Below, one piece after another: positions 1 to 34,035 of a DNA stretch of 34,035 nt. The stretch is from Microcaldota archaeon. Lineage in GTDB: Archaea; Iainarchaeota; Iainarchaeia; JAADDC01. The notes beneath the pieces were generated by a model. It was given only the letters and a program-made list of their open reading frames with translations, searched no databases and was not told the origin of the DNA. How positions within the stretch are numbered: position 1 is the first letter of the stretch; every line of letters starts with the position of its first letter. A program made the translations under genes and the position numbers. The stretch lies in the NCBI GenBank assembly GCA_027011045.1, contig JALVAT010000011.1, positions 1-34,035 on the forward strand. Direction: 5' to 3'.

Positions 1-104
1 GGTTTGGGGCTGAAAGCCCCAGGGCCGCGCTCGCGCGGCGCACTGACTCCGTCAGGCGCGCTCGGAGGAACTCCGAGTCGCCAGAGAAGCTGGCCTGGGC
101 CCGT
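1..104 (+). repeat. GC-rich tandem-hairpin repeat, copy 1, directly 5' of and entering tRNA-Arg; inverted copy at 25011..25114
   Basis: 103 of 104 nt match the reverse complement of 25011..25114 (only difference at position 15). Consecutive hairpins: GGGGC-TGAAA-GCCCC, GCCGCG-CTCG-CGCGGC, CTGAC-TCC-GTCAG, CTCGGAG-GAA-CTCCGAG, CCAG-AGAAG-CTGG. May extend left of the window. Confidence 0.92.
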
Positions 105-171
105 GGCGTAGCCTGGATAGCGCGTCGGGTTCCGGACCCGAAGGTCGGGGGTTCAAATCCCCCCGGGCCCG
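97..171 (+). tRNA. tRNA-Arg (anticodon CCG)
   Basis: Cloverleaf: acceptor GGGCCCG/CGGGCCC, anticodon arm TCGGG-TTCCGGA-CCCGA, T arm GGGGG-TTCAAAT-CCCCC. Confidence 0.93.
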
Positions 172-286
172 CTACCAAAATGGCGAGTGTCGAATTCTTC
201 GCTGCGGACAACCAAAAACCGACCAGAAGATAATTAGCAAGAAAGGAAGCATAAGAAAGGGCAAAGGCGAGAGTATAGAGGGGTAG

Positions 287-359
287 TAGCCCCGCCCGGA
301 TTCGAACCGGGGTCTCGGGATCCAGAGTCCCGAATGCTTGGCCGCTACACCACGGGGCT
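287..359 (-). tRNA. tRNA-Gln (anticodon CTG)
   Basis: Minus-strand acceptor AGCCCCG/CGGGGCT, anticodon loop CTCTGGA closed by CGGGA/TCCCG, T arm CCCGG-TTCGAAT-CCGGG. Confidence 0.92.
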
Positions 360-405
360 CTCACAGATGCGGCCGTAATCATCATTGGAAGAAAGGGTTA
401 AAATC

Positions 406-825
406 CTACCCCATGAGCCACCGCACGTAGAGAACAACAGCCACAGGATCAACGAGCCAGAAAAGGGTGTGCAAAATGTCAAAGGAGAAGAAACTTGACG
501 TGTATTTGACGAGCACGTAAACGCGCATCAGATTAAACAGGAGCAGCGCAAGGGCACCGAAAACGTAGACCCTCCAGCGGCGCAGGGGCAGCTGAAAGTA
601 TCGGAGAAGTGCAAAGAACAGGGAAAGGGACACTATTCCCATACACTCGGGCAGTATCTGGAAACGATGGTAGCCACAGACCACGAAATCGCCATAGGAC
701 GGACATCCGGTGAGAAAACTCACGATGCGGGCGTACCAAGGAGCCAACGGCAGGAAGAAGTAGTGGAGGATTACGAGAATCAGAAAAAAGTACAGCAAGA
801 ATGTAAGGGCATCACCAGGGCTCAT
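406..825 (-). CDS. Small archaeosortase/exosortase-family membrane protein
   Basis: Multi-TM 139 aa with ordered Cys (ILPECMGIVS), Arg (FNLMRV) and His (FDILHTLFW), the exosortase/archaeosortase catalytic pattern. Start overlaps the end of CarS. Confidence 0.75.
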   Translation of the reverse strand: MSPGDALTFLLYFFLILVILHYFFLPLAPWYARIVSFLTGCPSYGDFVVCGYHRFQILPECMGIVSLSLFFALLRYFQLPLRRWRVYVFGALALLLFNLMRVYVLVKYTSSFFSFDILHTLFWLVDPVAVVLYVRWLMG

Positions 826-1288
826 TCTTCACACCAATCACGTAGCCGATAATGTTCGCAGCCCTGTGGAGGAAGGGGGTAATCAGTATAATCAAAACGG
901 CAGCATCGGGGGAGGGCACACCGCCAAGGGCGAAGGCGCCGAATATAAAGTCCAGCTGATCTATGAGCGGCGCCGGCGCGCCCCTCGGGAGCCCAATACG
1001 GCGCTTGGCGAAGGACGCTGCAGCGTCACCAAGAAGTGCCCCGAAGGCTATCAACCATGGATTGTATGAGAGGCCAAAGAGGGGAAAAACGAGACTGCCC
1101 GCAAGACCTCCAAGCAGAGTGCCAATGATGAAGCCCTCGAAGGTCTTTCCATCCCCTAGAACACGCCGCCCGTCCGACCAGCGCCTACCAAAGTCGATGG
1201 GATGGCGGCGCGGAAAAAATTTGGAGAGTGTGGCCGCGGGATTGGCCACGTATGCCGGCACAACCCAGAGGATCTGCGGCCAGATCAT
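812..1288 (-). CDS. carS: CDP-archaeol synthase
   Basis: Multi-TM protein with the CarS-type segment DFGRRWSDGRRVLGDGKTFEGFIIGTLLG. Confidence 0.88.
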   Translation of the reverse strand: MIWPQILWVVPAYVANPAATLSKFFPRRHPIDFGRRWSDGRRVLGDGKTFEGFIIGTLLGGLAGSLVFPLFGLSYNPWLIAFGALLGDAAASFAKRRIGLPRGAPAPLIDQLDFIFGAFALGGVPSPDAAVLIILITPFLHRAANIIGYVIGVKNEPW

Positions 1289-1911
1289 GCTGCTGCCTCT
1301 GCAGTGGCAGTAGCTTCGGAAGCGCCCTGCTCATTGGGGCGCTGAAGGACGCGCACCTTTGCAATCTCCATCTTGCGGATGGGTGCGATCTTGTTGGCAG
1401 CCTGGGCGATCTTCTGGGAAAGATCGCCGATGACGAACTCCTTCATGAGCTCGTCGGCGCCGAGCTTCTTGGCGCGCTCCTCGATCATCTGCTGCATGAT
1501 CTTCCGGATCTCTGTGGCCTGGCGGTTGGATACATTTACTGCAGTCCATGTGATGGCCTTTACGTGAAGAACAGCGCCATCGCGAGTGGTGACATCGAAG
1601 ACGTGCTCTATCTTCGATGAATGCCTCCTGGTGAGCCTCTTGATGTATGCGTTGTCGATCTCGTAGCCCTTGAACCATGTTCTGGCCTCAGAACCCACAA
1701 CCTGCTCGATCTGGAACCAAAGAATGTAGTGCGCATGTCCAATGCTACCAGTGAGCATGGACGCGGGAATCTCCACGGTTCTACCGTAGAGGAGCTTCTC
1801 GTCGGAGGCAGCGGTCTCGCCAACCTCCTTTTCATCCCAGATGCGTGGAGCTATGATCTTGTACCAGCGCTTGAGCTTCCAAGGATCTACCACGCGAACA
1901 CGCTTACCCAT
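1285..1911 (-). CDS. rps3ae: Ribosomal protein eS1 (S3Ae)
   Basis: MGKRVRVVDPWKLKRWYKIIAPRIW... with GRTVEIPASMLTG. Confidence 0.92.
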   Translation of the reverse strand: MGKRVRVVDPWKLKRWYKIIAPRIWDEKEVGETAASDEKLLYGRTVEIPASMLTGSIGHAHYILWFQIEQVVGSEARTWFKGYEIDNAYIKRLTRRHSSKIEHVFDVTTRDGAVLHVKAITWTAVNVSNRQATEIRKIMQQMIEERAKKLGADELMKEFVIGDLSQKIAQAANKIAPIRKMEIAKVRVLQRPNEQGASEATATAEAAA

Positions 1912-1915
1912 GTGA

Positions 1916-2032
1916 TCACCCTTTTTCCTTCAGACGTGCGCGAGCCACCAGCTCGTCCGCACTCCTCAGCACAGCCAGCGTATCGCCCTCGAACCTACGC
2001 ACCTTGCCGTGTATGGAAAGGGTGAGGATCAT
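1916..2032 (-). CDS. 38-aa ORF, possible minimal Pcc1-like (KEOPS) protein
   Basis: [41 protein letters not shown] overlaps the uS15 stop codon (TAATG) and the ORF ends just before eS1. C-terminal half resembles the Pcc1 ALR helix region. Confidence 0.5.
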   Translation of the reverse strand: MILTLSIHGKVRRFEGDTLAVLRSADELVARARLKEKG

Positions 2033-2487
2033 TACCTCACCAGCACAGCAACGGTCTCAGGCGAGTACTTCCAGTTGGCAGGAAGCTCGCCCTTCTCCTT
2101 GTAGTAGTCAACAAGGCGGCGGATCTTGGACTCGATGCGGATCAGCGCCACCTTGCTGTGCATATCCTTCTTGTGGGATTCGAGGTGCTTCCTGACACGA
2201 ACAGCCTTGCGGATGAGTGCCATGAGGTCCTCGGGGATCTCAGACGCGAGCCCATGCTCCTTGAGGATCTGGCGGATCTTCTTGCCAGTAATCGCCTTCA
2301 CAGAGGGAATTCCATACTGATCGCGAAGGATCTGACCGATCAGCGCCTGAGTGTATCCCTGCTTGGCGAGCTCAACGACGAGGGACTCGACATCCTCTGG
2401 TTTTGCCTGGACCCAGCTGGGAGGAGCCTTGGACGGTGGTGGCGTCGAGCCAGACTTACCCTTTTTTCTTGCGTGCATTCGTGCCAT
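2032..2487 (-). CDS. rps15: Ribosomal protein uS15 (S15P)
   Basis: [14 protein letters not shown]..., with S15 core [49 protein letters not shown]. Confidence 0.93.
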
Positions 2488-2590
2488 GGACTATCCCCTC
2501 TCCAGGAGAAAAGGACCAATATCAGCTGGGGCGTAGAGTATAAAATGCTTACCATCGCCAGGGGAAAGGAGGTGGAATCATAACCAAGAA

Positions 2591-3208
2591 TCACAGGTAG
2601 CGGGCGCGACGCTTTACCTCATCAACCCTGCGAAGGACCTCGGGAGCGCGGGGAAACACGGAGCGATACCCCTCCAGGAAAAGGGGCCAAGCGTCGTCCA
2701 TAACATCGTAATGGGTAGCCTGAAAGGACTTCTCAAAGCATACCAAATCCACGGCAAAGTCCTCAATGGAATCCGATACCTCTCCCAGCCCGAAGTCGAT
2801 GAAAACCAGCTTACCGTCCCGGATAATAATGTTCGACGTGGTCAAATCCCCATGAACGATTCTATTGCTGTGAAGGGTGCCAACACTCCTCCCAACATCG
2901 CGCATAATGCCGATATCACCGCCAGAGAGAAGGAACTCCTTGACGCGTGTGCCCGAAACGTACTCCATCAGGATCTCCATCCGCTCGTCGTCCACGCTGT
3001 AAACAACGGGTGTCAGAACACCAGCACGCCTCGCACGGTCCAAAAGCCGCGCCTCCCTGCGCGTTCTTGTCCTGCGAATGTGGAAATCGAGCTCCGGAAT
3101 GCGATAGGGTTTTGGAATGCGGCGCTTCAAAACGGCGGGCTTGCCATTATACTCCGTAAGATACAGCTCTGCCTCTGCACCCTTCTTAATGAGCTTCCCC
3201 GACGCCAC
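2591..3208 (-). CDS. bud32: KEOPS protein kinase Bud32 (start trimmed to GTG at 3208)
   Basis: GAEAELYL, AVLKRRIPKPYR, NRIVHGDLTTSNII, KLVFIDFGLGEVSDSIEDFAVDL. ORF-track start at 3493 would overlap the Rpp21 gene on the other strand. Confidence 0.9.
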   Translation of the reverse strand: MASGKLIKKGAEAELYLTEYNGKPAVLKRRIPKPYRIPELDFHIRRTRTRREARLLDRARRAGVLTPVVYSVDDERMEILMEYVSGTRVKEFLLSGGDIGIMRDVGRSVGTLHSNRIVHGDLTTSNIIIRDGKLVFIDFGLGEVSDSIEDFAVDLVCFEKSFQATHYDVMDDAWPLFLEGYRSVFPRAPEVLRRVDEVKRRARYL

Positions 3209-3257
3209 GGAACAAAATGGGAGAAAATAATTAAGAGGGACGTTACACAATCCATAG

Positions 3258-3629
3258 GTGCGGGTACCCAAGAAACTGCTGGCAAAAATAGCCAAGGAAC
3301 GCATAGAACGGCTTTTCCAGCTGGCTGAAGAAAATGCAAGAACGCATCCGGAGCGATCGAAGAGGTACGTGCAGCTGGCCCGAAGGATAGCCATGAAATA
3401 CAGGGTGCGGATCCAAAAACAATGGAAGAGGCGTTTCTGCAAGAAATGCGGCACCTTCTGGGTTCCTGGGGAGAATTTCATTGTTAGGCTCAAGCCGGAA
3501 CCCCAACCACACGTGGAATATATCTGTTTGGAGTGCGGAGCTCGCTACAGGATCCCGTATCTGCGGGAAAAGCTCGCGCAGCGAGATAAGCAAAATGAAC
3601 ATGATGAGGAAACAGCCTCGAAATCTTAA
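3258..3629 (+). CDS. rnp4: RNase P protein component 4 (Rpp21)
   Basis: Helical N-terminus (SKRYVQLARRIAMKY) and zinc ribbon CKKC...CLEC. Confidence 0.85.
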   Translation: MRVPKKLLAKIAKERIERLFQLAEENARTHPERSKRYVQLARRIAMKYRVRIQKQWKRRFCKKCGTFWVPGENFIVRLKPEPQPHVEYICLECGARYRIPYLREKLAQRDKQNEHDEETASKS

Positions 3630-3656
3630 CTGCGGGGGTTATTGTAACTACGTTCC

Positions 3657-6600
3657 ATGGGGATACATATGGAGGGCGAGGGAGCGCTAGGCGAATTCTC
3701 CCTGGAAGAAGAGGGAATGGGTAGAACAGAGGAGCTTGTAGCGCGGTTCGAGGAATTCTTCCGTCTAGCATATGAGAAGGAGCTCCAGGAGTATTTGAGC
3801 ACCCACCCGAACGCCAGAAGCGTTGTAGTCGATTATAGAAAGCTTGAAGCCTTTGACTACGACCTTGCGGACGCGCTACTGGACGAGCCCAACGTCTACT
3901 TGGACGCCATGGAGACAGCGCTCCGCAGAATGGAGCTGCCCGGGATCGAGCCCGGGACGGAAATAAAGGTCAGGCTCACGAACATACCGCCGGACAGGAC
4001 GATCCTCGTCCGAAACATAACGGCTGATTACATAGGGAAGATTATCGCCGTAGAGGGACTCGTACGACAGATTTCAACCGTGATGCCACGCCTTGTGGTG
4101 GCACGCTGGGCCTGTAAGAAGTGTGGGCGAACCTATGACGTGGTTCAAGAGGGTCAAAAGGTAAGAAAACCGTACGCATGTGTCTGTGGATCTAAGGACT
4201 TTGAACTCCAGCCGGACGAGTCGAAGTGGGTGGATTTTCAGCGCATTCAGATCCAAGAACCAATAGAATACCTGCGCGGTGGCGAACAGGCGAGGTTCAT
4301 TGACGTATACCTCGAGGGAGACCTTGTAAACACGGTCAAGCCCGGAGATCGCGTGAACGTGGTAGGTATCCTCAAGCTCCTGAACCCAGAGGGCAGGAAA
4401 ATAGTATACGGCAAGTACATCCACGCAATTTACATAGAACCGGTCCAAAAGGAGTTCGAGGAGCTGGAACCAACCCCTGAAGAGATAAAGAAGATAAAGG
4501 AGCTCGCACAGGATCCGGAAATTTACGAAAAGCTCAGAAAGTCCATAGCTCCAACGATATATGGGCACGACGAGATCAAGGAAGCCGTTGCACTGCAGCT
4601 CTTCGGCGGAGTCAAGAAGGAGCTACCGGACAGAACGCACATCCGTGGAAACATCCACATCCTCCTGATGGGTGATCCAGGTACGGGTAAGTCGCAGATC
4701 CTACGTCACGTGGCGCAGATCGCCCCGAAGAGCATATACGTGGCTGGAAAGACGGCGTCAGGTGCTGGACTTACGGCAACGGCAGAGAAGGATGAAATGG
4801 GTGAAGGCGGCTGGGTAATAAAGGCTGGAGCCCTGGTGTTAGCGTCCGGCGGGATTGCGGCCGTGGACGAGTTTGACAAGATTGATGCGAAGGACAGAGC
4901 GGCGCTGCACGAGGCGATGGAGCAGCAGAGCTACCACCACGACTTCGAAATCATGCTGGCGGATAGATCTAAGGCGAAAATAGGCGAACTGGTGGACAAG
5001 CTCATCGAAGCCAACAGGGATAAGATCGTAAGGGGGAAGGACACCGAAATACTGCCCGATCCCGGTGTGGAGCTCCTTGGATACGACCTTAAGAGCAAGC
5101 AAATAGTAAGAGTAAGGGCAGATCGCGTAAGCAGACACATCGCCCCGGATCACTTCATACGGATCGAGTTTAGCAACGGCAGAGAGATAACCGTAACGCC
5201 GGAGCACCCGGTAATGATATGGCGGGATGGCAAAATCGCAGAGGTGCCCGCAGAGCGTGTACGGACCGGAGACCTTGCGGTTGCGGTGAGAAGGTACCCG
5301 ACGTTGGAAAAGCCCTTCGACAAGACCCTCGCGCGGTTCTGGGGCTTTGTACTCTCGGAGGGATTCACGTATAAAAACGAAGGGAACGGCTACTACGAGA
5401 TCGGGTTCACCAACACGGACAAGGAGCTTGTAGATGAGTTCGTAGGTGTCGTGAAGGCATTGGGGCAGAAGTACAGCATACAGGTTTCAAAAAGGGGTAG
5501 AAACAAGCCCCTTTACACCGTTCGGATCATCTCCAAGGACTTCTATGGGAAAATGATGTCACAGTTCCCGGAGGCATTCCCAGTAGGGGAGGGGCGCCCA
5601 GCACTCCTGAAGCGTATTCCATCACGAATACTTGGCGCCGATGAGGACGCGAAGAAGGCATTCCTCAACGCATACTTCAAGGGGGACGGCTTCATATCGC
5701 CGCTTCGAACAGGGTTCATCACGGCATCGAGGAAGATGGCTGAAGATCTGCAGGATATGCTATACAACCTCGGGATATACTCCTACATAGCCACAGAGGA
5801 CAGAGCGGGCCGGGAATACTATAAGGTTGTTATCTCTGGGCCCGAATCGCTCGAGCAGTTCTACGAAATTGTAAAGGACGATAAACGGTCCGAAAGAATC
5901 CTGCAGCTAGCAGAGCTGGCAAGGAAAAAGTCCAACCATAAGGATCCGCTTCCACGGGAGCTGGTAGTCACATTGAAGAACACGCTCAAGGCGCTGCACA
6001 TCGACGACGGCGTCCTCGGCAATAACATAAAGAGGGAGCAGAACGTACACCGCGAAACCGCCGAGAAGTATGTACACCTCATAGAGGAGACCATAAGGGA
6101 CCTGGAGAACGCTCTAGAGAGGAGAGACGTAGGCACACTCGCACGCTTCGTGCAGATAAGGGCCCTGGCGAAGAAGACGGGCATCCCAGAGTCCACGCTG
6201 CGCTACAGGCTCAAGAAGAAGGATGAGAACACAGTGCACGCCCTCGAGAACATGGCCAGAGCCCTGCTGGAAAGGGTAAAGGAAAACGTCCAAATACTCC
6301 GCGAGTATATAAGCGGGAACATACGATTCCTGCGCGTGAAAAACGTGGAACGCGTCGAGAACAGTGGATGGAAATGGGTTTACGATGTAACGGTGGAGCC
6401 GTATCACCTCTTCGTATCCCACGGACTTGTACTACATAACACGATAAGCGTTGCCAAAGCGGGAATCGTAACGACGTTCAAGGCAGATACGGCAATCTTA
6501 GCAGCGGCCAACCCGAAGCACGGCAGGTTTGACCCCAACGAAAACCCAATCACGCAGATAAACATAGAGCCCACGATTCTGTCTCGTTTTGACCTTATGT

Positions 6601-7307
6601 TCATAATACGGGAGAAGCTGGATGAAGATAGGGACAGAAAGATCGCTGAGCACGTGCTGAAAACACATTTAGCAGGAGAAAAGCGAATGGCATACGAAAA
6701 GGGGGCCGACGAAACGCTTACCCGTGAAGAGGTCGAAGAGGCTGAAAAGCACGTGAAACCGGCCATAGACATCGAACTTCTAAGAAAGTACATCGCCTAC
6801 GCGAGGGCGCACGTTTTCCCGGAGCTCAGCGAGCAAGCGATGAAAAAAATTGCAGACTACTACGTGAAGCTCAGGCAGCTGGGAAAGAAGATGGGGACCG
6901 TGCCCACAACGGCAAGACAGCTGGAAGCGCTCATCCGCCTGGCGGAGGCGTCTGCAAGGGTAAGGCTGTCCCCCATAGTGACGGAGGAGGACGCCGAAAG
7001 GGCAATACGGCTGGCGGAGAAATCCATGGAAGAGGTGCTGGTGGATAAGGAAACGGGGGCGATAGACTACGACGTCCTCACCACGGGAACAACGAAGAGC
7101 AAGCGTGAGAAGATGAAGATCATACTGACCATAATAAAGGACTACACCCGTGAGAACGACAGCATGCCCTACGAAGAGCTCCTAGAGCAGGCAAAGGAAC
7201 TCGGACTCGACGAAATGGAGGTAAACGAACTCGTCGAGGCCCTGAAAAAGAATGGAGACATATATGAGCCCAAGCCAGGGCTGCTCAGGCCCGTGAGTCC
7301 CTCGTAA
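3657..7307 (+). CDS. mcm: Replicative helicase MCM, interrupted in frame by an intein
   Basis: Zinc motif CKKCGRTYDV...CVCGS, Walker A GDPGTGKSQ, Walker B AAVDEFDKI, arginine finger LSRFDL; EAMEQQ and TISVAKAGI are separated by 504 aa. Confidence 0.96.
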   Translation: MGIHMEGEGALGEFSLEEEGMGRTEELVARFEEFFRLAYEKELQEYLSTHPNARSVVVDYRKLEAFDYDLADALLDEPNVYLDAMETALRRMELPGIEPGTEIKVRLTNIPPDRTILVRNITADYIGKIIAVEGLVRQISTVMPRLVVARWACKKCGRTYDVVQEGQKVRKPYACVCGSKDFELQPDESKWVDFQRIQIQEPIEYLRGGEQARFIDVYLEGDLVNTVKPGDRVNVVGILKLLNPEGRKIVYGKYIHAIYIEPVQKEFEELEPTPEEIKKIKELAQDPEIYEKLRKSIAPTIYGHDEIKEAVALQLFGGVKKELPDRTHIRGNIHILLMGDPGTGKSQILRHVAQIAPKSIYVAGKTASGAGLTATAEKDEMGEGGWVIKAGALVLASGGIAAVDEFDKIDAKDRAALHEAMEQQSYHHDFEIMLADRSKAKIGELVDKLIEANRDKIVRGKDTEILPDPGVELLGYDLKSKQIVRVRADRVSRHIAPDHFIRIEFSNGREITVTPEHPVMIWRDGKIAEVPAERVRTGDLAVAVRRYPTLEKPFDKTLARFWGFVLSEGFTYKNEGNGYYEIGFTNTDKELVDEFVGVVKALGQKYSIQVSKRGRNKPLYTVRIISKDFYGKMMSQFPEAFPVGEGRPALLKRIPSRILGADEDAKKAFLNAYFKGDGFISPLRTGFITASRKMAEDLQDMLYNLGIYSYIATEDRAGREYYKVVISGPESLEQFYEIVKDDKRSERILQLAELARKKSNHKDPLPRELVVTLKNTLKALHIDDGVLGNNIKREQNVHRETAEKYVHLIEETIRDLENALERRDVGTLARFVQIRALAKKTGIPESTLRYRLKKKDENTVHALENMARALLERVKENVQILREYISGNIRFLRVKNVERVENSGWKWVYDVTVEPYHLFVSHGLVLHNTISVAKAGIVTTFKADTAILAAANPKHGRFDPNENPITQINIEPTILSRFDLMFIIREKLDEDRDRKIAEHVLKTHLAGEKRMAYEKGADETLTREEVEEAEKHVKPAIDIELLRKYIAYARAHVFPELSEQAMKKIADYYVKLRQLGKKMGTVPTTARQLEALIRLAEASARVRLSPIVTEEDAERAIRLAEKSMEEVLVDKETGAIDYDVLTTGTTKSKREKMKIILTIIKDYTRENDSMPYEELLEQAKELGLDEMEVNELVEALKKNGDIYEPKPGLLRPVSPS
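4929..6440 (+). mobile_element. Intein with LAGLIDADG-type homing endonuclease in MCM
   Basis: 504 aa starting with Ser (SYHHDFEIML), Hint blocks TPEHPV and VYDVTVEPYHLFVSHGLVLHN followed by Thr; two LAGLIDADG-like helices, LARFWGFVLSEGF and KKAFLNAYFKGDGFI. Confidence 0.93.
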
Positions 7308-7914
7308 CAACGCGGGCATCCACGGCGAGCGCCCCGTCTGGCAGGGCCATCAGCGGATTAACGTCGATCTCCTCCCAGCCCTCCGCAGTGGCAACGAACC
7401 GAGAGAAGCGCACAACGATGTCGCGAAGCGCCTCAAGGTCCACTCTCTTCCCGCGGGCACCCTGTAGGATCTTCCTGCCCTTTAGGTCGAGAACCATCTC
7501 GTCAAAGTCCTCGGGGGCAATGGGGGCCGCCCGCGCAACCACATCCCGGTAGACCTCCACGAAAATTCCACCCAGGCCGAAAAGCACCACCGGGCCGAAC
7601 TGGGGATCGCGCTTCGCCCCAAGGAAAACCTCTACGCCGCTCACCTGCTTTTGAACCATTACCGGGGAATGAAAGCGGTCAAGCATCCTATAAAACTCGT
7701 CCAGGAAACGGTCATCGCTATCCACGTTCAGAACCACGGCTCCGGAATCAGATTTATGGACGATCTCGTCCGAAATGGCCTTCAACACGACGGGGTAGTG
7801 CTGACGAGCGAACTGTAGGCCCTTCTCGGGATCTCGCGTCACAATGGCCGGAGCAAAGGGGATCACGTCCTGGAGGAAGCGCTGGGAGTCCCAAACGTTC
7901 AGCACCTTAGCCAA
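7285..7914 (-). CDS. ADP-forming acetyl-CoA synthetase beta subunit (ATP-grasp)
   Basis: PVVLKAISDEIVHKSDSGAVVLNV, GVEVFLGAKRDPQFGPVVLFGLGGIFVEV, EIDVNPLMALPDGALAVDARV. 3' end overlaps mcm by 23 nt. Confidence 0.88.
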   Translation of the reverse strand: MAKVLNVWDSQRFLQDVIPFAPAIVTRDPEKGLQFARQHYPVVLKAISDEIVHKSDSGAVVLNVDSDDRFLDEFYRMLDRFHSPVMVQKQVSGVEVFLGAKRDPQFGPVVLFGLGGIFVEVYRDVVARAAPIAPEDFDEMVLDLKGRKILQGARGKRVDLEALRDIVVRFSRFVATAEGWEEIDVNPLMALPDGALAVDARVVTRDSRA

Positions 7915-8476
7915 GGGCTATCCCCCCAATGATCAGCACGATGCCGAGGGCGAAGAAGATTGTAGCCAGGAGTTTGGACGCTGAAAAGTAAAGGGAGGCG
8001 CCCATGGACGCCAACCCGAGCGCTGGAAGGAGTATGCGAATCCAGCGGATGGAAGAACCCTTGACGTGCATCTGTGACGACTCGAGACGGGCAACACGAC
8101 TCTCAAGATCATAAACCTTCCTTTCCAGGAGAGAAACACGGTCTTCAAGGCGCGAAACCTCAGAAACGTAGGAATCAAGGCTCTTCCGCAGGAAATCGTG
8201 GAGGGTCTTTTGCGCAAGCGTGAGCTTCTTGTCAACCTGGCCTGAAAGCTCCCTGAGTATATCTTTCTTCGCCTGCTCTATGCGGATGGTAAATTCGTCG
8301 CCTGCAATCTCCCTGATTTCGTTTCTAAGAACGCGAAGCATATCGCGCTCGGCGAGGAGAATAAGCTTACGAGCATCCTCCTCGGGAATTCCCATGCTCG
8401 CCAGGGTATCTATAATTTCCTTTGTGGAGGCGCCCTGGCGGATCATTCGCTCAATGGTGGCGATGATGTCAGGCAT
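7907..8476 (-). CDS. Coiled-coil protein with two C-terminal TM helices, function unknown
   Basis: Heptad-like LEDRVSLLERKVYDLESRVARLES followed by two hydrophobic spans; overlaps the start of the downstream ATP-grasp gene. Confidence 0.7.
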   Translation of the reverse strand: MPDIIATIERMIRQGASTKEIIDTLASMGIPEEDARKLILLAERDMLRVLRNEIREIAGDEFTIRIEQAKKDILRELSGQVDKKLTLAQKTLHDFLRKSLDSYVSEVSRLEDRVSLLERKVYDLESRVARLESSQMHVKGSSIRWIRILLPALGLASMGASLYFSASKLLATIFFALGIVLIIGGIALG

Positions 8477-8526
8477 GTTGAGAATAAGATGTCAGGATAT
8501 TTAAGGTTATCAGGACAGCCCTGCCT

Positions 8527-8595
8527 GCCGGGCGGAGGTCCCTGCCTATTCCATCCCAAATCCCTTCGCGCGGGTAGACCTGACCTCCGCCCGGC
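8527..8595. repeat. 14-bp perfect inverted repeat with 41-nt loop
   Basis: GCCGGGCGGAGGTC (8527..8540) and GACCTCCGCCCGGC (8582..8595). Confidence 0.85.
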
Positions 8596-8722
8596 TATTC
8601 CGCTGTGGGCTTCTTCCTAACCACCCCCTCCGTCCGCATTCGTAGAACAGCTTTGAGATATTTAATGATAATGTTTAACCACCGGTAGTGACAAAATTAT
8701 ATACATAATCGGTAATGCGGGG

Positions 8723-9292
8723 TCAGACAAGGGCAGGAACAACAAAGGCGAGGAAACCAAGAGCAAGAGACATCAATAGCCACACCGCGGAGTTCCAAGC
8801 AAGGATCTTGGAGCCGTCCAGCGGAGGAACGGGGAGCATGTTGAAGAACCCAAGGAATGCATTAACGCGGAAGATGAAAAAGAGTGTGGAAGAGTAGTGG
8901 GGGAGCACGGGGATCAAAACCAAGGTAATGATCGCCACAACAAGGTTCATTAAAGGACCTGCGAGGGAGATGAGGCCGTCATCCCGCCGGTTAGGCGTGC
9001 CGAAGACGTAAACCGCTCCGGGAGCAGCAAAGACAAAGGCGCCGTTGGTTACAATGGCAAGGGTGAGTGCAAAGAGAAGACCGTAGCTCCAAGCCCTGTA
9101 CTCGGCGTGGTAGCCAAGGGCGATGGCAGTAAACTTGTGTCCGAGCTCGTGAAAGATGAACGCGGTTAGAAGCGCAAGGGCATACGTGAAGAAGTACGAG
9201 AAAAACGTCTGGGGATGTAAATTCCACGCGAAGGCAATGGACAGGGTAATCCACGAGATAAAGAGGTCTCTCAGCTCCCTTGCGCTCAGCAT
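8723..9292 (-). CDS. M50-family site-2-like membrane metalloprotease
   Basis: HELGH zinc motif within a TM span and NMLPVPPLDGSKIL. Confidence 0.9.
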   Translation of the reverse strand: MLSARELRDLFISWITLSIAFAWNLHPQTFFSYFFTYALALLTAFIFHELGHKFTAIALGYHAEYRAWSYGLLFALTLAIVTNGAFVFAAPGAVYVFGTPNRRDDGLISLAGPLMNLVVAIITLVLIPVLPHYSSTLFFIFRVNAFLGFFNMLPVPPLDGSKILAWNSAVWLLMSLALGFLAFVVPALV

Positions 9293-9329
9293 CAGGTTTT
9301 TATGGAATGAAAAGCATTATAATACTGCC

Positions 9330-9494
9330 ATGGACAGAAGAGGACAGGTGTCCGCAGAGCTCCTTATTGTAATCGCCATAATGGCAGCCCTTGCGCTACT
9401 TCTCGCTCAGCAGCTCACGGGGAGCGCGAAGGATCTAAACAAGACGTACTCGCGCAAAATAAGCGACATAAACAAGCTGGTGAACAGTATTTGA
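9330..9494 (+). CDS. Class III signal peptide (pilin/archaellin-like) small protein
   Basis: MDRRGQVSAELLIVIAIMAALALLLAQQL. Start moved from the ORF-track start at 9156. Confidence 0.75.
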   Translation: MDRRGQVSAELLIVIAIMAALALLLAQQLTGSAKDLNKTYSRKISDINKLVNSI

Positions 9495-9835
9495 AGGGGC
9501 AGGTAGTCGTAGACACGCTCATCACCGCCGTGGCAATCGCCGCGGCCGCTGCACTTATTCTCGGGAGCTTCCTTCGTATAGAGGAGCTTGCGGTAATGGG
9601 TATCGAGCGACAGAGGGCCAGGGGGACCGCGGAACTCCTGAGCGAGTGGGGAAGAGGCTGCAACATCCAGGATGTGAACATAGACTTTCCCTACGACGTT
9701 AACATGGTCTGCGTGGGCGGAACTCCGTACATAAGCGGACCGGGGAAGCTTTACAAGGTTGAAGGCGCCAGCTGCATCAGAAATGGACATGGAAGAACCA
9801 TAACCATAGCGAGCTGCAAAATAGAGGTGCGTTAG
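9491..9835 (+). CDS. Pilin-like protein, TTG start
   Basis: KGQVVVDTLITAVAIAAAAALILGS prepilin-like N-terminus; overlaps the previous gene by 4 nt. Confidence 0.7.
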   Translation: MKGQVVVDTLITAVAIAAAAALILGSFLRIEELAVMGIERQRARGTAELLSEWGRGCNIQDVNIDFPYDVNMVCVGGTPYISGPGKLYKVEGASCIRNGHGRTITIASCKIEVR

Positions 9836-10056
9836 CAGCGGGAAACAACCGTCATCGTCACAGGGTCTGTATAAAACCTGCATTTGCCAAGGGGAACCAC
9901 TCCGGAGTCGATCCTAACGGAATCTGAATCCCCAGCAGATATTAGGGTGAGCAGAGGGGACACGTGTATTATCGGGGGCTTAAAGAAGAGGAGCAGCGCT
10001 GCAAGCACGATGAAAGCAACGATAATAGCCTCAGCGAGCAGAACAAAGCCCCTCAT
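9832..10056 (-). CDS. Small pilin-like membrane-anchored protein
   Basis: MRGFVLLAEAIIVAFIVLAALLLFF; overlaps its upstream neighbour. Confidence 0.6.
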   Translation of the reverse strand: MRGFVLLAEAIIVAFIVLAALLLFFKPPIIHVSPLLTLISAGDSDSVRIDSGVVPLGKCRFYTDPVTMTVVSRC

Positions 10057-10310
10057 GGGTAATCCCTCAGCACCTTTACCTGAACAACGGCTGCAGTGCG
10101 AACGTATCCGAAGATGGGCACAGATCCGGCACGGTCACCGGTAAAGCTACAACCGCTGAGATCCACCGATAGAAGACCAAGCAGGGAAGCGGTATCGCCC
10201 CGAAGAGTGCAGGCGTAGTCGGCCAAGGTGGGAACGGCGGGGATCTGCGAGATTGCGAACATAAGGGCGAGCACAAAAGCCGTATAGATGAGCAGTTCAG
10301 CGGATATCAA
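10053..10310 (-). CDS. Class III signal peptide-like small protein
   Basis: MISAELLIYTAFVLALMFAISQI. Confidence 0.65.
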   Translation of the reverse strand: MISAELLIYTAFVLALMFAISQIPAVPTLADYACTLRGDTASLLGLLSVDLSGCSFTGDRAGSVPIFGYVRTAAVVQVKVLRDYP

Positions 10311-10747
10311 GGGAAACCACCCCGCAGCCAGGGAACGCCATGGCTATAGCCGCGCCAGGAGAACTGCACGTTGGAAAGGGTTATTTCGACTCGAGGTGGA
10401 GTTCCGGGATACACGGCAACAACAGGCGGATCAGAGGAGAAGGAAACACCATACTTGGACCAAGAAGCTGCCCAAGTAGTATAAAGACCGTTCACCAATG
10501 CCATACAAACGTCTAAGCGCGTCATACCCGGGGGTACGGGAGCTGCTAGGCAGCGCTGAGCCGCGTAATCCAGAAACTGAATGGTGGCAGCGTCGAAATC
10601 ATGCACCAAATACGTGTACCGCTCACCACGGGCATACGCGGCGAAGGCGGCGTCCAGATCATACACGATGGCGGAAGATAAGCTGACGCGCAGAAGAACC
10701 AGCAGAATGGCTACCCCGAGCGCAGCAGCAAGGAATCCACGCCTCAA
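10307..10747 (-). CDS. Membrane-anchored secreted protein of the pilin-like cluster
   Basis: MRRGFLAAALGVAILLVLLRVSLSS; overlaps the next gene by 4 nt. Confidence 0.6.
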   Translation of the reverse strand: MRRGFLAAALGVAILLVLLRVSLSSAIVYDLDAAFAAYARGERYTYLVHDFDAATIQFLDYAAQRCLAAPVPPGMTRLDVCMALVNGLYTTWAASWSKYGVSFSSDPPVVAVYPGTPPRVEITLSNVQFSWRGYSHGVPWLRGGFP

Positions 10748-10775
10748 CAGAAAAAAATAGGTAAATTCTGGTTTA

Positions 10776-11207
10776 TTACTTTATCTTCACGCGATAGCCC
10801 TCGCCCTCGGCACGCTCCGGAGCCCTCTTGGGAACCACGATTTCAAGCACACCATTGCGATACTCTGCCTCTGCCTTCTCGGGAATTACAGGCTCCGGTA
10901 GCCGGATCACACGATAGTAGGACGCGTAGGAGCGCTCGCGAAGATAGTAGTTCTTTCGCTCATCCTTCTTGTCGAACTTACGCTCTGCACGAATGATCAC
11001 GGAGTCCTCCGTTACGCGAACGTCAAGATCCTCCTTGCGAACACCAGGAACTTCCACGACGATCCGGAAGACATCACCCTCGTCGATCACGTCCACAGGG
11101 GGCGTAAGGCTGCGCAGCTCGTAACTGGGTGCACGGGTGAACATTTCGCCAAACATTCTGTCGATGTACTCGTGGAGCCTGCGAATTTCCTCGAAGGGGT
11201 CGTACAT
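10776..11207 (-). CDS. hsp20: Small heat-shock protein Hsp20 (ATG at 11207 preferred; GTG at 11216 possible)
   Basis: Alpha-crystallin domain FRIVVEVPGVRKEDLDVRVTEDSVIIRAERK...EAEYRNGVLEIVVPK. SD-like GGGGGTGA lies 5 nt before ATG 11207. Confidence 0.92.
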   Translation of the reverse strand: MYDPFEEIRRLHEYIDRMFGEMFTRAPSYELRSLTPPVDVIDEGDVFRIVVEVPGVRKEDLDVRVTEDSVIIRAERKFDKKDERKNYYLRERSYASYYRVIRLPEPVIPEKAEAEYRNGVLEIVVPKRAPERAEGEGYRVKIK

Positions 11208-11240
11208 GGGCTTCACCCCCGAAAAGAATCAATGATAAAG

Positions 11241-11324
11241 GGACGGAAAAGGAATGGCAGCCGACAGGAGGGACCCTAGATGATGGTCCATCTCCCGATC
11301 ATGGCCACCACCCCCTTTCCGTCC
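11241..11324 (-). promoter_or_regulatory. Long hairpin in the hsp20 5' leader
   Basis: Minus RNA 5'-GGACGGAAAGGGGGUGGUGG pairs fully (5 G-U wobbles) with CUGCCAUUCCUUUUCCGUCC-3'; inner stem GGAG-AU-GGACC/GGUCC-CUCC. Confidence 0.65.
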
Positions 11325-11378
11325 AATATTATTATCTTTATGTCAGGTTTTTATATTTTTCGTCGATAATTTTTCAAC

Positions 11379-11762
11379 GTGGAGCGCATCACACTACAGA
11401 GGAAGGAGCCGCCATACGAGAGGGATCCAGTAGAGGCGCTGAAGTGGCTGGTAACGGTACTGGGAGTGCCAGAGCGGTTCGCAGAGACCTACGCAGAGAT
11501 CCTGCAGAGGATAGCCCGAGAGGGAAAGAGCTCAGGGATACTGGCAGAGGAAATGGGCGAAAAGAGGACTTCCCTGGTCTACCACATAAACAAGCTCATA
11601 GCAATGGGTATCCTCGTCAGGAGAGGGCGGAACATTGAGCTAAGGGCCTCCAGCTTCGAGAGAACGGTGAACGAAATAGAGGAAGACGTCCTGTGGCTCC
11701 TGAGGACGATGAAGGCAATCGCAAGGGAAATTGATGAGGCGCTCGGACTACCAAGGAGGTGA
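11379..11762 (+). CDS. HTH (ArsR/MarR-like) regulator, possible heat-shock regulator, GTG start
   Basis: Winged-helix pattern SSGILAEEMGEKRTSLVYHINKLIAMGILVRRGRNIELR; divergent from hsp20 and adjacent to cdc48. Confidence 0.75.
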   Translation: MERITLQRKEPPYERDPVEALKWLVTVLGVPERFAETYAEILQRIAREGKSSGILAEEMGEKRTSLVYHINKLIAMGILVRRGRNIELRASSFERTVNEIEEDVLWLLRTMKAIAREIDEALGLPRR

Positions 11763-11767
11763 TATAA

Positions 11768-14095
<2,328 letters not shown>

Positions 14096-14263
14096 TCACT
14101 TCCCCTCCTCCAAAATTTGCTTTGCCTCCTCCATTCCTCTCCTGAACTCCTGAAGGGTAACGTCTAAATTTCTTCTAAGCTCCTGAAAGCGCTGGGGGTA
14201 AAACATCGCTACAAAGAGCAATAAGAGCACTATAATCTCAGAGGTCCCAAGGTTAAGGACCAC
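14096..14263 (-). CDS. Second TatA/TatB-like protein, 55 aa, GTG start
   Basis: VVLNLGTSEIIVLLLLFVAMFYPQRFQELRRNLDVTLQEFRRGMEEAKQILEEGK: TM helix, hinge, amphipathic helix. Below the ORF-track length cutoff. Confidence 0.65.
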   Translation of the reverse strand: MVLNLGTSEIIVLLLLFVAMFYPQRFQELRRNLDVTLQEFRRGMEEAKQILEEGK

Positions 14264-14434
14264 TTACTCCACCACCAGGGCGCCGTCTTCCACCTTTACC
14301 CGTGCAGTACCATCGCCCGTAATCTCACCACTGCGGCGCTCACCAATCAGCGAAGATGCCGTTCGTTGAATGAAGTAGCCAAGTATTAATACCCCGAGCA
14401 TCTTGAGGAACTGGCGCTTCTCAAGGTTCACCAT
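14264..14434 (-). CDS. 56-aa membrane-anchored protein in the Tat operon
   Basis: MVNLEKRQFLKMLGVLILGYFIQRTASSL..., abuts the TatA-like genes. Confidence 0.6.
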   Translation of the reverse strand: MVNLEKRQFLKMLGVLILGYFIQRTASSLIGERRSGEITGDGTARVKVEDGALVVE

Positions 14435-14612
14435 GATGACCACCCGAACCGCTAGATGCCTTGAGCTGCTTCTCCACCTCACGCTTCCCCTCGTTAAAGG
14501 CGCCTATTGCAATCCCAATATTACGGACAAGATCCCTCGTTTTATGGGGGAAGAAGAGGACGATAACCAAAAGGGCAAGTATTATGATCTCGGTAAGACC
14601 TAGGTCGAACAT
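14421..14612 (-). CDS. tatA: TatA translocase subunit
   Basis: FDLGLTEIIILALLVIVLFFPHKTRDLVRNIGIAIGAFNEGKREVEKQL. Confidence 0.88.
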   Translation of the reverse strand: MFDLGLTEIIILALLVIVLFFPHKTRDLVRNIGIAIGAFNEGKREVEKQLKASSGSGGHHGEP

Positions 14613-14643
14613 GTGGCAATATGGTGGCCGCAGTATTTAAGCG

Positions 14644-15327
14644 TTACCGCGCCGCGAGCAGAAGGCTGCCCTCGTATAGCAGGACAAAGATGGTAAACAG
14701 CAAAACATCAGTAACCAAGAGATCCCCGGGGGTGATAACTGCGGCAAGAACGTAAAACAAGAGGTATGCATAGCTCCTGTACTTTTTCAGCAGCTCGGGG
14801 GAAACAATACCGGAACGGACCAGAAAGTAAAGAAGTACGGGAAACTCAAAGACAAGACCAAGGAGTACAGCAAGAGATAACCAGAGATTAAACAGCTCGG
14901 GGGCTGAAAGAAGAAGCTTAGCCCCAAGAGCCCCGGAAAAGAAATAGGATAGCTCCAGAATCCGGGGGAAGAGAGGAATGCTAATCAAGACGCCCACGAG
15001 AAAGAGAACTGCCGAAATGGTAGCAAGATTTGCGATTTTCTTTCGCTCCTCGGGGAAGAGGGCGTCCCTGGCCCAGGAATAGAAGAGTAAAAGAAATACG
15101 GGAAGTGTAAGGAGCGCAGCAACAAGGGCAGGGGCAGTAAAGTAGAATCCGAGAACGTCCGAGATGCCAAAGAACACTACATCATGGTTTTGGGCCCCCG
15201 ACAGATCAACAATATAGCTGAAGAATCGGGGAAACATATGGAGAAGGAGCAAGTAAAGAACTAGAAAGACGATAAATGAACGAAGGAGGATCCGACGGAG
15301 AGAAAGAAAGTGCTCGGATACTGCCAC
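14644..15327 (-). CDS. tatC: TatC translocase subunit
   Basis: Multi-TM protein with TatC features FYSWARDALFPEERKKI and VITPGDLLVTDVLLF. Confidence 0.9.
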   Translation of the reverse strand: MAVSEHFLSLRRILLRSFIVFLVLYLLLLHMFPRFFSYIVDLSGAQNHDVVFFGISDVLGFYFTAPALVAALLTLPVFLLLFYSWARDALFPEERKKIANLATISAVLFLVGVLISIPLFPRILELSYFFSGALGAKLLLSAPELFNLWLSLAVLLGLVFEFPVLLYFLVRSGIVSPELLKKYRSYAYLLFYVLAAVITPGDLLVTDVLLFTIFVLLYEGSLLLAAR

Positions 15328-15360
15328 GAGATGAGTATCCCGCGAAGCCCATAAGAAGGG

Positions 15361-15735
15361 TTATCTCTGCCCACCCAGAAGCCACGTGGAGAGCACGTCC
15401 AGTAGATGAGCATCAGCATCCTCGTTTCCATCGAGATATGCGCCAACAGCATCTAAAATAGCCACGAAGAGAATCGACCTCAATCGCGGATCCGAGAGAG
15501 CAGAACACAGGCCCCCCGGAGAAAGGACCCCGAGAACCGTGGCGACAAGGGATTCAAGAACGCTACGGTTTACCCGAACATCATAGCAGTTCTGCCCCAG
15601 CCGAACAAGACAGTAATCCTCGAACTCCGAAAGGGCGCTGCCCATGGTTTCCGGGGGAATTTCTGAGGCGCAGCTAGCTGTAAGTCTGGAGAACAAAAAA
15701 TGTAGGGATTCAGAAGTCATCCCATCGGAACTCAT
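15361..15735 (-). CDS. Hypothetical protein
   Basis: 124-aa ORF filling the space upstream of tatC; no recognised motif. Confidence 0.45.
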   Translation of the reverse strand: MSSDGMTSESLHFLFSRLTASCASEIPPETMGSALSEFEDYCLVRLGQNCYDVRVNRSVLESLVATVLGVLSPGGLCSALSDPRLRSILFVAILDAVGAYLDGNEDADAHLLDVLSTWLLGGQR

Positions 15736-15768
15736 CGCTATAAATCATGGGGGAGCATATTAAACAAT

Positions 15769-16251
15769 ATGGGATTGGCGGGGTCTATGGGAACCAGAGA
15801 GGTATGGCTTATGGCCACGATCATCATGGTACTCCTTATTATGGGGGTGGTAATGGTATCCACGCTATCCACGCAGAGGAACGTCGAGAAGAAAGCAGCA
15901 GAGCCTACATCCAAGGTTAACAAGACAACTCCACGCGAGATAAACGTGAATACGATCACAGGCGCGCTGCAAGAAAAGTACCATTTTAGCGCCAGGGAGA
16001 TCAACACAATAGGGGGACTTCTAAGCACAGGGCTCCGGGATAACAACATAGGCAGGATTATTGGATACGGGATAGATATGAATAACAGCATAGTCACGAT
16101 ATACGTGGATTACATGAACCAAAACAGAGTAAGGAAATGTCTTGTGTTCACGCTCCGGAGAACTAGCTCAGGGAAAAACGTAGATCTTCTGGGTATTGAC
16201 GATTACGGAGAAAAATGCCAAGACTTAATAGCGGAAGGTAGAAGAGGCTAG
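15769..16251 (+). CDS. Hypothetical protein with one N-terminal TM helix
   Basis: REVWLMATIIMVLLIMGVVMVSTL plus soluble domain. Confidence 0.55.
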   Translation: MGLAGSMGTREVWLMATIIMVLLIMGVVMVSTLSTQRNVEKKAAEPTSKVNKTTPREINVNTITGALQEKYHFSAREINTIGGLLSTGLRDNNIGRIIGYGIDMNNSIVTIYVDYMNQNRVRKCLVFTLRRTSSGKNVDLLGIDDYGEKCQDLIAEGRRG

Positions 16252-16263
16252 TGGGGGCACGGG

Positions 16264-17148
16264 TTAGACGTAAATATCCCACGGAATGCGATCATCGTTC
16301 AGGACGACAATCCGGCGGAGGTCTAGATACGGGTAGGTCTGTGTGACGCCTATGAACCATGGCGTGTGAACCTGGACCACACCGTGATAGCTATCCCATA
16401 CAATGGGGGACTCCAAGATCTCATAGAGCCAATCAACGGCTTCTGGATCCAAATCCTCCATGACCTTGCGCCACTTTTTGCCAACGCGCCGAGTCTCCTC
16501 GCACCTATGGGAGTGGGGAATATGGGACGTCACACGGATACCAAAGTAGCGAAGCTCCTGGATGGCCTCTGGATATGGGTCCGTAATGTAAATGACGAGC
16601 TTGTCTGCCGTTTTCAGCCAGGGGTTTTCTTCAACAACGGGGGAGCCATCGTTGCGCGCCACCTCCCAGAGGGGATCATACACGCCAGCATTCCAAACCT
16701 CTGTAAAGAACTGGGTACAGCAAGATGGGTAGCCAAGGAGCTCGCCAATTACGAGATGCCCATCGCGCCTGCCCGATGCCTCCTTGAAGCGCCGGGCATC
16801 CTCCTCCGTTCTCGCAATAACCCCGTACCAAAAGTACGGCTCCCCTCGGCGCGGAGGAATATGTTTGTGGGAAAAACCGCTGTAAAAGGCACTCCTTGCA
16901 ATGGGGAGGAAGATTAGACCGTCCCGTTGGATGCGCTCTATGAACTGTGGAAAATTTTCAAGGGTAACGTGATACGTTGCAGCCCTGCGATAGCCGCGTC
17001 GCACCATCTCATACTCCGTAAGGGCATGGAGCCGGGAAATCCTGTTCAGACGAGGCTCCCAGAGCTCCTTATCCCTCGGGGTCCGCCAAATGATTCTCGT
17101 GAAGTTAGATATCTCAAATTCGGCTTTACTTACGTCAAATCGTTTCAT
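16264..17148 (-). CDS. DUF483-like protein
   Basis: IGELLGYPSCCTQFFTEVW; ATG abuts the stop of the upstream radical SAM gene (TGAATG). Confidence 0.7.
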   Translation of the reverse strand: MKRFDVSKAEFEISNFTRIIWRTPRDKELWEPRLNRISRLHALTEYEMVRRGYRRAATYHVTLENFPQFIERIQRDGLIFLPIARSAFYSGFSHKHIPPRRGEPYFWYGVIARTEEDARRFKEASGRRDGHLVIGELLGYPSCCTQFFTEVWNAGVYDPLWEVARNDGSPVVEENPWLKTADKLVIYITDPYPEAIQELRYFGIRVTSHIPHSHRCEETRRVGKKWRKVMEDLDPEAVDWLYEILESPIVWDSYHGVVQVHTPWFIGVTQTYPYLDLRRIVVLNDDRIPWDIYV

Positions 17149-18336
17149 TCAGCCACACCTTCTCCCACCGCTATCGAGGTGCCGCATACCGCCATCCAAG
17201 TGCTCTATGCCATCAGAATGCTGAACATTACTATCCAAGTGACGAATACCGCCGTCGACATGCTCGAAGGATTTATTGGGGCGAGAAGATTGTTGCTCGC
17301 GGAACTTCTGTATGTAGGCGGGCGTAACCCCCATAAACCGCAGCACGGAATCATAATAGTCAAGAACAGCGCGCCATGCAGGGCAGTTCAGATCCCTGTT
17401 GCGCCAGTCCCCATTCAACCCATTGGCCGAACAGCCGCCGTAGCAAATAGGGAAGTACTTGCAGCCTCTGCATCCCCCGTATTCATAGGGAGTCTTGGAA
17501 AGGGCCTCCTCCCGGATCTGCATCCTTCGAGAATCCCGAACAAGGGGAAGATGCCGCTGGCAGTTCGTTATTATCTTGTCGCCACGGAGCACAAGAGCTG
17601 CTGCCGTGTTAAAGGGATCGCAGGGCCTGAAGACGCAAACAACCTCGCCCTTGCCCGTAATCGCGTTCCAAAGATCTACAAAGGGAGACCACCTATACCC
17701 ACGGTCAAACATGAACTCGGCAAGGCGACGGTAGACCTGTGCAAGGCGATCTGGATCCAAGAAGAGGTCCTTGGGGGCAGGGTATCCAAGGGGGTTTAGG
17801 CGCCCGGTCACCCCAAGATCCCCGGACATGTGGTCAATAAATTCTAGGAGACGGCTGAAACGTTCCTCGGTTCCGGCGTTATAACGATGCACAACGGTGA
17901 TTAGACCGACACTGACACCCTCTGAAACGAGGCGCTCAATATTATCCAGGACGCGCTTTGTAAGATTTGGGGGAGCCCGGAGTACATTAAGCTCACCGGG
18001 TCCGTCGATGCTAACGCCAACACTCACCTTAAACTCCTTGAAGAGCTCGATGATCTCGTCGTTTATGAGGGTTCCGTTCGTCTGAATGGAAATAGGGTAG
18101 CCATACTTCCTAATCGTCTCAAAAATGCGCCGGATGTGCTCCGGGGGAAGTATCAACGGCTCTCCACCGTGCAGTGTAACAAGGTGCCCGACATCCGGGT
18201 CGCGGGAGGAGAGCAACCGTTCCAACTCTCCGATAATCCAGTCTATGTCGTAGTCAGGGTTGCGAAAGAGCCTGTTCTGGTAGCAGTACTTGCAGGATAA
18301 GTTACACGCAAGGGTGGGCTTGATCAGTAGGGACAT
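17149..18336 (-). CDS. Radical SAM/SPASM protein, putative peptide maturase, with HxD-repeat C-terminal tail
   Basis: CNLSCKYCY (CX3CX2C), HGGEP, SIDGPGELNVLRAPP, SPASM-type GGCRGCKYFPICYGGCSANG...C; tail FEHVDGGIRHLDSNVQHSDGIEHLDGGMRHLDSGGRRCG. Confidence 0.9.
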   Translation of the reverse strand: MSLLIKPTLACNLSCKYCYQNRLFRNPDYDIDWIIGELERLLSSRDPDVGHLVTLHGGEPLILPPEHIRRIFETIRKYGYPISIQTNGTLINDEIIELFKEFKVSVGVSIDGPGELNVLRAPPNLTKRVLDNIERLVSEGVSVGLITVVHRYNAGTEERFSRLLEFIDHMSGDLGVTGRLNPLGYPAPKDLFLDPDRLAQVYRRLAEFMFDRGYRWSPFVDLWNAITGKGEVVCVFRPCDPFNTAAALVLRGDKIITNCQRHLPLVRDSRRMQIREEALSKTPYEYGGCRGCKYFPICYGGCSANGLNGDWRNRDLNCPAWRAVLDYYDSVLRFMGVTPAYIQKFREQQSSRPNKSFEHVDGGIRHLDSNVQHSDGIEHLDGGMRHLDSGGRRCG

Positions 18337-18396
18337 ACTCGAAGAATGGGTGGGGCAAAAATGTTAAAGGGTTTTGAAAGTGTGTCGCGAAAATGC

Positions 18397-19293
18397 CTAT
18401 GGTTCTATGGGATGTACATCGTCGACATGGGGGGCTGGGGTGTCTGAGTAGGGCAGCTTGTCGGAGTGCGGCAGTTCATCGCTGTGGGGGATATCATCGT
18501 ACGCATCACTGTGGTCAAGATGTATATCATCGTGAACGATGTGTGGCTCGTCTATGTGGCTAGTATCACTCCAGTCCTGGTGGGAGACATTCGTATGGTC
18601 CGAGTAGTCCCCATGGCCCGTATCTGCATGGTCAGAATAATCATCTGTCCAGTCGGAATGTGAATCGTACCAGTCGCCATGGTCAATTGTGTGATCGATG
18701 TAGCTGTTGTTTGAGTCCCAGTGGCCATCATCATGCCCACAGTCAGGATCATACGTAGTACACTCCAAAGAACCATCCTGATGACAGCAGTTTGTGGGAC
18801 AATCCATGTGATCATCCATGTGGCCAGAGCTGTCCCCATACTCGTCAGCATGATGATCTGCTATGTTGGCGTGGGTGACACAGGGGTCTTCGTCGGAGTG
18901 GGAGGTGCCGTCCGTGTGATCTGCATGCGGTGTGTTCGAATGGCTGGTATCGTCGTGGGCCGCCACGTTAGAATGGTCCGAGTGCGTGCCGTCTGCATGC
19001 CAGTAGCGCTTGTTGCCGTCAACATCTATGAAGTATACCCAGTCGCTGGACACCCACGCAGAGCCAGAAGCACCGGAGGAACTACCCACAAGGGCAGAGG
19101 GAAGACTGCGCAAGTCACTATTGGCGTCGATGTAGTATATCCTATCCGCATTAATCCATATGGAGCCGGGCCTGCCAGAAACGCCACTGGTAACTAGCTC
19201 CCCCTCCTGGGCACGCTCGTTGCCATTCTCGTCTATGTAGTGGAGCTCTGTCCCTTCGACCCACATGGAGCCCGGCTGAGGCAAGCACTTCAC
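18397..19293 (-). CDS. Putative modification substrate: three fibre-like modules plus 200-aa (H/Y/W)-x-(D/N) repeat tail
   Basis: Three GSxWxxxxxxxxxYID-type modules, then YWHADGTHSDHSNVAAHDDTSHSNTPHADHTD...HSDELPHSDKLPYSD; about 37 triplets by hand count. Confidence 0.85.
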   Translation of the reverse strand: MKCLPQPGSMWVEGTELHYIDENGNERAQEGELVTSGVSGRPGSIWINADRIYYIDANSDLRSLPSALVGSSSGASGSAWVSSDWVYFIDVDGNKRYWHADGTHSDHSNVAAHDDTSHSNTPHADHTDGTSHSDEDPCVTHANIADHHADEYGDSSGHMDDHMDCPTNCCHQDGSLECTTYDPDCGHDDGHWDSNNSYIDHTIDHGDWYDSHSDWTDDYSDHADTGHGDYSDHTNVSHQDWSDTSHIDEPHIVHDDIHLDHSDAYDDIPHSDELPHSDKLPYSDTPAPHVDDVHPIEP

Positions 19294-19296
19294 CCG

Positions 19297-19551
19297 TCAC
19301 GTTACGTACTTGTCGGAGCCCACAGGTAGTTGCAGGCCACCGATGTTCTTAATCACGGCTCCGTTTCCGTCTATATACGTACCGTATATTTGCATGCCGC
19401 CGTTAACGTCAATATGATCCGTGTAGATTTTAACCGTGTGCTCGCCCACCTTGAGATCGATCACACGTAGCGTTTCAACCGGCACATCCTTGAGCAACCA
19501 ATTCACGAAGCGCACCTTCAACCGATGGAGCACCCTGCTAAAGTATCCCAT
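19297..19551 (-). CDS. 84-aa protein with fibre-like modules
   Basis: VKIYTDHIDVNGGMQIYGTYIDGNGAVIKN, similar in pattern to neighbouring YIDxNG modules; same operon. Confidence 0.7.
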   Translation of the reverse strand: MGYFSRVLHRLKVRFVNWLLKDVPVETLRVIDLKVGEHTVKIYTDHIDVNGGMQIYGTYIDGNGAVIKNIGGLQLPVGSDKYVT

Positions 19552-19560
19552 GGAACCACC

Positions 19561-22500
19561 TCATTTCCATTGGTGTATCTTGCCGCGAATCCAAATATCG
19601 CCGTTGGCGTCGATCTTCATAATGGGTTTACCCTGTGGGTTCAGCAGAACAAGGGCGTCGTTCCCATCTTCCACCACGCGGAAATTGTTCTTGAATTTCA
19701 AGTCGCCGGCTTGAAGCAGCGTGGAGGCTATTATACTCGGGGCGCGTATGGCACCGGCGGCGGATATTGACGTGGTGGTGTTCGAAAGGTCAATATAGTA
19801 CGACGGATTGTCCCGATCGGTGAACTTCGTTCCCCTGATCTCGCCGGCGACGTCCAGTTTAGCTCCGGGGGAAGTTGTGCCGATGCCAACGTTCCCGCCG
19901 TTGAAGTAACTGTCCCCATTTACCGAGATGCTCACTATTGCCGTAGGGGTTCCGTTACCAGCATACAGCACAAGGGCCTTTTTTCCTGTAGTGTTTGTTT
20001 CCCTGAAGAGCGTAACAAATACGTCTGACGTGCTGTCTGACTGATACGGATTAAGATCTACCCTTGTCTCCCTATAGCTGCCTACAAAGGGGTTTATTGA
20101 AAATAGATTGGTTACATAGAGCCGCGATCTGGAGAGGATGCTCCCGTTCACGTCTAGCTTCGCAGCGGGGGAAGTCGTGCCAATGCCAACGTTGCCCGTG
20201 GACCTCTTAACAACAAAGGTCTTTGAATCCTCGTTCACGACAAGGGCAACGTCGCTAGTGCTGATCTCGTGGGAAACGTAACCGCTGGGGATCGAACCGG
20301 TGGTGGGTGTTATAAGGGACCAGCCATATCCGGTAATACGTCGGATTTCAACCCGCATACCGTAGGACGAGTTTGGATTGGAAACATAGATCTCGAGGTA
20401 CATCGGATCGTAAGTGCCGTTTTCGAGGATGCGGATCTTCGTGACTCCAGAGGTCTCGGAGCCGTAACGAGAAGTACTCAACACGTTGAGAACAATACCA
20501 TTCGCGTTGCCGAAGTTAGCCCCCGCAATGAAGTAAACGTGCCCGTGGGCTCCTCCGACAGCCCAACGAATCTCAAAGATCCCTGCATTATTAGAGGCGT
20601 TGGAAGGAGATTGCGCAATGCGGTACCACTGAGAGGTGCTGGCAGGAACGGTGAGAACGGTCTTCTGGAGGTACACATCATTGGCGTAAATAGCGTTTAG
20701 CCTAGAGGTGGCTGCAGGATCCAAATAGTATCCAGTATTCCCAGAGTCGTAGTAAATGGGGGCGAGGATCTTCGACCCCACGCGCAGAGTACCCCTGTGG
20801 TATGCATTGCCCGCTGCGGTAAAGTAGTGCTGTACGATTGCGTTGGCAGTGCCCTGGGAACAGCCGCCGTTGGAACAGGAGCCACCCCATATGGAGAAAC
20901 GCTCTGAATCGTCCTGGTCGTCCTGCAGGTACAAGCGAAGATCATAGTCACTGGTTCCCGACTGGAAGATCCGGAGGAAGGCGTTGTCGTTGGAGCTCGC
21001 AATGCGGGGGAAGCTCATGATGATGCTGTTCGCCTCACCGCCCAGGGTGAGGTAGCCTCCGTTGGGTGTGGGTACCGCAGCCCCCTCCACGCGCAGGTAC
21101 CCATTGTAGATGTGCAGCTTCGCAGCGGGGGAGGTTGTTCCAATTCCAACGTTGGTGCTATTGTCGTAGATCTGGGAGTTGCCCAGGGTTGTGCTGCCAG
21201 TCCACTTGGGGATGTAGTTCTGGGTGCCGGAGCCTGTCACACCTGCATTGTCCGTACCGCAGAGTATATTACCGGAAGAATCGGTGTAGAGCTTGGAACA
21301 GTTTGTTCTTGTAGCGAGACGGAGCGTTCCACCCTCTACAGAAAGAACATCGGGTCCAGTAATGCGAAGGCGAACGTCGTAGTCCGAAGTGCTGCCGTTA
21401 TAGTGAAAATCGATGTAAGGAGTACCAACACCAGCCGTTGAGTTGTCACCGCCAAGTTCGATGCTACCGCCCTGATTGCCAGTGATTAAAGAGTTGTTAC
21501 CCCAGCGGACAGCCCCAACGTAGACGGTACCGGCAACGTACGCGTTGCGCCAGCGGGCTGAGGACGTGCCGAGGTCAGTAGCGTTATCCGAGTACGGTCG
21601 CAGGGTACCGTTAATGGCCACAGACTTGTTAAAGTAAAAGGCTGGCCTGTCGGTTATGAAATGTGCCCATGAGCTGTTCTGGGAACCGATATCGACATAT
21701 CCGGCAGGTGTCGCCACACGGAGAGCGTTGTTGGAGCCCTTTGAAAGCGCAGTATTGGAATCTCCGACGTAGTATGTCGGTGCCAGGATGGAGCCCGAAG
21801 CGGAGATCACGGAGGAAGTAACCGCAGTAAATGAGCCGGACAGAGAATATACGGACTTCCAGCGGTTAGAGGAAGTCCCGAGGTTTATATTGTTGTCACG
21901 CTCGGGATAGAAATTCTGGCCGTTAAGAATTACAGAGTATCGGGAATTCCAGTCGCTCTGGAGGCCAGATATGAGCTTAACAGGGCCGTCGGAGGTAACG
22001 TACATCGTTTCGTTCCCGGCATTGTGAACGTTAGTGTAAGTGGTACTCGCAGATTCTCCAGAGCCGATGATCATCTGGCCGCCGCTCTGGATGTATACCC
22101 CAAAGCCGTAGGCGTACGGACCGTAGGGCTGAATCAGCGTAGCGTAATGGGATCCGTCCGTTATACGAACTGCGGAGTTCAAGTTCAGGTCGAAATTGCC
22201 GTAAAGAGTCCCCGAGTTAAGCAAAAGGTTGTACAGCTTGGATGTCGAGGCGGGATCCAGATAATAGCCAGTGTTGTCCCGATCGGTGAACTTCGTTCCC
22301 CCGATCTCGCCGGCGACGTCCAGTTTAGCTCCGGGGGAAGTTGTGCCGATGCCAACGTTCCCAGATCCGTTCACGTAAAGGTATATGCTCCCCGAAGACC
22401 ATCCATCGGCAGTGTGTGCAATCGCAAAGTAATCCCCATAACCATGGAATCCCAACATCCAGCCTTTGTTGTTGGCAGGATTCGTATAGACGATTGCGCG

Positions 22501-23166
22501 ATACTGTGGCCCCGAAGCACTTGATATTGAGATTGCCTTTGTCCACCCCCACCAAGATGTAGTCCCAGAATAACCCGGGATTGAAATGCCATTCTGTGCA
22601 CGAATCTCCCCAGCAACGTCTAGCTTCGCAGCGGGGGAGGTTGTTCCAATTCCAACGTTGGTGCTATTGTCGTAGATCTGGGAGTTGCCCAGGGTTGTGC
22701 TGCCAGTCCACTTGGGGATGTAGTTCTGGGTGCCGGAGCCTGTTACCGTGTTGCCGTCGTAGGGGCTGCACACGATTTTTCCGCTACTATCTGTTGCGAG
22801 ATAATTACAAGGTGCTATGGGTAGGAAGGCGCTGCCGGACACGCTCAGAACGCCCACGGAGATAGAGTTAGAATGAAGGAGGTTCAGCTCGCTACGTCCA
22901 GCGGGATTCACATAATAGGATGTCTGGGGCGTGCTATACAGAGAGCCCGAGATAAAAATGTCTGCCCACGGCGACGAAGAAGACCCGATCGAATAGCTGC
23001 CAGCGGGCACCATGTTTCCAGAGATCGTGGAGTCCGTGAGGATAAACTGACCGTTCCGAACTTCAAGGGGGCGATTGGACACTATGACGCCAGAGGCGTA
23101 GGTAGAGCTGATGAGCAAGAGCACAACTGTAAGGACTAATAGATACCTACCGGGCCGCATTCGCAT
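19561..23166 (-). CDS. Large secreted tail-fibre/adhesin-like surface protein
   Basis: Signal peptide MRMRPGRYLLVLTVVLLLISSTYASG; repeated NVGIGTTSPAAKLDVAGEI, GSGTQNYIPKWTGSTTLGNSQIYDN and TGYYLDPAATSRL; ends NPQGKPIMKIDANGDIWIRGKIHQWK. Confidence 0.9.
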   Translation of the reverse strand: MRMRPGRYLLVLTVVLLLISSTYASGVIVSNRPLEVRNGQFILTDSTISGNMVPAGSYSIGSSSSPWADIFISGSLYSTPQTSYYVNPAGRSELNLLHSNSISVGVLSVSGSAFLPIAPCNYLATDSSGKIVCSPYDGNTVTGSGTQNYIPKWTGSTTLGNSQIYDNSTNVGIGTTSPAAKLDVAGEIRAQNGISIPGYSGTTSWWGWTKAISISSASGPQYRAIVYTNPANNKGWMLGFHGYGDYFAIAHTADGWSSGSIYLYVNGSGNVGIGTTSPGAKLDVAGEIGGTKFTDRDNTGYYLDPASTSKLYNLLLNSGTLYGNFDLNLNSAVRITDGSHYATLIQPYGPYAYGFGVYIQSGGQMIIGSGESASTTYTNVHNAGNETMYVTSDGPVKLISGLQSDWNSRYSVILNGQNFYPERDNNINLGTSSNRWKSVYSLSGSFTAVTSSVISASGSILAPTYYVGDSNTALSKGSNNALRVATPAGYVDIGSQNSSWAHFITDRPAFYFNKSVAINGTLRPYSDNATDLGTSSARWRNAYVAGTVYVGAVRWGNNSLITGNQGGSIELGGDNSTAGVGTPYIDFHYNGSTSDYDVRLRITGPDVLSVEGGTLRLATRTNCSKLYTDSSGNILCGTDNAGVTGSGTQNYIPKWTGSTTLGNSQIYDNSTNVGIGTTSPAAKLHIYNGYLRVEGAAVPTPNGGYLTLGGEANSIIMSFPRIASSNDNAFLRIFQSGTSDYDLRLYLQDDQDDSERFSIWGGSCSNGGCSQGTANAIVQHYFTAAGNAYHRGTLRVGSKILAPIYYDSGNTGYYLDPAATSRLNAIYANDVYLQKTVLTVPASTSQWYRIAQSPSNASNNAGIFEIRWAVGGAHGHVYFIAGANFGNANGIVLNVLSTSRYGSETSGVTKIRILENGTYDPMYLEIYVSNPNSSYGMRVEIRRITGYGWSLITPTTGSIPSGYVSHEISTSDVALVVNEDSKTFVVKRSTGNVGIGTTSPAAKLDVNGSILSRSRLYVTNLFSINPFVGSYRETRVDLNPYQSDSTSDVFVTLFRETNTTGKKALVLYAGNGTPTAIVSISVNGDSYFNGGNVGIGTTSPGAKLDVAGEIRGTKFTDRDNPSYYIDLSNTTTSISAAGAIRAPSIIASTLLQAGDLKFKNNFRVVEDGNDALVLLNPQGKPIMKIDANGDIWIRGKIHQWK
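21116..21237. repeat. 122-bp direct repeat in the fibre gene, copy A
   Basis: Identical to 22622..22743. Confidence 0.93.
22622..22743. repeat. 122-bp direct repeat in the fibre gene, copy B
   Basis: Identical to 21116..21237; offset 1506 bp is divisible by 3. Confidence 0.93.
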
Positions 23167-23563
23167 CACCCGAATAACGGTAAACGCCAATGTACCCGCA
23201 CTCTGCGTTAAGGACGATTTCAGGGGCGCCCTTTGAATAGGATGGGCAGTGACCAGAATCGTTTACCACAACAGCGCAGGCATATCCGTTAAGATCGTCG
23301 TCAAGGCACAGCCCGCCTGTAAAGGGTACGCCGGCAGACTTGGTGGCTGCACAGATCTCACGACACTTGGACACAATAGGGTTGTTTACGTTGAGGTCGG
23401 GCTGGCTACCAGGCAGGACGCCAACGATAGTGCCGGAACGAATATGTGGACTACAGGGCTGGGATAACGATGCCATGAAGTCTCCAACCACATAGCCAAG
23501 GGCGAGGGCAAGGATACCCACAAAAACGCACAGATACTGACAGTAGTGGCTATTCCAACGCAT
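23147..23563 (-). CDS. Cys-containing secreted/membrane-anchored protein, function unknown
   Basis: N-terminal TM (YLCVFVGILALALGYVVGDFM) and several Cys in the exported part; overlaps the start of the fibre gene. Confidence 0.65.
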   Translation of the reverse strand: MRWNSHYCQYLCVFVGILALALGYVVGDFMASLSQPCSPHIRSGTIVGVLPGSQPDLNVNNPIVSKCREICAATKSAGVPFTGGLCLDDDLNGYACAVVVNDSGHCPSYSKGAPEIVLNAECGYIGVYRYSGDANAAR

Positions 23564-23632
23564 TGCAAGATACCCCCAAGGACTAAATTGATTAATAGTA
23601 GCCTATATTTAACGTTTACGCATTGCAAGGGT

Positions 23633-24880
23633 CTAGTTGAAGTTCACATCGTCGTCAAGGAGTACATCCGTCGGCAGATCGAAGAGGGAAAACGGAGAGG
23701 AAAATGACGAGCAACACAGCGTCGAATCCATGGAAGAGCTGCTGGAGATATCTTGTTTGTTAGCAAGCACGCCAATATATCGCAAGGATGTATTGCTATC
23801 GTGGTGCAGGAGCACGCCGTAATCAACGTCGTTCACATCGGCATAGGAAATCGAGACGGTATCACTGGAGCAAAGGGCGATGGCTGGGGAAACGCGAGAC
23901 ATCCTAAGGGATGAGCCCGTGAAAGAAACGTCCGAAGAGTTCGTCACCCAGATGCCACCGGCGCGATAGAGCGTGTAGGATGAACCACTCGTAGAGCGGA
24001 GGGCGTAGAGGGGTCCCGAGGTGGTTGCCGCTTCAACGGTGCTGATGTTACAGAGCGTATTGGGTGTTGACGGATCAAGGTAGATGTCCTGAGCATTATC
24101 ATGGGCGTAAACAGACAGTAGAGATACAGAATTGCTGTTTCGGAGGTAAATACCCTTGGAAAAGTTGAGGACCTCGCAGTTCCGTAGCGTAATGTTATTA
24201 GAATCGACAATCGCGATGCCCGTGCCGGAGCCGGAGCCAGAGATCGTGGAAATACAAAATATTGTGAGATTGGACTTCCCATTTATATCCAGGCAGCTTC
24301 CACTGGCGGAGGATACGTCCACAGCTATGAGCGCACTGGGTTTTGCGGCGGATATGACAGCGTTGCATGAGCTGCAGTCCTTACATTGGAAGAACACGGG
24401 GGATCCCGGAAGGTTGCCTGCAAAGCTTACGCGAGCGGCGAGGGGAACGCGATTGACGTAGACCTTGAGTGAAAGTGTGGAAAACTCGGTGGGTGGCGGT
24501 AGCTTATCCGTGAGAACGCTGAAGTACAGGGTGCATGGCGTCTCGGGGCCAATGGCAGGTCCGCAGGAACCAACACCCCTGGCGATGAGCGCACCGTCCC
24601 GATAAAGGTACCAGCTGGCAGCCGTGAATATGGGGATGGGGTTCTCCGAGGTGTTGATTATATGAACGGTAAAGTTGGTGATGTTGCCCTCGATTGTAGC
24701 CACGGCGGAACTTATCTGGACGTACTGTGATGTTAGATCGGAGTAGTGCTCCATTTCCATCTGTGCGCGGAGTCTTTCCAGGGATACGAGCTGAGTGGTG
24801 AAGAAGTAGTATGCGCCGACGGCTAACAGGGCAAGGACGATAACGAGAAGGGTTCCCACGGACTCTGCCTGTCCACGCAC
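23633..24880 (-). CDS. Class III signal-peptide protein with right-handed beta-helix-like domain
   Basis: MRGQAESVGTLLVIVLALLAVGAYYF, then NITLRNCEVLNFSKGIYLRNSNSVSLLSVYAHDNAQDIYLDPS. Confidence 0.75.
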   Translation of the reverse strand: MRGQAESVGTLLVIVLALLAVGAYYFFTTQLVSLERLRAQMEMEHYSDLTSQYVQISSAVATIEGNITNFTVHIINTSENPIPIFTAASWYLYRDGALIARGVGSCGPAIGPETPCTLYFSVLTDKLPPPTEFSTLSLKVYVNRVPLAARVSFAGNLPGSPVFFQCKDCSSCNAVISAAKPSALIAVDVSSASGSCLDINGKSNLTIFCISTISGSGSGTGIAIVDSNNITLRNCEVLNFSKGIYLRNSNSVSLLSVYAHDNAQDIYLDPSTPNTLCNISTVEAATTSGPLYALRSTSGSSYTLYRAGGIWVTNSSDVSFTGSSLRMSRVSPAIALCSSDTVSISYADVNDVDYGVLLHHDSNTSLRYIGVLANKQDISSSSSMDSTLCCSSFSSPFSLFDLPTDVLLDDDVNFN

Positions 24881-24944
24881 GAAAGAAAATGGCGAACCCT
24901 ATATAAATCACTATCGGAGAGAAGAAATCGAGCAGAAGCAGATG

Positions 24945-25018
24945 CGGGCCCGGGGGGATTCGAACCCCCGACACTCCGGTTAAGAGCCGGACGCTCTGCC
25001 AGGCTGAGCTACGGGCCC
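24945..25018 (-). tRNA. tRNA-Lys (anticodon CTT)
   Basis: Acceptor GGGCCCG/CGGGCCC, anticodon arm TCCGG-CTCTTAA-CCGGA, T arm GGGGG-TTCGAAT-CCCCC. Confidence 0.93.
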
Positions 25019-25114
25019 AGGCCAGCTTCTCTGGCGACTCGGAGTTCCTCCGAGCGCGCCTGACGGAGTCAGTGCGCCGCGCGAGCGCGGCCCTGGGGCC
25101 TTCAGCCCCAAACC
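25011..25114 (-). repeat. GC-rich tandem-hairpin repeat, copy 2, directly 5' of tRNA-Lys
   Basis: 103/104 identity to 1..104 in inverted orientation. Confidence 0.92.
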
Positions 25115-25352
25115 CACAACCTACGCGAGGACGGCTCGCTTGCGCTCGACCCCATACCCAACCGGTTGTGCGTGCGGCCGAAGTGCCGCACCCGCGTCAG
25201 CGCCGGCCGATGCGGCGGCCGCTCGGTTGACGTGACGCTAACTGGGGATCTGCGATCCCCAATTATGCACCGAACGTATGACTGGTTGCTTGCAGCCGGC
25301 CTCGAGGATCCGCGGGCCGCGTCGGCCCGGGGGCTTTAAGCCCCAAACCAGT
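25115..25352 (-). ncRNA. Extended GC-rich hairpin array, candidate structured RNA or repeat
   Basis: Minus strand begins GGTTTGGGGCTTAAAGCCCC, echoing the repeat start; also TGGGGATC-GCA-GATCCCCA, GTGCGGC-ACTTCG-GCCGCAC, GGGCC-GACGC-GGCCC and CACAACC/GGTTGTG. Confidence 0.45.
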
Positions 25353-25504
25353 GGCGGGACCGCAAGTCACGGAGCTGAGAGATAGATCCACAGCCCCAAG
25401 TTGTAAATGCCAAGATAGGTATAAAAAAGGTGCTGGAAAAGCAATTCTACATAACGCACCGTGCCGAGAAACGCTTATAAATGAGTACAGGATTTTAGTA
25501 GCAG

Positions 25505-25774
25505 GTGATCCACGTGCTCAAGTACACAATCGCCAGGCAGATGTCAGGGAAGAAGGTATTCACAAACAGGGGAGAAGAGCTGGGGAAGCTCGTGGACCTC
25601 ATAATCGACGAGAAGAGCGGCGACATCGAGTATCTCCTCGTGGAGATCAACCCCGACAGCAAGGCGGCCAAGCGCCTTGGGCTAGCGGAGCGCATGGCCA
25701 ACATACCCTACGAAGCGGTCACGGCAGTCAGTGACGTTGTCATCGTTGACGAGGCGCACGTCACTGCCGAGTAA
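25505..25774 (+). CDS. PRC-barrel domain protein, GTG start
   Basis: KKVFTNRGEELGKLVDLIIDEKSGDIEYLLVEI...IPYEAVTAVSDVVIVDE. Confidence 0.85.
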   Translation: MIHVLKYTIARQMSGKKVFTNRGEELGKLVDLIIDEKSGDIEYLLVEINPDSKAAKRLGLAERMANIPYEAVTAVSDVVIVDEAHVTAE

Positions 25775-26819
25775 ACTCTAGCACTAGCTCCTTTTTCCCC
25801 CAGCTCTTCAACCTAAACGGCCCCACGGAATTTGGCGGCTCCTTGCCAGCTTTTGCCAGCTCCATTGCTTGGAGTAGAAGGTGCGAGTTTGCATACGCTA
25901 CGTTAATCATTTCCTCCAGTTGCTCGAGTTCCTTGCGGGCTTCCTCAAGCTGACGCTTCCATAGCTCAACAATATCACCCCTATCCCGCTTCTTCCCCTG
26001 TCCTGTTGGCTGCTGCAGGGTATTGAGTATCGAGGGTGTGATCTGATCAAGGGCTTCGGAGAGCGTGGGGAAGGACTTTGCCTGGAGGTCAGAGTAGCGC
26101 ACCACGGGAAACACGGTGATATCCTCTATACCGCCGTCTTCAGAGTAATAAACCGTGGGCTTAGGGTGGTCAAGATCGTGGAAAACGCTCAGGAGAGCAT
26201 CGTAGATTTTGCGGAGATCTGCGTCGGAAAGGGAGGCGATTTTTGCCGTCGGGTCGACCCCCGCACGGTGAGCAACTTCCTCTGCATAAACGGGGGGGAT
26301 GCCGCCACGAACGAGGGAGCGGACGACATCACGGCCAGTTAGCACGGATGTAAAAGTCTCAAAGTCGATGCCCGGGCGAAGGGTGGGGGCAGGGGGCGTC
26401 TGGTATGGAAGACCCCTGCGAATGGTTCGAGAACTCCACTCCCGCTGAAGCGTGGCGTAAACAACGGTCCCTTCGGGATCTGTGAGGATCACGTTGCCCT
26501 GTGAGAAAAGTTCAAATATGATGGAGCCCTTTTCGGTGCGGATTTCCAGTATCCTGTCAAAGTTCAGCTGCTCCACGGCAACAACCCGCGCATTTGAAAG
26601 GAGCTTACGGGAGAGGATCGCGAGGTTATCGGGACGGTCTGCTTCGATCACGTAAGACGTGGGGATGAGAAGACTGCCCCCAATGTAAAGGAGATCGGGC
26701 ACTGGGCGCCACTTCAGCTTGTAGCCACCGGGAATGCGAACAATCTTTGAAACGCGGCTGGCGCCAGAGAGCTCGCGGGCAAGCACGTACACGTCGAAGT
26801 TGGTGAGCGAGTCCTTCAT
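25761..26819 (-). CDS. NFACT-N (RqcH/NEMF-like) protein, short form
   Basis: TNFDVYVLARELSGASRVSKIVR, ARVVAVEQLNFDRILEIRTEKGSIIFELFSQGNVILTD, coiled coil at the C-terminus; NFACT-R part not seen. Confidence 0.82.
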   Translation of the reverse strand: MKDSLTNFDVYVLARELSGASRVSKIVRIPGGYKLKWRPVPDLLYIGGSLLIPTSYVIEADRPDNLAILSRKLLSNARVVAVEQLNFDRILEIRTEKGSIIFELFSQGNVILTDPEGTVVYATLQREWSSRTIRRGLPYQTPPAPTLRPGIDFETFTSVLTGRDVVRSLVRGGIPPVYAEEVAHRAGVDPTAKIASLSDADLRKIYDALLSVFHDLDHPKPTVYYSEDGGIEDITVFPVVRYSDLQAKSFPTLSEALDQITPSILNTLQQPTGQGKKRDRGDIVELWKRQLEEARKELEQLEEMINVAYANSHLLLQAMELAKAGKEPPNSVGPFRLKSWGKKELVLEFTRQ

Positions 26820-26850
26820 ACGTTAAAAGATAAATGGAAACGGTTTTTAT

Positions 26851-28170
26851 GTGCGGCTAAGGATTTTGGGCGCGGCAAAAGAGGTAGGCAGGAGTGCCCT
26901 GCTGCTAGAGGCGGAGGGCAAGCGCATTTTACTAGATGCGGGCGTAGGTGTGGGGGCAGAGTACAAATACCCGCTCGTGACACCGGAAATAGTGAATAGC
27001 CTCGACGCGGTGGTCATAACACATGCACACATCGACCACAGCGCGTATTTGCCGCGACTCTTCGAGATGGGGTTCTCCGGAAATGTATACATAACAAAGC
27101 CCACGCGAGACCTCTTCCAGGTCCTGGTAGCGGACTATAGGCGCATCGCCGCCGAGCGCAACGCATGGACACCGAGCACGGAGGCGGTGACGGAGGCGCT
27201 CCGCCACATGGCGTTCTTGGACTACGGGGAAAGCGCGCGCATTGGGGACGTGCGAATAACCTTCAAGGACGCTGGGCACATCCTCGGATCAGCGCAGGTA
27301 ATCGTGGAGGCAGAGGAAAAACGGCTCATATACTCTGGCGACATCAATCCAAGGCCGTCCCGCCTCCACAGCGGCGCAGACCTGGAGGGGATTGACGCGG
27401 ACATTCTCATCACAGAATCGACCTACGGGCACCCGGAAGATCGGCTACCATCGTATAAGACAGCTGGAAAGCAGCTGGCGGACTCGGTACGTGCTACAAT
27501 AGAGTCTGGGGGGTTTGCAGTTATACCGAGCTTTGCAATAGGCCGAGCGCAGGAAGTGATACTTACGCTGGACGCGTACATGAGATCTGGGGCGATTCCG
27601 GACGTGCCAATCGTTGTAGACGGAATGATAAAGAAGGCGCTAAGGATATATCGCGCCAACGTGCTCCACCTACGCGAGGAGATCTGGAAGGGCATCCTGC
27701 TAAACGATTACGACCCCTTCAGATCCGAACGGATCGTGGTGCCAAGGAGGTTGGACCGCAGCGATATTCTCGAGCTCAGGCCCACCGTAATCGTCAGCAC
27801 ATCGGGAATGCTAACGGGGGGACCGGTACTACGTTATTTGGAGATGTTGGCGTACGATGAGCGGAGCAAGATCATCCTGACGGGCTACCAGGCGCCGGGA
27901 ACGCCGGGAAGGCGGCTGCTTGAGGGTGCGAGGGTAATACGGATCGGTGAGAAGAGCTACGACATACGGATAGGAGTAGAGTTCGTTCACATGAGCGCCC
28001 ACGCCGACTACAACGATCTAATACGGTACGCCGATGCGGTAAAGCCGGAAAGGGCAATAACGGTACATGGTGAGCCGGATCGCGTGGATGCGTTGGCAAA
28101 AGCCCTTGAAAAGCGTGGAATTAGCGCGGAGGCAGGTGAGCTCGATGTCTGGATCGATCTGGGTGCTTAG
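26851..28170 (+). CDS. Metallo-beta-lactamase/beta-CASP nuclease, GTG start
   Basis: VVITHAHIDHSAYLP, FKDAGHILGSAQVIVE, LIYSGDINPRPSRL, ITESTYG, FVHMSAHADYNDLIRY. Confidence 0.92.
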   Translation: MRLRILGAAKEVGRSALLLEAEGKRILLDAGVGVGAEYKYPLVTPEIVNSLDAVVITHAHIDHSAYLPRLFEMGFSGNVYITKPTRDLFQVLVADYRRIAAERNAWTPSTEAVTEALRHMAFLDYGESARIGDVRITFKDAGHILGSAQVIVEAEEKRLIYSGDINPRPSRLHSGADLEGIDADILITESTYGHPEDRLPSYKTAGKQLADSVRATIESGGFAVIPSFAIGRAQEVILTLDAYMRSGAIPDVPIVVDGMIKKALRIYRANVLHLREEIWKGILLNDYDPFRSERIVVPRRLDRSDILELRPTVIVSTSGMLTGGPVLRYLEMLAYDERSKIILTGYQAPGTPGRRLLEGARVIRIGEKSYDIRIGVEFVHMSAHADYNDLIRYADAVKPERAITVHGEPDRVDALAKALEKRGISAEAGELDVWIDLGA

Positions 28171-28690
28171 GTGGGGGCACAGGAAGGACAGGGACAAGAG
28201 GGTTACTACGCACGTTGGGCTCGTAGCAAGGGCCTTCGGAGCAAGGGGGATGTTCCTGGCTGGAGAGGAAGACGAAAAGGTAATAAACAGCCTGAAAAAG
28301 GTTACTGAGGAGTGGGGCGGGCCCTTTGATGTGCAATACGTGAGCGAATGGAGAAAACTGTTGAAGGGCTGGAAGAATAGGGGAAAGATCGTGCACCTAA
28401 CGATGTACGGAATCCCCGTGGATGACGTGGCCCCGCAACTAAGGGAAGAGCTCAAAACGGGGGACCTGCTGGTGTTTGTGGGGGCAGAGAAGGTTCCCCG
28501 TGAGGTCTACGATATGGCGGACTACAACGTGGCGGTGGGAAACCAGCCCCACAGCGAGATCGCGGCCCTCTCAATACTGCTGGATAGGATCTTCCAAGGG
28601 AAGGAACTCAAGCAGGAGTTTGAGGGCTGGAAGCGCAAAATAATTCCGCGGCCGAAGGGCAAGCGGGTAGTGCAAAAGAAAAAGATTTAG
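28145..28690 (+). CDS. trm56: tRNA (cytidine-56-2'-O)-methyltransferase Trm56
   Basis: IWVLRWGHRKDRDKRVTTHVGLVARAFGARG, VFVGAEKVPREVYDMADYNVAVGNQPHSEIAAL. Start trimmed from 28067. Confidence 0.9.
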   Translation: MSGSIWVLRWGHRKDRDKRVTTHVGLVARAFGARGMFLAGEEDEKVINSLKKVTEEWGGPFDVQYVSEWRKLLKGWKNRGKIVHLTMYGIPVDDVAPQLREELKTGDLLVFVGAEKVPREVYDMADYNVAVGNQPHSEIAALSILLDRIFQGKELKQEFEGWKRKIIPRPKGKRVVQKKKI

Positions 28691-28702
28691 GGGCAGTGAA
28701 GA

Positions 28703-29338
28703 ATGGTGGACCCGATCCTGCAGCTCATGGAGCTCCCCTTCGTCAGGGACTACTTGCAGAGAGTGGGGGGTGACAACGCAATCCAAGTCATGCGGCTTAT
28801 GGTGGAGCACGGCAACGCGGTCACGGACGAGGAGATCGCCCAGGAAATGAGGGTTAAGGTAACCGTAGTCCGTGCGGTGTTCAACAGGCTCAATTTCTGG
28901 GGAATAATAGACTACGACAAGACGCGAGATGAGGAAACGGGTTGGTACACATACACATGGCACATCGTGCCGGAGAAGATAAAGGAAGCAGTGGAGAAGG
29001 AGCTGCAGGAGAGGGAAGAGGAGCTCAGAAAGAAGCGGCAAGAGCTAGACCAGTTCATGTTCTTCGTGTGTCCCGAGGGGCATACAAGGGAGCCCTTTGA
29101 GGTAGCCGCAGAGTACAGCTTCAAGTGTCCAATATGTGGCAAGGACTTGGTGCCCCTGGATGCCGATGCAGAAAAAAGGAAAATAGACGAGCAGTTAGAC
29201 GAAATCTGGCGCGCCCGCAAGCTGCTCAACGAAATAGTGACTGATGCGGAGGAAGTAGTCGAAGAGCTGCCGGAGCACGAAATAGATGATGCCCTGCAGA
29301 CTGCAGAGGAGAACAGCGAAAAGGAGAATACGGAATAG
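28703..29338 (+). CDS. tfe: Transcription factor E alpha (TFE)
   Basis: Winged helix VTDEEIAQEMRVKVTVVRAVFNRLNFWGIIDY, zinc ribbon C...CPICGKDLVPLD. Confidence 0.92.
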   Translation: MVDPILQLMELPFVRDYLQRVGGDNAIQVMRLMVEHGNAVTDEEIAQEMRVKVTVVRAVFNRLNFWGIIDYDKTRDEETGWYTYTWHIVPEKIKEAVEKELQEREEELRKKRQELDQFMFFVCPEGHTREPFEVAAEYSFKCPICGKDLVPLDADAEKRKIDEQLDEIWRARKLLNEIVTDAEEVVEELPEHEIDDALQTAEENSEKENTE

Positions 29339-29347
29339 GAATTGCAA

Positions 29348-29842
29348 TCAGCCGCTGCTTCTGTTATATGCCCAGTGGGCAAGGTAGTAGCCCACGGCGG
29401 CAGAAGCTAGGAACACGCCCCCGGCTGCAAGGGTCAGACCCCCTGCAACGGCTCCCTTCAGGCTAAAGACAACAGGAGCAAGGGCTATGAGGATAAGGCC
29501 GATTAGGAGCTGCGCAGCAGCGCCGTCAATGAAGCGACCGTGAGGCGTTGATCTAAGGGCGCCAGTGGCCACCATGGATGCGAGAAAATCGAAGAAGTCG
29601 ATCTCGTCTACCTTGGAAAAGAGGATGTAGGACAGAACGATGAAAAGAATCCCCATGAAGAGGTACGCAGACCTCGCACCGATTCCATAGTTCAGTTCCG
29701 CTACTGAGCCCAGCCAGGGGGCAAAGAGCAGTAGAATGATGCCGAAGATGAAGAACACCTGGGAAAGGGATATTAGAACGGCCTTGGACACGTGGATCTG
29801 GGCAAGCTTTCTGCTACGGGCAGCAACGCGGTGGACCACCAT
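29348..29842 (-). CDS. Integral membrane protein, unknown
   Basis: 164 aa with several TM spans. Confidence 0.65.
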   Translation of the reverse strand: MVVHRVAARSRKLAQIHVSKAVLISLSQVFFIFGIILLLFAPWLGSVAELNYGIGARSAYLFMGILFIVLSYILFSKVDEIDFFDFLASMVATGALRSTPHGRFIDGAAAQLLIGLILIALAPVVFSLKGAVAGGLTLAAGGVFLASAAVGYYLAHWAYNRSSG

Positions 29843-29976
29843 AGGTATATCCAGAAGCCGGAGAAATATAAAATGGGGGGTGAGCGGGCTCTCTGCGGAC
29901 GGAGGGGTGGTAGCCCACTCAAACTATAGTTTGGAACTCAACCTATATTTAAATATAACGGTTACCAAAATGATAG

Positions 29977-30462
29977 GTGCGACGCGGTATTAGCCAGGTT
30001 CTTGCGGCAACTCTTCTCGTTCTCGTGAGTATAGCCGTAGTTTCCATCTTTTACACGTGGGCAACGTCGAGCTCTGCAAAGGTTTCTGGGGCAATCTACA
30101 ACAGCGCAACGGCTGCCGAGCAGCGAATATTATCCTCCGCGGATATCATTCTGCCACCCCCAATAAACCTGTGGGACGCCAACGAACCAGCAATTATACA
30201 TAACAACGGCGCAACGCCCCTCGTAAACGTGCGTGTTCTACTGGCAAAGCCCAACAGCACCACACCCTTTGCACCCAGCGCCACCCTCGTAGAGAGTAAC
30301 GGCAGCACGATAGACATAAACAGCGACCAGTGGCCAATACCCGTGTTCAACCCGGGGGATGCGATCATCGTGTGGATGCCAGAGGACAACTACTCCGGCT
30401 ACACGATAATGGTCATAGCGCGGAACTTTGAGCGCTCCGTAGTGGTGGGGGTGGCCCAGTGA
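29977..30462 (+). CDS. Archaeal type IV pilin-like protein
   Basis: MRRGISQVLAATLLVLVSIAVVSIFYTWA. Confidence 0.8.
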   Translation: MRRGISQVLAATLLVLVSIAVVSIFYTWATSSSAKVSGAIYNSATAAEQRILSSADIILPPPINLWDANEPAIIHNNGATPLVNVRVLLAKPNSTTPFAPSATLVESNGSTIDINSDQWPIPVFNPGDAIIVWMPEDNYSGYTIMVIARNFERSVVVGVAQ

Positions 30463-30935
30463 AACGGGGAGTCTCTGATGTGGTCGCCGCGGTGTTCGTC
30501 ATCGCAGCAATCCTGGGAACGGCGTACGTGCTCACGAACGCGTACATAACGTACACGACGAATGCAACCCTCGCATTTAAGCAAACCATGGAAAGGTGGG
30601 CGCACGCCGCACAAGTCCAGTACTCCACGGGGAAGTGCAACGCAGACTCGGGCTTGCTCGAAGTCAACTACACGGGGAACACGTGCGAGCTTGCAGTGCG
30701 ATTCATTTGCTTTGATCTCCTGGATCCGCCTGGGAGTGCATGCGTTGTGCCATACGTATCGACGGGGACGAGGAGTGCGCAGTACATAAGCAGATACCTG
30801 CCAGGAACTGTTGATCTAAACTTTCTCGAGTGTAACACGGCCAGCGCACTCCAAACAGCATGTAGAACGAACAGAATGGTTTGTTTCGCGGTGGGGGCAT
30901 ACGCGGCAAGGGAAATACCCGTAGAACAGAGGTAA
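30459..30935 (+). CDS. Archaeal type IV pilin-like protein
   Basis: MKRGVSDVVAAVFVIAAILGTAYVLTNAYITY; overlaps the previous gene by 4 nt. Confidence 0.78.
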   Translation: MKRGVSDVVAAVFVIAAILGTAYVLTNAYITYTTNATLAFKQTMERWAHAAQVQYSTGKCNADSGLLEVNYTGNTCELAVRFICFDLLDPPGSACVVPYVSTGTRSAQYISRYLPGTVDLNFLECNTASALQTACRTNRMVCFAVGAYAAREIPVEQR

Positions 30936-30944
30936 AGTGAACGA

Positions 30945-31529
30945 TTAGCGGCCCTGTATTAGCCGGAGGAGCTCCTGAACCCGATTATACATAATACGAT
31001 CCGCAGACGCTACTGCCCTCCACCATTCCGAGCCGATTATTGGCTTTATGGAGTAGTAAAGGGAGTACAGATCCTCCGGAGCTAGCAGAGATACACGGCG
31101 CAGCAGTTCATCGGCAGGGGCATCGGCGCCTCCGAAGGGAACGCGAACACGGGAGAGTGCAGCCAAGGATGCATTAGCCGCCGAGTCTGCGTCAATGTAC
31201 GTGCCCTCCATGCTATACCGGACAAGTTCCGACCAGGGGATGCCGAGGGATGTGAACTGGTGTGCAGGGTTTTTCCCGGTTTTCAAAAAATCAAGTAGGG
31301 GCTTCGTACCGCTGGGAGGAAGGATTACGGCGTTTTTTCCGGCCTTCAGATAGGGGATGTTCGTCAGAACCCCTGGACGGTGATATACATAACGTTTGCC
31401 GTTGGACTTGCTAACTACCTGCGTATACCCGTAGATTGCCCTAAAAAAGCGTTGATAGACGTAGGAGCTGCGTTTACCCTGCCACTTCAAGCCGTACTGG
31501 ATGAGGACTGCTGGATACTGTTCGGACAT
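30945..31529 (-). CDS. Hypothetical protein
   Basis: 194-aa ORF, no recognised motif. Confidence 0.6.
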   Translation of the reverse strand: MSEQYPAVLIQYGLKWQGKRSSYVYQRFFRAIYGYTQVVSKSNGKRYVYHRPGVLTNIPYLKAGKNAVILPPSGTKPLLDFLKTGKNPAHQFTSLGIPWSELVRYSMEGTYIDADSAANASLAALSRVRVPFGGADAPADELLRRVSLLAPEDLYSLYYSIKPIIGSEWWRAVASADRIMYNRVQELLRLIQGR

Positions 31530-31630
31530 TGTAACCCCCTTGAGACTACTACCCCCTTTACTTCCGGTAATACGAAGTTGTTAACAAGTAAAAGGGGTGT
31601 TATGTAGAATTTAAAAGAGAATTGGCTGGT

Positions 31631-32014
31631 TCATATTCTCCTGCGGAGGAATGGCTTTCTGCGCTGTGCTGCGAGTCCGGCAAGGCCAACACCGTACTGT
31701 GCAGCTGCGGGCTTTGCTGCGGGCGGCGGTGTCTTGTGCTGGTCTATCAGAATGATGTCCTTCACCGCAACGACCTTGTAGTAGTCAATGGCCTTCTTCT
31801 TGAGGATCTCGGCGGCTTCCTTCTTGCTACGCACCTTGAATGGCTCCAGCGTGATCTTGTAGATCTTGCCCTGCTCGAGATCTATGACGAAGTCGTACGC
31901 CTTGCCAATGTACTCTGCGTCCGTGGAGTATATGTCCATTCCAAACATCTTCGAGAGCTCCATACTCATGAGCATACCCCCGTGAGTTCTAACGGTTAGA
32001 AAATGCATTCTCAA
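31631..32014 (-). CDS. PRC-barrel domain protein (true start may be an internal ATG)
   Basis: SKMFGMDIYSTDAEYIGKAYDFVIDLEQGKIYKITLE...YYKVVAVKDIILID. Confidence 0.8.
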   Translation of the reverse strand: MRMHFLTVRTHGGMLMSMELSKMFGMDIYSTDAEYIGKAYDFVIDLEQGKIYKITLEPFKVRSKKEAAEILKKKAIDYYKVVAVKDIILIDQHKTPPPAAKPAAAQYGVGLAGLAAQRRKPFLRRRI

Positions 32015-32573
32015 TATATAAACCTATGTGTTTTGATCGATGCCTTTGTTGTCCTACTTGCCCACGCAATACCGGAAGTCAGGGGGTCCCTCTCCACTTC
32101 GCCAGACTCTCGCAGTGCATACCCTTTGTGTGCAGGTATTCAGCAGTCAAAATATTCAAGTTATTTCCAAAATCTGGCAGCTACTCCCACATCACCACAT
32201 CTTGCCCGTATGTCACAAATTATTTTTGTGTTAATCAAAATTATTTGGTGTTGCTCGCGGCAGATGCGGTGAAACCCTGTGGTGTGGAATTTGGATTCTG
32301 CACCGGAAGTGTGGGGGCTGCGGGGATTTTTGGGAATGCAAAAATAACAAACATACTATTTGTTTACAAAACACTATTTTTGTACTGGTTTGCCCTACTC
32401 GCACACCCCTGCTGGAGCGTGTTTACAAATTAAGTATTTGCTAAACAAAAATATTGCTTTGGTAATTCCATCGTTTGGCATACTTCTGTTTACCCAGGGG
32501 ATAGCTTCTACAGTGGTAAAGTGCAACCCCAACGAACGTGTGCATTTTTAAATCGGGAAGACGTTCTATAGGC

Positions 32574-32927
32574 GTGGGGGCCCGTCGGATACTTGCGCTA
32601 ATAGGTGTTGTGTATCTCCTCTTCTACCTTGGGAGGGGTGTAGCCGGTAGTAGCGGCGAGCAGTTCCCCCATTCTGCCCCTGCCACGTTCCTCGATGCAA
32701 ACTGTTGGTACTCCGACGGCGTCCTACACGTTTCGGTTATTGCCCACGTTCCCCTCAAGTCCGTCTATGCCGTGCTTCCCAATGGTGATTCGCTCCTGCT
32801 GGCTGAGTCTTTGCCCGCGAATTGGTCCGCTGAACGCGTGTTTACAGGTACCTCGAGCTCCGTTGTGATTACTGCTGAAGCGGGCAGCTCAGATCTTAAC
32901 GTTCCCGTTCTCTGTACCGCTCGCTGA
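32574..32927 (+). CDS. Secreted/membrane-anchored hypothetical protein, GTG start
   Basis: VGARRILALIGVVYLLFYLGRGVAG hydrophobic N-terminus. Confidence 0.55.
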   Translation: MGARRILALIGVVYLLFYLGRGVAGSSGEQFPHSAPATFLDANCWYSDGVLHVSVIAHVPLKSVYAVLPNGDSLLLAESLPANWSAERVFTGTSSSVVITAEAGSSDLNVPVLCTAR

Positions 32928-33183
32928 GGGTTTCTCTATTTTTTGATGCAAGGTTTCTGCGGTATGCATACTTCGGTATACATAACCCGTCTTAGCGTCC
33001 ATCCTTGTTATGTATAATTCCATCATTTGCAGAAGTAATATGTTTGACAAACAAGCATACTTTTTGAGGGCCCCCATCGCACGTCACCACGTACCCCTGC
33101 TAAAAGCCCAAATACAGTTTTTCTTTAACAGCAACTTTTCTTGCTGGGATCCGCTTATATCCTCGAGCCCCCCATTGTTATGT

Positions 33184-34035
33184 ATGGTGGACGTTGAACT
33201 TCTGAAGCGGCTCGTTTCCATACCTTCGGAGCCTGGGAACCTGGATGCTAAGCGCGAAGCTGCCCGTTTGATCGCTTCCGCTGCTCGGGAGCGGGGGCTG
33301 GAGGCAGATTATGTAGAAGATTCCAAGGGTATTCCCAACGTAATTGTCCGTCACCCGCGCGGCAAGGGGAAGCGTGTTGTCCTCCTGGTGCACCATGATG
33401 TGGTCCCCGCTGGCGATGGCTGGGATTTCGACCCGTACAAACCCTTTGTTCAGGACGGCAAGCTCTACGGTCGCGGTGCGGCGGATAACAAGGCAGATAT
33501 TGTCGCTGCCCTCGATGCCATGGCCGCCGTTTCGGAGCCCGCCGTAGATCCCGTGCTCGTGTCCGTCGGAGCAGAGGAAACGGGCGAGTCCGAGGAGTTC
33601 ATGCGCAGTATTGACGGCGACCTTGTTGTTGTGCTCGATTCTGGACCATATGTGTCCATTGGTGCCTCGGGAGTGCTTCGCATAAAGCTACGCGTCTTCG
33701 GAAAGCAAGCACACTCCGCATATCCGTTCTTGGGCGAGAACGCCATTTACAACGCTGCAAGGATCCTCCAGTTCTTGGAGCATCTTGGGCACGTGGCGGA
33801 GCGAACCTTCGTCTCCAAGTACAGAGCGCCTGAGCACTACGACGGTGTTCCCCTGCGCCTGAACGCCACCATGCTGTCCGCGGGCATCGCAGGAAATATC
33901 ATCCCAGACGTCGCCGAGATCCTCGTGGATGTGAGAACCATTCCCGAGTGCGACAACGACTGTGCCTGGCGCTGGATCGCCGAAAACCTCCTATCGTTTG
34001 CGGAGCGGGAGGGCATTCGCATTTCCCTCGAAAAG
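33184..34035 (+). CDS. M20-family metallopeptidase, partial at window end
   Basis: My translation: MVDVELLKRLVSIPSEPGN...VVLLVHHDVVPAGDGWDFDPYKPF...LYGRGAADNKADIVAA...GAEETGESEEF; metal-ligand motifs of M20. Absent from the ORF track because it is open at the window end. Confidence 0.9.
   Translation, partial: MVDVELLKRLVSIPSEPGNLDAKREAARLIASAARERGLEADYVEDSKGIPNVIVRHPRGKGKRVVLLVHHDVVPAGDGWDFDPYKPFVQDGKLYGRGAADNKADIVAALDAMAAVSEPAVDPVLVSVGAEETGESEEFMRSIDGDLVVVLDSGPYVSIGASGVLRIKLRVFGKQAHSAYPFLGENAIYNAARILQFLEHLGHVAERTFVSKYRAPEHYDGVPLRLNATMLSAGIAGNIIPDVAEILVDVRTIPECDNDCAWRWIAENLLSFAEREGIRISLEK

Follow-up and report, generated by a model that had tools for sequence, protein, structure and literature searches.

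A conserved gene cassette pairs aromatic-x-Asp/Asn array proteins of archaea and phages with a radical SAM/SPASM enzyme

Results

Genes at the archaeal locus

The stretch of DNA analysed, called here the window, comprises positions 1 to 34,035 of contig JALVAT010000011.1 (assembly GCA_027011045.1) from a Microcaldota archaeon. It contains, on the minus strand, an open reading frame at 18397..19293 (GTG start, 298 aa), which is a genuine coding frame and encodes the array protein, the probable substrate of the radical SAM/SPASM enzyme encoded beside it. The juxtaposition of a 298-aa protein and a radical SAM/SPASM gene, claimed in the original prediction made from the sequence alone, was confirmed with a correction of the start: translation probably begins at a TTG codon at 19284, giving a 295-aa product with N-terminus MPQPGSMWVEG, because this codon falls, in the alignment, on the ATG at which the syntenic homologue starts (MPLPGSIWVEG), and is preceded by GGGTGA. 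The same prediction had missed four features, described below: the GSxW repeats of the array protein, the HxD tail of the enzyme, a DUF483-like gene and a gene for an 84-aa tail-fibre-type protein.

The N-terminal domain of the array protein (first 98 aa; 19000..19293, minus strand) is made up of three repeats of about 30 aa, of the form PGSxWxEGxxLxYIDxxGxxR, which AF2 predicts to fold as four-stranded beta blades with pLDDT about 90. The remaining part, residues 99-298 (18400..18999, minus strand), is an aromatic-x-Asp/Asn array; in the AF2 model this region, unmodified, is predicted to be disordered, with pLDDT mostly below 50. It contains exactly 37 [HYWF]x[DN] triplets, 33 with Asp and 4 with Asn, in agreement with the approximate count of 37 originally claimed. 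Asp or Asn follows at +2 after 37 of the 44 aromatic residues of the region, against counts of 4-14 at the other spacings (1 and 3-7), and 20,000 composition-preserving shuffles produced a mean of 11.4 triplets (s.d. 2.6), with a maximum of 22. His and Asp codons are mixed (16 CAT and 16 CAC, 22 GAC and 23 GAT, respectively), and the array is therefore not the product of a recent tandem expansion at the nucleotide level.

The same architecture is shared by the array proteins of a second archaeal genome (G005, locus L012), of the Thermus phages Cumys and phiMa, of a Halomicrococcus plasmid and of IMG/VR contigs; two or more GSxW repeats were detected within the array ORF at 43 of 60 related loci. 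No signal peptide was recognised in the archaeal version. PDB matches to the model of the array protein were weak, several of them to beta-propeller-like proteins, and were left out of the evidence. Six Cys residues are located at about residues 137-186 (window 18736-18885), in a stretch which is missing from the G005 homologue.

The radical SAM/SPASM enzyme

The probable maturase is encoded at 17149..18336 (minus strand, 395 aa) and meets the criterion for a Radical_SAM domain, as it matches Pfam PF04055 with an E value of 4.8e-21 and 76.1 bits (cut-off 29.5). A CX3CX2C cluster motif is found at residues 11-18 and a SPASM-type CX2CX5CX3C motif at residues 289-302, flanked by Cys 234, 239, 259 and 318; both motifs are kept in 19 of 19 relatives. 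The family forms a single clade of 68 sequences, with support 100/98.

The C-terminal tail of the enzyme (residues 359-388; 17173..17262, minus strand) itself carries five HxD triplets, HVD, HLD, HSD, HLD and HLD. This tail is longer in the G005 homologue, and two or more triplets are present in the C-terminal tail of 56 out of 62 viral relatives.

None of the named cyclophane-maturase models is passed by the enzyme, the best scores being 91.6 bits for DynA (cut-off 450) and 87.4 for AmcB (cut-off 425), and its phage relatives likewise remain under every named cut-off of this kind in NCBIfam. The nearest relatives in PDB are the sulfatase maturases (anSME), followed by the radical SAM domain of the cyclophane-forming ChlB.

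Two further arrangements of radical SAM genes were observed. In one phage contig (L071:10403-13315) two such genes lie in tandem behind a single array protein, and the first copy carries about six HGDHTD-like units in its tail. The genome containing the window also holds a separate, second system (L002/L011, G000:C33:1083-2688), in which a 400-aa radical SAM/SPASM enzyme directly follows a 115-aa ORF with a Tyr-x-Asp array in the form of a (YSD)n run (YNDYNDYSDYSDYSDYSD...). The best models for this enzyme are DynA, sulfatase maturase and GrrM, all under their cut-offs, and at E 1e-60 no counterpart of the system was found in the phylum's 92 other genomes.

The DUF483-like partner and other genes of the window

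Directly downstream of the radical SAM gene lies a gene encoding a DUF483-like protein (16264..17148, minus strand, 294 aa), with an invariant PxCC and a distal Cys. Its similarity to PF04467 (DUF483) is local, confined to the surroundings of a GYPxCC motif, and misses the gathering cut-off of 25, with 17.7 bits for the window protein and 22.4 bits for its G005 counterpart, the two being 66% identical. The partner was found at 55 of the 60 related loci having room for it downstream. Its AF2 model has a pLDDT of 87, and a fold search with this model returned no match at E <1e-3 and no characterised fold. Many viral DUF483-like partners (L060, L132, L150 and others) are fused to a methyltransferase-like domain.

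Upstream of the array gene, an 84-aa tail-fibre-type protein (19297..19551, minus strand) ends with LPVGSDKYVT. In phages, modules of this type either end the gene preceding the array protein or are fused to the array protein itself, as in L084, L094 and L153. The motif [LIV]P[VI]G[TSVAN][DN][KR][WFYLM] was detected upstream at 19 of 60 viral loci, and in none of the control ORFs.

The same gene string continues upstream with a 1209-aa secreted-looking, tail-fibre-like protein (19561..23190, minus strand), syntenic in G005, which matches PHROGs annotated as tail, tail fiber or tail spike with E down to 6e-15. A tie between this protein and the cassette is possible and rests on position only. 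The tail-fibre-like gene is adjoined by a region (window 23633-24880) encoding a right-handed beta-helix protein of 415 aa, whose N-terminus is hydrophobic and pilin-like, and a protein of like size and N-terminus occupies the same place in G005. A TatC gene is located near the cassette (window 14644-15327), as it is in G005; Tat exports folded proteins, and a protein that is modified in the cytoplasm would fit this route. No twin-arginine signal was found on the array, 84-aa or 1209-aa proteins. Elsewhere in the window, at 3657-7307, a 1216-aa MCM-like helicase ORF looks, by eye only, as if interrupted by an intein (block near VEPYHLFVSHGLVLHN).

The cassette in archaea, phages and a plasmid

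The array protein, the radical SAM/SPASM enzyme and the DUF483-like protein form a conserved cassette, typically located in tail or baseplate modules, which is found in two Diapherotrites archaea, in cultured Thermus phages, on a haloarchaeal plasmid and in many IMG/VR contigs.

Within the phylum the enzyme is rare, being present in only two of 93 genomes. The second one, G005 (WANZ01000027.1), is a MAG from a different genus of Diapherotrites, in which a tail-fibre-like protein, a 79-aa protein, the array protein (295 aa), the enzyme (63% identical to that of the window), the DUF483-like protein, TatC and Cdc48 follow each other. Reading of parts of the two archaeal loci revealed no capsid, terminase or baseplate gene, and for this reason the archaeal cassette seems chromosomal and perhaps domesticated. 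This is an inference, as the tail-fibre matches are weak and the genomes fragmented.

Three cultured Thermus phages hold the same enzyme subfamily, with 54%, 54% and 50% identity to the relative at locus L014. In Cumys and phiMa, baseplate and tail collar fibre genes are followed by a string encoding a small protein (97 aa in Cumys, where it ends with LPVGTDRWAP), then an array protein of 342-343 aa with the same three GSxW repeats and a dense HxD array, the radical SAM enzyme, which has the HxD tail, and the DUF483 protein. The same string adjoins a baseplate J gene on the Halomicrococcus plasmid, and in one IMG/VR contig the cassette comes after a tail-collar-type protein. In phiLo no array is adjacent to the enzyme; three array proteins are encoded some 4-12 kb away, next to baseplate wedge genes. 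These are the consecutive giant proteins phiLo_135 to phiLo_137 (L242:43511-49000), with 58, 104 and at least 50 HxD/N triplets, the largest of which reaches 113 aromatic-x-D/N triplets; they are the densest proteins of this type seen in the analysis.

Co-occurrence of arrays and enzymes

The association was evaluated in both directions. A composition-based Poisson test for arrays was dropped, because it counted against dense arrays and passed over ORFs that overlap the frame of the enzyme; arrays were instead called by a windowed criterion, with other spacings as controls. Starting from the enzyme, a profile scan was performed and the best 80 matches were kept, corresponding to 62 distinct loci, to which the counts refer; with the criterion held fixed, an array was detected at 59 of them. 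No arrays were found at 18 control radical SAM loci, the sole control match being the second, YSD-type locus of the archaeal genome itself. The criterion was passed by 95 ORFs at spacing +2, against 1, 0, 0, 8 and 8 at +1, +3, +4, +5 and +6, respectively.

Starting from the array, IMG/VR was sampled with a DNA pattern for four HxD units, ignoring the enzyme, and the counts refer to this sample. Once His/Asp-rich wrong-frame ORFs and simple tandems, for instance (HKDN)n, are left out, the enzyme is encoded on the same record for 17 of 19 distinct bona fide long arrays. The original prediction was to be considered refuted if repeat proteins of this kind occurred mostly without a radical SAM neighbour; the opposite was found in both searches (59/62 enzyme loci and 17/19 arrays paired).

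Some apparent exceptions were resolved. L166, L168 and L172 contain sparser HxN/HxD arrays, L161 and L163 are truncated copies of array-bearing loci, and in L063 and L075 the enzyme is located elsewhere on the same record. Four exceptions to the pairing remain unexplained: L225, a 22.6-kb fragment where only the triplets of the enzyme tail are found; a Halorussus plasmid (L035), where enzyme and partner are present with no array; and two genuine arrays without enzyme, L121 and L140, on fragments of 17.6-19 kb. The metagenome loci are fragments. At L140:2011-2841, in a tail module on a 19-kb fragment, the HxD array is fused to a short phage domain (PHROGs 12764/26792). One locus from the first viral scan (L008, 27% identity), containing radical SAM genes of another kind and no array, was set aside.

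The triplet rule and its conservation

In the relatives, Tyr, Trp and Phe stand in for His under the same +2 rule. The residue at position 3 is Asp or Asn in 1,891 of 1,936 triplets starting with His (98%), while after Phe it is Asn in 161, Asp in 49 and Ser in 25 of 324 cases. In phages L179 and L186 the arrays are based on Phe ('PFDNTPFENVPFDNTPF', 'TPFVNFAQ'), and the corresponding enzymes are nested inside the HxD clade. In a Deltaproteobacterial relative the neighbouring protein ends with 'HIKIPYIKAPHVKAPHVKGW', an HxK tail.

Comparison of a diverged pair of loci, L205 and L206, revealed 20 synonymous and no nonsynonymous changes in the aromatic codons, and 14 and none, respectively, at position 3, against 10/18 for the middle residue and 16/28 for the linkers (Fisher p 1.4e-11). 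In this pair, purifying selection acts on the aromatic and Asp/Asn positions, while the middle residue and the linkers drift. Both the Phe-x-Asn arrays and the restriction of selection to positions 1 and 3 lend strong support to the proposal of an aromatic side chain as the shared chemical handle. The common denominator is an aromatic ring followed, two residues on, by a residue with a C-beta hydrogen, and not a metal site; since Phe-x-Asn arrays occur within the enzyme clade, metal binding is not the general explanation.

Comparison with known systems

In the published 3-CyFE rule a ring carbon of residue i is joined to the C-beta of residue i+2, with Trp, Phe, Tyr or His at position 1 and Asn, Asp, Arg, Ser or Ala at position 3; the bond made by YxdB runs from Tyr to the C-beta of Asp, and HaaB and YhhB use His (PMC11002830). 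The array meets this substrate-motif criterion, aromatic-x-(D/N/R/S/A) at spacing two, and the triceptide/3-CyFE systems (XncB, OscB, MscB, YxdB, HaaB, YhhB) likewise combine a radical SAM enzyme with SPASM, an aromatic residue at position 1 and Asp or Asn at position 3. The cassette enzyme is thus a radical SAM/SPASM protein with a triceptide-type substrate rule, under every named maturase cut-off. Triceptides, however, derive from a short precursor, whereas here a large structural protein carries tens to over 100 triplets; in addition, enzymes of the window type bear the motif in their own tail, have a DUF483-like partner and are found in a tail/baseplate or surface context. The array had been described as much longer than usual precursor cores, and the protein indeed belongs to a tail-fibre-type structural family common to phages, and is not a small precursor peptide.

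The His-Xaa-Ser system (HxsA/B/C/D) similarly pairs His repeats with a radical SAM maturase. The cassette is not such a system: the motif is HxD/N and not HxS, Ser being rare after His in the relatives, and in place of HxsB/HxsC with HxsD there is a single enzyme from a different subfamily (one phage has two) with a DUF483-like partner. The HxsB model is not among the 25 best matches of the window enzyme.

The ChlB-type radical SAM protein (PDB 9gm3) is the closest PDB relative after anSME, with similarity limited to the SAM-binding part. ChlB-type proteins are fused to an aKG-HExxH domain; PMC12633501 cites a title in which fused rSAM/HExxH proteins are described as forming cyclophanes.

A module of radical SAM, DUF483 and unknown genes was described in Cumys, phiMa and prophages by Kolesnik et al. 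2024 (PMC11437467), who suggested a role in DNA modification. It is composed of the same genes, Cumys_13 being the array protein, Cumys_12 the radical SAM enzyme and Cumys_11 the DUF483 protein, and the three homologues are found in the same order in the window, in G005 and in the Thermus phage module. Neither HxD arrays nor a protein substrate are described in the sections of that paper bearing on the module. The system was not found described in the open-access literature searched (phage tail with radical SAM, cyclophane), a search which did not cover subscription papers and most preprints.

Discussion

The array, the two-way association of the genes, the enzyme tail, the selection pattern and the tail or baseplate context are directly supported by the data. 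We consider it likely that the cassette makes a cross-linked surface protein of the tail-fibre type through cyclophanes installed by the enzyme; action on the array, cyclophane chemistry, stiffening and adhesion are all inferred, in the absence of mass spectrometry or activity data. Cyclophanes are proposed because the substrate rule is the published 3-CyFE rule and because, among solved structures, the ChlB radical SAM domain and the sulfatase maturases stand closest to the enzyme. The earlier interpretation that a radical SAM enzyme modifies the triplets is supported by association, selection and context, while the predicted loss of 2 Da per triplet remains inferred.

In the proposed mechanism, the radical SAM/SPASM enzyme (17149..18336) would act on the array protein (18397..19293) by removing, in each aromatic-x-Asp/Asn triplet, a hydrogen atom from the C-beta of residue 3. 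This carbon would then be joined to the aromatic ring of residue 1, forming a three-residue cyclophane, at -2 Da each, for up to 37 of them. In this way the disordered, acidic, His-rich tail may become a stiff rod that resists proteases and extends out from the beta-blade domain. The HxD tail of the enzyme would represent a tethered copy of the substrate motif, serving self-modification or array capture, and the DUF483-like protein would be an accessory factor. The product is predicted to be a tail or baseplate appendage in phages; in the two Diapherotrites, where the putatively chromosomal cassette lies among genes for surface proteins, it would probably be a fibre for adhesion to a host or surface.

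Three alternatives to the cyclophane model were considered. The enzyme might modify the triplets by other chemistry, such as beta-hydroxylation, epimerisation, a linkage between ring nitrogen and C-beta, decarboxylation, or methylation aided by the methyltransferase domain of the partner. Radical SAM/SPASM enzymes are chemically diverse, the closest PDB relatives are sulfatase maturases, which oxidise Ser or Cys, and the methyltransferase domain is fused to many DUF483-like partners. However, the fixed spacing of two, with interchangeable His, Tyr, Trp or Phe and Asp or Asn (also Ser, Gln), is the signature of an aromatic-to-C-beta linkage and not of a single-residue change, and this alternative is judged unlikely.

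Still less support can be given to two other readings, both very unlikely. According to one, the array is a His-Asp tail binding metals (Zn, Ni, Cu or Ca), and the radical SAM gene is a mere neighbour with another substrate. His and Asp are good ligands, the tail is disordered in the AF2 model, and His motifs serve for metal binding in some phage tail fibres. Yet the Phe-x-Asn arrays of the same enzyme clade could not serve as such a site, Tyr, Trp and Phe replace His under the same +2 rule, and the enzyme bears the same motif; the 59/62 co-occurrence and the Deltaproteobacterial relative with its HxK tail also speak against it. The other reading is that the radical SAM-DUF483 pair makes a DNA base modification, as proposed by Kolesnik et al. 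2024 for the Thermus phage module, in line with the reported location of cyanobacterial homologues beside DNA deazapurine genes and with the DUF483-methyltransferase fusions (PMC11437467). The sections of that paper bearing on the module do not discuss the repeats, and DNA modification predicts neither the tail/baseplate gene strings, nor selection at positions 1 and 3, nor the motif on the enzyme.

Under the cyclophane model, a bolder reading can be formulated, towards which the balance of the evidence tips only slightly: widespread virion proteins, together with a chromosomal surface fibre of the same design in some DPANN archaea, would be matured by a self-tagged radical SAM enzyme stapling tens to over 100 consecutive triplets into a rigid poly-cyclophane rod. 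No report was found of cyclophanes on a protein this large or dense. Virion structural proteins are not known to be cross-linked by radical chemistry, and the array proteins, if modified, would to our knowledge be the first. If true, the rod would be a polymer-like material of post-translational origin, with no known example in any virus or on any cell surface, and a new route to rigid protein fibres.

Large tail and surface proteins of phages, a haloarchaeal element and DPANN archaea are now found to follow the triceptide substrate rule, and an uncharacterised phage module, made up of radical SAM and DUF483 genes, gains a concrete substrate, testable in cultured Thermus phages. For the archaeon, the finding suggests that an organism with a reduced genome uses a fibre cassette of the phage type, perhaps for attachment.
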